38,678 nucleotides of DNA, taken from a virus. How positions within the stretch are numbered: position 1 is the first letter of the stretch; the number at the start of each line of letters is the position of its first letter. Where the stretch lies: the IMG/VR virus record IMGVR_UViG_3300032087_005120, positions 1 to 38,678 of that record; one strand, written 5' to 3'. The notes beneath the pieces are model-generated. The model saw only the letters and a list, made by a program, of their open reading frames with translations, made no database searches and was not told where the DNA came from. A program made the position numbers and the translations under genes. Below, in pieces: positions 1 through 38,678 of the stretch.

Positions 1-793
1 GTTTATCAATCTCACTATAATAGTAATCTGTGCGTGGATCAACACCTTGATTAACTAAATCTTCGTGAATTGCATATGCAACGTTGGTCATGACTTTATC
101 TCTGCCAAACCATTCGTTTTGCTCTGCCCAAGACTCAGCTTTTGGATCCTTAACAGCTTGAGGTTGAGGTTTTGGTATCTCAATCTCTTTCTCTTTAGGA
201 GCATTTGCTCTAGCCTCTTCAGCAGCTTTCATTTGCTCATACTTGTTTTGTTCTGCACCTAATCGTCCTATTTCTAATTGTGCAGATGCGACAGCATCAT
301 AATCCTGTTCTTCCATAGCTTTCTTCAGCTTTGCTTTCGCTGCTTCCATGGATCCAGTCAAACGACCACCCATCTCATTGACATAGCCACTATTAAGCTT
401 TCCTAATTCTTCTTGAATTTTATCTCGTTCCGCTTTAATAGCTTGAGCAATTTTTATTGCTTCTTCTTCACGTCGTCTAGACTCACCAAGTTGATAAGCA
501 TATTCATCAAATCTTTTCTGAACAGACTTACTATATTTTTCTTTGGAATCTTTTTTAGGTTCTTCGACTTCTACTTCTTCTTGCTTTGACTTGTCTTCGA
601 CAACGGGTTCTTCTTGACCATCATCTTGAATAGCCTCTGCTTCAAAAGTTTTCGTCTCCTGTGGAATCTCCACTTCCTTCTCTTCGGTAGGAGCAGCGAT
701 ATCTTCACTTTCAACCTCTACTGAATACTCAGCTTTTTTCTTTTGTTCTGACTGAGCTTGTAGTTCAGCAACTTGTCTATCTACTTCGTTCAT
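1..793 (-). CDS. Scaffold-like protein, C-terminus cut by window edge
   Basis: The frame is open from an ATG at 793 to base 1 with no stop, so only about 264 N-terminal residues are present. The visible part is very acidic and lysine/glutamate-rich (EVEEPKKDSKEKYSKSVQKR), then runs as a long charged helix-forming stretch (ESRRREEEAIKIAQAIKAER) typical of phage scaffolds. Its start overlaps the stop of the upstream co-chaperonin gene by 4 bases (ATGA), so the two are probably translationally coupled. Position after portal, holin cluster and co-chaperonin fits a scaffold that helps assemble the major capsid protein, whose gene should follow just outside the window. No enzymatic motif is seen. 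The scaffold role rests on composition and position, not on a recognised motif. Confidence 0.65.
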   Translation of the reverse strand, partial: MNEVDRQVAELQAQSEQKKKAEYSVEVESEDIAAPTEEKEVEIPQETKTFEAEAIQDDGQEEPVVEDKSKQEEVEVEEPKKDSKEKYSKSVQKRFDEYAYQLGESRRREEEAIKIAQAIKAERDKIQEELGKLNSGYVNEMGGRLTGSMEAAKAKLKKAMEEQDYDAVASAQLEIGRLGAEQNKYEQMKAAEEARANAPKEKEIEIPKPQPQAVKDPKAESWAEQNEWFGRDKVMTNVAYAIHEDLVNQGVDPRTDYYYSEIDK

Positions 794-1218
794 GCGTACA
801 CTCCTAACACATCTTCAGGACTATCAACGGTCCCTAAGATTTCATCATCGTTTAATATTCTGAGTTCGCCTCCCTCGATTTTGATTCGAGATCCAGCGTA
901 TCGAGCAATAATTACCCAGTCGCCTTTTTTACACCAAGGTCCATGTGGAAACTTATCCTTGTCTGCGTAAGCGTCGGGTCCGACTTCTAGGACTAAAGCA
1001 CATACAGAAGCAATTTGTTGTTCTTCTACTGCTTTGTCAGTTAATAAAACTCCACCTTTAGTCTTTGCCACACCTCGGTATGGAAGAACTACTAATCTCC
1101 AACCTGTTGGTTTGGGGACTCTACTTAGGTCTTGTTTTTCTTCTTCTTTTTTCTCAGCGGGTTTTATCCCCACTATCTTTTTTTCTTTGGGCATTATCAG
1201 CCCCGTCTGTGACGTCAT
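790..1218 (-). CDS. groES: GroES-like co-chaperonin (Cpn10)
   Basis: After a basic N-terminal tail the protein follows the Cpn10 pattern: KPTGWRLVVLP near residue 36, the mobile-loop region KTKGGVLLTDKAVEE, then EVGPDAY, GDWVIIARYAG and ILNDDEILGTVD. Cpn10 caps a GroEL chamber during folding. Phage versions usually work with the host GroEL to fold capsid proteins, which fits the adjacent scaffold gene. At 142 residues it is longer than cellular Cpn10 (about 97) because of extra N- and C-terminal segments. The first ATG is at 1218. A second in-frame ATG at 1194 (MPKEKK) would shorten the 65-base overlap with the preceding gene and is an equally plausible start. The stop overlaps the next gene's start (ATGA). 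Confidence 0.85.
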   Translation of the reverse strand: MTSQTGLIMPKEKKIVGIKPAEKKEEEKQDLSRVPKPTGWRLVVLPYRGVAKTKGGVLLTDKAVEEQQIASVCALVLEVGPDAYADKDKFPHGPWCKKGDWVIIARYAGSRIKIEGGELRILNDDEILGTVDSPEDVLGVYA

Positions 1219-1408
1219 CGTCGTCTACCTCCCATTTGCGATACAGATCCCTAATATCTGAATCGAGTTTGCGAAGAGAAGTGAGTTGCCCAACTAGGAA
1301 TTGGTATTTGTCCCAGTTCTCTACGTTTCCATCCATAATTACAGACTTTATATCGTCTTGTCTAGTAGTTATTAGACGTAAAATTGCTGAATATATATTT
1401 ACTTCCAC
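1154..1408 (-). CDS. Small acidic phage protein of unknown function (84 aa)
   Basis: 84 residues: an N-terminal helical part (IYSAILRLITTRQDDIKSV) then NVENWDKYQFLVGQLTSLRKL, and an Asp-rich tail (EVDDDDVTDGADN). Small proteins with a NVE-x-W/M-x-KYxFLxG segment are, from memory, common next to morphogenesis genes in podovirus-like phages. No function is known to me. It is tightly packed: its start shares base 1408 with the holin stop, and its 3' end overlaps the co-chaperonin start by up to 65 bases. That overlap means the Asp-rich tail is encoded in the same DNA as the chaperonin N-terminus, so either the chaperonin uses its second ATG or this stretch is dual-coding. Confidence 0.7.
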   Translation of the reverse strand: MEVNIYSAILRLITTRQDDIKSVIMDGNVENWDKYQFLVGQLTSLRKLDSDIRDLYRKWEVDDDDVTDGADNAQRKKDSGDKTR

Positions 1409-1827
1409 TATTTATCAGAATTAATTTTCTTTAATTTTTCAAAACTCCTGATTCCTGACATGCCGAGGAGAGCCATGACAAGCGGGAATAAGGTAGCCAT
1501 ATCAAGTTCCGGTAGTGGATTATGTGGAATGCTGAAAGCTGCAAGAATAAAAATAACAAATTGTTTTAATACATACTCCCACAATATTGCGAGAGCACAA
1601 CTCATTCCAATCAGTGGTCTCCAGGATCGTTGCATAATACCACCGATACCTGTAGCTGTAGACTTAGCGTCCGCTAAGTTAATATCCATTTGTTTGGAAT
1701 TAATTTCGTTTTCTAGTTCTTGAAGTTTGATTTTGATTTGACCTTTTTCTTCTTCTGAAGTGTGAACACTGTCGATCACTTTACCAACAGTGTCCACCAA
1801 AGATCCGCCTAAAATTTTAGATAACAT
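1408..1827 (-). CDS. Holin, three-TM type
   Basis: 139 residues from the ATG at 1827. A charged amphipathic N-terminal half (TSEEEKGQIKIKLQELENEI) precedes the RSWRPLIGMSCALAILWEY segment, then two more hydrophobic stretches (QFVIFILAAF; ATLFPLVMALLGMSGIRSFEK). This is the pattern of the gene-transfer-agent/3TM holin family (WRP motif, C-terminal GxxGxRxxEK). Holins form inner-membrane lesions that time lysis and release the endolysin, here probably the T4-type lysozyme at 27595-28056. An in-frame TTG at 1854 would add nine residues; the ATG at 1827 lies inside the end of the upstream 32-residue membrane protein gene, suggesting coupling. Location among morphogenesis genes, far from the lysozyme, is common in marine podoviruses. 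Confidence 0.8.
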   Translation of the reverse strand: MLSKILGGSLVDTVGKVIDSVHTSEEEKGQIKIKLQELENEINSKQMDINLADAKSTATGIGGIMQRSWRPLIGMSCALAILWEYVLKQFVIFILAAFSIPHNPLPELDMATLFPLVMALLGMSGIRSFEKLKKINSDK

Positions 1828-1915
1828 AAGTTGCGATAGCCCAACCGATAACAATACCGATCACGAGCCATTTTTTCTTGGGATGTTCTTCCCAAAGTTT
1901 TTTGATCATATCCAT
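1817..1915 (-). CDS. 32-residue single-span membrane protein
   Basis: Short gene found by reading the minus strand: a positively charged N-terminus (MDMIKKLWEEHPKKK) followed by one hydrophobic helix (WLVIGIVIGWAIATYVI). The start codon overlaps the stop of the preceding 122-residue gene as TAATG, and its last codons overlap the holin start, so it fits into a coupled chain. The layout (cytoplasmic basic tail, one transmembrane span, next to a holin) suggests a holin partner or antiholin-like regulator of lysis timing. That role is inference from position and topology only. It could also be a spanin-like fragment, but no signal peptide, lipobox or coiled coil is present. Confidence 0.65.
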   Translation of the reverse strand: MDMIKKLWEEHPKKKWLVIGIVIGWAIATYVI

Positions 1916-2283
1916 TAGAATACTCCTTTGAATTTGGTACCACGAATCGCAGCACCAGTTCCTCTCATGCCTTGAGAGTTAGGTCCCTTTTTAGGGGGAA
2001 CTGTTCTTGTGAGTCTTTTTCCTTCAACGGACCCACCCTTTTTAAATTTTTTAATCAATCCACCTTTTTTGGCTTCAACAACTTTGTCACCTTTTTTAGA
2101 ATCTTTTCGAGTCTTATCTCTAATCTCACGATTGCCTTCTTCATATATTCGTCTTTGAAAATCTTCAATCTCTTGGATTCGCTCCATCAGTTCTTCTTCT
2201 TTAGAAGCGTCCTCTTTGATCTCTTCCTTGAGTCTTTTAATTTCCTTCTTCGCCTCTTCTTTAGACATTTGTTGAACAGCCAT
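1915..2283 (-). CDS. Lysine-rich protein with RGTGAA...FKGVF C-terminal tag
   Basis: 122 residues. The first half is a highly charged coiled-coil-like helix (KEEAKKEIKRLKEEIKED, EELMERIQEIEDF). The second half is basic and glycine-rich (KKGGLIKKFKKGGSVEGK) and ends with the motif MRGTGAAIRGTKFKGVF. The same ending occurs in the next gene (2283-2549). From memory, such Lys/Gly-rich mini-proteins ending in RGTGAAxRG are frequent beside portal genes of marine phages. Their role is unknown; a DNA-associated internal capsid or assembly peptide is possible. Start and stop overlap both neighbours by one to three bases, indicating coupled translation. Confidence 0.75.
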   Translation of the reverse strand: MAVQQMSKEEAKKEIKRLKEEIKEDASKEEELMERIQEIEDFQRRIYEEGNREIRDKTRKDSKKGDKVVEAKKGGLIKKFKKGGSVEGKRLTRTVPPKKGPNSQGMRGTGAAIRGTKFKGVF

Positions 2284-2549
2284 TAAAATACTCCTTTGAA
2301 ACCTTTTCCTGTGACGGCTGCTCCTGTCCCACGGACCTCGCCACCATTAGCTTTTTTGGTCTTAGCCATCTTCTTAGCCATTTTCATTTCCTTTTCAGTA
2401 GCTGGACGTAAGCCAATCTCTAAAACCATACCACCGTCTCCTTTTTTCACAACGCCACCTTTTTTCATATAGCCCATTTTGTTTCTTACACCGGTGGGTA
2501 GCTTTGCAAGACCTGGGTTTTTCTTTTTATCAACTGGTTTTAGTGCCAT
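2283..2549 (-). CDS. Lysine-rich mini-protein with RGTGAA...FKGVF tag
   Basis: 88 residues, strongly basic, with KKGG and KKMAKTKKANGGE segments and a C-terminus RGTGAAVTGKGFKGVF nearly identical to that of the neighbouring 122-residue protein. The two proteins differ elsewhere, so the tail behaves like a shared module. No catalytic or membrane motif is seen. A good Shine-Dalgarno (AGGAG, read on the minus strand) precedes the ATG at 2549. Its position between portal and holin genes suggests a structural or assembly role. The function is unknown. Confidence 0.75.
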   Translation of the reverse strand: MALKPVDKKKNPGLAKLPTGVRNKMGYMKKGGVVKKGDGGMVLEIGLRPATEKEMKMAKKMAKTKKANGGEVRGTGAAVTGKGFKGVF

Positions 2550-2558
2550 TGTAATCTC

Positions 2559-2819
2559 CTAATGTATCGTACTATTATATAGAGGCAGTGCCTCGTATTT
2601 ATAATTTGCCAATAATCTTAGCAGATCTTGAGTTTCTTTTAAACCTAATTCTCGGTTCATGGCCCACTGTCCTGCAGCGAGAAAAGAACTAGCAATGGCT
2701 AACGGATCTTGGCCCTGTGAAACATATAAACTATATAACATTTTAAATTCGTAAGTAAGAGAATCAACGGAAGCCCTATCTACTTTATCTAAGGGGTTAT
2801 TTTTTTCTTTTTTTGACAT
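2559..2819 (-). CDS. Hypothetical helical protein (86 aa)
   Basis: Start chosen at the ATG at 2819 ([19 protein letters not shown]), which overlaps the 47-residue upstream gene by 23 bases; an in-frame upstream start would extend the overlap without adding a recognisable segment. The body is helical ([39 protein letters not shown]). This pattern recalls a small conserved phage protein encoded next to portal genes, with no known activity. It is one link in a compact minus-strand chain from terminase to scaffold. Hypothetical. Confidence 0.7.
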
Positions 2820-2940
2820 TTGATTTACCTGCCTTCTGTAGAGCAATTGCAATTGCTTGTTTCTGAGGTTTACCTTCTTTCCTCAGTTTAGATATATTAG
2901 CACTAACTGTACGATTACTACTACCTTTTTTTAGAGGCAT
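2797..2940 (-). CDS. Basic 47-residue protein of the MPLKKGxS type
   Basis: Short gene found by reading the minus strand. The protein begins [19 protein letters not shown] and continues [21 protein letters not shown] before a lysine-rich end. From memory this is a very common phage mini-protein (MPLKKG-S...N-I-x-L...GxPQKQAxAIAL-KAGKS) near portal or terminase genes, which makes the call secure despite its size. Its role is not established; the basic character and short helices suggest nucleic-acid or capsid-interior contact. It overlaps the portal gene's 3' end by 20 bases and the next gene's start by 23 bases. Confidence 0.8.
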
Positions 2941-5314
2941 TTAATCTCTCTCTTTGAACAGCAGTTCTTTGATTTTGAATTCGTTGTTGCTGTGCTAGTT
3001 TGGCGGCATCAATAGATTTTTTGTAACTTAATTTTTCTTCTTCTAATTTATGTTGAGCAAGATCGTCAGCTGCATCGACATTAATTTTTTGTTGTTCTAG
3101 TTCCAACTCTTTCATCTTTAAGTCGACTAATGGATCGGGTCCACTACCTAAAGGTAAAGCTTCTTGTTCTTCTGCGACCATGTCATCGGTAATAGCTGCA
3201 ATCTTCACGGCTACTTGATTTTCAATTTGTGCTTGGAACTGTTGTTGTAGTTCTGGTGGAACTTGTCCTCCAAACTTCGCAGCTTCTTGTTGTAAGATTG
3301 GTTCTAGTTCGATCATCACTTCTTTTCTTGCTTGTGCAGAAACGTGTTCAATCACGTGTGCTTGAAGTACAGTTAAAACTTGTGGATTGTTTCTCACCAA
3401 ATACGAACTCATAAAGGCACGGTGTGCTTCCATGTGAGCGATATGATCTTGCTCTGGGAACACAGTTAGTTGTCCCATCATTAACGCTTGTGAGTTCTCG
3501 ACACCAGGATCCATCGGTTGTGGTCCTGCGGGTGGTGGTAAAATATTTTCAATTTGTTGGACACCTAACGCCATATACATTCTGCGATACGCTTCGTATA
3601 AATTGTGAATCTCTGGATTGCTCTGTGCTAATTGTAATTGTGTTTGTGCCAACATAATTCTCTGTGACATCGAGAAAATGTTTGGATCAGATACAGGTAA
3701 GACATCGACTCTTTCATCAAAGTCCGTTGTCTTGACGGCACGATTACCACCAGAAACTTCATACGGATATTCCCCTGGCAGAGCAGTAGCAAATAATTTT
3801 GCGAGTAATTGAAATTCTTCCTTTTGTGCGTAGTGGCATCTTTTGTGAATACCACTCATGACTTTGGAGCCTTGTTCTAATAATGCCATGGTGGTACCGA
3901 CAGGGTTCGCTTGCGAACCATCTCCTACCTTCATATCAGCAATAGCTGCAAATCTTCTTCCTGCATCCACCACATAACCGAGTAACTGAAATAATGTTCC
4001 ATCGGGTCCTTTGTAAGGTAGTGGCATTAATGCATTTCGTAAATCTCCTCCAGGTGCATCGACATCTCTAAACTCACCTGGTGTTAGAGGCTCTTCATCA
4101 TCTCTGACACGAAGTCCTCTAGATTTAAAACCAGCAGGTAAGTTGGATAATGTACCTGCATCTAACAATGCTCGTAGTGCGGCTGTGGCTGTGCGAGTCA
4201 AACCGCCAAGCATGTGTACTAAACCAAAACCATAAAATCCGAGACCAGGTAAAAACTTGTAGTGGACAAAATATTTTTGTCTCATAAACATTGGATCGCT
4301 CGGTAAATAGTTTCGATAGATTGATAAAATTTTTCCTGTGCCTTGTTCCAGTGTCACAACGTAAGGCAGTTTTAGTCCTGTGGGCTCACCATTCGCTCCG
4401 AGGTTTTCATACCCTTCAAGATCTAAATCAACGTGCATTTCCAGTAACTGATACTGTCCTGCATATTCCGATTTTTGAACGCCTTCTAACTCGTCGTACT
4501 TTTCTTGAATATCCGAATACGAAGAATACAATTCGTCGTTCTCATCAATTTCAATATCTCGGTAAAAACCAGAAATCATTTGTCGCTTTAAATCGTTCGG
4601 AGAAATTTTTATAACGTGAGTAATTCTTTCGGCATCTTCTAATTCCGATGCTCCGTAGTTCACCACCAAGTCTTCACTCGGAATAAACTTCGAACACGGT
4701 CTTCCCATGTTGCCATCAAAATAAACTTTTTTAAATGCACTCCCTGCTAACGGTAAATGAAAAAGTAATTGATCCATTTCGGGATCGTACTCTTTCATCT
4801 TGTACATGATTTGATAGTTCATAAAATCTTTCACTCGCTCTGCCTGTTGTTCCACCTCAGGAGTTGCTTCTCCTAAGATGGTTGTCTTCACAGGTCCGCC
4901 CGCAGGCAAGAGCTCTTTATAAGCTCCTGCTTGAAACTGCGTGACGGCTTCAGCGAGTAGTGGATGAGAAACTGATGCAGCACCTCTGAAAGGTTCACTG
5001 ACTTCTTGATATTTGAATCCTAATAAATCTAATCCTTTGATGTAACTTTGTTCCCAATCTTTTCGACTGGTCTGGTCGACCGAGAACTGAGAGCGTAGCT
5101 CGTTTGAAATTTTCGCTAAGGATTCTTCGGGAATGACTTCGGCTAAGTTGTCGGCGAATCCATCACCGGTGTCCGTGGGCACGGGACCAAGGCTCACGGG
5201 CTCATCGCCCTCTACCTCAATCTCTAGCGGTGTATCTTCGCTAACTGTTTCTGTAACTATTTCTTCTTCCACACCTTGAGGTGCTTCGTTTAACGTTTTA
5301 TCAATTTCAGCCAT
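2921..5314 (-). CDS. Portal protein (head-to-tail connector)
   Basis: 797 residues, the large portal size seen in podovirus-like phages. After a very acidic N-terminus come an [24 protein letters not shown]-like opening ([19 protein letters not shown]), the [16 protein letters not shown] and GPVKTTILG segments, [13 protein letters not shown], and a glutamine-rich C-terminal helix region ([23 protein letters not shown]). Portals form a dodecameric ring at one capsid vertex, through which the terminase pumps DNA and to which the tail attaches. It sits 13 bases downstream of the large terminase gene, the normal pairing. The C-terminal ~100 residues are a charged, Gln/Ala-rich helix resembling the portal barrel, which reaches into the capsid. 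Confidence 0.85.
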
Positions 5315-5327
5315 ACGTATTTATACC

Positions 5328-6809
5328 CTAAGAACCATAAAATGCAATCTTACGTCGAGGACGTTCTTCTATCTCCTCGTCGTAATCGTGAACCAATGCA
5401 CCGAACTGTCGATATCGCATCAACGCTTGTGTCATCGAATCCACATAGTCATCGTTTCTACCATAAGGGAAAGCGGCACATTCTTCAATAACTTCTTCTG
5501 CCCACTTAAACGGTGGATACCAAATCATTCCTGCTTCAAATAACGGTGCTACGGAGTTGACTCTCACTAATTTGTCGTTTCCTCTGCTCGGTGTGAAGTT
5601 GATCACGGGAATTCCCATGGCTTGCAGTTCGTGTGTGAGGGGCATACCCGTTGCTTTCGCTTCAATAATAATTTGTTCGGGCTGCCAATACTGGTTTTTC
5701 TCTAAAGCGATTCTTTTTAGCTCGGGAAAGTCCCACCGCCCACGGTCCGCTTCCATTAACAGCAAATTTTGCTTACCTGTCATCTCATTATAGAAAACTC
5801 CCCAGGTTGTAATCGCAGAATAGTCCGCTGTTGTCTTGGATGAGAACGCAGTATCGTAACTTTGAATGATATATTGCAACGGTGGCTGATCTTTGTCCCA
5901 TAATTGCCACCATTCACGCTTAATTATGGAAGTTTCTTCGGATGTGGGCTGTTGTTGCCACTGTGCATTCCATTTAGCCACGGGCAGTGAGGCTTTCACC
6001 GCTTCTAATTGATCTTTTTTCCAGAATTCTGGCCATTGAGGGGTGCCGTCGTCCATGAGCGCAGGGAAATCGACAATCTCCCACTTGTCTGCGAGCGGAT
6101 CTTTGGCTTGAGCCTCGATCAAACGCTCTGTTAAGTCGTCTTCTGACCAACGAGTCATGACTACAACGATACTTCCCCCAGGTTGAAGACGCTGACGAGG
6201 ACCTGAAGTGTACCATTCCCATGCATTCTCCATCGCAGTCTTACTTAAAGCGTCTTGTTCGGAGTGTGGATCGTCGATAATGAGCAAATCTGCACCACGA
6301 CCGGTTATAGATCCACCGACACCTGCTGCAAAATACTCCCCTCCGTGGTTCGTTTCCCATCTTCCAGCAGCTTGAGAGTCGGCTCGCAGCTCTGTGTCGG
6401 GGAATATGGACTTGAATTCGTTCTCGTTCATCAAATTTCTGACCTTACGACCAAAACGATAGGCTAGCTCGGCTGTATGGGTGGTTTGGATAATCTTTAA
6501 TTTAGGGTTATTGCCCATCATCCAGGCGGGAAAGAGATAACTGGCAAATTCTGACTTAGTATGTCGGGGTGGCATATTCACAATCAATCTAGAAATTTTT
6601 CCATCCCTGATGGCTTCTAATTTTTTAGAAATGATTTTATGGTGCCTCCCCTCTATGAAGTCGGGCCAAATGTTTTTTACAAAATTTCCAAAGGAGTCCC
6701 TAGAGTTCCTTGCAGATTCAAGTTGTACTTTCTTTAGCTCAAGCTTCTTGAGAAACAAAAGTCTCTCTTCTTGAGACATAGAAGACAAATCTGGTAGTAA
6801 ATCGCTCAT
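5328..6809 (-). CDS. terL: Terminase large subunit (packaging ATPase/nuclease)
   Basis: 493 residues. A deviant Walker A is visible at residues 79-87 (MPPRHTKSE), Walker B at about 173-183 (LLIIDDPHSE), and the coupling motif as VVVMTRWSEDDL. The nuclease half shows a first acidic residue in QSYDTAFSSKTTADYSAI, a second in IIIEAKATGMPL and a third in NDDYVDSMTQAL. The ATPase translocates DNA into the prohead through the portal and the RNase H-fold nuclease cuts the concatemer. It reads into the portal gene after 13 bases. The small subunit is unusually far away (11296-11901), separated by the AT-rich amidoligase cassette and nuclease genes. The surrounding DNA is clearly richer in G+C than that cassette. 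Confidence 0.95.
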   Translation of the reverse strand: MSDLLPDLSSMSQEERLLFLKKLELKKVQLESARNSRDSFGNFVKNIWPDFIEGRHHKIISKKLEAIRDGKISRLIVNMPPRHTKSEFASYLFPAWMMGNNPKLKIIQTTHTAELAYRFGRKVRNLMNENEFKSIFPDTELRADSQAAGRWETNHGGEYFAAGVGGSITGRGADLLIIDDPHSEQDALSKTAMENAWEWYTSGPRQRLQPGGSIVVVMTRWSEDDLTERLIEAQAKDPLADKWEIVDFPALMDDGTPQWPEFWKKDQLEAVKASLPVAKWNAQWQQQPTSEETSIIKREWWQLWDKDQPPLQYIIQSYDTAFSSKTTADYSAITTWGVFYNEMTGKQNLLLMEADRGRWDFPELKRIALEKNQYWQPEQIIIEAKATGMPLTHELQAMGIPVINFTPSRGNDKLVRVNSVAPLFEAGMIWYPPFKWAEEVIEECAAFPYGRNDDYVDSMTQALMRYRQFGALVHDYDEEIEERPRRKIAFYGS

Positions 6810-7090
6810 GTTTTCTGTGTATATTTATATACTAGCACTAACTATATACTACTTCTAATTTTAGGGGGTACCCCTCTTTTTTCAATAGTAATGTATTACT
6901 TCGTAATTCCTTAGTATCTCTTAACCAAAAAAAATTTCATTCTTCAATTTTTTTTGGTTAGGCACGCAAAAAAAAATTTTCATGCACAGGAGCAAAAAGT
7001 AATAATTTATTACGGAGCTGCGATTTGTGGTAATTTTTGGGGGGTGGGTGTTCCTGCACCAAATGCACAGGAACAGGAACACCGAATTAA
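6810..7090. repeat. Intergenic stretch with AT palindromes and a 10-bp inverted repeat
   Basis: No gene is seen in these 281 bases. They hold two members of the dispersed AT palindrome: GTAATGTATTAC at 6888-6899 and GTAATAATTTATTAC at 6999-7013, the latter with perfect 7-base arms. A perfect inverted repeat GGTGTTCCTG/CAGGAACACC lies at 7047-7056 and 7074-7083, and an alternative inner pairing GTTCCTG/CAGGAAC (7050-7056 with 7068-7074) is possible. It lies just past the stop of the amidotransferase gene but no T-run follows on either strand, so it is not a standard terminator. A poly-A/T tract lies around 6925-6980. This is the left border of the amidoligase cassette. Confidence 0.7.
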
Positions 7091-7873
7091 TTATCCTACT
7101 AATTTTTTACGATAGTTTTTAATTGTTTCTATTAATGGATAAGTATCCTCATTATAGACGCAGTGATCTATAAACATTTCAATTTCACTATCTGACATTT
7201 TTTTGAGTTCTATATCAGTAGGGGTTTCAATGAAATCATAATCAAAGCTATTACTATCATAGAGCGATAAACTTTTATTAGGATATAAATAACTAAAAGC
7301 AGTTTTTCTTGTATCCCAATAATCATTTGAAAACCAATTAGCGCCTTTATAGTTTCCTCTTTTCTCATTGATGATAATAAATTTTCTTGATTTGTTATCT
7401 AAGAAAATCATTTTATCTGATCCAATATGTTCAGCTAATTCTATTTGATAATTATTATTTAGAATTACATTTGGATTGTTCTTAAACAATGGTTTTAAAT
7501 TATGTTCATTGAAATGCCATGTATCCGAACAATTTTTATGAACTAATGGAATTGGCAATCTTGCGCCATTGTGCATCATACCAATAGTTCTATTATCTTG
7601 ATTGTAAGATATAAAAGGGTGGCAATTCTTTTTATTGATCTTTCCCTCAGTTTTATATCTAAAGTGCATAGCTATTGTATCAGTATTTTTTTTATGATCA
7701 TTGAAGAAAGTTTTCACTTCATTAAAATCATTTGGTAAAAACTTATCTGAAACAAAGTTATTTTTTTTGTTTAAATACATTACCCCAAAGCCATCAGAAT
7801 TTCTGTTGTATGCAGTTTCCATGTCATCAATGGATAATGATTTAATATCGTTCGCTAAAATAATTAAACACAT
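7091..7873 (-). CDS. Class II glutamine amidotransferase-like (Ntn hydrolase)
   Basis: 260 residues. It begins Met-Cys-Leu-Ile, so removal of Met exposes an N-terminal Cys, the nucleophile of class II glutamine amidotransferases. Family-like segments follow: NRNSDGFGVMY (about 24-34), AMHFRYKTEGKIN (about 68-80), and GMMHNGARL (near 103). These enzymes release ammonia from glutamine, or hydrolyse related gamma-glutamyl amides. The start lies 2 bases after the amidoligase stop, so the pair is an operon. In the amidoligase literature (Iyer, Aravind and colleagues, recalled) such a pairing suggests synthesis or trimming of an amide-linked product. The gene is very AT-rich compared with the terminase next door, suggesting transfer. 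No partner synthetase domain is fused. Confidence 0.75.
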   Translation of the reverse strand: MCLIILANDIKSLSIDDMETAYNRNSDGFGVMYLNKKNNFVSDKFLPNDFNEVKTFFNDHKKNTDTIAMHFRYKTEGKINKKNCHPFISYNQDNRTIGMMHNGARLPIPLVHKNCSDTWHFNEHNLKPLFKNNPNVILNNNYQIELAEHIGSDKMIFLDNKSRKFIIINEKRGNYKGANWFSNDYWDTRKTAFSYLYPNKSLSLYDSNSFDYDFIETPTDIELKKMSDSEIEMFIDHCVYNEDTYPLIETIKNYRKKLVG

Positions 7874-7875
7874 TT

Positions 7876-9318
7876 TTAATTCTCACTTTCTAATTCTTGA
7901 TTAATTAATTCTGAATTATTTATTCTGAAATCGTGAACTATGTTCTTGAAATCATTGTAAATAAATTTCCATTCTTCAATATATTTTAAATGTTCGAAGT
8001 GTTGTTTATCATCTAAAAATATTAAAAGATTAGCATAATCCTTGTGAACATTTTTTAACAACCAATCAAAATAATTATGGTGATGTAAATCATCAGCATT
8101 ATTTTTATGATTTGATCTAATCCATAAATTCACAGTGTGAACAAATTCTAAATATCTAAAAAAAGAAATTTGTTTTATGTTCGATCTAAATATTCTCACT
8201 TCGATTGTATCTTTATTATCAAAGTTAATAACAGAATATTTTTCACCATGAGTTCTAATTGGTGAATGAAAATCAACCATTGGTTTAAATCTACAATATT
8301 GATTTTCATCACGACCAGAAATTTCAGTAATCAAATCTCTGTTTTGTGGATTGTTATAAAAACAATTTAAACGTTTCATTTGATTATCTGTAAAAGCTTT
8401 TCTTGAAAAGTGAATATGAATACCACAATTATAACCATGATAAGCTTTAACATATTGATTAGGATTAAGATTAAAAAACTTATTCCAAAATGTTTTCTTG
8501 TGATAATGAAACGTTGCATTTGTTGATACTAATTCAAATCCATGATCTTGATGTAAACTACCGTCATGTTTACAAAGAATTGAGTTCATAGTATCACGGA
8601 ATTTTTCAACAATGTCATATCTTGAAATAACTTCATGTCTTGTATGAAGTTCAACCTCAATGCCATAAAATAAAACACTATCGATTAATACAATTGCATT
8701 TTGTATTCCCACTTCAGCGACTGCCTTGCCTAAAAATTCAAGAATAATTTTTGCGTTGTATGCGTCTAAATAACTTGAATTATCTTCTTCATTCGCTTCA
8801 CAGTGATAATCATCATGGTGCGTGTCATCATGGTAATCACAATACCAACCTGTACTACTTAAACAATCATGGCAAAGATAATCATTATCACTTTCATAAT
8901 AAGTGCGTCTTTCATCAGTATGAAAAACGTTTTCACAATCTTCACAAGTGAAATAATCATTTTCATAAGCTTCTTGTGAAATTGTTTTATTATCATTGGT
9001 AGTTAAAAAATAATCAGCAACATAAAACTGATTTTCTTCATAACATACAAAGAGATTAATATTAGAATTATCTAATAATCCCTCAATTCTATTATTAAGA
9101 ATATCAGCAATTGCGTTTATTCTTTTTTTAATAATAGTTCTTGTATTATGGATTGAGTAATCAAAAAAACCATTTTGAAATTTAATGTTTAATCGATCCT
9201 CAATTTTTCTTTGATAGCCCCTAAGGATATTTTCCATTAGTTCGCATTTTGTGAAATCCTCAGTATGTTCATCTAAATAAACTTTTGTGAGTCTTTCTAT
9301 TACATTTCTAATATTCAT
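7876..9318 (-). CDS. Amidoligase (GS-fold COOH-NH2 ligase) with N-terminal Cys-rich domain
   Basis: 480 residues. Residues 125-175 form a metal-binding-like region with CxxC pairs (C125/C128, C149/C152) plus C160 and several His. The C-terminal half shows amidoligase hallmarks in order: GIEVE at 219-223, DGS at 252-254, GFELVST at 260-266, CGIHIHFS at 298-305, a GRDENQYCRFK segment, and a late TIEVRIFRSN. This glutamine-synthetase-like family is predicted to form amide bonds between a carboxylate and an amine using ATP, making peptide-like metabolites or modifying proteins; the substrate here is unknown. It is co-transcribed with the amidotransferase gene downstream and diverges from a 76-residue acidic protein gene. 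A purine-rich ribosome site (AAAGGA) precedes the ATG. About 28% G+C in sampled rows, well below the portal/terminase region. Confidence 0.8.
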   Translation of the reverse strand: MNIRNVIERLTKVYLDEHTEDFTKCELMENILRGYQRKIEDRLNIKFQNGFFDYSIHNTRTIIKKRINAIADILNNRIEGLLDNSNINLFVCYEENQFYVADYFLTTNDNKTISQEAYENDYFTCEDCENVFHTDERRTYYESDNDYLCHDCLSSTGWYCDYHDDTHHDDYHCEANEEDNSSYLDAYNAKIILEFLGKAVAEVGIQNAIVLIDSVLFYGIEVELHTRHEVISRYDIVEKFRDTMNSILCKHDGSLHQDHGFELVSTNATFHYHKKTFWNKFFNLNPNQYVKAYHGYNCGIHIHFSRKAFTDNQMKRLNCFYNNPQNRDLITEISGRDENQYCRFKPMVDFHSPIRTHGEKYSVINFDNKDTIEVRIFRSNIKQISFFRYLEFVHTVNLWIRSNHKNNADDLHHHNYFDWLLKNVHKDYANLLIFLDDKQHFEHLKYIEEWKFIYNDFKNIVHDFRINNSELINQELESEN

Positions 9319-9416
9319 AATTGTTTTTTCCTTTCTGAATATTCTGTATTGAATTATATATAAAAATATATATAAATATAGACAATAATTAATTAAATAT
9401 TCGTGAGGTATTTATT
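9319..9416. promoter_or_regulatory. Divergent AT-rich promoter region of the amidoligase cassette
   Basis: 98 bases between divergent start codons, almost entirely A/T, with an alternating TATATAAAAATATATATAAA tract at about 9357-9377. Such a tract can serve as -10 boxes for both directions. A GAGG ribosome site precedes the rightward gene and AAAGGA precedes the leftward gene. No exact -35/-10 pair can be assigned because nearly every hexamer fits. Confidence 0.4.
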
Positions 9417-9647
9417 ATGAAATATTACTTAGTTAGTGAAACAAATGTCGAAAGACAAGATTTATATACTTTACATAATCATACTGAACATTTTTTATTA
9501 AAAGTAGAAAATGAAATTCAATATTTTGATTTTGATGATGATGATTATAGTAATCATTATAATAAACATGAATTAACTGAACTAAATGAAAATCAGTTTA
9601 ATTGTTTAAAAGGAACTTTAAAAATTCGGGAAAAATTATATCCGTAA
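9417..9647 (+). CDS. Acidic small protein of unknown function (76 aa)
   Basis: 76 residues, rich in Asp, Glu, Asn, His and Tyr, with a run of aspartates (YFDFDDDDYSNHYNKHEL). A GAGG ribosome site lies 8 bases before the ATG. It diverges from the amidoligase operon and shares its AT-rich composition, so it probably belongs to the same acquired cassette. Its stop codon is the TAA inside the AT palindrome at 9644. I recognise no family. Because it is small, acidic and encoded beside a ligase that joins carboxylates to amines, it could be a substrate or tag, but that is speculation. Confidence 0.65.
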   Translation: MKYYLVSETNVERQDLYTLHNHTEHFLLKVENEIQYFDFDDDDYSNHYNKHELTELNENQFNCLKGTLKIREKLYP

Positions 9648-10553
9648 TAATTTATGACTCAAAAAAATTTCGGGGCGTCAGGGCAAAGTAATAAAATATT
9701 ACTAAAATGCTCATGCGCCCCCAGGTGTTCAGATTTTAAAAGTAATAAAATATTACAAATCACACGCACAAGCTCACGCAGCGGGAGCAGCTCTCCGTGG
9801 GCCGAGAAAAATTCACAAGCACAGGCTCAAGCACAGGCACAGGACGCAGGCGCACGCACAAGCACACCTGGCACCAGGTCAGCTCAAAAGTAATAAAATA
9901 TTACTCCACAGCAGAAGCTGCTGGAGCCTGGGATGGTAGTTCAAAAAGTAATAATTTATGACGAATCACGGCTCACACCGGCAGCCCAGATCCTGGGTAA
10001 AAAGTAATAAAATATTACTGACAAGCACAAGCGGCCCATCCAGCTGCTGTGGTTGGGGTAATAATTTATGACCATTTTTTATTTGTAGCTCCAGGTCTTT
10101 TTTGATAGATTATGGGAGAATATATAGAAAGGATTTGTTATGACTATAACAAAGAAACACTTAAACGAACTAGCTGACATAGTTTATGAAGCTAGAAAAT
10201 TATGCGACGGGAACAACGACGCTTTGGCTCACTTTGTGGATTTAAAAATACAAATGTTTGCCAAGCGACACGCACCCAACTTCGATCACATTAAATGGAA
10301 CGAATACATGCACAAGCTGAAGAAGGCAGAGGACAGACCCGAACCTAATAAGCAGTATAGACTGGTCGGGAAGTCTGGAGAATCTAGCATAGCCCGGGGC
10401 AACACCTGGGCAGAATCAGAAATAAAGTAATAATTTATGACTGACTCAAGGCTCACGACCACGGGTCAAGAGATTGCCCGACTCAGAAAAAAAATGCTCC
10501 GTAGTGATTCAGCTGCGGAGCAAGCTGCCATCTGGAAAGTAATAAAATATTAC
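9644..10553. repeat. Cluster of nine ~15-bp AT palindromes in G+C-rich spacers
   Basis: Two forms alternate. Form A, GTAATAAAATATTAC, is at 9688, 9742, 9890, 10004 and 10539. Form B, GTAATAATTTATGAC, is at 9644, 9948, 10058 and 10427. Four copies between 9890 and 10072 are spaced 54-58 bases. The spacers are strikingly richer in G+C, full of CACAAGCACA- and CAGGCTCAAGC-like words, and contain hairpins such as ACCTGG-CA-CCAGGT (9866-9879) and CAGCAG-AAG-CTGCTG (9909-9923). Form B contains both TAATAA and ATG. It ends the genes at 9647 and 10430 and supplies the ATG of the reading frames at 9654 and 10437. Between 9648 and 10139 I see no secure gene. A low-complexity frame at 9654-9893 (79 codons, Gln/Ala-rich) and a 38-codon frame from 9958 are probably by-products. 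Confidence 0.8.
10140..10430 (+). CDS. Hypothetical protein (96 aa)
   Basis: 96 residues with an AAAGGA ribosome site 7 bases before the ATG. The N-terminal two thirds look helical (KKHLNELADIVYEARKLCDG, ALAHFVDLKIQMFAKRH). The C-terminal segment is polar (PEPNKQYRLVGKSGESSIAR). The stop codon is supplied by the form-B AT palindrome at 10427. I recognise no family. It lies in the same direction as the following 53-residue gene and between palindrome copies, so the two may be co-transcribed from AT-rich sequence just upstream (10073-10130). Confidence 0.65.
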   Translation: MTITKKHLNELADIVYEARKLCDGNNDALAHFVDLKIQMFAKRHAPNFDHIKWNEYMHKLKKAEDRPEPNKQYRLVGKSGESSIARGNTWAESEIK

Positions 10554-10598
10554 CTGGAGCTGGAGTCCCAGGGCAAATTTTTTCTCCCAAAATTCTAA
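10437..10598 (+). CDS. Small helical protein starting inside the AT palindrome (53 aa)
   Basis: 53 residues starting at the ATG within the form-B palindrome (10427-10441), six bases after the TAA of the preceding gene. The protein looks genuine: a charged amphipathic helix (GQEIARLRKKMLRSDSAAEQ) followed by AAIWKVIKYYLELESQGKFF. The form-A palindrome at 10539 lies inside the gene and encodes VIKYY in frame. Its TAA overlaps the stop codon of the convergent nuclease gene (CTAA). A perfect hairpin TGCTCCG/CGGAGCA lies within the coding sequence. No Shine-Dalgarno precedes it, so translation would depend on coupling to the upstream stop. Function unknown. Confidence 0.5.
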   Translation: MTDSRLTTTGQEIARLRKKMLRSDSAAEQAAIWKVIKYYLELESQGKFFLPKF

Positions 10599-11170
10599 GG
10601 AACATGCACAAGCACACGCCCGATAGCAGGCTCAAGCACATGCGTCCATGGTTGGTCGACCGTGAACAAGGGTTCCACATCTTTGTAGTTGGTCACAAGC
10701 TCACGCACCACGGCCCCTGGCCAAAAGAAAATCTTTCTCTCTTCCACCCCCTTGGCCATAATAAAATTATCTTGGCATAGAGAATAACGCTTTAAATTCC
10801 ATGAAATTTGGAAAGGTGAGAGATCTAGTTTGTTTCCTTTTGTTAGCTTCAATTCACACCAAAAAGAAATATTCTTCTTTAAAGATTTATCTACATAAAC
10901 TCCCAGTAAATCGGGTATTCCTGGGGTTCCGTAAGTTTCAATTCTTGTCCAATAAATGTTCGGAGTTATCGACCTAACATTCTTCCAAAAAGTTGATTCC
11001 CTTCCTCGCTTTACGGAAGGGGTTGCCGTTTTCTTTTTTCTGTCTTTTGGTGATTGTTTCTCTTTTTTCAACAATGCGAATCTCTTCTCCTTCGACAAGA
11101 CAAAGTCGGACTCCAAGTTCTTTTTGAGTAGGTTTGAGTTTGTTTCCCGACCCACCAACCGACTTGCCAT
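10595..11170 (-). CDS. VRR-NUC-like PD-(D/E)XK nuclease, start uncertain
   Basis: The recognisable domain begins near residue 54 of the longest ATG frame: RGRESTFWKNVRSI, then YGTPGIPDLLGVY, FWCELKLTKGNKLDLSPFQISW. The GIPD...ELK combination is the metal-binding and catalytic core of PD-(D/E)XK/VRR-type nucleases, which in phages process DNA during recombination or packaging. The ATG at 11170 produces a 197-base overlap with the upstream nuclease gene; no ATG, GTG or TTG lies between 11010 and the domain, so the long overlap, a rare start or a frameshift must be invoked. The C-terminus (PWTHVLEPAIGRVLVHVP) runs into the CACAAGC-type low-complexity DNA and may have been appended by that repeat. 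The neighbours are the small terminase and a second nuclease. Confidence 0.7.
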   Translation of the reverse strand: MASRLVGRETNSNLLKKNLESDFVLSKEKRFALLKKEKQSPKDRKKKTATPSVKRGRESTFWKNVRSITPNIYWTRIETYGTPGIPDLLGVYVDKSLKKNISFWCELKLTKGNKLDLSPFQISWNLKRYSLCQDNFIMAKGVEERKIFFWPGAVVRELVTNYKDVEPLFTVDQPWTHVLEPAIGRVLVHVP

Positions 11171-11357
11171 TTACAACTCTACTTCCTTGAGATGTCTTAA
11201 TATCAAAGAAGTGTGCTCTACCGTTCTTTGGATTAACAACAATGATATCAATTGGACCTTGTTCGCAACAGTTTTTAAAGACGTAATAACCTTCTTCAAG
11301 AAATTTGTTGATCGCTTTGTTCTCGCTGATCGTTGCCTTGTATTGTCTCGGATTCAT
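10974..11357 (-). CDS. PD-(D/E)XK nuclease, Holliday-junction-resolvase-like
   Basis: 127 residues from the ATG at 11357, chosen because GGAGG lies 5 bases upstream; a start ten codons earlier has no such site. The core reads KFLEEGYYVFKNCCEQGPID, IIVVNPKNGRAHFFDIKTS, that is PID followed by D-x-K, as in small resolvase-like PD-(D/E)XK enzymes that recognise branched DNA. The C-terminus is basic. It overlaps the terminase small subunit gene upstream by 62 bases and is overlapped by the second nuclease gene downstream. Resolving branches before packaging is a plausible role given this context. Confidence 0.7.
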   Translation of the reverse strand: MNPRQYKATISENKAINKFLEEGYYVFKNCCEQGPIDIIVVNPKNGRAHFFDIKTSQGSRVVNGKSVGGSGNKLKPTQKELGVRLCLVEGEEIRIVEKRETITKRQKKENGNPFRKARKGINFLEEC

Positions 11358-11901
11358 TATCCTCCAAATCCGTAGGGGTCTGATCAATGATAGAATGTTT
11401 TCTTAAGTCTTGCAACATTTGATCAACTTCTTCGAGAGTCAAGTTATCAATTCCTTTCCCTGTTTGTTTTTCTTTTTTCTCATAATATCCAGCTGCTTTA
11501 CCTCTACTAATCTCAGCAGCTAAAGCTGTTTTGAGATCTGGTTTCATATCAAATTCATTGATATCTTTTGAGGTAGGATTCTCAGCACGAAGACCAAGTT
11601 CGTGTAATCTTCTCATATGTGTAGCCGGTGAAATTTTATATTTATTCCAAAGATCTTCCTGTAAGGCTCGAATGTAAGCATGAACTTTGGGGAACTCTTT
11701 GGCACTCTGTAATTTAGATGCTGTAATTCTAGCAGAGTTAGGATTATATCCTGCCATAACAGCACATTCAGTTGCAGTCTTTCGATTCTCTTGAGCAACT
11801 AAGTTTTCAGCAAAAGCTATTTGCTTTGGTGTCAGTTCATCTCTCATCTCGGTCAACTCTTTAGTCAACACGATATCATCCCCTGGTTTTCTAAACTTCA
11901 T
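11296..11901 (-). CDS. terS: Terminase small subunit
   Basis: 201 residues. The N-terminal part shows the DNA-binding helix-turn-helix of phage small terminases: ELTPKQIAFAENLVAQENRK, then ATECAVMAGYNPNSARITAS. The rest is helical (ALQEDLWNKYKISPATHMRR) with an acidic, Gln-rich C-terminus (DLEDNESETIQGNDQREQSD). It binds the packaging start site and delivers DNA to TerL. It is separated from terL by about 4.5 kb containing the amidoligase cassette and two nuclease genes. The stop lies within the resolvase-like gene's start region. Its own upstream region (11902-12068) carries the GAAGAATA repeats. Confidence 0.8.
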   Translation of the reverse strand: MKFRKPGDDIVLTKELTEMRDELTPKQIAFAENLVAQENRKTATECAVMAGYNPNSARITASKLQSAKEFPKVHAYIRALQEDLWNKYKISPATHMRRLHELGLRAENPTSKDINEFDMKPDLKTALAAEISRGKAAGYYEKKEKQTGKGIDNLTLEEVDQMLQDLRKHSIIDQTPTDLEDNESETIQGNDQREQSDQQIS

Positions 11902-12260
11902 AATTCCCTTATAAGAAGAAATCTAACAAAATCAACAAAAATATAAATCCAATTCAGATTTGCGAGCCCCCTCAGAAGAATATGTTATTCTTCAGAAGAA
12001 TGACTAGAAGAATGAAATATTTGGCTACTATTAAAGTATATCAATGATAATAGCTTGTCGAAGAATGAAAGAGTGAGATTCGTAGAATTTGAAAATATTT
12101 TTTTTATTTTTGTAGAAATTCCTCTTTATAGAGGTATTCTATTCTTCCGTGGTCCTTGGGCCGTGAGTGTTTATCCTTTCCCACTCACACCGATCCCTCC
12201 TTTATTTGTTAATTAGCCCTTGACCACGGGCAATTAATATCTATATTATCCTATATAGAA
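11902..12260. promoter_or_regulatory. Divergent control region with GAAGAATA repeats and nested palindromes
   Basis: No gene is seen in these 359 bases, which separate the leftward terS operon from the rightward small-gene operon. A perfect inverted repeat GAAGAATA/TATTCTTC lies at 11975-11982 and 11986-11993. Further GAAGAAT copies follow at about 11995, 12007 and 12060, and a TATTCTTC lies at 12040-type orientation at 12140-12147. A small hairpin CCTCT-TTAT-AGAGG spans 12121-12134. A large nested structure follows: CCGTGGTC (12147-12154) pairs with GACCACGG (12222-12229), and inside it GTGAGTG pairs with CACTCAC. The repeats look like operator or iteron sites for a phage DNA-binding protein, possibly a replication or transcription switch; that is inference. 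Confidence 0.6.
12220..12249 (+). promoter_or_regulatory. Sigma70-like promoter for the rightward small-gene operon
   Basis: A -35 box TTGACC at 12220-12225 is followed after 16 bases by TATATT (12242-12247), or after 18 bases by TATTAT (12244-12249). The start of transcription would fall around 12255, only a few bases before the ATG at 12261. The right arm of the CCGTGGTC/GACCACGG palindrome overlaps the -35 box, so a protein bound there would compete with RNA polymerase. Confidence 0.55.
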
Positions 12261-12455
12261 ATGGATATAACAATTAAGGTCAAAGAACGTAATAGCAAGA
12301 TGTATTCCAAAACGTTTGTCGGGGACAAAGAACAAATACTCCCTCAAATGCAAGAGTATATCGAAGACAACAAACACCATTACATCGATATCTTCTTCTC
12401 AACAGAGGAAGAATCAAAAGCGTTCACCTATGACGAGTTGTTTAATCCCAAATAG
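12261..12455 (+). CDS. Hypothetical protein (64 aa), probably leaderless
   Basis: 64 residues (MDITIKVKERNSKMYSKTF..., ending TYDELFNPK), with an alternating strand-like N-terminus and a C-terminal helix. There is no Shine-Dalgarno before the ATG; the sequence upstream is the promoter -10 region itself, so the message is probably leaderless or has a very short leader. It is the first gene of a run of closely spaced plus-strand genes to 14911. I recognise no family. Confidence 0.6.
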   Translation: MDITIKVKERNSKMYSKTFVGDKEQILPQMQEYIEDNKHHYIDIFFSTEEESKAFTYDELFNPK

Positions 12456-12466
12456 AAAGGAACATC

Positions 12467-12673
12467 ATGACGGAGAAAGTTCTAGAATTTAAAAAACCGA
12501 AAGAACGAAAAACTATTAAAGATAAGTCGTTCGTGGCAAGATTACCGTATCCTTTAACAATTCATGTCTTAGTGGATATCGTGGAAAGAATGGGAATCGA
12601 GCATGAAGGAACAGTCCTACCTGGGCTAAAGTACATATCACGAGAAGTCGTGAAGAAAGAAATGGAGGAGTAA
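12467..12673 (+). CDS. Hypothetical protein (68 aa)
   Basis: 68 residues with AAAGGA 5 bases before the ATG. The N-terminus is basic (LEFKKPKERKTIKDK), followed by ARLPYPLTIHVLVDIVERMG and a charged C-terminal helix (ISREVVKKEMEE). It starts 11 bases after the preceding gene and is followed immediately by the 39-residue gene. No known family is recognised. Early-gene position and small size suggest a host-takeover or regulatory factor, which is inference only. Confidence 0.6.
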   Translation: MTEKVLEFKKPKERKTIKDKSFVARLPYPLTIHVLVDIVERMGIEHEGTVLPGLKYISREVVKKEMEE

Positions 12674-12793
12674 ATGACGGACAAAGAAAAACTACAAAAA
12701 TTAAGTTCAATTATAACTAGCTTATGGGATATTTTTCCTAAAGAAACACAAGAAGAATTAGATAATATTTTATCTGATTGCGAAGAAAGATGA
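12674..12793 (+). CDS. 39-residue hypothetical protein
   Basis: Very short gene, preceded by a strong GGAGG ribosome site 5 bases upstream that sits inside the end of the previous gene. The ATG is adjacent to that gene's TAA. The product (MTDKEKLQKLSSIITSLWD..., ending NILSDCEER) looks like one or two amphipathic helices with an acidic second half. Function unknown. Confidence 0.55.
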   Translation: MTDKEKLQKLSSIITSLWDIFPKETQEELDNILSDCEER

Positions 12794-12800
12794 AACGATA

Positions 12801-12986
12801 ATGGAAACAATCATTCTTTTATTACATCTTTGTTTACCGAATGACGGACAAACAGAATGTCTTTTCATGAAAGAAGAAATGAAAAGTCAGCAACTATGCG
12901 AACAGAAAGTCGAAGAACTCAATCAAGACTTTATGGATTTAGATGTGTTCAATGCATCATGTGAAAGGAGCAGCTATGAATCTTAA
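12801..12986 (+). CDS. Small Cys-containing exported-type protein (61 aa)
   Basis: 61 residues beginning with a short hydrophobic stretch (METIILLLHLCLPNDGQTEC), then Cys at regular intervals (C20, QQLCEQK, NASCERSS). The pattern of hydrophobic N-terminus, then Cys...Cys...Cys, resembles the 67-residue protein at 19062-19265, so both may be secreted or periplasmic mini-proteins with a disulfide. No strong ribosome site is present; coupling to the preceding gene 7 bases away is likely. It overlaps the next gene's start by 11 bases. Confidence 0.5.
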   Translation: METIILLLHLCLPNDGQTECLFMKEEMKSQQLCEQKVEELNQDFMDLDVFNASCERSSYES

Positions 12987-13170
12987 AGAAGGTCTGGAGC
13001 AGTGGTCCAAGAACAATGATCCTTCATTCAAAGGTCACGGTGATTATAAATACGACCACATAGCAATCAAACTAATTAACGACTACGCTTGGTTAAGAGT
13101 TCCATATTGGATTCCAGGCATAGATACACATCCAATGGAGGGGATAGCATGGGAACAAGAAAGAAAGTAA
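12976..13170 (+). CDS. Hypothetical protein (64 aa)
   Basis: Start chosen at the ATG at 12976 because AAAGGAG lies just upstream; an earlier in-frame ATG (12943) lacks one and would lie deep in the preceding gene. The product (MNLKEGLEQWSKNNDPSFKG...) contains DHIAIKLINDYAWLRVPYWI and ends PMEGIAWEQERK. It is rich in Trp and Tyr for its size. No family recognised. Its 3' end overlaps the next gene by 22 bases. Confidence 0.55.
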   Translation: MNLKEGLEQWSKNNDPSFKGHGDYKYDHIAIKLINDYAWLRVPYWIPGIDTHPMEGIAWEQERK

Positions 13171-13346
13171 ATCCGATTCATGAGTATCAAGACGGGAGAG
13201 GAACTTCTGTTCGATACGCTTATCAAACGGATAAAAGAAAGCGAGCCAGAAAACTCGCAGAGAAACTGATGGGTAAAAATTACTTTACCAATATGCAAGC
13301 AGTGATGTTAGAAGCTGCTATCGAAGTATCGAAAGGAAAAGACTAA
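13149..13346 (+). CDS. Hypothetical basic protein (65 aa)
   Basis: The ATG at 13149 is preceded by GGAGGGG, a strong ribosome site inside the previous gene; an earlier in-frame ATG at 13089 has none. The product starts MGTRKKVNPIHEYQDGRGTS, continues VRYAYQTDKRKRARKLAEKL and ends in a helix (TNMQAVMLEAAIEVSKGKD). The end resembles that of the next protein (IHTVMLETYIEGY), so the two may be distant duplicates. The paired helices and basic linker are compatible with a small DNA-binding protein. The stop overlaps the next ATG (TAATG). Confidence 0.6.
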   Translation: MGTRKKVNPIHEYQDGRGTSVRYAYQTDKRKRARKLAEKLMGKNYFTNMQAVMLEAAIEVSKGKD

Positions 13347-13582
13347 TGGACATAACGACAAAAAATAGTTTAATCAGAAGAGGATTAGACGAAGCAAAGA
13401 GAAAAAAGTTATTTAAACTTACTCAAGAAAATAGGAAAAAATTTTCCGATATAATACATACAGTGATGTTAGAAACATACATAGAAGGATACCGAGATAA
13501 TCACAGAGATTCGGGATCAAAGAAAAATACAGTAAGTGATCGCTTCTGGAGAGATATGGATAATAGAAAGGAGGTACGGTAG
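13346..13582 (+). CDS. Hypothetical basic protein (78 aa)
   Basis: 78 residues starting by TAATG overlap with the preceding gene. The composition is strongly charged (RRGLDEAKRKKLFKLTQENR), with a central helix (SDIIHTVMLETYIEGYRDNH) similar to the end of the previous protein. It precedes the methyltransferase gene by 2 bases, and the GGAGG at its 3' end serves that gene. Function unknown; perhaps a small helical DNA-binding factor. Confidence 0.6.
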   Translation: MDITTKNSLIRRGLDEAKRKKLFKLTQENRKKFSDIIHTVMLETYIEGYRDNHRDSGSKKNTVSDRFWRDMDNRKEVR

Positions 13583-13584
13583 AA

Positions 13585-14223
13585 ATGTATAAATACTTAG
13601 ATATACCTGGATGGTTTAATATGCACGACGCCTATATGAACCTCGTTAAATACTGTGAAGACGGTGATGATATTGTTGAGATCGGTTGTTTTGCAGGGAG
13701 ATCCACCAGATTTCTCATGGATAGCTTAGATTACGCAGGAAAACACAAGGTTAAAGTGCATGTGATTGACACTTTTGAAGGGTCGGGTATGGAACACGCA
13801 GAAGTTAACTTAAACACCATGTACGACGATTTTATGAGGAATTTAGGGGACTATATTGATCAAGAAAGGGTGGTAGTCAATGTCAACAGATCAGATAACC
13901 AAAACATTCTTAATTCTTTTGACGATAACAGTGTTTTTGGGGTTATCGTAGACGGGGCTCACACTATGGAAGCCGTTCAAGATGATGTCGAGAACTGGTG
14001 GCCGAAGATAAAAGACGGTGGAATCATGGTCGGAGATGATGTAGACTGGGAGTCCGTCATGCAAGGTGCCGGAAAAGGATTTGCGAAATTTGGAATTGAT
14101 AGATTTAATGTACTCAAAGGTCGAGAAGCATGGTTCGCAGCAATAAAGAACGATCAAAACGACCAGATAGCGATGAGTCTAAAGCTAGTCCCAGGTCAGA
14201 ACTCTATGAAATTAGGTGGCTAG
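13585..14223 (+). CDS. SAM-dependent methyltransferase, class I fold
   Basis: 212 residues. Motif I is clear: VEIGCFAGRST at 31-41, the SAM-binding glycine loop. It is followed by VIDTFEGSG (60-68), a segment often seen in the Methyltransf_24/cephalosporin-hydroxylase-like group. Later come FGVIVDGAHTMEAVQDDVEN and KIKDGGIMVGDDVDWE, the strand-4/5 region with Asp/His that can bind a metal. The family methylates small molecules, sugars or proteins; a nucleic-acid target is less likely because no target-recognition domain is present. GGAGG precedes the ATG. Its 3' end overlaps the next gene by up to 94 bases. Confidence 0.8.
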   Translation: MYKYLDIPGWFNMHDAYMNLVKYCEDGDDIVEIGCFAGRSTRFLMDSLDYAGKHKVKVHVIDTFEGSGMEHAEVNLNTMYDDFMRNLGDYIDQERVVVNVNRSDNQNILNSFDDNSVFGVIVDGAHTMEAVQDDVENWWPKIKDGGIMVGDDVDWESVMQGAGKGFAKFGIDRFNVLKGREAWFAAIKNDQNDQIAMSLKLVPGQNSMKLGG

Positions 14224-14435
14224 ACGCCTATGAAATGGAATCGGGTTGGTTAGATCTTGAAGAAGCACTCAAAATCAAACCTCCCGAAGTCCGTTCTGTT
14301 GGCTACGTTCTTAAAGAAACGAAAGAATACATTATTTTGGCAGCTGATATCGGCTCCAATCAAATTGATAAAGACGTTGGTCGGGTGACCGTGATCCCAG
14401 GGCAGTGGATCGTGGACAAAAAAATCATTTTGTGA
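14130..14435 (+). CDS. Conserved phage protein of unknown function (101 aa or shorter)
   Basis: The recognisable part runs from LYEIRWLDAYEMESGWLDLE through ALKIKPPEVRSVGYVLKETK and VTVIPGQWIVDK. Small phage proteins with xxWxDA...SGW...L...PxxVxSVGxV...IP are, from memory, frequent and uncharacterised; the fold is probably a small beta barrel. The only ATG that keeps the whole domain is at 14130, giving a 94-base overlap with the methyltransferase gene; the first 24 residues are polar and may not be conserved. The next ATG, at 14233, would cut into the conserved part. The stop TGA shares bases with the GTG start of the GNAT gene. Confidence 0.65.
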   Translation: MVRSNKERSKRPDSDESKASPRSELYEIRWLDAYEMESGWLDLEEALKIKPPEVRSVGYVLKETKEYIILAADIGSNQIDKDVGRVTVIPGQWIVDKKIIL

Positions 14436-14911
14436 ATATCGAAATCCAAGAAACTTCAGCAGCCGTCGCTTGTAAATTAAACGAGCTATGGCATTCAAGA
14501 TTACCTCAACTTCATCCTAGTAATGTATGGAGATCTAAAAATTATATTTGTTTTTTATTTATGATCGACGAAGCAGTAGTCGGTGTCGGTATCTGGTCGT
14601 CACCTGTGGCTCGCATGTTGAGTAATAAAACATTACTAGAGCTGCGTCGGTTAGCTCTGAGCAAACATTGTCCCAAGAATACAGCAACTTATGTTTTATC
14701 AAAAATGATCAAAGCCATTAAAGAAAAGTTCCCTGAGATAGAAAAAGTAATCTCTTATCAAGACACAGCTGTTCATTTAGGAACGATCTACAAAGCTGCT
14801 AATTGGACACAATCAAACGTCAGTACAGGGGGCGAATGGACAAGACAATCCAGGGCAAGGAGCAAAGCACAAACAGCAGTTCCTAAAGTGCGTTGGGAAT
14901 TTTCACTCTAA
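14432..14911 (+). CDS. GNAT-type acetyltransferase-like protein
   Basis: About 159 residues from a GTG at 14432 overlapping the upstream stop (GTGA); an ATG at 14405 would add nine residues. The core shows a strand-loop with FLFMIDEAVVGVGIWSSPVA, then LLELRRLALSKHCPKNTATY, VLSKMIKAIKEKFPEIEKVI and SYQDTAVHLGTIYKAANWTQ. This recurrent phage GNAT-like family is marked by LELRRLxL...N. The acceptor is unknown; phage GNATs may modify host proteins or hypermodify DNA. The sequence encoding SNKTLLE (14622-14636) is one base away from the form-A AT palindrome, read in the same frame as two copies in the cluster at 9688-10018. Confidence 0.7.
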   Translation: MNIEIQETSAAVACKLNELWHSRLPQLHPSNVWRSKNYICFLFMIDEAVVGVGIWSSPVARMLSNKTLLELRRLALSKHCPKNTATYVLSKMIKAIKEKFPEIEKVISYQDTAVHLGTIYKAANWTQSNVSTGGEWTRQSRARSKAQTAVPKVRWEFSL

Positions 14912-15001
14912 AAGTCAAGTAATTTATTTAAATTTTCCTGTAGAAATTTACTTTCAAAGTTTGATATAGTGGAGTTTCCACTTAAATAAAAGGCAATAAA
15001 A

Positions 15002-15166
15002 ATGAAAAATTATGAACTCGATCACAACTCATTACACCAGGGTCAACTAAGAAACCTTTATATTGCATCTCTTCATAACCGATTATCCAAAGTCGAATGT
15101 TCTTGTGGCGAAGACTGTGCTTGCAAAAAAGCTGAAGAGCAGGGAGTTAAACTAGGTCAGCGTTAA
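15002..15166 (+). CDS. 54-residue Cys-cluster protein
   Basis: Short gene preceded by AAAAGG eight bases before the ATG. The product (MKNYELDHNSLHQGQLRNLY...) carries a tight cluster ECSCGEDCACKK, a C-x-C-x4-C-x-C arrangement able to bind a metal. It stops convergently with the minus-strand gene at 15163: the two stop codons share bases (TTAA). Upstream (14912-15001) an AGTGGA-GTT-TCCACT palindrome overlaps a plausible promoter (TTTACT ... TATAGT), suggesting separate control. No family recognised. Confidence 0.6.
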   Translation: MKNYELDHNSLHQGQLRNLYIASLHNRLSKVECSCGEDCACKKAEEQGVKLGQR

Positions 15167-15387
15167 TCTAGTTGTGGTTGGGCAGCTTTAGGCTCAATCA
15201 TAAAAGCCTTTTCTAACATCGAATCAACCTGAGATAATAAGTTATCCCATTCATCTGCTAGATACCCATTCACCGTCCCGTCGTTAAAAGTCACTAAGAC
15301 CTTATCGACAGTGTCCTTCAATACCGGATCGTACATTCTCTGTCGTTGGACAGAAAGAACGATCTTATTTTTTATTTCGTTCAACAT
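15163..15387 (-). CDS. Hypothetical protein (74 aa)
   Basis: Start chosen at the ATG at 15387 (MLNEIKNKIVLSVQRQRMYD) because AAGG lies about 9 bases upstream; a start at 15432 would lie inside the leader hairpin. The body contains DTVDKVLVTFNDGTVNGYLA and DEWDNLLSQVDSMLEKAF. The arrangement suggests a small beta-rich domain with a C-terminal helix. It has its own promoter, leader hairpin and upstream terminator, so it is an independent transcription unit. Its stop overlaps that of the convergent 54-residue gene. Function unknown. Confidence 0.6.
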   Translation of the reverse strand: MLNEIKNKIVLSVQRQRMYDPVLKDTVDKVLVTFNDGTVNGYLADEWDNLLSQVDSMLEKAFMIEPKAAQPQLD

Positions 15388-15405
15388 AGTGTTGTACCTT
15401 GTAAA

Positions 15406-15439
15406 AGCGGGAGATCGAAACAGGGTAAACACTCCCGCT
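15406..15439 (-). promoter_or_regulatory. Leader hairpin upstream of the 74-aa gene
   Basis: A perfect 8-bp inverted repeat: AGCGGGAG (15406-15413) and CTCCCGCT (15432-15439), separated by 18 bases. In the minus-strand message it lies between the promoter and the ribosome site, with only a short T-run after it. It could act as an attenuator or a translational control stem. Confidence 0.55.
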
Positions 15440-15460
15440 CTTATCCATATTTATATAGTT

Positions 15461-15490
15461 TTTTTAGATAAATAAAACAGTAAATGTCAA
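15461..15490 (-). promoter_or_regulatory. Sigma70-like promoter of the leftward 74-aa gene
   Basis: Read on the minus strand: a perfect TTGACA (15485-15490) and, after 18 bases, TAAAAA (15461-15466). An inverted repeat GGAATTAA/TTAATTCC (15493-15500 with 15509-15516) sits immediately upstream of the -35 box and may be an operator or activator site. Confidence 0.5.
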
Positions 15491-15527
15491 TGGGAATTAA
15501 ATAGATAATTAATTCCTATTCGGGCAT

Positions 15528-15556
15528 AAAAAAAGGGGGGACCGAAATCCCCCCTT
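15528..15556 (-). terminator. Intrinsic terminator (minus strand)
   Basis: An 8-bp stem AAGGGGGG/CCCCCCTT (15533-15540 with 15549-15556), loop of 8, followed on the minus strand by a seven-T run (A tract at 15528-15534). It lies upstream of the 74-aa gene's promoter, so it would stop leftward transcripts coming from beyond 15557. No minus-strand gene is visible at 15557-15754 directly upstream. Confidence 0.8.
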
Positions 15557-15754
15557 CAACATATGCGGAGTAATGTCTGTACTGTTGTGCCTAAGTACAA
15601 TTAAACATTAGTAATAAATTATTCTTTGTCAATTATTACAACATTATAGGTGCGACAGTATGTCCTATTTACTTATGGATATTTATGGGTTATTATATAA
15701 CATTAAATTAATCGAAAGATTAATTTTGCTCTTTAACAGAAAGGATAAGAAAGC
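15557..15754. other. Gene-free stretch before the 92-aa gene
   Basis: No coding region is seen. It contains a degenerate AT palindrome GTAATAAATTATTC at 15611-15624 and the plus-strand leader of the next gene (ATTAATCGAAAGATTAAT, an inverted repeat at about 15707-15724). Because it is followed on the minus strand by a strong terminator, it could produce a short minus-strand RNA. Confidence 0.4.
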
Positions 15755-16033
15755 ATGTCAAGATACTTAGAGGATTGCCCTGATGGCGACATACTAGTTA
15801 AAAGTAATGTTCGTTTTATGGACTTACCTAGAGAGGTTCGAAAATCTGAATTGAAGTACAACACAAATCATTGGAGACTTACCATGAAAGATGAACCAGA
15901 CCATAAAAGATTTACTTATAAAATGGATTACAAGTATATAGCCTGGCTAATAATCTTTGCGGAATCACACATACGTTGGAATTTAATGCAGGATCAATAT
16001 ACCAAAAAGTATTACTGCGTTAAAAATCTTTAA
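15755..16033 (+). CDS. Hypothetical protein (92 aa)
   Basis: 92 residues, rich in Trp, Tyr, Lys and Arg (MSRYLEDCPDGDILVKSNVR..., KMDYKYIAWLIIFAESHIRW). AAAGGA lies upstream of the ATG and a strong terminator follows the stop by 10 bases, so this is a single-gene unit. A mid-protein hydrophobic patch is too short for a sure membrane span. I recognise no family. Well-formed isolated signals suggest a separately regulated accessory gene. Confidence 0.65.
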   Translation: MSRYLEDCPDGDILVKSNVRFMDLPREVRKSELKYNTNHWRLTMKDEPDHKRFTYKMDYKYIAWLIIFAESHIRWNLMQDQYTKKYYCVKNL

Positions 16034-16042
16034 TCAAATATC

Positions 16043-16067
16043 AAGGGGGCATGAGCCCCCTTTTTTT
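16043..16067 (+). terminator. Intrinsic terminator after the 92-aa gene
   Basis: Stem AAGGGGGC/GCCCCCTT with an ATGA loop (16043-16050 and 16055-16062), then a run of seven T on the plus strand. It also borders the 3' end of the convergent 36-residue gene, but the T-run favours the plus strand. Confidence 0.9.
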
Positions 16068-16176
16068 ATTCCTGTTCTACAATCTTAATTGTTCTTCTAT
16101 TAATTTCTTTTTTAACTTGTTCTTGTAGCTGCTTTAGTTCTTCAACTGACAGTTCTTTTAATAAATTTTTGTCCAT
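16066..16176 (-). CDS. 36-residue helical mini-protein
   Basis: The ATG at 16176 follows AAAGGA by a good distance, and a hairpin lies just upstream (16195-16237). The product is a single charged helix: MDKNLLKELSVEELKQLQEQ, then VKKEINRRTIKIVEQE. An in-frame start farther upstream would read through the structured leader and is unlikely. Similar one-helix proteins (LSVEELKQLQEQVKKEI) are common in phages and have no known role. Confidence 0.6.
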   Translation of the reverse strand: MDKNLLKELSVEELKQLQEQVKKEINRRTIKIVEQE

Positions 16177-16194
16177 GGTTTTCCTTTCTTTTGA

Positions 16195-16237
16195 GACTAG
16201 GGGTTTGGGGGTTCCTAGCTCCTTTCTGCCCCTAGTC
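16195..16237 (-). promoter_or_regulatory. 9-bp stem-loop in the leader of the 36-aa gene
   Basis: A perfect inverted repeat GACTAGGGG/CCCCTAGTC (16195-16203 with 16229-16237), loop of 25, located about 10 bases upstream of the ribosome site on the minus strand. There is no T-run after it, so it is more likely a translational or stability element than a terminator. Confidence 0.6.
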
Positions 16238-16316
16238 CGTTCGTGCGAGTGAATCAAAGGTCTCATCCATCTGATTTGGGAGGTAGACTTCTGAGAAGAT
16301 TACCAACTCTCGCTGT

Positions 16317-16450
16317 CAGTAATCAGGAGAAGGGATATTCTAGTTTAGATTTTTGCAAGAGACACTAGACTAGAGTTTTTGCAATATACAACCTTTCCGA
16401 GCAAAGGCTCTAAAAATTGTTATTACAGATACCCCTTCTCCTCATTACTG
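16317..16450 (-). ncRNA. Long-stem structured element, putative RNA
   Basis: The ends pair over 18 bases with one mismatch: CAGTAATCAGGAGAAGGG (16317-16334) against CCCTTCTCCTCATTACTG (16433-16450). With one G-U pair the minus-strand RNA stem extends to about 22. The loop contains two imperfect ~25-base direct repeats (each with AGAxTTTTTGCAA; about 16340-16364 and 16365-16390), a CTAGT/ACTAG pair, and two mutually exclusive hairpins (CCTTT/AAAGG and GAGC/GCTC, 16392-16410). The right arm holds the stop codon of the 80-residue gene, so the element is the 3' untranslated region of that message or a processed RNA. The strand is inferred from the flanking genes; no promoter or terminator was identified. 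Confidence 0.5.
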
Positions 16451-16687
16451 AGGATCCTTCTTGAGGATATTATTAATTTGAGTATCAGTGCTCTTGATCA
16501 TGTTCTGAGCAATCATCAACCCAGATGCTTCGCCTAAACCATAAGCGTAATCAAAAACTTCTGCTAACCATTGTTTAATCAAACTTTCTTTTGAAGTGAA
16601 GTTTGGTTCCATTTTGGTTTTGTTTTCAATAGCTGCTTCCGCAATCTTCAGCATCTTTTCTTTCTTCTGCATATGTTGAACTATCAT
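16445..16687 (-). CDS. Hypothetical helical protein (80 aa)
   Basis: 80 residues starting by TAATG overlap with the ribbon-helix-helix gene. Sequence is helical and charged at first (QKKEKMLKIAEAAIENKTKM), then WLAEVFDYAYGLGEASGLMI. The tight coupling with a small DNA-binding protein recalls two-gene regulatory or toxin-antitoxin pairs, but no toxin fold is recognised. Its stop codon lies within the long-stem element that follows. Confidence 0.6.
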   Translation of the reverse strand: MIVQHMQKKEKMLKIAEAAIENKTKMEPNFTSKESLIKQWLAEVFDYAYGLGEASGLMIAQNMIKSTDTQINNILKKDPQ

Positions 16688-16833
16688 TATATTGCCTTTC
16701 TTTTCTCATATTCTTTGTCAACTAAACTAGAAACAATACCAGAGATTTTTCGATCTTTTCCCGCTAATTTCTTTAGCTTTGTGTGTGTTTCTATTCTTAC
16801 GATAATTGACTTATACTTGTTCGTGTCCGTCAT
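16687..16833 (-). CDS. Ribbon-helix-helix-like DNA-binding protein (48 aa)
   Basis: Short gene found by reading the minus strand; AGGAGA lies 5 bases before the ATG at 16833. The product reads MTDTNKYKSIIVRIETHTKL, then KKLAGKDRKISGIVSSLVDK. A short strand (SIIVRIE), a helix (HTKLKKLAGK), a turn and a second helix (ISGIVSSLVDKEYEK) match the Arc/CopG pattern, in which dimers insert a two-stranded ribbon into the DNA major groove. Targets could be the AT palindromes or GAAGAATA repeats elsewhere in the window; that link is speculation. It overlaps the next gene (TAATG). Confidence 0.65.
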   Translation of the reverse strand: MTDTNKYKSIIVRIETHTKLKKLAGKDRKISGIVSSLVDKEYEKRKAI

Positions 16834-16872
16834 TTCTTTCTCCTATTATATAAATATATATTAATATGTAGT

Positions 16873-17346
16873 TTAGTCAAGTCTTGTGATAGAAAAATTT
16901 AAGGCTTCTGTTATCCCTTTTCTATTCTCCATTGGTATTTCACAGTCATTATATCCTTGAAGAATTGTACTTAAATATCCTTCTCCAGGTGGGTAAACAA
17001 CTTGCTTGTCGACCATGCTGTAAAACATAACCTTGTCATCAATGTATTCACCATCCTCTTTATGAAACTGCCAATGATATTTCTTGGTGTAAAGGTTTGG
17101 ATATCCTTCATAGAAATCTAATGCTGTTTCACATTCGGGTGTTATTTTAAATAGTCCCCCAGGTACAGATTTACCTTCAGATTCTTGAACATCTGCAACT
17201 CCTCTGAATACAAGTTCGTATCCTTGTAGAGTAAATTTGCCTACGTACTCTGACTTAGGACATCTCATTTTCATATGCTTATGATTCATGTTTGAACCAT
17301 ACGCAAAGTAATAACTTACTTTTTCTTTTTGCTTTCTATTAGCCAT
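16873..17346 (-). CDS. Gamma-glutamylcyclotransferase-like protein (AIG2/GGCT fold)
   Basis: 157 residues. YFAYGSNMN (13-21) is the substrate-binding loop of the GGCT/AIG2 superfamily, and the Glu in DFYEGYP (E80) matches the catalytic acid. GGLFKITPECETALD and the later YSTILQGYND-like segment fit the barrel. Members remove gamma-glutamyl groups by cyclising them to 5-oxoproline, or act on gamma-glutamyl amines. It overlaps the helicase stop by 31 bases and so is in the same operon. In recalled gene-neighbourhood analyses, this family appears with amidoligases and class II amidotransferases, which this phage also encodes at 7091-9318. Confidence 0.8.
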   Translation of the reverse strand: MANRKQKEKVSYYFAYGSNMNHKHMKMRCPKSEYVGKFTLQGYELVFRGVADVQESEGKSVPGGLFKITPECETALDFYEGYPNLYTKKYHWQFHKEDGEYIDDKVMFYSMVDKQVVYPPGEGYLSTILQGYNDCEIPMENRKGITEALNFSITRLD

Positions 17347-18782
17347 TCTTTTAGTGTTTCTCCTAATGATTGTGAGGCCAAGTCAATTTTATTTCGCAAA
17401 CTATTCACGATATTTTCATCAACTGTTTTCTCACAAATGATGTCAATGTAAGTGACATTGTTCTTTTGACCGATACGGTGGGCTCGATCTTCTGATTGTA
17501 TTCTTTTTTCTAAATCATAATTATTAGAAAAATAAACAACCGTATGAGCAGCTGTTAGTGTCAATCCATAACCACCGGTTTGTTGGTTGGCTACGAAAAA
17601 CCTTACAGGACTTTCGGAGTCCTGAAACTTTCTGACAATTTCCTGTCGGTCTTGATCCTTGGTATCTCCAAAGTAAGTCTCAACAGAATCGTCACCAAAC
17701 TTTTTTGCCAATGCATCTTTGATATCAAAAATACTTTGTCGATAGTTTGCCCAGATAATAACTTTACCTTCTGTTTCTTCGAGAACATTCATGAGTTCGT
17801 CCATGCGATTGTTCTTCAAAGGAATGCTCGGTTGGCCGTCGTCCGTGGGCAAGTAGCCACAAGTAATCTGATGAAGTCGAAGCAACATGGTCATTGTATT
17901 ATTAACCGTGAGCGTCTGTCCCTCGAGCTGCGTAATCGCAAATGTCGCTAGATCATTGTACGCTTTCTCTTGTTCCTTGGTTAGTTCGATATACCTGGGC
18001 GAATAAATTTTCGAAGGCAGATCTAAACAATCTTCTTTCAATACTCGAAAAGAAAAGAACGCTAGCTTCCGAGATAACTCATCTAAATTTCTAAATCCCA
18101 CAATGTGAGGAAACGCATGAGTCGACGTATGTCTTTTGACTTCGATTGCATATCTCGCTTTGTAGGCGTAGTAAGAACTAAAGCCTAATAAATCTTCATC
18201 AAGAAAAGCACACTGCGAATATAAATCCATCGGATTTTTTGTGACAGGAGATCCTGTTAATATTCTTCTGTACTTAGCGAGTCGTGCAACCTTCACAATA
18301 TTTTTTGTACGTCCTGCACTTTGTGTTTTGATCGTGGTGCTCTCATCTACTGCCAATAAACTATTCGTTGAGTTTAAATATCTGGCCAAGAATTCAGCAG
18401 CGGGTTTACTGGATAGAGCCTCAACGTTCATCAAGAAAATATCTAAGCCGTCAAAAGTTTCTGATAGCTTGTCGATATTCTTTTGATCTTCTTTGTTACG
18501 AGAACTCGGTGCCACCCAAGTTGTAATTCTTGTCGTGATGTGATCGGATAAGTGATTAGGAATCTCTAATCGTTCCCAGTTTCGATACACCCCTTTGGGT
18601 GCAATCACAACAGCAGAATTAATTTTGCCCTGGTCATAGAGCATAGCAATATTATCAATTAATACTTTTGATTTGCCTGTACCCATTTCCATGAAGTAGG
18701 CAAAATTAGTTTTGTCCCAACTACAACCTAATGCTTGCAGCTGATGATTAAATGGTTTTGTTTTAAAGTTCGGATACATCAA
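17316..18782 (-). CDS. SNF2-type DNA helicase/translocase
   Basis: 488 residues. Motif I is MEMGTGKSK (31-39), motif II VDEST (DES instead of DEAD/DEAH), motif III ILTGSPVTKNP, and the C-terminal lobe contains GGYGLTLTAAHTVVYFSNNY and SEDRAHRIGQKNNV, the SNF2-specific arginine-finger motif VI (RAHRIGQ). These enzymes translocate on duplex DNA and remodel protein-DNA complexes. Phage members are often placed near replication or recombination genes. There is no fused HNH nuclease here. It is co-transcribed with the cyclotransferase-like gene (31-base overlap) and starts within the 87-residue gene's 3' end (20-base overlap). A second in-frame Met follows the first. Confidence 0.9.
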   Translation of the reverse strand: MMYPNFKTKPFNHQLQALGCSWDKTNFAYFMEMGTGKSKVLIDNIAMLYDQGKINSAVVIAPKGVYRNWERLEIPNHLSDHITTRITTWVAPSSRNKEDQKNIDKLSETFDGLDIFLMNVEALSSKPAAEFLARYLNSTNSLLAVDESTTIKTQSAGRTKNIVKVARLAKYRRILTGSPVTKNPMDLYSQCAFLDEDLLGFSSYYAYKARYAIEVKRHTSTHAFPHIVGFRNLDELSRKLAFFSFRVLKEDCLDLPSKIYSPRYIELTKEQEKAYNDLATFAITQLEGQTLTVNNTMTMLLRLHQITCGYLPTDDGQPSIPLKNNRMDELMNVLEETEGKVIIWANYRQSIFDIKDALAKKFGDDSVETYFGDTKDQDRQEIVRKFQDSESPVRFFVANQQTGGYGLTLTAAHTVVYFSNNYDLEKRIQSEDRAHRIGQKNNVTYIDIICEKTVDENIVNSLRNKIDLASQSLGETLKEWLIESKKKK

Positions 18783-19026
18783 CGCCTCCTTTTAAATATT
18801 TTAATCTCATTAAGTTTCTCCAATCTCGTAAATACTTCCAAGGCTTCATCAGTGCTCTGTATTTTATTTTTCTATAAAAATATTCTTCTCTTGTCGGAAG
18901 ATGATAATCAATACTGTCTAGTATGCGATCTTCTTCTATTAGACGATCGTTGTAATAGTTATAGTTAATGTAACTATAGTATTCAATTTGATTATCCGTA
19001 AACGGCTTTGTCGGTATTCTTAACAT
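18763..19026 (-). CDS. Hypothetical protein (87 aa), Tyr/Arg-rich
   Basis: 87 residues, unusually rich in Tyr and Arg (QIEYYSYINYNYYNDRLIEE, REEYFYRKIKYRALMKPWKY). It overlaps the helicase start by 20 bases and is probably the operon's first gene. A 14-base element TAAGTTCTTTATAT (19040-19053), also present at 28125-28138, lies just upstream of its start. Function unknown. Confidence 0.6.
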   Translation of the reverse strand: MLRIPTKPFTDNQIEYYSYINYNYYNDRLIEEDRILDSIDYHLPTREEYFYRKIKYRALMKPWKYLRDWRNLMRLKYLKGGVDVSEL

Positions 19027-19039
19027 AATAAAAACTTTC

Positions 19040-19053
19040 TAAGTTCTTTATAT
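19040..19053 (-). promoter_or_regulatory. Copy of shared ATATAAAGAACTTA element
   Basis: Identical 14-base word to 28125-28138, 14 bases before the ATG of the 87-residue gene when read on the minus strand. If it is a promoter -10 region the leader would be extremely short. Confidence 0.3.
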
Positions 19054-19061
19054 AGGATAAC

Positions 19062-19265
19062 TTATATAGATGTCAAGTTCTTTCGTGCACAGAAAGAAGT
19101 CATGTAAACATTCGGATCATTTATATCTTTGTAAATATACTCTGCTCCCAATCGACATTCTTCCATAGAATCAAATGTCATATCTAACGGTTGCATAACA
19201 CAAGTGCTTTCGATCGGTATCAATGGATCGTTGATACAAACAAAAAGTATTAATATAAATTTCAT
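19062..19265 (-). CDS. Small exported Cys-containing protein (67 aa)
   Basis: 67 residues. The N-terminus is a short hydrophobic signal-like stretch (MKFILILFVCINDPLIPIES), followed by TCVMQPLDMTFDSMEECRLG and a late SFCARKN. The spacing of Cys and the F-x-S-x-x-x-C pattern are, from memory, typical of small phage or bacterial secreted mini-proteins; a disulfide is likely. The protein at 12801-12986 has a similar arrangement. It diverges from the methyltransferase gene (49 bases between starts). Confidence 0.6.
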   Translation of the reverse strand: MKFILILFVCINDPLIPIESTCVMQPLDMTFDSMEECRLGAEYIYKDINDPNVYMTSFCARKNLTSI

Positions 19266-19314
19266 CTTGCAATCCTATCCTAAATAAACTATTTATTATA
19301 TAGATAATTATAGA

Positions 19315-20517
19315 ATGTTAAAACACTTAGATCTATTTAGTGGTATTGGTGGATTTAGTTTAGGATTAGAATCTGCTGGATTAGTTGAAACAGTTGCGTT
19401 TTGTGACTTTGATAAATACTGTCAGCAAGTCTTAAATAAAAATTTTCCTGGTGTACCAGTCTATGGAGATGTAAAGGAATTAAATCATGACAAACTTAAA
19501 GCAGACGGAATTAATCAAATCGACATCATCACAGGAGGATATCCTTGCCAACCTTTCTCCGTCGCAGGTCGCAAAAAAGGTGAGCAAGATCCGAGACATG
19601 TCTGGCCAGAAATGTTTAGACTTATCAAAGAACTCCGACCTACTTGGGTCATTGGAGAAAACGTTGGTGGACACATTAAACTCGGTCTCGACACCGTACT
19701 CGAGAACTTGGAGAGTGAAGGCTACTCCGCAAGGACGTTTAGTATTTCAGCTTCTAGCGTCGGTGCCAACCACAAAAGAGAAAGGGTCTGGATTGTGGGC
19801 TACTCCACAAACAACAGACGGAACGAGAGCACATCAAATTCGCAGACCAGACGAGCTTTCGGACAAAGCGAAGAAGGGGGGATGCGCCAACTTGAGAGAA
19901 CAAGTGATGTGGAGAACTCCAGACGCAGTATCGGGAGGGAGCAATCTTCCAGGAATTCAGAGGGCATTGGACGCTGGTCATTTGAAACGTCCGAGTGGTC
20001 AACCGATACAAATCAGATTGCACGATCAAGTGAGGGAGCCGAGACTATGGCCAACAGCACAAGCGAGAGATTGGAAGGGGAGTTCAGGTCGAAGTTACAA
20101 GGGACTGGAGAGGGACTTACCGACGGCAGTGAAACAATCAATTCTGATGTGGCCGACTCCGACGAGATGCAACGACAGCTTTTATGTGGACAACAGTCCG
20201 AACAAAGACAAGAGACATTCGAGGGGACTAGCAACGGAAGTGGAACACCGTGCGAAGACTGCGATGCTACCAACTCCGACTGTCCAAGACTCAAAGAACA
20301 ACGGAGGTCCTTCACAACAGAAGAGAAACACGAAGCCTCTCAATGCGGTCGCTGGTGGGACGTTGAACCCGACGTGGGTAGAGTGGCTCATGGGGTACCC
20401 AAAAGGGTGGACAGACTTAAATGTTTAGGAAATTCTGTTGTACCTCAAATACCATATGTGATAGGATTAGCGATAAAAGAAACGATAGAGAATGAGCAAA
20501 GTATACGTAACGACTAA
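19315..20517 (+). CDS. DNA cytosine-5 methyltransferase
   Basis: 400 residues with the ordered C5-methyltransferase motifs: DLFSGIGGFSLGLE (6-19), catalytic PC in GGYPCQPFS (Cys78), ENV (115-117), KRERVWIVG (154-162), and the C-terminal VDRLKCLGNSVVPQI. It transfers a methyl group from SAM to cytosine C5, probably to protect phage DNA. The region where the target-recognition domain should lie (about 165-345) is unusual: low complexity, Ser/Arg/Glu-rich, with repeated V/M-x-D/N-S elements (GYSTN, VENSRR, MANSTS, VADSDE). The same bases encode another protein in the next frame. No Shine-Dalgarno is seen before the ATG; TTGCAA (19267) and a TATTTATTATAT tract suggest a promoter very close by. 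Confidence 0.85.
   Translation: MLKHLDLFSGIGGFSLGLESAGLVETVAFCDFDKYCQQVLNKNFPGVPVYGDVKELNHDKLKADGINQIDIITGGYPCQPFSVAGRKKGEQDPRHVWPEMFRLIKELRPTWVIGENVGGHIKLGLDTVLENLESEGYSARTFSISASSVGANHKRERVWIVGYSTNNRRNESTSNSQTRRAFGQSEEGGMRQLERTSDVENSRRSIGREQSSRNSEGIGRWSFETSEWSTDTNQIARSSEGAETMANSTSERLEGEFRSKLQGTGEGLTDGSETINSDVADSDEMQRQLLCGQQSEQRQETFEGTSNGSGTPCEDCDATNSDCPRLKEQRRSFTTEEKHEASQCGRWWDVEPDVGRVAHGVPKRVDRLKCLGNSVVPQIPYVIGLAIKETIENEQSIRND
19487..20428 (+). CDS. Second protein nested out of frame in the methyltransferase gene (WPTP-repeat type)
   Basis: 313 codons without a stop, entirely inside the methyltransferase gene in another frame. AAGGA lies 8 bases before the ATG, a better ribosome site than the host gene's own. 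The product has SGQKCLDLSKNSDLLGSLEK, SRTWRVKATPQGRLVFQLLA, then repeats of W-x-T-P type (LWATPQ, MWRTPD, LWPTAQ, MWPTPT, MLPTPT), and a C-terminal LNPTWVEWLMGYPKGWTDL. I recall this combination from many phage proteins labelled hypothetical or 'methyltransferase'. Each W-x-T-P uses the same bases as a V/M-x-D/N-S element of the methyltransferase. Sampled rows rise to about 45-53% G+C, against 33% at the gene's start. Either a real overprinted gene or a mirror image of methyltransferase conservation. Confidence 0.6.
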   Translation: MTNLKQTELIKSTSSQEDILANLSPSQVAKKVSKIRDMSGQKCLDLSKNSDLLGSLEKTLVDTLNSVSTPYSRTWRVKATPQGRLVFQLLASVPTTKEKGSGLWATPQTTDGTRAHQIRRPDELSDKAKKGGCANLREQVMWRTPDAVSGGSNLPGIQRALDAGHLKRPSGQPIQIRLHDQVREPRLWPTAQARDWKGSSGRSYKGLERDLPTAVKQSILMWPTPTRCNDSFYVDNSPNKDKRHSRGLATEVEHRAKTAMLPTPTVQDSKNNGGPSQQKRNTKPLNAVAGGTLNPTWVEWLMGYPKGWTDLNV

Positions 20518-20815
20518 CACTAAATTACCTAATGGTGGGTATCGAGATATTTCCGACTGTGAAAGATTCGGTATGCCTATTATCATGTTTGAAAATCCAA
20601 AACAAATCCAGGTAAATTCCTCACGATTTGTGTTTTCAATCGAAAAAAAACTAAAAGATTTTACCCCTAATGATTATTTGTTATTGATGGGAGATCCCGT
20701 ATTAATTGGGATTATCTGTGCCGTAGCTGCAAAAATTACAAATAATAATTTTAAAGTCTTGAAATGGGACAGGGAGAGTGCTATATATATTCCTATAAAT
20801 ATAGAATTAAAATAA
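20492..20815 (+). CDS. Conserved phage protein of unknown function (107 aa)
   Basis: 107 residues. Distinct segment NDYLLLMGDPVLIGIICAVA, then NNFKVLKWDRESAIYIPINI. From memory, the YLLxxGDPxxIGIAxAxA...FKVLKWDR pattern is a recurrent uncharacterised protein in marine and other phages, usually near replication genes. It overlaps the methyltransferase's 3' end by 26 bases. No catalytic residues are evident; the hydrophobic GIICAVA stretch is too short for a sure membrane span. Confidence 0.7.
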   Translation: MSKVYVTTNTKLPNGGYRDISDCERFGMPIIMFENPKQIQVNSSRFVFSIEKKLKDFTPNDYLLLMGDPVLIGIICAVAAKITNNNFKVLKWDRESAIYIPINIELK

Positions 20816-20825
20816 GGAGAATAAA

Positions 20826-21389
20826 ATGGGTCTATTAGAAAAAGCATACGAGCAGTCTAAGCTTAATACTTTAGATAGTTCACAAGTCTCTGATTTAGGA
20901 GAAGCTTGTAACGAATTAGATAATGTTCGTAAAACAATCTCTGATAAAGAAGCAGAGATTAAACAACTCAAAGATAGAGAGTTTCAGTTAGAGAACGAAG
21001 TAATCCCTTCAATGATTGAAGGTGCTGGCGTTAAGTCTTTGACACTAACTGATGGCTCAAAAGTTTCCGTCAAGGATCAACTACGTGCAAACATCACCAT
21101 GGAAAACGAAGACTATTGTTTTTCTAGACTAAAAGAACTTGGTCTTGATGATGTGATTAAGAACGAAGTAAAGTTGACCTTTGGCCGTGGACAAGATTCC
21201 GACGCTGTTAATTTAATGAACGAGTTACAAGACAAAGGATTGTACCCGAGCAATAAAAAAGCAGTGCCATGGAATACACTTTCCAAATTAGTAGAGGAAC
21301 AGATTTCTAAAGGTTCGATGACATCTGTTGATCAAGAAAAATTTGGAGTGTTCACTTATAAAAAAGTGAAGATCGAACGAAAAAAATAA
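20826..21389 (+). CDS. Coiled-coil phage replication-module protein (187 aa)
   Basis: 187 residues with AAGGAG before the ATG. An N-terminal coiled coil (NVRKTISDKEAEIKQLKDRE) leads to VIPSMIEGAGVKSLTLTDGS and a C-terminal basic end (TYKKVKIERKK). The EAGVKSLTLTDG motif is familiar from phage proteins directly upstream of an SSB-like gene. No function is established to my knowledge. The arrangement (coiled coil plus small beta domain) suggests a partner of the neighbouring single-strand binding protein. It is followed after 18 bases by that gene. Confidence 0.65.
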   Translation: MGLLEKAYEQSKLNTLDSSQVSDLGEACNELDNVRKTISDKEAEIKQLKDREFQLENEVIPSMIEGAGVKSLTLTDGSKVSVKDQLRANITMENEDYCFSRLKELGLDDVIKNEVKLTFGRGQDSDAVNLMNELQDKGLYPSNKKAVPWNTLSKLVEEQISKGSMTSVDQEKFGVFTYKKVKIERKK

Positions 21390-21407
21390 CAAAGGAAAAA
21401 TAAACAA

Positions 21408-22199
21408 ATGACAAACGAAAAAGCAAATGGTGCTGTCACCACAAAGGCAGATAAACTACCAGCAATGAAACTTGAGGATCTCGAGAAGTTTGCTGGCACA
21501 GGTCTAGAGTCAGTCACACAAGACGACCTACCAACAGCGAGACTCAAAGTCTTACAGAATAATTCTGATAAAGAATTAGAAGATGTCAAAGGTGCCAAAC
21601 CTGGATTGATCTATAACAATGCGAGTAACTCTGTCTACGGATCAGATGGTGTTCAACTTGTAGTCTGTGGCTATGAGAAAAAATGGTATGAGTGGAAAGA
21701 GAGAGGAACAGGGACAGGTAATGCTCCTGTGAATGAGTATCTTCCACACAATAGACCAAGAGATGCGGTACGTGGAGATGACGGAAAGTTTCGTCTTCCA
21801 AGCGGAAACTACTTAGAAGAAACAGCTAACTTCTTTGTCCTAGTGATAGGCGAAGGAGCACCTCAACCTGCTATTCTTTCAATGAAAGTGTCAGGACTAA
21901 AGGTTGCTAGAAGTTGGGCTTATAGTTTAAAGAATGAGTTCATTCAAAACCCTAAAACTAAAAAGCTTTTCTTAGCGCCTTCTTGGTACAGAATCTACAA
22001 CGTCAGTTCTTTCAAAGATAAGAACGACAAAGGTTCTTGGTATGGTTGGAAAGTTGAGAAGGACGAGTTCCTTAATGATGAGGAAATCTTCAACCTTGCT
22101 TCTGAGTTCCACGACTCTATCCGAAAAGGTAAAGTCGTTGCCGGCTATGAAGATGAGGAAGGAAGTTCACAAGAACAATCTGGGGACATTCCTTTCTAA
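21408..22199 (+). CDS. SSB-like single-stranded DNA-binding protein
   Basis: 263 residues. The middle looks beta-rich with aromatic residues (YEKKWYEWKERGTGTGNAPV, SWAYSLKNEFIQ, APSWYRIYNVSSFK), and the acidic C-terminus ends SGDIPF. An acidic tail with a terminal D-x-P-F is the signature of bacterial SSB, through which partner proteins are recruited. The core does not match standard SSB by eye, so I infer the role from tail and context: it sits directly upstream of primase, helicase and polymerase genes. Its TAA is followed immediately by the primase ATG. Confidence 0.7.
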   Translation: MTNEKANGAVTTKADKLPAMKLEDLEKFAGTGLESVTQDDLPTARLKVLQNNSDKELEDVKGAKPGLIYNNASNSVYGSDGVQLVVCGYEKKWYEWKERGTGTGNAPVNEYLPHNRPRDAVRGDDGKFRLPSGNYLEETANFFVLVIGEGAPQPAILSMKVSGLKVARSWAYSLKNEFIQNPKTKKLFLAPSWYRIYNVSSFKDKNDKGSWYGWKVEKDEFLNDEEIFNLASEFHDSIRKGKVVAGYEDEEGSSQEQSGDIPF

Positions 22200-23768
22200 A
22201 TGGATAAAAGGGTCTCACAATTCAAAGAGATCTTTTTTGGTTTAGAGCGTGCCTATGGTGCGTTCACCCCTAAAGAGAGTCTTCGAGAGGATAACAAAAC
22301 TGAAGGTCAGACTTTCATTAGAAAGTTGCCAGTTGAGGACTCTCTTTGGGAAAACCATTTAAAAGGATCTTGGCCAAGTATTGGCATCTTTCCTATTAAC
22401 GATGAAGACAAATGTAAATGGGGATGTATTGATGTCGATGAATATCCACTCGATCACGTAGAGATAGCTCGCAAGTTGGCAGGACGAAAGCTGCCGTTCA
22501 TTGTAACTAAATCTAAAAGTGGTGGTGCCCACATCTTTTTATTTTTCAAAGAGTATGTGCCAGCAGGTATTGTTCATCATAAGATAAGAGAACTTGCTTC
22601 TTTTATGGGGCTTGGACATTGTGAGGTATTTCCTAAACAAGAAAAATTATTACGAGAAGGAAACGAAGCTGATTGGGAAGTCGGTAGTTTTCTTAACATG
22701 CCTTATCATAATGGACTAGAGCATACAGATCGATATGCTTTCAGTGATGAAGGAAATATTCTAGGTCTTGAAGATTTTATTGCAGAAGTAGAAAAGAAAT
22801 CATTATCCCTAGATGACTTAAAAAAATTATCTTTAAAGAAAGATAAACAAAAATCAGAGTTTGCAGATGCACCTTATTGTATTGAAGCCTACTTAACAGA
22901 AAATGGTAAGGTACAAAAAGGTAGTAGAGACAACTTCTTATTTCAATATGCAGTGTATGCGAAGAAGAAATATGGAGAGTCTTTTGAAGATGAAGTGCAT
23001 AAATTTCATCATGAATATTTTGAAGAGGCACTTCGACCAAGAGAAATTGAAAAGGTTATTAAACAAGCAGATAAGAAAGATTGGGGATACAAATGTAAAG
23101 ATCAACCAATGTGTTCTTTCTGTAATAAATCTAAATGTCGTTTAAGAAAATTTGGTATTGGTGAGAACAGTGTCATTACTGATGTAGGAAACGTCACTCA
23201 GTATGGAAACAATGATGATGCTATTTATCATATTACTATAAATCAAGAGAGCACAATTGTGTGCACCGTTGAAGAACTATACGACCAACATAAGTTTAGA
23301 AAAAAATGTTTGGTTAAAACTAAATCAATGCCTCCGATGATGTCGAGAAATGACTTCGATGCTTTCGTTGTCAATCTTGTATCAAAAGCAATTGAAGTTA
23401 AGACTGATGAAGAGATGACACCAGAAGGTCAATTCAAAATTGTTTTAGCAAAATATATTTCTAACCAAGCAAATGCTATGGACATTGATGACATTCTCAA
23501 TGGGCAGTGTTTCGTGGACGAAGAAGAAAACAAAGTGTTCTTTCGTATTGATCAGTTGCAAGAGTATATGAGAAACAGAAAGCACGCAGCTCTAACAACC
23601 AATCAAGTAGCTGTATTCATTCGTGGTTTAGGTGGAGATTGTACAAAGAGAAAACTCAACAACAAACCTGGTCAATTAGTTTGGTTCGTGGACAATGATA
23701 AGTTCAACTCGATTGAAAAAATAGAAGAGATTGTTGAACAAAAAGAAGAAGAGGTGATACCATTCTAG
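22200..23768 (+). CDS. Archaeo-eukaryotic-type primase (AEP) with C-terminal zinc segment
   Basis: 522 residues. Catalytic acids lie in GCIDVDEY (D78, D80), followed by the SGGAHIFLFF segment with H111 (the s-x-H motif) and CEVFPKQ, the AEP core for primer synthesis. A helical PriCT-like part follows (FQYAVYAKKKYGESFEDEVH, PREIEKVIKQADK), then a Cys cluster CKDQPMCSFCNKSKC near residue 298-312. The final residues are VIPF, like the SSB tail DIPF. It starts directly after the SSB stop and overlaps the helicase's inferred start by 7 bases, so SSB-primase-helicase-polymerase form one coupled unit. Confidence 0.8.
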   Translation: MDKRVSQFKEIFFGLERAYGAFTPKESLREDNKTEGQTFIRKLPVEDSLWENHLKGSWPSIGIFPINDEDKCKWGCIDVDEYPLDHVEIARKLAGRKLPFIVTKSKSGGAHIFLFFKEYVPAGIVHHKIRELASFMGLGHCEVFPKQEKLLREGNEADWEVGSFLNMPYHNGLEHTDRYAFSDEGNILGLEDFIAEVEKKSLSLDDLKKLSLKKDKQKSEFADAPYCIEAYLTENGKVQKGSRDNFLFQYAVYAKKKYGESFEDEVHKFHHEYFEEALRPREIEKVIKQADKKDWGYKCKDQPMCSFCNKSKCRLRKFGIGENSVITDVGNVTQYGNNDDAIYHITINQESTIVCTVEELYDQHKFRKKCLVKTKSMPPMMSRNDFDAFVVNLVSKAIEVKTDEEMTPEGQFKIVLAKYISNQANAMDIDDILNGQCFVDEEENKVFFRIDQLQEYMRNRKHAALTTNQVAVFIRGLGGDCTKRKLNNKPGQLVWFVDNDKFNSIEKIEEIVEQKEEEVIPF

Positions 23769-25276
23769 ATCACGTCTATAAAATTATTGGACCTCCAGGT
23801 ACAGGTAAAACCACTACACTTTTAAAATATGTAGAAGAAAATCTACAACAAGAATTAGAGCCCGATAGAATCGGATACTTTTCTTTTACGAAAAAAGCTG
23901 CTAACGAAGCCATTTTTAGAGCGGTCAACAAGTTTAAAATTGATCGAAAAGAATTCAAATGGTTTAGAACATTACACTCTTGTGCTTATCAATTCTTGGG
24001 TTGCACACATACTGATATGATTCAAGATCAAGACTTTGAAGAGTTTAGACAAGAGTATGGTGTAGATCTATCCCCTGCTCTACGTTCTAATAATAATGTA
24101 GGAAGTAGAGATCCCGATGGTTTTCATTTAATTGATTTATATCGTGTAAAGAATACGACACTACATGAGGAGTATCGAAAGGCAGGTCACATTCAAGGTG
24201 GGTTTGAAAGATTACAAAGAGTGGCTCATGACTATTATCATTTTAAAAAATCAAGAGGTGTCTTTGATTACACCGATTTAATTTTAGAATTTAAAAAACA
24301 AAACATGTCTCCGAAGTTAGAAGTTCTTATTGTCGATGAAGTACAAGATTTGAAACCTGTGGAATGGGACATGGTAAAAATTATGATGGATCAAGCAAGG
24401 ATTGTTTATCTTGGTGGTGATGATGATCAAGCAATCTATTCCTGGAGTGGTGCTGATGTTTCTAAATTAATTAATCTACAATGCCATGAAAGAGTTTTAG
24501 ATCAGTCGTATCGAATACCTAAAAATGTTTTTACCAGGGCTAATCAATTAATTGGTAAAGTAAAAAATAGAATACCAAAAGAGTGGAATTCAAGAGAAGC
24601 ATTAGGTACAGTATCTAATATTAATTACGAAAGATTAAGTTTTAGAGAAAATGAATGGTTAGTTTTATGTCGAACTAATTATTACTTGAATGAAATTGCT
24701 AATGATTTAAGAAGCAAAGGATATTTATTTGAGAAGAATAATAAACTATCAATCAAAGATGAAGTGCTCACTGCTTTTAATTGTTGGAAGGCTCTTCAAC
24801 ATAATACAGAAGTTTCTCTACCAGATGTTAAGGTTATGTATCAATACATAAAGTCTGGTGAGTATGGCATTGCTCGTGGATTCAAGAAGATGAAAGGTGC
24901 TGATGAGGAAAAGAAATATTCTTATCAAGATTTATCTCAAGAATGGGGACTCAATGTAAACATTGAAACTCCTTGGGATATCGCTCTCAATGGTATCGGT
25001 GATCAAGAACTTGTGTACATGAGGCAAATAATCAGAAGGGGCTATGACCTAGGTAAGAAATCTAATTTAAGATTATCTACCATTCATGGTGCAAAGGGAG
25101 GGGAAAGTCAGAACGTTGTTTTGTTTACTGACATCTCCAAGAGAATAGTTGATGACATGGCTGTAAATAGAGACGATGAAAGAAGAGTCTTTTATGTGGG
25201 AATGACCAGAGCAAAAGAAAACTTATTCATTATTCCATCAACTTCACAATATGAATTTGAGGAGATACTAAGATGA
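23762..25276 (+). CDS. UvrD/PcrA-like SF1 helicase with inferred AUU start
   Basis: Superfamily 1 motifs: IIGPPGTGKTT (8-18 counting from the inferred start), FTKKAANEA, LIVDEVQDLKP, GGDDDQAIYSWSGAD, LDQSYRIP, STIHGAKGGESQNVVLF and YVGMTRAKENLFI. The first ATG in frame lies after the Walker A motif, so starting there would remove the ATPase site. No ATG, GTG or TTG precedes Walker A. The only near-cognate codon with a suitable ribosome site (GAGGTGA, 4 bases away) is ATT at 23762, overlapping the primase stop. Length is then 504 residues. A frameshift fusion with the primase was considered but no convincing slip site is present. It unwinds DNA with its neighbours and overlaps polA by ATGA. 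Confidence 0.85.
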   Translation: MLDHVYKIIGPPGTGKTTTLLKYVEENLQQELEPDRIGYFSFTKKAANEAIFRAVNKFKIDRKEFKWFRTLHSCAYQFLGCTHTDMIQDQDFEEFRQEYGVDLSPALRSNNNVGSRDPDGFHLIDLYRVKNTTLHEEYRKAGHIQGGFERLQRVAHDYYHFKKSRGVFDYTDLILEFKKQNMSPKLEVLIVDEVQDLKPVEWDMVKIMMDQARIVYLGGDDDQAIYSWSGADVSKLINLQCHERVLDQSYRIPKNVFTRANQLIGKVKNRIPKEWNSREALGTVSNINYERLSFRENEWLVLCRTNYYLNEIANDLRSKGYLFEKNNKLSIKDEVLTAFNCWKALQHNTEVSLPDVKVMYQYIKSGEYGIARGFKKMKGADEEKKYSYQDLSQEWGLNVNIETPWDIALNGIGDQELVYMRQIIRRGYDLGKKSNLRLSTIHGAKGGESQNVVLFTDISKRIVDDMAVNRDDERRVFYVGMTRAKENLFIIPSTSQYEFEEILR

Positions 25277-27153
25277 TATTTGAACAACAAATGGATTTGT
25301 TAAAAAAAGAAAACAAACCAGAGTGGACACGACCAAAGTTTCCAGATGAAACACAAATCAAACAAGTTGCTATTGATTTAGAAACTTATGATCCAGAGAT
25401 TAAAAAACTTGGTGGCGGGTGGGCCACGGGCAAAGGATATGTAGTCGGTGTCGCTATTTCTATTGAAGGGTTTGATGGATACTTTCCTGTGCGTCATGCA
25501 CGAGGGGGAAATTTTCCAGAAGAAGAAGTTAAGAGGTGGCTTCGTAAATTATTTAAACATGATCCCATTGTGATCTGTCACAACGCCTCTTATGATATTG
25601 GTTGGCTTCGACGTTGGGGTGTGGAATGTAATGTATCAAAAATTTATGACACACTATTAGCAGCTCCGTTAGTTGATGAGAATAGATTTAGTTATAGCTT
25701 AGATAGTTTAGCGAAAGATTACCTGAATGAGAGAAAACAAGGAAACCTTTTAGAAGACTTCGGTAAAGAGCATGGGTTTAAAGCTATTGAGAATATGCAT
25801 TTAGTTCCTGTGGAGTATGCAGGTATTTATGCAGAACAAGATACTAGGTTAACGTTAAAACTTTGGGAGTTCCTAAGAGTAGAAATACAAAAGCAAGGAC
25901 TCACTGATGTCTTTAATTTAGAAACAGATTTACTTCGCCTGTTGATTGAGATGCGTTGGAAAGGTGTGCGTGTTGATTTAGACAAAGCAGAAAAGACAAA
26001 GAAGTTTTTCAAAGCAGAAGAAGAAAAGATTTATCAAAACATTAAAAAAGAAACAGGAATTAAAATTGATGAATCTGATATCTACACAGCAGCTTCACTT
26101 CAAAAAGTATTTGATCAACTAGGAGAGAAGTACGAAAGAACGCAAATAAATAATCAAGCGAAGATTAGTAATGAAGCGATGAAGGAAAGTAAAAATCCTT
26201 TGATTAATTCTTTATCGGTAGCCAGGGAATATAATAAAGCTCACACTACCTTTATTGATTCAATCCTCAAACACCAAGTCGATGGTCGTATTCATGCAGA
26301 GATTAATCAGTTAAAAGGAGAATATGGGGGCACGGTCAGTGGGCGGTTGTCCATGAACAATCCAAACCTACAACAGGTGCCTGCTCGAAACGAAGCAATT
26401 GGTCCTAAGATTAGATCTTTATTCCTACCTGAAGAGGGACACAAATGGGCTTCTTTAGATTATTCTCAGCAAGAGCCTAGACTCCTCGTACATTATGCCA
26501 AAAAACACGGTTTAGAGGGCGCTGACACCCTAATTAAGTTCTTCCATGAGGGTAAGGACTTCCATCAAGTAACTGCTGATATGGCGCAAATATCAAGGAA
26601 AGAAGCTAAAACAATTGGACTCGGTTTGATGTATGGTATGGGTATCGCTAAACTCGCAGCTTCACTCGATATTAGTCCCGATCAAGCCAAAGCATTGAAA
26701 CAAAAATACAATGACAATGTTCACTTCCTCAACAATATTATTATTAAAGCTACAAGATATACCGAACAATATGGGTATATCACCACCCTGTTCGGACGAC
26801 GTTGTCGTTTTGAATTATATGAAAACAAAGACTTCAATGACAAAAGAATGATGTCTTATGAGAACGCTAAGAAAACTTGGGGTTGGAATGAAATAAAAAG
26901 AGCAGGTACCTATCGTGCATTGAATAGGTTAATACAAGGTTCAGCAGCAGATCAAACCAAAAAAGCCATGGTGAATCTGTGGAAGGATGTAGGGGTTATT
27001 CCTATGATTCAAATACATGACGAACTCAACGTCTCTGTAGCCAATGAGACCCAGGTAAAAGAGATTAAAGAGATAATGGAATCTGCTGTTGAACTACACG
27101 TTCCTGTTAAATGTGATGCAGAGATTGGAGATAACTGGGGAGAAATAAAATGA
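25273..27153 (+). CDS. polA: DNA polymerase I (family A) with 3'-5' exonuclease
   Basis: 626 residues. Proofreading exonuclease: AIDLETYD (D35, E37), CHNASYDIGWL, and YAEQDTRLTL. Polymerase: motif A SLDYSQQEPRLL (near 395), motif B RKEAKTIGLGLMYGMG (about 441-456), and motif C QIHDELN near 582. There is no 5'-3' exonuclease domain, as in other replicative phage PolA proteins. At the position equivalent to Phe762 of E. coli Pol I the residue is Leu (Leu450). In marine phages, that position (Phe, Tyr or Leu) has been linked to replication lifestyle, Leu being associated with slower or temperate types. Start and stop overlap both neighbours by ATGA. Confidence 0.95.
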   Translation: MIFEQQMDLLKKENKPEWTRPKFPDETQIKQVAIDLETYDPEIKKLGGGWATGKGYVVGVAISIEGFDGYFPVRHARGGNFPEEEVKRWLRKLFKHDPIVICHNASYDIGWLRRWGVECNVSKIYDTLLAAPLVDENRFSYSLDSLAKDYLNERKQGNLLEDFGKEHGFKAIENMHLVPVEYAGIYAEQDTRLTLKLWEFLRVEIQKQGLTDVFNLETDLLRLLIEMRWKGVRVDLDKAEKTKKFFKAEEEKIYQNIKKETGIKIDESDIYTAASLQKVFDQLGEKYERTQINNQAKISNEAMKESKNPLINSLSVAREYNKAHTTFIDSILKHQVDGRIHAEINQLKGEYGGTVSGRLSMNNPNLQQVPARNEAIGPKIRSLFLPEEGHKWASLDYSQQEPRLLVHYAKKHGLEGADTLIKFFHEGKDFHQVTADMAQISRKEAKTIGLGLMYGMGIAKLAASLDISPDQAKALKQKYNDNVHFLNNIIIKATRYTEQYGYITTLFGRRCRFELYENKDFNDKRMMSYENAKKTWGWNEIKRAGTYRALNRLIQGSAADQTKKAMVNLWKDVGVIPMIQIHDELNVSVANETQVKEIKEIMESAVELHVPVKCDAEIGDNWGEIK

Positions 27154-27383
27154 GTAGAATTGTATATCAAGACGGCAAACTATATTTAAGTTTAACCAGA
27201 GAAGAAGTGAAAGAGGCTAGTGATAATATTGGTAGACCTATTGAACTTGATGTTGGTCAACTAAAAGTATTTCAAGAAGATATTCACAAAGCTGCCATGG
27301 CTCACTGGTCTAAGGTTGAGATACATCGAGAGATTAGAGCACACCAGAAGTATTTAAAAAGCACAAGTAAAAAGAAAAAATAG
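27150..27383 (+). CDS. Hypothetical protein (77 aa), coupled to polA
   Basis: 77 residues, overlapping the polA stop (ATGA). It begins with a strand-like segment (MSRIVYQDGKLYLSLTREEV) and has a basic C-terminal helix (EIHREIRAHQKYLKSTSKKK). Coupling suggests a replication accessory role, but no family is recognised. Confidence 0.6.
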   Translation: MSRIVYQDGKLYLSLTREEVKEASDNIGRPIELDVGQLKVFQEDIHKAAMAHWSKVEIHREIRAHQKYLKSTSKKKK

Positions 27384-27418
27384 CATTATATTCTCCTCGA
27401 AATAACAAGGAGATATAC

Positions 27419-27598
27419 ATGTTTAACTTAACTAAAAGATCAATGAATCACTTCTTAAATTTCTTTAAGAGTGAAGAACAAAAAGAAGAAGAGTTTAAAG
27501 ACTTCCTAAAAGCTGAATACAAGAAAGACTGGCAAGCAGCATATGCTTGGTATTTAGAAGAAGGAAGCCTTCCAAATTTTATTAGAAGAACGCTCTAA
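27419..27598 (+). CDS. 59-residue hypothetical protein with near-ideal ribosome site
   Basis: AAGGAGATATACAT precedes the ATG, an optimal Shine-Dalgarno. The product (MFNLTKRSMNHFLNFFKSEE...) ends AAYAWYLEEGSLPNFIRRTL. It is amphipathic and helical. Its TAA shares bases with the stop of the convergent lysozyme gene (CTAA). Function unknown; last gene of the replication operon. Confidence 0.65.
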   Translation: MFNLTKRSMNHFLNFFKSEEQKEEEFKDFLKAEYKKDWQAAYAWYLEEGSLPNFIRRTL

Positions 27599-28056
27599 GC
27601 GTTTTCAACGATTTCAGCTAGGGCTTCGCATCTCACAGGGGTTTGCGAATGCCACCTGGAGTCCTTCATTTCCAGTGACGCCTGTTTTCTATTGCCCTCA
27701 GATAATGCTTTCCACATCTTACGAAACTTTGAAACGCCTGTCTTTCCCAGTTGAAAAACCATTTCCACGATTACGTGCTCAATGGCTTGAGGCAATCTCT
27801 TATCGCTTTTATACAACTCTCCGATTAGCTGCTCTGCTCCTGCACATGCTCTATTCAAATCTATTAAAAATAGGTCTTCTATCTCATCTGCTGTTATTTT
27901 AACACCAGGTTTAAAACGATCTCTTTCGTGTGGCTGTACCAAATGTCCTATAGCAATAGTGGCTTTGCCTAGCGAATCTAAATAAACTTCGTCCCTACAA
28001 CCTTCATGGTCACGGATCCGTGCCTTCAATTCATCAGTAATTTTTATCTCATTCAT
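27595..28056 (-). CDS. Endolysin, T4-lysozyme family (muramidase)
   Basis: 153 residues from the ATG at 28056, chosen because AGGTGG lies 4 bases upstream; a TTG at 28074 lacks a site. The catalytic triad is visible as Glu18 (DHEGCRDEVY), Asp27 (YLDSLG) and Thr33 (KATIAIGHL), the E-8aa-D-5aa-T order of T4 lysozyme (GH24). Later segments VEMVFQLGKTGVSKFRKMWK and AEIVENA complete the fold. It cleaves the MurNAc-GlcNAc bond of peptidoglycan after the holin opens the membrane. No signal peptide is seen, so it depends on the holin at 1408-1827. The ATG overlaps the stop of a possible small upstream gene (ATGA). Confidence 0.9.
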   Translation of the reverse strand: MNEIKITDELKARIRDHEGCRDEVYLDSLGKATIAIGHLVQPHERDRFKPGVKITADEIEDLFLIDLNRACAGAEQLIGELYKSDKRLPQAIEHVIVEMVFQLGKTGVSKFRKMWKALSEGNRKQASLEMKDSRWHSQTPVRCEALAEIVENA

Positions 28057-28178
28057 TTTCCACCTATTCCCCAATGTATTTCATGAGGATCTTTTTCCTT
28101 TCTTTTAAATATAAGTGAACGTATTAAGTTCTTTATATGTGTTAATATTCTCATTAGTCTTACGAAACGATGCCACTA
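28053..28178 (-). CDS. Possible 41-residue basic protein upstream of the lysozyme
   Basis: The frame ends with TGA overlapping the lysozyme ATG and encodes a conserved-looking segment NTHIKNLIRSLIFKRKEKDP, then HEIHWGIGGK. No ATG starts it; a GTG at 28178, within the end of the upstream gene, gives 41 residues. An ATG at 28156 would give MRILTH... in the same frame only if one AC were absent from an ACACAC tract, so a 2-base slippage is an alternative. Basic amphipathic helix; role unknown. Confidence 0.4.
28125..28138 (-). promoter_or_regulatory. Copy of shared ATATAAAGAACTTA element
   Basis: The 14-base word (TAAGTTCTTTATAT on the plus strand) is identical to one at 19040-19053, just upstream of the other leftward gene start at 19026. 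Here it lies about 70 bases upstream of the lysozyme start. It contains a -10-like TATAAAG on the minus strand. A common promoter or regulator site is possible. Confidence 0.3.
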
Positions 28179-29611
28179 TATAATTTATCTTTTTGTTGTT
28201 CAAGATAATTTAAATATTGATCAGCTAATTCTGGTTTATTCTCAAACTTAACAATACCTTCTGTTAAAGATTTAATTTCATTTGGTTCAATAGTTTCCCC
28301 TACTTTGTCTTGTAGGGTTGCTAAATAGTTATCATAAGATTCTGGATTATCAGATCGAGGAGCATATATATTTAAAAAGTCATCTGTGGTTTTTCCTTCT
28401 CCAACAATCTCAGCGACTCTATCTATCCCTGCTGTTATTCCTTTATCTAAAGTATCAAACGAGGCAAACCTAGTTCCTTCTTGTCCACCATATCCAGGTT
28501 CGGCTCCTTCTTGTCCTCTAAATTCTAAATTAAAAGGATTGTTATAAGGAGTGAACGATACTTGATCGTCTGTCGCTGTTAATCCTGTATCTATCTCTAC
28601 GTCTCCTGTGTATTGACCAGAAATAATTTGTTGAGAAATTTGATTAACTATTGATTGAATTTGAAGAGCCTCATATCCTTGTCTCTCTAGTTCCTCTTTT
28701 AGGTCTCCAATAGTGCTATTACTTCCTGGTATCTTTGTACTATTGGATAAAGGTTCTTGTGTTGCAGGATCATCAACAGTTAGGATGCCTGACTTTTGTA
28801 AATCTTCTTTTAACTGACCAGACTCTACATAACCAATATCTATGGGGTCTAGTTCTTCTTCTGTTGGTCGTCTCATATCTACTGTTGGACCAGCAGTTCC
28901 AAAAGTACCAATAGGTTCATTAACAAATTCATCTAACTTATTTGTATCAATACCAAGAACACCGCTTGCATCAGCTGCAAAAGAGTTTGCATCTCTTGTT
29001 GCTTCAAGAGCCAGTAGCCTTGAATTATTAACAGCTTCGACTTGAGGAACTTTAGAGGCGTAAGGATATTTATCGGGATTATCAAATATCTCTTGTTGTA
29101 CAGAATTTAATTTATCATAGTCTTTGTTGGCTTTACCTAATGCATAATCAGCTATACCTTTAACAACACCTAATATTCCTATACTACCTTCGGACAATCT
29201 TTCTCCTACAGCAGTTCCAAATTGACTTAGACCATACATAAAGTCTCCACCTATTTCTCTAAGAGTAGGTCCATACTTTTGAGCTAGTTCCATTTCCTTT
29301 TGAACTAATGTCTTACCGCCAGGTGTAGCTGCTTGAAATAAATTTGTTGTGCCTCCTACTAGCTTTGTCTTTGTAGGATCAGCTTTGAATTTTTCATATT
29401 CTTGTTCTTGTTTTAATCTTCTTTCAAAACGGTCAGCAGTGATATCTCTTCGATCTCCAAAAAATTGAGTACGTTTAATTTCTTTTTGAGCAGCTTGTGA
29501 TCCTGCTGCTCCCGATTGACCAGATGCAAAAGGGCTAGATGCTCCTGTTGTTCTCTTAGGAGAGCTAAACGATTGTGATTTAAAAGATTCCTGTTCGCCT
29601 GGTACTGCCAT
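28160..29611 (-). CDS. Virion-associated muramidase/transglycosylase-like protein
   Basis: 483 residues. The N-terminal two thirds are low-complexity and disordered-looking (SSPFASGQSGAAGSQAAQKE). The C-terminal ~130 residues contain SFTPYNNPFNLEFRGQEGAE, RFASFDTLDKGITAGIDRVA and IYAPRSDNPESYDNYLATLQ. The NPFN(L)...FASFDT..GI pattern is that of virion-borne peptidoglycan hydrolases (structural protein P5-like) which locally open the wall during DNA entry. It follows the 1482-residue protein gene with the start and stop sharing base 29611. A helicase or protease motif is not present. Confidence 0.7.
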   Translation of the reverse strand: MAVPGEQESFKSQSFSSPKRTTGASSPFASGQSGAAGSQAAQKEIKRTQFFGDRRDITADRFERRLKQEQEYEKFKADPTKTKLVGGTTNLFQAATPGGKTLVQKEMELAQKYGPTLREIGGDFMYGLSQFGTAVGERLSEGSIGILGVVKGIADYALGKANKDYDKLNSVQQEIFDNPDKYPYASKVPQVEAVNNSRLLALEATRDANSFAADASGVLGIDTNKLDEFVNEPIGTFGTAGPTVDMRRPTEEELDPIDIGYVESGQLKEDLQKSGILTVDDPATQEPLSNSTKIPGSNSTIGDLKEELERQGYEALQIQSIVNQISQQIISGQYTGDVEIDTGLTATDDQVSFTPYNNPFNLEFRGQEGAEPGYGGQEGTRFASFDTLDKGITAGIDRVAEIVGEGKTTDDFLNIYAPRSDNPESYDNYLATLQDKVGETIEPNEIKSLTEGIVKFENKPELADQYLNYLEQQKDKLYSGIVS

Positions 29612-32600
29612 TATGTATTCCTTCTAGCTATCTCTTCCAATAGCGTGTCGTCGCCTATTATATCTCGTGCTAAAGGAGAATCAAGGCTTAGTCTACCGGT
29701 GACCGTGGTCCCTGCTCCTCCCGAACTGGTCACTGGACCAGTGGTCGTGGGCGGTGCTTCGGGGACAATCTCTTTAATATTAAAGCCCTCGGGTACAATA
29801 AAGGTAGAATCAAAGTCACCATCGTTAACATTAATTTTCATATTATTTTTTCTAATTTTCATGATCTCTGGATACGCTAGATTAAATGGATTGACTATGT
29901 CTCTACCTAATTCTTGTCTTAGTTCTCTAAAGTTTTGATTAAATGCCTGCCTTACTCCCTCTCCTGGAGTATATGGTAGGTATCTTCCTGTAATTATAGA
30001 TTGTCTTTCAGCTTTTGTGACACGACCTAATTCTTTTAAAACTTTTCCTCTTTTAGCACCTAACAATAATGCGTCTTTGTATAGATTGTGCATCTCTTTA
30101 AAGTTTTGAAATCTTACTCTCTCCGATTTGACGTATTGATTCACGATTTCAGCAGGGGAAATAAGACCACCTTTTAATACATCACCAACGAATGATGCTC
30201 TCGCACTATCATTCTTTTTATTAAAGTCAGTAACGATAAAAGGCATCGCTTTAATTGGGTCAGCTTCTATCGCTCTAAATCCAAAGATACCACCGACCTC
30301 GTCACTCATATCAAAAACTTGTCCATACTTATCTGGTCGTTTATCAGTCAAACCAAATGTTCCTGCTTTAAATAATCTATTTATCTGGCTTACTGAACCG
30401 GGGGCGAATGTTTCTAGAACGTGCATTCCTCCCTTATAAATTTTTTCTCCTGTAGAATCTCCTGCTCTAAATACTTGTCGGCCATCTCTTGACCTTCCGT
30501 TTCTGGCAACGATGTCCGCAAAAGCTTCAAAGAAAATAGACTCTGAGATAAAAGGTTTTGATAATTCAAAGAAGCTGACTGCTCCAGCATCTAGTAAATA
30601 TTTATTTAAACTTTCTCCTGACTGTTGTCCTTTAGCTGCTTCATTAAGAATTGTATTTACAGGTCTAACTAATGTGTCGTATGGAAAGATATAACTTAAA
30701 TCCATATACTTTACTTTACCTGTTTCTTCATCTTTACTGACGGGCATTAATAAACCGTTGGTTGACCAAGAAGGAACAAAACTTCTAAGTGCTCTCATCT
30801 CATCATCAGTCATATTAGCTAATGATTTACCAAACTCTACTAAACCCGCAGGAACAACTGCTGCTGTTGTGGCAACACCCGCTAATCTTCGAAGTCCTGT
30901 TTGCTTAAATCCTTCAACTTGTAGTTCTCTTAAGCCTCTTTGAATAGTGTTGTAACCTGTTCTAATAATCTCAGCAGGGAAGGCAACAAAAGTACCGAGA
31001 GGTAGTCTTCTTAATGTTTTGATAAACTCTCCCACATATTCGTAGTTAGGTATGTTGTGTTTTGTAATCTGAGCAGCCATATTCTCATAGAAAGTTTCTA
31101 ATAATTTGTCTCCTTCTAGTCGAACACCTCCAGTCATATTTAAGAATTTACCGTCAGGACTTACATCAACTACTCGATCAAAGATAGGATCGTCCCTTGT
31201 TACTTTTCTACCAAGAAGTTTACTGTATGCCATGAGGTTTTTAGGATCAAAAATATTGTCTGCTGTCACCCCTAATTTATCAAAGTTATTTTTGACAGAG
31301 ATTAGTTCTGCTTCGAAATTAAAATTTTTCCATAGATTGTCTTCAGCTAGATAAGCACGTCTTGCTTTCTCTGCTAATTTAGAAACGCTAGTTAAAGTTT
31401 TATTCATGCCTTCATTAAAGTTGCCTGTATAAAAATCTGTCCCTACATCCTTCGCTAAACGATCTTGTTCTCCAGCTACAGGGTTTGTACCATTAATTCC
31501 TAAACGAGTGTTTCTTAATCTTCTTGCTTTATCTAATGCGCTGTTGCCTGTTACATCTTTTAAAGCAGCTTTAAAAAGTCTTGCTGTTTGAGCAGGGTTT
31601 TGAAACAAAATATTACCATTCATGGTGGTGAACAAAGCTGCTGATATCACGTTTCGAACATGAGTAAAAGGAGAGTAAATAGTTTTAGCTTGTTGAGATA
31701 AGCTTTTTGGTATTAGCACCATCCACTTGTATAGATTGTTTAAAGTATTATCAGCTAAAGCTTGATCGCCACTATTAATTGCATCTGCTACAGCTTTAAA
31801 AGTAAATTTACCATCCAACACACTAGGAACAATGTCAGCATTTTTTGTTTTAATAGGAACAATATCATCGGGATTTATATACACATCTTTGTATTCTGGT
31901 AAATATTTTATTGCATCAATGGCATCTTGCCTTGAATCAAAAAACAAAGTGCTTTTCACTGCTCTACCTGATTTCGGTATGACACTAGGTTTTAAACTAT
32001 CTTGATAAAGTCTATTGTGAGTTTGAAGTTGAGCCATAATTTGTGCTTGCTTTGAGTTTGTGTTAGCAACATTGTAAAAAGGATCTTCTATTTCACCTAA
32101 CAGCTCTTTAATAACTGGGTTCTTTAAAGTTCTTTCTTTAAATACTCCCTCATCTAATTCTATTTTCGCTTCATCTTTTAATAATTTTTTAAAACCTGCC
32201 ATGCCTATGTCAGGCTTTTCAAACAAACTTCTACCTCTAGTGCTCACTATTAGTTCCACTGCATCAGCAGCTTTTTTCGGAGCAGTGTTTTCAAAATAAT
32301 CTTTAGCCATACGATCTAGTTCTTCTTCAATTGCTTTTTGTTTACTTATTTTTCTTTCTCTCTCCATTAGAGGATCTCGTCTTGAAGTCATAGGTTGTGT
32401 TTGACGTTGCGCTGCTCTTCTCTCCACTGCATCCACTGCAGCTTTTTTTGTTCGCTCACTATTTTTCCAAGCTTGAGTTATGGCTGTTCTATAAACACGT
32501 TCGGCTTTTCCAATTATTTCTGCTGTAGGTTTGAATTCTCCACTAGAGAATAGTTTATTTACTAATCCTTTTTCTGTTTTAAATATTTTATATTCTCTAT

Positions 32601-34059
32601 TCATATATTTACCTAACTGACTAGAAAATGTGTCGCTTAATTCTTCAAGCGTTTTTTTTATTTCTTCTACATTTCGTAATTCTTTTTGAGGTAAACTAGC
32701 CTCATCAAGAACATCTTTAGCCTCTTTAATTAAAGGTTTTAAAAAAGATTCGTTAAGCCTTAAAGAGTTTAGATCTATTTGATATCTACTTTCATATAAT
32801 AAATTTTCTAGTTGTGTTATGTCATCATCGGTCGCTTTTAAGGTATTTTTCATATAGTCGTGAAGTCTTTGTCTTTTTTGAAAAGCAGGATTGTTGACTT
32901 CAATTTCTTTACCTCTAGCATTAACTTTTGTTTTTGTTCTTGGAATTGAGTAAGAGGTATTTGCTGCAGGACCATCAACAATAAGTCCTTTTTCATCAAC
33001 TACAAAATCTGTTTTTTTGAAATCACCAAAATCTTTTAATCTTTGATCTATTAATTTTGTAAACTTAGTAAATACTTCTTGTTTATCTCCGCCTGCAACC
33101 TTTAAGCCTTGCTTTGCAATCTTCTCTGCAAGTTGTCCTAGATCCTCACTTATCTGTTGAGACTTTAAAACAAATGTTGTTGCTGCTTGATCTCCGTCTT
33201 TTAAAATATTAAAAGCTCTACCTCCTAGTACACCATCAGAGGTGAGTTTATTTAGCCCTGCACCTATTTTACTTTGAATAGGACTACGGTCAAATTGTCT
33301 AGCTAAAGGAGTCGCTTTCACTGCTTTAGATATTCCAGATATAGTAGCTCCAAGACCTGCGCCAACGGCTCCACTTTCCACTGCAAACTTGAAACGATTG
33401 GTGAATTTTCTAAAGGCTTCATCTCTACCTTCTAGTCCTTCTCTTTTATCTGTTTCTGTAGGACCTCCAATTGTGTCTCCAATTGTTCCAAAGTCTTCGG
33501 TGTATGCTAATCCTTCACCAACGGTTGATCCTAATAATCCTCCGCCACCAATTTTTAATTTACTTTTTAAATCTAATTTAAATAAGTCTTTATCAATATC
33601 TTGTCTTTCTCTTAGACTTTTTCCAACAACATTTTTATCTAAATACTGACCTGTTCTTTTTGCATTAACTGCTTTCTTGGCAAGACCTGCACCTATTCTA
33701 TAACCTGCAACTCCAGGTATACCTAACTGTATAAGTCCCTCAGTTAGTTTCCCTGTTAAAGTTTGTTCGGCTACTTCTTCGAAAGGGTTTATCTTATCAA
33801 AAAACTCTTCAACACCTGTGGCTGTGTCTGTATCTAATCCTAAATCAATAAGTTCTGCTCCTAAAGAAACAATACCTTCTGGTATTTTTAAAGCACCTGA
33901 TGCTATACCTGCAAAGAAAGATTTAAAAAAGCCAGGAGACTTATCTTCTTTTGCCTCCTCTTCTTCGTTTAAAAAATTTTTTATTTTTATTTCGGCTTCT
34001 TGTTGAGAAAGTCCGTCTTTTAGTTCAAACTTTTCGCCTTGATATTCATAGATGGCCAT
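29611..34059 (-). CDS. Very large internal virion/ejection protein (1482 aa)
   Basis: The largest gene in the window. N-terminus MAIYEYQGEKFELKDGLSQQ is a familiar opening of large internal proteins in marine phages. Hydrophobic/glycine-rich patches (FFKSFFAGIASGALKIPEGI, GGGGLLGSTVGEGLAY, GAVGAGLGATISGISK) alternate with long charged helices. The C-terminal half includes SFVPSWSTNGLLMPVSKDEE, DLSYIFPYDTLVRPVNTILN, resembling the LPD38-type region of large polyvalent phage proteins. Such proteins lie in the capsid and are ejected with the DNA to form a channel across the envelope. I cannot identify an enzyme motif with confidence. It is packed between other virion genes (12 bases from the next). 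Confidence 0.7.
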   Translation of the reverse strand: MAIYEYQGEKFELKDGLSQQEAEIKIKNFLNEEEEAKEDKSPGFFKSFFAGIASGALKIPEGIVSLGAELIDLGLDTDTATGVEEFFDKINPFEEVAEQTLTGKLTEGLIQLGIPGVAGYRIGAGLAKKAVNAKRTGQYLDKNVVGKSLRERQDIDKDLFKLDLKSKLKIGGGGLLGSTVGEGLAYTEDFGTIGDTIGGPTETDKREGLEGRDEAFRKFTNRFKFAVESGAVGAGLGATISGISKAVKATPLARQFDRSPIQSKIGAGLNKLTSDGVLGGRAFNILKDGDQAATTFVLKSQQISEDLGQLAEKIAKQGLKVAGGDKQEVFTKFTKLIDQRLKDFGDFKKTDFVVDEKGLIVDGPAANTSYSIPRTKTKVNARGKEIEVNNPAFQKRQRLHDYMKNTLKATDDDITQLENLLYESRYQIDLNSLRLNESFLKPLIKEAKDVLDEASLPQKELRNVEEIKKTLEELSDTFSSQLGKYMNREYKIFKTEKGLVNKLFSSGEFKPTAEIIGKAERVYRTAITQAWKNSERTKKAAVDAVERRAAQRQTQPMTSRRDPLMERERKISKQKAIEEELDRMAKDYFENTAPKKAADAVELIVSTRGRSLFEKPDIGMAGFKKLLKDEAKIELDEGVFKERTLKNPVIKELLGEIEDPFYNVANTNSKQAQIMAQLQTHNRLYQDSLKPSVIPKSGRAVKSTLFFDSRQDAIDAIKYLPEYKDVYINPDDIVPIKTKNADIVPSVLDGKFTFKAVADAINSGDQALADNTLNNLYKWMVLIPKSLSQQAKTIYSPFTHVRNVISAALFTTMNGNILFQNPAQTARLFKAALKDVTGNSALDKARRLRNTRLGINGTNPVAGEQDRLAKDVGTDFYTGNFNEGMNKTLTSVSKLAEKARRAYLAEDNLWKNFNFEAELISVKNNFDKLGVTADNIFDPKNLMAYSKLLGRKVTRDDPIFDRVVDVSPDGKFLNMTGGVRLEGDKLLETFYENMAAQITKHNIPNYEYVGEFIKTLRRLPLGTFVAFPAEIIRTGYNTIQRGLRELQVEGFKQTGLRRLAGVATTAAVVPAGLVEFGKSLANMTDDEMRALRSFVPSWSTNGLLMPVSKDEETGKVKYMDLSYIFPYDTLVRPVNTILNEAAKGQQSGESLNKYLLDAGAVSFFELSKPFISESIFFEAFADIVARNGRSRDGRQVFRAGDSTGEKIYKGGMHVLETFAPGSVSQINRLFKAGTFGLTDKRPDKYGQVFDMSDEVGGIFGFRAIEADPIKAMPFIVTDFNKKNDSARASFVGDVLKGGLISPAEIVNQYVKSERVRFQNFKEMHNLYKDALLLGAKRGKVLKELGRVTKAERQSIITGRYLPYTPGEGVRQAFNQNFRELRQELGRDIVNPFNLAYPEIMKIRKNNMKINVNDGDFDSTFIVPEGFNIKEIVPEAPPTTTGPVTSSGGAGTTVTGRLSLDSPLARDIIGDDTLLEEIARRNT

Positions 34060-34071
34060 AGCCTAGCCTCT

Positions 34072-35208
34072 CTATGTTGCCCTTTTAACTTCGGGCTCAT
34101 CTGGTTTAAACATAGGTGTACCAAAGTCTTCTTCAATAGCTTTATTTGCTTTATTTCTTGCTTCATCTCCAGCACCTAATTCTGCTTCATAAAATCTTAA
34201 ATATTCTTTGTATGCTTCATTTTTTAATTCAGTAATAGTCTTACCTGATTTTTGAGCAAACACTTCTTCTGCTTTTTCCAAAGCTTTTTCTCTAGAAAAT
34301 CCCTCATTGACATAATCTTGAACCAATTGACCAAAATTACCAACCTTTTGAGTTCTAGCCACCTCATCCTCTGCACCTTTGATTGCTAGCATGTCGATTG
34401 CTCTTTCATCTTTTAATGCTTCTCTACCTAAAGCTGCAAAAGTTTGTAATGGATCCTTAGCAGATTTAGCAATCTTTTCTGCAAATGTGCCTCCTCTGGC
34501 AGACGCTAGATTTAAACCAAACTGTGCTAGTTGAAGTAGTCCTTGTTGTTTTAATCCTTCTTTAGGGTCTCCTAAAATCTTTTTATAGATATCAGATCTT
34601 TCTCTTACCATAGCTTCTAGTTCCGATAGTTTATCTTTTTCAGGTCCAAGAGGATCTCTATCGTTTTCTTGTTCTTCGATTTTTGTTTTTATTTCAATAT
34701 CCTGTCCCGGTCCTTCTTGTGTTAGTAAAGTTTCTCTTACCTTTTCAGTGTCTCCTGTTTTAAGAGCATCTGTAAGTTCTGTTGGCACAGGAGTTGCTTC
34801 TTCTTTAATCGCAGTTACTTCTTGTTGTTCTTGGACTAATTGAGATTTTAAATTATTCAACTCAGCTTTGTCAGCAGAAGCGTCTATCCCGTTCGCTTCT
34901 TTATACGCAATTGTTTTTTCTAATAAAGATATTTGCTCTTCAAGATTAGCAGCAGGCGAGAAGAATCTCCCTTGTCTAATTGCTTCCTCTTTAACTTTTG
35001 GATCAAGCATCTCTGTTGTGGCTATATCAAATTTTTCTTTTACGTTAATGGGCTTTGTAAAATTCTCTGAATAATCAGGTCTATTGACATCTCCTCCTGG
35101 AGCAAACTTCTGAACTACACCACCATTAGCAAATGCAGGAATACCATATTGGCGTAATTCGTCCTTGGTCAGTGGGCGCTGGAACATGGGTCTATCTAAT
35201 ATAGCCAT
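34072..35208 (-). CDS. Virion protein of unknown function (378 aa)
   Basis: 378 residues. The N-terminus has AFANGGVVQKFAPGGDVNRP, a glycine-rich GG-motif also seen in related virion proteins here. The centre is a long coiled coil (LEEQISLLEKTIAYKEANGI, LNNLKSQLVQEQQEVTAIKE), and a helical C-terminal part contains GLLQLAQFGLNLASARGGTF. Position between two other presumed virion genes suggests an internal or tail-associated structural protein. The start and the upstream stop share base 35208. Confidence 0.65.
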   Translation of the reverse strand: MAILDRPMFQRPLTKDELRQYGIPAFANGGVVQKFAPGGDVNRPDYSENFTKPINVKEKFDIATTEMLDPKVKEEAIRQGRFFSPAANLEEQISLLEKTIAYKEANGIDASADKAELNNLKSQLVQEQQEVTAIKEEATPVPTELTDALKTGDTEKVRETLLTQEGPGQDIEIKTKIEEQENDRDPLGPEKDKLSELEAMVRERSDIYKKILGDPKEGLKQQGLLQLAQFGLNLASARGGTFAEKIAKSAKDPLQTFAALGREALKDERAIDMLAIKGAEDEVARTQKVGNFGQLVQDYVNEGFSREKALEKAEEVFAQKSGKTITELKNEAYKEYLRFYEAELGAGDEARNKANKAIEEDFGTPMFKPDEPEVKRAT

Positions 35209-36182
35209 TATGATAACAGGCTAATGCCTGCCCCCGTTCCACCTAGTGCACCTAAGGTGCTTAAACCTGCAATACCTAAACCAGCTACTTGTTGGAAGAG
35301 TGATGGTGAAGGCTGTTGAGTGTATTGAACTTGTGATGTCGGAACGCCTCGTAGAATATCAGAAGCAAATCCTGCTCTTCTAAATGGTTCTTGTTGTCTA
35401 GCAAGTTCAGTTTGTCTTTGAGCTTCTAGAACATTTTGTTGTTGTTGTTGTTGAACACCACCTACACTTAATAATCTGTTAATATCAACTCCTTGAAGTT
35501 GTTGACCTAGGGAACCTAAACCAGACTGTGCTTGAGCCACACCTAAAGTTTGTGTTCCAAGTTGTCCTAATTGTTGTGCTGTTGCTCTTTGTGCAGCTTG
35601 TGCTTGTAAATAGTTTCGAGAAAGATCTTCAAAAATTCTTTGTGATTTAACCTGTGCTAAGTTTCTAGCTTCTTCTGCTTCACGGACACCGAATCGTGAT
35701 CCACCAAATGCACCCGCCGCTACAGCTTCCGCTGCTGTTCGTTGACTTTGCATTTGTGCCTGCCTGTCTAATTCTCTTAAAGCCTCTTGAGTAACTCGTT
35801 GTTGATACGGATCCATATATGTTCCGACTTGAGAAGGATCAAGAGTTCTCACCCCTGCGCCAATGGCTCCGAGTCCTGCACCGATAGTTTTTCCCGCTGT
35901 TTCTAAAAAAGGACGGTAGGCACCTAAGCCTGCTTGAGCTTCTTGAATGGCTGTTAATTGTGCTTGCTCTAAAGGAGCGACCTCTTTTGCAGGTACTGCT
36001 TGTGGAATACCTGCTAAACCTTTTATTCGTAAATCATATTGTACATCAGTTTCACCCGGTAATCTTTCGGGTAGTTCTTCTCCAGGGGCTAAAGGAACAC
36101 CCATGACGGATGCTAATAATTGTTCTGCTCTCTCCTCAATAAAGGGGGCTTGTCTCGAATATTGAACTATCTCTTCTGCCAT
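35208..36182 (-). CDS. Virion protein with Gln-rich helices (324 aa)
   Basis: 324 residues. Key segment TYMDPYQQRVTQEALRELDR followed by AEAVAAGAFGGSRFGVREAE is a pattern I recall from podovirus internal or adaptor-like proteins. The second half is very rich in Gln and Ala, with a six-Gln run (GGVQQQQQQNV) and LGQLGTQTLGVAQAQSGLGS, and ends in a hydrophobic glycine-rich stretch (LGIAGLSTLGALGGTGAGIS) that could insert into a membrane. A role in DNA ejection, alongside the 1482-residue protein, is plausible. Confidence 0.65.
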   Translation of the reverse strand: MAEEIVQYSRQAPFIEERAEQLLASVMGVPLAPGEELPERLPGETDVQYDLRIKGLAGIPQAVPAKEVAPLEQAQLTAIQEAQAGLGAYRPFLETAGKTIGAGLGAIGAGVRTLDPSQVGTYMDPYQQRVTQEALRELDRQAQMQSQRTAAEAVAAGAFGGSRFGVREAEEARNLAQVKSQRIFEDLSRNYLQAQAAQRATAQQLGQLGTQTLGVAQAQSGLGSLGQQLQGVDINRLLSVGGVQQQQQQNVLEAQRQTELARQQEPFRRAGFASDILRGVPTSQVQYTQQPSPSLFQQVAGLGIAGLSTLGALGGTGAGISLLS

Positions 36183-36976
36183 TACGCTACCTTACTTTCA
36201 AATTTATCCATCATTTCATACATCATCTTGGCACCTTTGCGACGTTGTTCCAACTTATCATCTTTATCTGCACCATTCAATGCCCCTAGTCCACGAACTG
36301 CTTGAGCAGTCATGACAAACTCTCCATCAGATAACATCGCAGGAATGTCATCAGATTTCTCTGTCCCTGGTCCGTCGATCTGTCCTACTTTACGAGGGAA
36401 GTTGTTGACGACATCATCAAGAGATCTTGACTCGGTATCGATAACATCTCCACCTTCAGCTAAACTTCTATATGTTGGTGCAGCTGAACCATACTCTGTT
36501 GCATAAGCAACATCTGGCATTCTTAAATCTAAAGGCATCACGCTTCCTGGTTCTGGTGAAGGTTGAACAGGAGTAACTTCTTCTTCCTCTTCCATTGAAC
36601 TTAATCCAGCTACTGCACCTAACCCTAATGCACCTTTTGCTAAAGTTCCCATTCCACCGAATGAATCTTTAATGTTGGATAAATATCCAGCTTCTCTAGC
36701 GGCAGCTTGTTTTGCTAATTGTCCTTCAACAGCAGTGGCAGACATTTGCCCTGCGATTGGTTGAGCACCTAGGGCACCGAAGCTTGCGCCTCTAGCTGCC
36801 ATTACTCCTCCTGTTAAACTTCCTAAACCGAAACCCATTAATGCATTGGTTGCAATGTTTGCAGGGTTATCTCCTCTGATAGCAGATCCAATACCCGTTC
36901 CAATTGCAGCTCCAATAGGGCCACCAAGAAAAGCACCAGCGATTCCTGTGACTGCGGGTAGAATCTTTTTTAACAT
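36182..36976 (-). CDS. Virion protein with SDDIPAMLSDGEFVM motif (264 aa)
   Basis: 264 residues. Glycine/alanine-rich hydrophobic N-terminus (AVTGIAGAFLGGPIGAAIGT) suggests a membrane-interacting part. The C-terminus has a characteristic segment: IDGPGTEKSDDIPAMLSDGE, FVMTAQAVRGLG and RRKGAKMMYEMMDKFE. From memory this GPGTxxSDxIPAMLSDGEFVM motif is widespread in marine phage virion proteins, with unknown role. A GGDV motif precedes it. Start and stop are adjacent to neighbours (shared base 36182). Confidence 0.7.
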   Translation of the reverse strand: MLKKILPAVTGIAGAFLGGPIGAAIGTGIGSAIRGDNPANIATNALMGFGLGSLTGGVMAARGASFGALGAQPIAGQMSATAVEGQLAKQAAAREAGYLSNIKDSFGGMGTLAKGALGLGAVAGLSSMEEEEEVTPVQPSPEPGSVMPLDLRMPDVAYATEYGSAAPTYRSLAEGGDVIDTESRSLDDVVNNFPRKVGQIDGPGTEKSDDIPAMLSDGEFVMTAQAVRGLGALNGADKDDKLEQRRKGAKMMYEMMDKFESKVA

Positions 36977-36984
36977 TTACATCC

Positions 36985-37239
36985 TTATTTTTTTGGGGTC
37001 ACGGCACCTGTAAATAATTTAGGGGCAATGACGTTTACGTCTCGTCTAATATCAGCTTCTGTTGTATCCGTATCGGCATTATCAATGTCTGCCTGACACT
37101 CTTCATGAGAGGTATACTCTACGCCAGTTCTTGTATTAGTAATTGTTGTTTCGACCTTACAGCTATAGACAGGGATTTGATTTCCCTCAATGTCGTATTC
37201 ATAGCGTAAGATGACCGGTTCATCTGTAATCTTTGCCAT
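36985..37239 (-). CDS. Hypothetical protein (84 aa)
   Basis: 84 residues, beta-strand rich at first (PVILRYEYDIEGNQIPVYSC, KVETTITNTRTGVEYTSHEE) with an acidic middle (DIDNADTDTTEADI). It lies 8 bases upstream of the preceding virion gene in the leftward operon. No known family. A small head or tail decoration protein is possible. Confidence 0.6.
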   Translation of the reverse strand: MAKITDEPVILRYEYDIEGNQIPVYSCKVETTITNTRTGVEYTSHEECQADIDNADTDTTEADIRRDVNVIAPKLFTGAVTPKK

Positions 37240-37270
37240 AGTATAGTTTTATAGGCGAAAAGATAGGAAA

Positions 37271-37825
37271 TCAACCGATTATATTGCCTAAATCACAAGT
37301 CAAAGATAGTTTACTACTTTCGATATTAATTACTTCGTGTTCTGTATTTTTATCAAAAAATAAACAATCTTGGTTCTTTAGCGTTCTTTTTTCGCCCCCA
37401 ATTAACCACTCAGACTCACCATAAATATTCTTTACTAAGACAGCATAATCATGAGTATGTTTAGGAAAAGATACTGATTTTCTACCACTTCCTAAATAGA
37501 GATTACAGTTACGAAAACTTTTACAGTAACTATTAATCAGTTGTTGAATAATCCAAATATCTCTAGTCAAACCACCACAGTTAGACAATATTAACGTATA
37601 TCCCTCTTCATAAGTTTTTATACATTTTTCTGAGTCTAAATATCCATCTTGTTTAAAAAAATCTTGATGCTTGATTCCCTTTTCTTTTATACATTCAAGA
37701 GAGGGTTGCCCATCATGATACTCTTTTGGCCATCTCATTCTGTCAAGAAATCTTTCAAGAATCATTTCTTCTGTTAAATTTATTTTTTTATTATTAATAG
37801 TTTTAACTAAATTGTCTAAAGACAT
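37271..37825 (-). CDS. Cupin-fold protein in the virion gene cluster (184 aa)
   Basis: 184 residues. The C-terminal half fits the cupin metal-binding pattern: FPKHTHDYAVLVKNIYGESE (HxH plus later acidic residue) and, after WLIGGEKRTLKNQDCLFFDK, NTEHEVIN (third His, then N). Such proteins are metal-dependent oxygenases, isomerases or simply binding proteins. The N-terminal part (NKKINLTEEMILERFLDRMR) is helical. No 2-oxoglutarate-binding arginine can be assigned, so I do not call a dioxygenase. Placed between virion genes with adjoining start and stop (base 37825). Role unknown. Confidence 0.6.
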   Translation of the reverse strand: MSLDNLVKTINNKKINLTEEMILERFLDRMRWPKEYHDGQPSLECIKEKGIKHQDFFKQDGYLDSEKCIKTYEEGYTLILSNCGGLTRDIWIIQQLINSYCKSFRNCNLYLGSGRKSVSFPKHTHDYAVLVKNIYGESEWLIGGEKRTLKNQDCLFFDKNTEHEVINIESSKLSLTCDLGNIIG

Positions 37826-38166
37826 TATTGTTGAATCAATCCTCTATTTACTTCTAAAATAGAGACTGTAGCACTAACCCCAGAAGTATCTGAACTACTT
37901 AAAACTAAGGTATCACTCTCTTCTAAAATGATAGGACCTTTTGCTAAATTACATATAGTAGGTCCTGTAATATCAGCATAAGCTACTTGAACAGCAGTGT
38001 TGGAATTACTTGCATCAAAGACATAGGCTCTCACAACTTTACTACCACTTTCATTCGTAACTTGAATGTTCTGAATAATAGCTCTGGTTAAAGAATCAGT
38101 AGCATAAACTACCGTATTAGAGGTATCACTAGGATCAAAGAATGCGTTTTTATAAATATTAGACAT
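37825..38166 (-). CDS. Small beta-rich virion protein (113 aa)
   Basis: 113 residues starting MSNIYKNAFFDPSDTSNTVV, rich in Thr, Ser, Val and Asn with alternating strand pattern (AIIQNIQVTNESGSKVVRAY, ILEESDTLVLSSSDTSGVSA). Similar small proteins occur in marine phages as capsid decoration or tail-associated proteins, often next to a paralogue-like larger protein, as here. Shared bases with both neighbours (38166, 37825) show tight coupling. Confidence 0.65.
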   Translation of the reverse strand: MSNIYKNAFFDPSDTSNTVVYATDSLTRAIIQNIQVTNESGSKVVRAYVFDASNSNTAVQVAYADITGPTICNLAKGPIILEESDTLVLSSSDTSGVSATVSILEVNRGLIQQ

Positions 38167-38678
38167 TAGTTTTGTTTATACAATATGTTTAAAGATGCGG
38201 AAACATTAAAACTTACAGATGGTGAACTGGATTCTGCTCTAAATTCAATATCGCTTTTCTCCGTTATTTTAAGAGGAAAAGTGTAGTCCTGTAAATGATT
38301 TCCGTTACTTATTGTAATTATTTCTTTTGTATTAAATACTCCACCATAAGGTCTTACAACTAATAAAGTTTTTAATACAGCAGGAGTGTTTGATGATGTT
38401 CCTGTTGAAATATTTGTTTGATAAATATAAGCAGTATAACCAGCAGGTACTGTCCAAAATGCTTGAAGTGTTTGATTCGTACCATCTCCATTGATTGTAG
38501 TATATTTATTTGCAGGAACTCCTGATGTTACTGTTCCTGTTCCTACATATATAATTCCTGCATTTACTCCATTACTTCCTGCTGTTAAAACTAATGCTCT
38601 ATTAACTCTTAAATAAGTATTAGATGTAGTAACAGCAGTTTGACCATTCATCGTTATAGTTTCTGAAACTTCATTATA
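38166..38678 (-). CDS. Beta-rich virion protein, N-terminus cut by window edge
   Basis: The frame stays open to base 38678 (nine more codons, YNEVSETIT, precede the first visible Met), so the true start lies outside. The visible 170 residues are Thr/Asn/Val-rich and beta-like: SNTYLRVNRALVLTAGSNGV, NAGIIYVGTGTVTSGVPANK, AFWTVPAGYTAYIYQTNIST, FPLKITEKSDIEFRAESSSP. The NAG-x-I-x-x-G-x-G and VPAGxTAYI segments recall virion proteins of marine podoviruses (tail or capsid fibre-like). No catalytic motif. Confidence 0.7.
   Translation of the reverse strand, partial: YNEVSETITMNGQTAVTTSNTYLRVNRALVLTAGSNGVNAGIIYVGTGTVTSGVPANKYTTINGDGTNQTLQAFWTVPAGYTAYIYQTNISTGTSSNTPAVLKTLLVVRPYGGVFNTKEIITISNGNHLQDYTFPLKITEKSDIEFRAESSSPSVSFNVSASLNILYKQN

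Follow-up and report, generated by a model that had tools for sequence, protein, structure and literature searches.

Annotations of phage gene sets built around an amidoligase have for years offered a guess at their role, in the cell wall or in superinfection, and the published excerpts used here give no tested substrate. Those excerpts describe sets of an amidoligase (AL), a glutamine amidotransferase (GAT), a gamma-glutamyl cyclotransferase (GGCT), an ATP-grasp protein, and a second ligase in RIO1-like podoviruses (PMC5498523) and in phage UFV-P2 (PMC3890496). An AL plus GATase pair is reported there from phages MEP401 and MEP402 and from over 30 marine viral genomes (PMC10580990), and AL plus GGCT are listed for prophages of C. 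clostridioforme (PMC11318856). Cell-wall modification was suggested for phiEco32-type phages, as a prediction there too (excerpts of PMC10580990 and PMC5498523). Literature searches on pelagiphage with amidoligase yielded PMC10580990 only, and nothing was found for LIM domain with amidoligase. Among the papers reached through amidoligase searches, none connects such a set with a palindrome array or with the S1 protein described below.

The DNA analyzed in this study, referred to as the window, is IMGVR_UViG_3300032087_005120, a viral contig 38,678 bases long; its genes include those for TerL, portal, DNA polymerase, primase, and helicase. The best matches of its TerL in the phage collection included Pelagibacter phages HTVC027P (63%) and HTVC023P (59%), which suggests a SAR11-type host. 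Features of the window were as follows.

7876–9318, minus strand: AL, predicted GS-fold amidoligase of 480 aa with an N-terminal helical and Cys-rich (zinc-type) region (sequence, structure model)
8800–9045, minus strand: Cys-rich region of AL, residues 92–173 (six invariant Cys; viral fold match "LIM domain containing protein")
7879–8682, minus strand: predicted catalytic GS-fold part of AL, residues 213–480, with GxExE, DGS, GFE, H301, R336, N365, and ExRxF (conservation, model)
7091–7873, minus strand: GAT, class II glutamine amidotransferase-fold protein of the Cys2 Ntn type, 260 aa (PF13230, model)
16873–17346, minus strand: GGCT, gamma-glutamyl cyclotransferase, 157 aa (PF06094; tracks AL-GAT)
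12467–12670, plus strand: S1, protein of 68 aa without a known family, found only alongside AL-GAT (family census)
12801–12983, plus strand: S2, 61-aa Cys-containing small protein with a hydrophobic N-terminus, mostly with AL-GAT (family census)
9644–10072, no strand: seven near-palindromes of 15 bp (GTAATAAWWTATKAC) in an array, separated by GC-rich spacers (sequence)
10427–10441, no strand: further palindrome copy (sequence)
10539–10553, no strand: further palindrome copy (sequence)
6999–7013, no strand: palindrome copy downstream of GAT (sequence)

A preliminary description of the window had placed the AL, GAT, and GGCT ORFs at these positions and had called AL and GAT an operon. Both statements held; all three ORFs are on the minus strand, and AL is upstream and GAT downstream, with 2 nt between the AL stop codon and the GAT ATG, and the two genes were inseparable in relatives (see below). 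Values of pN/pS were approximately 0.16–0.26 for AL, GAT, and GGCT, indicating purifying constraint on all three, which are therefore not chance frames.

As far as the excerpts extend, the window phage resembles the RIO-1/phiEco32/LUZ24-like podoviruses in having an amidoligase, a glutamine amidotransferase, and a GGCT in one phage (PMC5498523, PMC3890496); other phages with this combination have already been published, and the wiring in the window phage is new. The RIO-1/LUZ24-type cassette, as excerpted, has the three genes together, whereas in the window only AL and GAT are adjacent and GGCT lies approximately 7.6 kb upstream of AL, directly after the helicase gene and on the same strand. 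The cassette also adds an ATP-grasp protein and a second ligase (PF14395 in UFV-P2); PF14395 matched 0 of 9 records, the control genomes being negative as well, and no ATP-grasp family match was obtained among the subset of window ORFs scanned. In addition, AL of the window has a Cys-rich domain, unlike the cassette in its excerpted descriptions.

Predicted enzymes of the window

The window AL had no Pfam match above the cut-off, PF12224 included; its family was assigned indirectly, by a homologue in MW202733, by profile-profile comparison, and by structure. In tblastn, AL detected genes of MEP401 and MEP402 as well as, in MW202733, a "putative amidoligase enzyme" (E 6e-17); the MW202733 homologue matched PF12224 with 30.0 bits (cut-off 22). 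Weak PF12224 matches were given by 11 of 33 close AL homologues (best E 0.00091), and phrog_16683 matched the window AL with 57 bits. Comparison of AL with PF12224-positive gut-phage ligases by hhalign (E 8.3e-6, probability 83.5) paired GIEVE with GVEVE, CGIHIH with CGVHIH, and TIEVRIF with TVEFRLF.

The amidoligase motifs pointed out earlier, GIEVE (G219-E221-E223), DGS (D252-G253-S254), CGIHIH (H301), and TIEVRIF (E373-R375-F377), are real. In an alignment of 30 AL sequences, which takes in three isolate or complete phages, the invariant positions were G219, E221, E223, D252-S254, G260-E262, H301, R306, N326, R336, N365, E373, R375, and F377. Residues E221, E223, E262, H301, E373, and R375 are on predicted strands of the model; we take the acidic, His, and Arg positions to be site residues, with roles per glutamine synthetase. 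A check on the ATP/metal ligands, as proposed in the preliminary description, found the expected GS-fold residues present by sequence and fold. The Cys-rich N-terminal domain noted there was also borne out, with C125, C128, C149, C152, C160, and C173 invariant in the viral set in a zinc-type pattern; PDB sequences compared with the AL profile gave zinc-finger matches that were weak only.

The AL model (pLDDT 82, pTM 0.61) had PafA, YbdK, and Dop as its first PDB matches in Foldseek, with E values of approximately 3e-4 to 1e-3. Alignment with VIA-align gave Z 11.7 over 220 residues (rmsd 4.1) for the YbdK-type ligase 1tt4, Z 11.2 over 183 residues (rmsd 3.7) for S. coelicolor GS 4bax, Z 10.6 over 221 residues (rmsd 3.8) for plant glutamate-cysteine ligase 2gwc, and Z 10.1 over 216 residues (rmsd 4.4) for Dop 7oyh; as these are within 2 Z of one another, they identify the superfamily but do not single out a closest member. 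Matches among viral models were uncultured-phage amidoligases and one "LIM domain containing protein". Judged from sequence and model, 7876–9318 on the minus strand encodes a GS-fold amidoligase with a predicted ATP/metal site, sharing its ligase core with PafA/Dop of pupylation and the YbdK-type carboxylate-amine ligases.

GAT matched PF13230 (GATase_4) with 25.8 bits (cut-off 23), and C2, R72, T75, G77, N102, G103, and D117 were invariant in 23 sequences, in agreement with the downstream Ntn amidotransferase with exposed Cys2 described before. By GlmS, these positions are presumably the nucleophile and the glutamine pocket. The model (pLDDT 71.5, of poor quality at residues 182–214) has an Ntn amidotransferase fold, and aligned with the Ntn hydrolase EgtC 4zfl (Z 11.8, 170 residues, rmsd 4.4), PurF 1ecb (Z 11.5, 179 residues, rmsd 3.6), GlmS 3ooj (Z 11.2, 171 residues, rmsd 3.6), and asparagine synthetase B (Z 7.0). 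The values for EgtC, PurF, and GlmS tie, so the structure does not separate a hydrolase from an ammonia donor. GAT is like EgtC of the ergothioneine pathway in fold and Cys2, and differs in having 11% identity to it, in the tie with PurF and GlmS, and in its NCBIfam results, which were weak matches to PurF and GlmS and no match to the EgtC model.

The GAT data bear on a live rival to the function proposed below, one that we consider possible though rather doubtful. According to it, AL and GAT would form a two-subunit glutamine-dependent amidating synthetase, in which GAT would supply ammonia and AL would use ATP to convert a target carboxylate to the carboxamide (peptidoglycan stem peptides are one example), with GGCT serving a separate or downstream step. 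The whole glutamine pocket is kept in GAT, and GlmS and PurF folds and profiles are as close to it as EgtC, both consistent with such a synthetase, as is the cell-wall modification suggested in the excerpts of PMC10580990 and PMC5498523.

Another reading would have the set make a small gamma-glutamyl metabolite, a peptide-like or thiol-type conjugate, in place of modifying a macromolecule. Ergothioneine synthesis uses such a ligase/Ntn-hydrolase pair, EgtA/EgtC, and the AL fold is near glutamate-cysteine ligase (Z 10.6) as GAT is near EgtC (Z 11.8). We nevertheless judge this distinctly unlikely, as the conserved zinc-type domain of AL better suits a macromolecular target and none of the families that follow the module in the hot-spot region described below is a further biosynthetic enzyme.

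The cyclotransferase assignment also stood. GGCT matched PF06094 with 47.9 bits (cut-off 22.8), and Y16-G17-S18-N19 (YGSN) and E80 were invariant in 14 sequences. E80 aligns with Glu in human GGCT 2pn7 and with Gln in 3cry; Glu at this position is assumed to be the catalytic residue.

Occurrence in relatives and in other phages

Loci were collected by scans with AL, GAT, GGCT, TerS, TerL, helicase, and MT24, together with three phage loci and the window, and the 329 sequences were merged into 179 groups by shared identical 800-mers. Both genes were present in 47 of the 65 groups of IMG/VR relatives having AL or GAT; in each of the 18 groups with a single gene, the contig ended within 110 nt of the expected start of the partner. 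The genes occupy a hot-spot flanking TerL, where the alternative occupant is GP88. Among 34 groups spanning O191 to TerL, 22 had AL and GAT, 11 had GP88 instead, 1 had neither, and 0 had a single gene; in 2 of the 22, AL-GAT was inverted relative to TerL as a unit. AL and GAT are never separate in relatives and are one unit, and their adjacency in fixed order is as would be expected of the subunits of an amidating synthetase.

Among the replacement genes of contigs in the GP88 state, inspected for hints of function, none resembled amide chemistry. MT24 and a DNA methyltransferase were found in both hot-spot states. A Mom-like DNA modification gene (14405–14911) was considered as a required partner and rejected, Mom being present in both states as well.

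Membership of GGCT in the module had been called tentative in the preliminary description. All contigs assessable for both characters (13/13) agreed, 7 with AL-GAT having GGCT and 6 with GP88 lacking it, with 0 discordant; the rows of the table behind this count are loci, several per contig. By groups, 11 with AL-GAT had GGCT and 7 with GP88 did not, again with 0 discordant, and a further 45 groups, with the hot-spot not in view, were judged for GGCT alone (13 with, 32 without). Contig 3300020194_001587, which has the GAT side and no GGCT, was dropped as a counter-example, there being no helicase match in it either. On a four-gene tree, the state switches at least 2 times on supported branches, GGCT switching along both times, and the TerS tree (39 rows) needs two state changes as well. 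Two concordant independent pairs cannot reach significance in a sign test, which requires 6 or more. The cyclotransferase therefore tracks AL-GAT consistently, yet because only two independent switches are available the link rests on two events.

A census of ORF families from the helicase to TerL was made in 13 contigs (7 in the AL-GAT state, 6 in the GP88 state). AL, GGCT, and S1 were in 7/7 AL-GAT contigs and 0/6 GP88 contigs, GAT and S2 in 6/7 and 0/6 (the seventh contig for GAT being a contig end), and GP88 in 0/7 and 6/6. MT24, O191, and TerS were in 13/13, and several small accessory ORFs were mixed. In loci spanning TerS to MT24, which are redundant, S1 was present in 53/53 with AL/GAT and 0/22 with GP88; 71 more such loci had neither AL/GAT nor GP88 in view.

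S1 gave no family match among PDB, Pfam, and NCBIfam profiles and no match in the phage collection. A Pup-like nature of S1 was rejected, as its C-terminus varies (EE, REE, EKDDE, EKEK) and therefore has no conserved terminal Glu/Gln. A motif-based impression that S1 is a ribbon-helix-helix protein found no support in the PDB, Pfam, and NCBIfam profiles.

Co-variation of this kind could also arise if genome segments had been exchanged twice, with GGCT, S1, and the palindromes hitch-hiking and AL-GAT being the sole functional unit. The trees, with two independent switches only, are compatible with this, and so are other phages with AL-GAT but without GGCT. It is nonetheless unlikely, since the intervening core genes (terminase small subunit, MT24, O191) occur in both states, the presence of several accessory families in this stretch does not follow the state, and gut phages show an independent pairing of GGCT with AL.

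In the complete records of MEP401, MEP402, and MW202733, AL and GAT were adjacent, and GGCT was not found in any of the three, so GGCT is not needed wherever AL-GAT works. AL and GAT of the OM43 phages MEP401 and MEP402 (excerpts of PMC10580990) are homologous to those of the window, the matched part of each of the two proteins being 28% identical in MEP402; these phages differ in the absence of GGCT and, in the stretches examined, of the palindrome array.

A relative of the window GGCT was present in 43 phage records. A gut-phage-type amidoligase was present in 87 records, 60 of which were listed; when the lists were intersected by eye, 40 of the 43 were also among these 60, and the others were one 4.4-kb fragment and two records of Bacillus phage G. 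In the three of the 40 that were opened, the amidoligase gene was at most 4 genes upstream of GGCT; GAT was not found in these three whole records by alignment, PF13230, or PF13522, with positive controls. These gut Ca. Heliusvirales phages are like the window in having a PF12224 ligase beside a homologous GGCT. They differ in that GAT is absent (3 records checked), the ligase is without the N-terminal zinc-type part, and a separate small CxxC...CxxC protein follows GGCT.

The partner of AL is thus GAT, GGCT, or the two together, and by this partner swapping every AL looked at has at least one enzyme from a family acting on gamma-glutamyl bonds. The co-occurrence of the three families anticipated in the preliminary description was upheld for AL with GAT and, in 13/13 contigs, for GGCT, and failed in MEP401, MEP402, and MW202733 for GGCT and in the three gut phages for GAT. 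For the amidating synthetase, gut phages with AL and without GAT (3/3 records) are unfavorable, though their AL may use another amine, and pure amidation has no place for the co-variation with GGCT.

Palindrome array around AL-GAT

Exact matches to GTAATAAWWTATKAC numbered 10 in the window, at positions 6999, 9644, 9688, 9742, 9890, 9948, 10004, 10058, 10427, and 10539, all between TerL and O191 and around AL-GAT. With up to 2 mismatches, 25 strand-wise matches were counted against 1.56 expected, a post hoc count as the pattern was first read off the sequence. A survey of relatives served as an independent check, and hot-spot sites with up to 1 mismatch numbered 4–10 in 22/22 AL-GAT groups, 0–1 in 11/11 GP88 groups, and 0 in the one group with neither AL-GAT nor GP88. 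In inverted cassettes, sites flank AL-GAT on both sides. The spacers are mostly 20–48 bp with a GC content of 0.37–0.67 (window, 0.37), and vary while the palindrome stays. The array may be an operator array, a recombination site, or a partition-like site; that S1 reads it as an operator would be a guess.

Proposed function

The reading we favor, held tentatively and with somewhat less than even confidence, is that of a regulated accessory module making and breaking gamma-glutamyl-type amide bonds, with glutamine-dependent amidation as the live rival. We infer the following steps. With ATP and metal in its GS-fold site, AL would activate a carboxylate as an acyl-phosphate, most likely the gamma-carboxyl of glutamate, and join it to the amine of a target chosen by its zinc-type N-terminal part. 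Cys2 of GAT would then open the gamma-glutamyl bond, freeing the target; alternatively, GAT would act as a true amidotransferase, with ammonia fed to AL. GGCT, encoded elsewhere, would release the glutamyl group as 5-oxoproline. AL-GAT would form a cassette that brings along a palindrome array of its own, and S1 may be the protein that reads this array.

Partner swapping is the reason for favoring the addition and removal of gamma-glutamyl groups, as it is what one would expect were the bond made by AL acted on by GAT and GGCT alike. This falls short of proof, since the ligases are distant from each other and the same picture would arise if AL were fed ammonia in one lineage and an amine in another. 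Counted against this reading are the tie of Z values for GAT, the NCBIfam matches to PurF/GlmS rather than EgtC, the AL without a Pfam match, the three AL-GAT phages in which GGCT is absent, and the number of independent gains or losses of GGCT, only two.

A more elaborate version, to which we give little credence, is a self-contained protein-modification system of marine phages that is mobile and regulates itself. In it a PafA-like ligase, directed by its zinc-type domain, would attach either a small protein or a glutamyl group to some host target, the modification would be reversed by GAT and GGCT, and S1, inherited along with the cassette, would bind the array of 4–10 palindromes or be the ligated peptide. 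The window differs from PafA/Dop in that no Pup homologue was seen and the S1 C-terminus is not conserved.

In unrelated phages AL recurs with either GAT or GGCT, which leaves gamma-glutamyl-type bonds or amides as the likely chemistry. A small protein, S1, moves together with the three enzymes, and the palindrome array may show how the set is controlled. The two states of one hot-spot are a natural experiment, with related phages having and lacking the set, by which what phage amidoligases modify becomes testable with a defined small gene set.

The interval between the terminase gene and O191

In the window, the hot-spot that holds the amidoligase-amidotransferase cassette (AL-GAT) is bounded by the following genes:
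5328-6809, TerL
10595-11170, O191

In relatives without AL-GAT, this hot-spot is occupied by GP88 (PF17338) and other small genes. Pelagibacter phage HTVC027P likewise carries a GP88 gene, placed between its terminase genes. The loci concerned, besides the hot-spot of the window, are L136:3615-4205 and L333:5169-5768. At two other loci, L182:6-1264 and L145:5318-7121, the matches to the AL and GAT copies were broken into several pieces, and these copies look frame-shifted.

Near-palindromic repeats

The cassette in the window is flanked on both sides by a 15-bp near-palindrome, present in 10 copies spanning 6999-10553 and separated by variable, GC-rich spacers. The repeat was almost missing elsewhere, and likewise from relatives lacking the cassette.

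Modification and methyltransferase genes

Presence of AL-GAT was not coupled to any of three genes of the window:
13585-14223, Methyltransf_24 protein
14405-14911, Mom-like DNA modification protein (PF25680)
19315-20517, DNA methyltransferase (400-aa ORF)

A 313-aa ORF (19487-20428) is nested entirely within the last of these in a different frame. A Cupin/JmjC-like protein (37271-37825) forms part of the right-hand minus-strand gene block.

Small cysteine-containing proteins

One small protein accompanies AL-GAT in most contigs that carry the cassette and was missing from every GP88 contig:
12801-12983, plus strand, S2 (61 aa)

S2 starts with a hydrophobic N-terminus and has conserved cysteines. 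In gut Heliusvirales-type phages (L330, L331, and L332, at about 6449-6655), the gamma-glutamyl cyclotransferase is followed by a separate CxxC...CxxC protein of 67-68 aa, as though the zinc part that belongs to AL in the window were encoded there by a gene of its own.

Follow-up and report, generated by a model that had tools for sequence, protein, structure and literature searches.

What is known about repeated control sites in phage genomes?

Lambda-type operator clusters are made up of several near-palindromic sites, with one half of the site stricter than the other, placed near a promoter, and the locus described here resembles them in having near-palindromic sites, one stricter half and a position close to a promoter; it differs in that there are more sites, at wider spacing, and most of them lie outside the promoter. 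In L5-type (Cluster A) mycobacteriophages, operators and stoperators are asymmetric and spread throughout the genome, some in a promoter and most not promoter-associated, and a phage repressor bound to them blocks elongation (PMC6550527, PMC9283540). Our repeated sites are likewise short, share one orientation relative to transcription and are mostly promoter-free, but each is a 15-bp near-palindrome and they occupy one locus of about 1 kb. Another useful comparison is with the start-associated sequences of Cluster K mycobacteriophages, which are 13-bp asymmetric repeats next to the start codons of many genes (PMC3203893). These too are conserved phage repeats tied to gene boundaries, although the sites here abut stop codons and a promoter, again at one locus. 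We found no earlier description of the array, which belongs to a group of uncultured marine phages, resembles known phage control regions and consists of copies that are most likely docking sites for a control protein beside a promoter.

SAR11 phages are among the most abundant viruses, and to our knowledge little is known about how their genes are controlled. A 15-bp word fixed relative to a promoter would be a direct handle for finding a regulator in this phage group, and would let control of an amidotransferase/amidoligase-type cassette by that regulator be tested; the array also marks this phage group in metagenomes.

Where does the array lie?

By the window we mean the whole 38,678-nucleotide stretch analysed, a record of a 38.7-kb virus in which no end repeats were detected. 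Its large terminase shares 63-64% identity with its counterparts in Pelagibacter phage HTVC027P and phage 023Pt_psg01, so that the virus is related to HTVC023P-type pelagiphages, and this relation is our one ground for inferring a SAR11 host. The genes around the array are as follows.

5328-6809, minus strand: large terminase gene (TerL), left of the cassette and the array
7091-9318, minus strand: AT-rich cassette, between TerL and the array
7091-7873, minus strand: class II glutamine amidotransferase-like gene, in the AT-rich cassette
7876-9318, minus strand: gene called an amidoligase by the first-pass annotation, in the AT-rich cassette
10140-10430, plus strand: ORF 10140, small gene downstream of the array, with its stop codon in site 8
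10437-10598, plus strand: ORF 10437, small conserved gene, whose homologues in an array-less clade have no site
10595-11170: VRR-type gene, right of the array
10974-11357: NERD-like gene, right of the array
11296-11901: small terminase gene (Terminase_2 in Pfam)

The gene at 7876-9318 had no match to an amidoligase model in Pfam, and that at 10595-11170 is one we take to be VRR-type, from a match to a phage helicase-nuclease family. In the window and in its relatives the array is placed between the small and large terminase genes, and in most array-bearing relatives the order to the right is array, ORF 10140, a further site and then the VRR-type gene.

What do the repeated sites look like?

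The first-pass annotation had described nine copies in two forms at 9644-10553, and they are exactly where it placed them, at a density far above chance. Five are form A, GTAATAAAATATTAC (exact at 9688, 9742, 9890, 10004 and 10539), and four are form B, GTAATAATTTATGAC (exact at 9644, 9948, 10058 and 10427); all nine lie on the plus strand, the orientation of ORFs 9417, 10140 and 10437. Allowing up to three mismatches, forms A and B match 25 and 23 times, where shuffles average 3.9 and 2.7 and none reaches the observed number, and with at most one mismatch to the consensus given below there are 11 sites in the window and none in any of 20 simulated sequences.

9644-9658, plus strand: site 1, form B, stop codon of ORF 9417-9647
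9688-9702, plus strand: site 2, form A
9742-9756, plus strand: site 3, form A
9757-9889, plus strand: long G+C-rich spacer with a CARGC tract of 6-bp period
9890-9904, plus strand: site 4, form A
9948-9962, plus strand: site 5, form B, followed by a conserved GAATCA
10004-10018, plus strand: site 6, form A
10058-10072, plus strand: site 7, form B, promoter-proximal, followed by CATTTTTTAT
10427-10441, plus strand: site 8, form B, stop of ORF 10140 and ATG of ORF 10437
10539-10553, plus strand: site 9, form A, read VIKYY in ORF 10437
6999-7013, no strand applicable: perfect palindrome GTAATAATTTATTAC, in the interval from TerL to the amidoligase cassette, also seen in some relatives
14622-14636, plus strand: one-mismatch copy inside a GNAT-like gene

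Successive sites are 44, 54, 148, 58, 56, 54, 369 and 112 bp apart, so that four of the spacings are indeed 54-58 bases (54, 58, 56, 54), as had been claimed. The outlying copies fared unevenly: both the 6999 palindrome and the copy at 14622, one mismatch off, are real, the latter explicable by coding (SNKTLL) and of uncertain role, while that at 15611 is three mismatches from form A and that near 6888 is a partial palindrome only.

Across 203 copies from 41 distinct arrays the consensus is GTAATAAWWTATKAC, in which 12 of the 15 positions are nearly invariant: positions 1, 2, 4-7, 11, 12, 14 and 15 are at least 99% identical, position 3 is A in 96% and position 10 is T in 94%, and two bases each occur at positions 8, 9 and 13. 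The site is an imperfect dyad with 7-bp arms, its left half stricter than its right. The G+C-rich spacers turn over, with identities between loci of mostly 40-60%; closely similar ones cluster at the same position in related phages and are mostly unalike across groups. A CRISPR array was also considered and rejected, given spacers common to relatives by position and no Cas gene among the ORFs examined. A typical array runs from two or three sites through a long spacer that holds the CARGC tract and at least two more sites to the promoter, ORF 10140 and a further site. The commonest spacing is 44 bp (54 short spacings are exactly that), and a second group lies at 54-57; relative L122 has 43 where the window has 44, so reading frames break between relatives and the repeats are not coding units, which disposes of a coding repeat.

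The CARGC (GCTTG/GCTCG) tract is a G+C-rich feature in its own right, seen at 9757-9889 in the window, at 16499-17446 in L163 and at 15366-15470 in L164. Relatives retain it whether or not they have the array, biased to the strand opposite TerL, and in HTVC027P and 023Pt_psg01 the same interval holds a GCTTG-rich tract on the TerL strand; across the wider family the tract between the terminase genes keeps to one strand relative to TerL. We regard it as a candidate for packaging or another core function.

How is the array linked to a predicted promoter?

A putative promoter follows the last copy before ORF 10140.

10083-10111, plus strand: predicted sigma-70-type promoter, TTGTAG (10083-10088), 17 bp, TAGATT (10106-10111)

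After the last array copy most relatives have CATTTTTTT, or a sequence close to it, then a -35-like hexamer, 17 bp and TATATA or similar, and the -35 starts exactly 10 bp after the site in 24 of 39 candidate sequences. This fixed position of the site relative to -35 and -10 holds in most relatives and is weak in the window, where the promoter at that offset has 7 of 12 consensus bases and a better-scoring match sits at another offset; at the same position most relatives have a stronger one. When copies were sorted by whether the T-tract follows the site, leaving the promoter boxes out of the sorting, the promoter-proximal ones had 8.8 of 12 consensus bases near the fixed offset and the other copies 5.7. 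The combination of site, T-tract and TTG occurs in 44 viral contigs, and every one checked belongs to this phage group. Were transcription to start some 7 bp beyond the -10, the centre of the site would lie near -54. The majority of copies have no adjoining promoter.

A sister clade lacks both the array and the amidoligase-type cassette. In four of its members (L185, L195, L197 and L240) one copy, GTAATAAAATATGAC, is retained near TerL, followed by CATTTTT, a tail of the same kind as in the arrays, and in L185 and L195, the two read in detail, the promoter points away from TerL and stands before other genes. Three further array-less contigs that reach TerL (L223, L224 and L225) have no site, and their close relatives keep the gene for a ribbon-helix-helix (RHH)-like protein.

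It is mainly because the association of site and promoter recurs in two clades with different downstream genes that we read the repeats as operators, arrayed for a regulator of phage or host origin that would act on a rightward promoter, with copies that also abut gene ends and act as exchange joints; judged from sequence, we think this account probable on balance. A DNA-binding regulator, probably a dimer and encoded by phage or host, would recognise GTAATAAWWTATKAC, and its occupancy of the promoter-proximal copy, 10 bp upstream of the -35, would control the rightward promoter. Additional copies, found at gene ends and on either side of the CARGC tract, may provide cooperative binding or transcription roadblocks. 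The TAATAA in the left half would double as a stop codon for abutting genes, and the repeated words would be joints at which units are gained, lost or exchanged, as a by-product and not the main function. The weak promoter in the window, the many copies away from any promoter and the three array-less contigs with no site count against this account, and the single orientation and unequal halves could also fit descent by tandem duplication.

The regulator itself may lie within the window.

16687-16833, minus strand: RHH-like protein of 48 residues, ribbon-helix-helix by sequence pattern

This protein is kept in both clades, including contigs where no site was seen, and its YKS.IVR strand is invariant in both. 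It had no profile match, and its monomer model (mean pLDDT 65) is of low confidence and uninformative on fold; for now it is a candidate regulator of the array. Several genes track with the array in the loci compared, namely the amidotransferase, the amidoligase-type gene, the cyclotransferase (GGACT in Pfam) and ORFs 10140, 12467 and 16066. In a small-terminase tree, however, the array-less phages form one clade, a single evolutionary event that is weak proof of any functional link to these partner genes.

Why do genes end in the repeats?

As the first-pass annotation had noticed, form B supplies the stop codon of two genes, ORF 9417-9647 and ORF 10140-10430. Form B does also give an ATG at both 9654 and 10437, as it had further proposed; the one at 10437 starts a recognisable gene, while the frame from 9654 is not kept in relatives (the 43 in place of 44 in L122 breaks it) and is thus probably not a gene. 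Some 25 arrays have, in the site that bounds the end of the ORF 10140 interval, a TAA at positions 2-4 that terminates the preceding gene, and the genes that end there are of several unrelated kinds, besides ORF 10140 with many different C-termini. Form A was said to be read in frame as VIKYY, and so it is at site 9; wherever an array has ORF 10437, that gene contains the site, read as VIKYY, VIKHY or VIKNY. Most array-bearing relatives have a site at about the same distance from the VRR-type gene as site 9, whether coding or not.

The product of ORF 10140 is predicted to be a three-helix protein; its best solved match has a Z of 5.8, which for a small helical fold may reflect a common arrangement, and it has no viral match below E 0.5. 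ORF 10140 is itself mosaic, in that phages further apart have middle segments or C-termini that are nearly the same.

What else might the array be?

Exchange at the sites raises the question of whether the palindromes are primarily a recombination platform, that is, joints for the exchange, inversion or insertion of cassettes with stop codons built in. The window is homologous to L063, L127 and similar phages up to 10333 and again from 10449, and to L154 over 10057-10444; the switch from the L154-like to the L063-like segment falls on site 8. Close relatives differ by entire spacer units, genes of several unrelated kinds terminate in a site, and the amidotransferase/amidoligase-type cassette is inverted relative to TerL in seven relatives (L051, L129, L134, L136, L142, L252 and L255), in several of which it has sites on both sides. 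Among 1797 left ends of local alignments, 415 coincide with the left edge of a site, against a combined both-sides null of about 7%, but right ends are not enriched (95 of 1179, near the null), and a bias of local-alignment starts toward conserved islands in diverged DNA possibly accounts for the left-end excess. No site-specific recombinase was recognised among the window proteins examined, and the fixed promoter geometry would be left unexplained, so that recombination as the main function seems to us unlikely. The earlier suggestion of a modular gene-joining element does gain some support from the unrelated gene ends and the breakpoints enriched at left edges. An extended version would equip each site with a double stop codon as well as a conserved joint; small genes could then be inserted, inverted or swapped and still end cleanly, with the promoter-linked copy driving whatever is inserted; we entertain this cassette-exchange idea as a speculative one of low probability. 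A mobile or selfish palindromic repeat, which had also been proposed, would fit the variable copy number and the copies inside coding genes (ORF 10437 and GNAT), yet the sites are not dispersed through records of up to 47 kb, their order and architecture are conserved and no transposase was recognised, and we give it hardly any credence.

The suggestion of a binding-site array has held up best, with a near-invariant 15-mer in fast-changing spacers, a fixed promoter position and one locus per genome, and of its two versions a regulator fits better than an origin. In a replication origin the copies would be initiator iterons beside a G+C-rich tract, with a promoter able to prime synthesis, and the single locus, the direct repeats at regular spacing (the 44-bp class above), the site pairs flanking a conserved tract and the adjoining promoter would all suit; however, the array-less clade, its replication genes partly covered, keeps related terminase and helicase genes, no initiator gene was recognised nearby and the base skew of the window follows gene direction with no clear origin signal, which leaves an origin a minority view. 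An RNA-level element, A+U-rich and concerned with processing or structure in alternation with hairpins, would account for the single orientation, the strict left half and the good folding of some individual spacers. Yet, taken together, the small hairpins that had been noted in the spacers are weak (a mean folding z of -0.42 over 91 spacers, with no compensatory changes in the set tested), an Rfam search gave no match, and dyad symmetry and promoter geometry point to DNA, making an RNA element quite improbable. The location between the terminase genes invites the idea of a terminase recognition site (pac or cos), but the array is absent from phages whose small and large terminases are 77-81% and 90-93% identical to those of the window, and the CARGC tract, kept in both clades, is the better candidate; we consider this very improbable.

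How widespread is the array?

Three patterns for site pairs, run over 2.9 million viral contigs, found 34, 36 and 57 contigs, and genes of this phage group were present in 56 of the 57 contigs with paired sites. The exception, L256, has an AT-rich site pair without any gene of the group; at 10253-10322 this AT-rich viral contig carries the related words GTAATATTTTATTAC, GTAATGTTTTATTAC and GTAATATATTATTAC close together. Among bacterial and archaeal genomes the scan hit two contigs, one in a Halanaerobiales bin and one in a Bacteroidota bin, which we take as unrelated. No DNA match to the array was found in a collection of phage isolates, and 50-kb stretches of HTVC027P and 023Pt_psg01 have no array. 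There is one array per record. Neither of the outcomes that the first-pass annotation had named as refuting its reading was seen: relatives with the cassette have at least two copies nearby, and the rest of each longer record, up to 47 kb, is almost free of the word. A more distant phage, L068 (TerL 62% identical), has four sites with at most one mismatch in 10.6 kb, at 3951, 7059, 7732 and 7992, one of them just upstream of TerL.

Other short words in the window also merit a look. A cluster of GAAGAAT / ATTCTTC words at 11975-12066, between the small terminase gene and ORF 12261, is possibly a second array, and GAAGAAT occurs in three to six copies in most array-bearing relatives as against none or one in the array-less clade. 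Upstream of TerL, at 6838-6970, lies a block conserved in relatives, with arms CCAAAAAAAATT / AATTTTTTTTGG together with AGAGATACTAAGGAATTACGAAGTAATAC.

Follow-up and report, generated by a model that had tools for sequence, protein, structure and literature searches.

Our results indicate that one gene of a phage very likely encodes, on sequence comparison, both halves of a two-subunit DNA (cytosine-5) methyltransferase, with the halves sharing the same DNA in two reading frames. The nested +1 frame at positions 19487–20428 is a real gene. Its product, which we call beta, is most likely the half of the enzyme that holds the target-recognition domain (TRD) and motif IX, and very probably determines at which DNA sequence the enzyme methylates. 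The catalytic half, alpha, is encoded by the outer frame.

The 38.7-kb window (the whole stretch of 38,678 nucleotides that was analysed) is a phage fragment with terminase, portal, primase, helicase and DNA polymerase genes. The phage also encodes a GroES-like co-chaperonin (790–1218) and a gamma-glutamylcyclotransferase-like protein (16873–17346). Alpha (19315–20517, 400 amino acids; plus strand, as are all features of the locus given below) is a C5-cytosine methyltransferase with motifs I–VIII and X. It matches Pfam PF00145 (E = 1.5e-45) and phrog_363 (E = 1.1e-80), and its residues 2–164 match M.HhaI in a phmmer search. Motif I (LDLFSGIGGF, 19327–19356) is near-invariant over columns L5–F14. 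Invariant residues are found in motif IV with the catalytic PCQ (GGYPCQPFS, 19534–19560; P77, C78 and Q79), in motif VI (ENV, 19657–19665; E115 and V117), in motif VIII (NHKRERVWIVG, 19768–19800; H153, R155 and R157) and in motif X (LGNSVVPQIPYVIGLAI, 20425–20475; G372 and N373), which begins at the end of beta. By the match to PF00145 and by these columns, motifs I, IV, VI, VIII and X of a C5-methyltransferase are all present in the outer frame. A TRD and motif IX in the same polypeptide are not: motif IX is not recognisable in the outer frame, which evolves neutrally over both positions. As the initial annotation claimed, a 942-base open frame lies inside this ORF; beta (313 amino acids) is defined by that frame, by its match to phrog_1008 and by its dN/dS.

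Substitutions were classed by their effect on both frames in an OLGenie-like scheme, in which ALT is the nested and REF the outer frame, with up to 300 pairs per identity band, then 41 disjoint pairs and a bootstrap over pairs. With a simple Jukes-Cantor correction, and with few doubly synonymous (SS) sites limiting the finest ratios, dN/dS in the variable module region (outer codons 165–340) is 0.17 (0.13–0.21) for ALT and 0.98 (0.83–1.17) for REF. The outer frame is neutral where the nested frame is constrained, hence the target-recognition region of the methyltransferase lies outside its own frame. The segment of motif IX with LNPTWVEWLMGYP behaves alike (ALT 0.23, REF 0.96). Over motifs IV–VIII, including the motif IV stretch on which the N-terminal region of beta is overprinted, both frames are constrained (ALT 0.30, 0.23–0.38; REF 0.14). 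Across the whole overlap ALT ranges from 0.15 to 0.30. The flanks that belong to the outer frame only are strongly constrained in that frame (REF 0.09 and 0.18, the latter on the motif X side) and not clearly constrained in the +1 frame (0.72 and 0.70, with intervals reaching 1). The +2-frame control gave an ALT of 1.62.

These ratios agree with the earlier suggestion that two functional frames are constrained here and that the low-complexity region of the outer protein is owed to the nested gene. The same suggestion took that region for the outer protein's own target-recognition region, which it is not, since the recognition region sits in the nested frame. The supposed low-complexity TRD of the outer frame (19804–20335, opposite the beta modules) is a linker under effectively no constraint, which apparently stays open so that motif X can be reached. 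AlphaFold2 (AF2) models alpha confidently over motifs I–VIII and the motif X helix, with a pLDDT of about 30–45 over residues ~190–330; the linker between motifs VIII and X is predicted to be mostly disordered.

Three loci, L177, L193 and L230, serve as a natural experiment. They have motif X in the nested frame; their outer frame ends soon after motif VIII, and the former overlap contains 6–9 outer-frame stops. Both frames are open, with motif X in the outer frame, in 62 of the 73 distinct bacterial loci. It seems that the outer frame stays open for no other purpose than to join motif VIII to motif X.

Relatives that are not nested help to identify beta. In-frame monomers and ordinary split pairs occur in actinobacteriophages. 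The mycobacteriophages Quico (581 amino acids) and Estave1 encode a single in-frame protein with motifs I–VIII and L-P-T-P modules, followed in the same frame by NPRLAAAFPEWMMGWPAGWVT (EWMMGWPxGWVT) and motif X, GNGV(C/V)PQQ. In Peaches, Rebeuca and Float294 there are two ORFs; the first holds motifs I–VIII, and the next, in the +1 frame and with a short annotated overlap, holds the modules, EWMMG and motif X. The motif-IX-like segment of beta (LNPTWVEWLMGYPKGWTDL, 20363–20419) sits at the place expected for motif IX, directly before the outer-frame motif X, and its EWLMG motif is found in the nested frame of nearly all aligned homologues. A profile of this segment matches both the Quico and Estave1 monomers and the Peaches, Rebeuca and Float294 pairs. 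Against the segment preceding motif X in in-frame monomeric phage methyltransferases the hhalign probability is 98.9%, and hmmsearch gives 2.2e-3 to 4.7e-5 against the monomers, whose own motif IX rests on position and pattern and through which motif IX of beta is assigned. The segment also aligns gap-free to LTPRECWRLQGFPDWA of canonical enzymes, with an hhalign probability of 1.4%, the match being too short for significance.

Frames are mixed in some of these phages. Quico (L254:1435–3180) has some P-T-P modules in a +1 ORF (1775–2281) and others in the main frame, and Gordonia phage Trax (L251) has one module in +1 with motifs IX and X in the main frame. Peaches gp76 (L165:1769–2515) and Rebeuca gp79 (L252:1769–2416) have a conserved W..FS.T.PTSGxxR.GRL upstream of the annotated start, inside the preceding gene, so both starts may have been annotated too far downstream. 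Another long +1 ORF, of about 140–200 codons, occurs in canonical monomeric C5 methyltransferases of Streptococcus and Enterococcus phages and of Methanobacterium virus Drs3. It lies over motifs IV–VIII, ends SLSDILExxVxxKYFLS (L166:1595–2020, L262 from 1274, L263 from 1094) and in P0092 bears the annotation of a second "DNA methyltransferase"; a second family of overprinted genes may be represented here.

One could also argue that the nested gene is real and its product a separate protein, for example an anti-restriction factor or a DNA mimic that merely shares the locus. Searches of Pfam, NCBIfam, PADLOC and PDB sequences gave no usable match for beta, and a protein without Pfam or PDB relatives that always accompanies a methyltransferase would fit any counter-restriction role. 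A weak match to Csf1 (E = 0.05) seems to be fortuitous. AF2 modelled beta mostly with low confidence outside one module, and this poor model gave no Foldseek match at E <= 0.001. We nevertheless consider a separate protein very improbable, for the following reasons. First, in the monomers the modules and EWMMG share a frame with the catalytic domain, to which they are fused immediately ahead of motif X. Second, the TRD and motif IX region evolves neutrally in the outer frame, and hence alpha needs its specificity half from elsewhere. Third, beta also carries motif X in the three loci described above. For all 65 of 65 members, beta falls in phrog_1008, which PHROGs labels "DNA methyltransferase", and similar phage proteins labelled "hypothetical" or "methyltransferase", as the initial annotation had it, were indeed found. 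Annotation is inconsistent among records of Paenibacillus larvae phages: in some, each of the two overlapping ORFs is called a methyltransferase, and in others only one is, or a hypothetical protein is given (L001:1284–2354 and 1486–2190). As for the two roles that had been guessed, a methyltransferase partner is the best explanation of the second functional protein, and nothing points to a stand-alone anti-restriction factor.

Beta as a partner subunit could still be made in another way, as a fusion produced by programmed frameshifting from alpha after motif VIII and not from its own start. The frames always differ by +1: wherever both were detected, the C-terminus of beta is +1 to motifs I–VIII, and motif X is in phase 0 in most loci. 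The order of motif IX and then X is conserved on the DNA as well, so that a single shift, or two, would be enough to regain a canonical monomer. However, the signals of an independent start are conserved. In the window, the AAGGA noted earlier lies 8 bases before the nested ATG, within AAAGGA (19473–19478), and the outer ATG has no Shine-Dalgarno-like sequence, again as noted. Of the 116 loci, 110 have an SD-like 4-mer ahead of the nested start, compared to 16% of random positions, and 53 have one ahead of the outer start; the nested start codon is ATG, GTG or TTG, in constant phase. Moreover, the N-terminal region of beta over motifs IV–VIII is under purifying selection (the ALT of 0.30 given above), and a fusion would not need this region. 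We therefore regard frameshifting as very unlikely and prefer a beta subunit translated from its own start.

All 116 unique viral homologues, a set that includes loci found with the outer protein alone, have an open +1 frame, which spans 166–419 codons; none of these loci has a broken nested frame. The longest open run in the +2 frame is 24–80 codons. When the outer synonymous codons of the window were shuffled, the nested frame was open in 0 of 2000 sequences (mean 5.4 stops), and when outer codons were drawn at the G+C of the window it was again open in 0 of 2000 (mean 15.5 stops). The same synonymous permutation left it open in 0–15 of 2000 for 13 diverse homologues. Strict W-x-T-P occurs three times in the window, where 0.42 (shuffled) and 0.07 (window G+C) are expected. 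The initial annotation had stated that every W-x-T-P is written over a V/M-x-D/N-S repeat of the methyltransferase; this holds for WRTP (VENS), WPTA (MANS) and WPTP (VADS) but not for WATP (VGYS) and LPTP (ATNS). The rise in G+C it reported is there (0.50 in the overlap, 0.37 in the whole window). Among the 73 bacterial loci four have one nested-only stop and four one outer-only stop; these single-stop loci look like decaying prophages or draft errors. It is extremely improbable that the nested frame is unexpressed and owes its openness merely to codon choice in the outer frame or to composition, a reading that could draw on the lone nested-frame stops in four of 73 bacterial loci, given that the synonymous permutation already refutes chance openness, that the nested frame is constrained opposite a neutral outer frame, that its Shine-Dalgarno sequence is conserved and that the outer frame gains stops where motif X sits in beta.

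The variable part of beta consists of tandem units with a median length of 40 amino acids, which start with W-x-T-P and often end near L-x-x-x-V. With a simple pattern rule, whose boundaries can be misplaced (module 3 of the window, for example, is split at LPTAV), 373 modules were parsed in 113 proteins, with one to six modules per protein and 79 different architectures (orders). Common module types have up to 26 different neighbour pairs. Parsed in this way, the window has the order O-D-T-I-J: module 1, type O (WATPQTTDG...NLREQVM, 19796–19909); module 2, type D (WRTPDAVSGGSNLPG...RLHDQVREPRL, 19910–20047), with an AF2 pLDDT of about 90 over residues 151–190; module 3, type T (WPTAQARDWKGSSGRSYKGLERDLPTAVKQSILM, 20048–20149), whose boundary was set by eye; module 4, type I (WPTPTRCNDSFYVDN...ATEVEHRAKTAM, 20150–20266); and module 5, type J (LPTPTVQDSKNNGGPSQQKRNTKPLNAVAG, 20267–20356). 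Close relatives of the window differ in their modules. L125 is 99.4% identical in nucleotides over motifs I–VIII and 97.2% over IX–X and has modules D-A-J, L090 (97.5% identical to the window) has D-P-I-J, and L089 (97.1%) has D-T-I-L-J. Judging by these relatives, whole modules are the units of gain, loss and replacement, on an almost identical backbone. Tandem modules of ~40 amino acids between motifs VIII and IX are a feature shared with multispecific phage C5 methyltransferases, and by analogy each module is probably a target-recognising domain.

We propose that alpha and beta assemble into one enzyme, in which alpha would bind S-adenosylmethionine and perform catalysis and beta would provide the TRD and motif IX in trans. 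Each module would read its own DNA sequence. Several specificities could then protect the phage DNA from several restriction enzymes, and module exchange would change the specificity. The arrangement could have originated from a monomer by frame shifts: the TRD and motif IX part would have moved to the +1 frame, the start of beta upstream into alpha, and alpha would have stayed open across the module region to reach motif X. A broader proposal, on which we are evenly divided, is that this is a widespread phage architecture, in which the specificity subunit lies wholly inside the catalytic gene, in a different frame, and consists of interchangeable TRD cassettes in an array. On this cassette-array reading, every cassette would be open in two frames and so could be swapped into any relative. 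If it is true, then phages rewrite their methylation pattern fast by cassette swaps, while the alpha frame carries the cassettes as a neutral linker.

A scan with one genome per species found relatives in 343 bacterial stretches. The 80 bacterial loci that were kept, a sample gathered with the nested profile and hence favouring loci that carry the nested frame, come from Bacteroidota, Pseudomonadota, Bacillota, Synergistota, Verrucomicrobiota, Spirochaetota, Acidobacteriota, Planctomycetota, Chlorobiota, Actinomycetota and others; they are probably mostly prophages. Paenibacillus larvae phage Tadhana and Lacticaseibacillus phage R9.1 carry the locus as well. A single Roseovarius assembly carries the same nested methyltransferase locus five times on one chromosome record (L218–L222). 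A plasmid search for an EaeI/EcoHK31I-like restriction system returned only nested methyltransferases in prophage-like contexts, with no restriction gene in the stretches viewed.

To our knowledge, two functional domains of one enzyme are seldom overprinted over a long stretch of the same strand. The nested methyltransferase appears to be a large and widespread case, with loci numbering in the hundreds, found in viruses and across at least ten bacterial phyla. Its monomer, split and nested forms are living intermediates and suggest a route of origin. It also accounts for the VADS-type low-complexity "TRDs" and the WPTP "hypothetical" proteins in phage annotation, where often only one of the two genes was called. 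The modules form a natural library with which to test the reading of DNA by C5 methyltransferases and the escape of phages from restriction.

The small-subunit gene of M.EcoHK31I is reportedly nested in its large-subunit gene, in another frame. M.EcoHK31I and M.AquI are two-polypeptide C5 enzymes, and in M.EcoHK31I (YGGCCR) the large subunit has motifs I–VIII and X and the small subunit motif IX (PMC3404938). The division is the same here, with motif IX of beta assigned through monomers. Unlike in M.EcoHK31I as described, where the TRD was predicted in the large subunit, selection here places the TRD in the nested subunit, which is moreover an array of exchangeable modules. Also unlike M.EcoHK31I, this is a phage orphan methyltransferase, with no restriction enzyme noticed. 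In M.AquI (CYCGRG) the specificity part and motif IX are on the second polypeptide (PMC3404938). L177, L193 and L230 resemble M.AquI in having motif X on the second polypeptide, whereas in the window motif X remains on alpha, and hence beta is fully nested.

The multispecific enzymes of Bacillus phages have TRDs of about 40 amino acids each between motifs VIII and IX. Temperate Bacillus phages array several TRDs in one polypeptide and are thereby protected from many restriction systems (PMC12707154). We propose several recognition modules here by analogy with the multispecific C5 methyltransferases of SPR, phi3T, rho11s and H2, but those enzymes are single polypeptides in one frame, and the module array of the window is in the +1 frame. 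Quico and Estave1 are like the Bacillus phage enzymes in having modules in one polypeptide with the catalytic domain.

A hidden HNH endonuclease of the ShiLan type has been described in a mycobacteriophage methylase (PMC11855218). There, too, a second protein in another frame lies inside a phage methylase gene. The ShiLan type is, however, a mobile insertion of a homing nuclease, whereas the nested frame described here belongs to the methyltransferase in every homologue. We reject a homing insert of this type: there is no HNH match among 65 nested proteins, and no homologue with an empty site lacking the nested frame was seen. Literature searches of an open-access subset, which cannot prove novelty, found no description of the nested family in phages. 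The combination looks new: a TRD relocated to beta, shuffled cassettes, a neutral outer frame, a spread over at least ten phyla, and intermediates.
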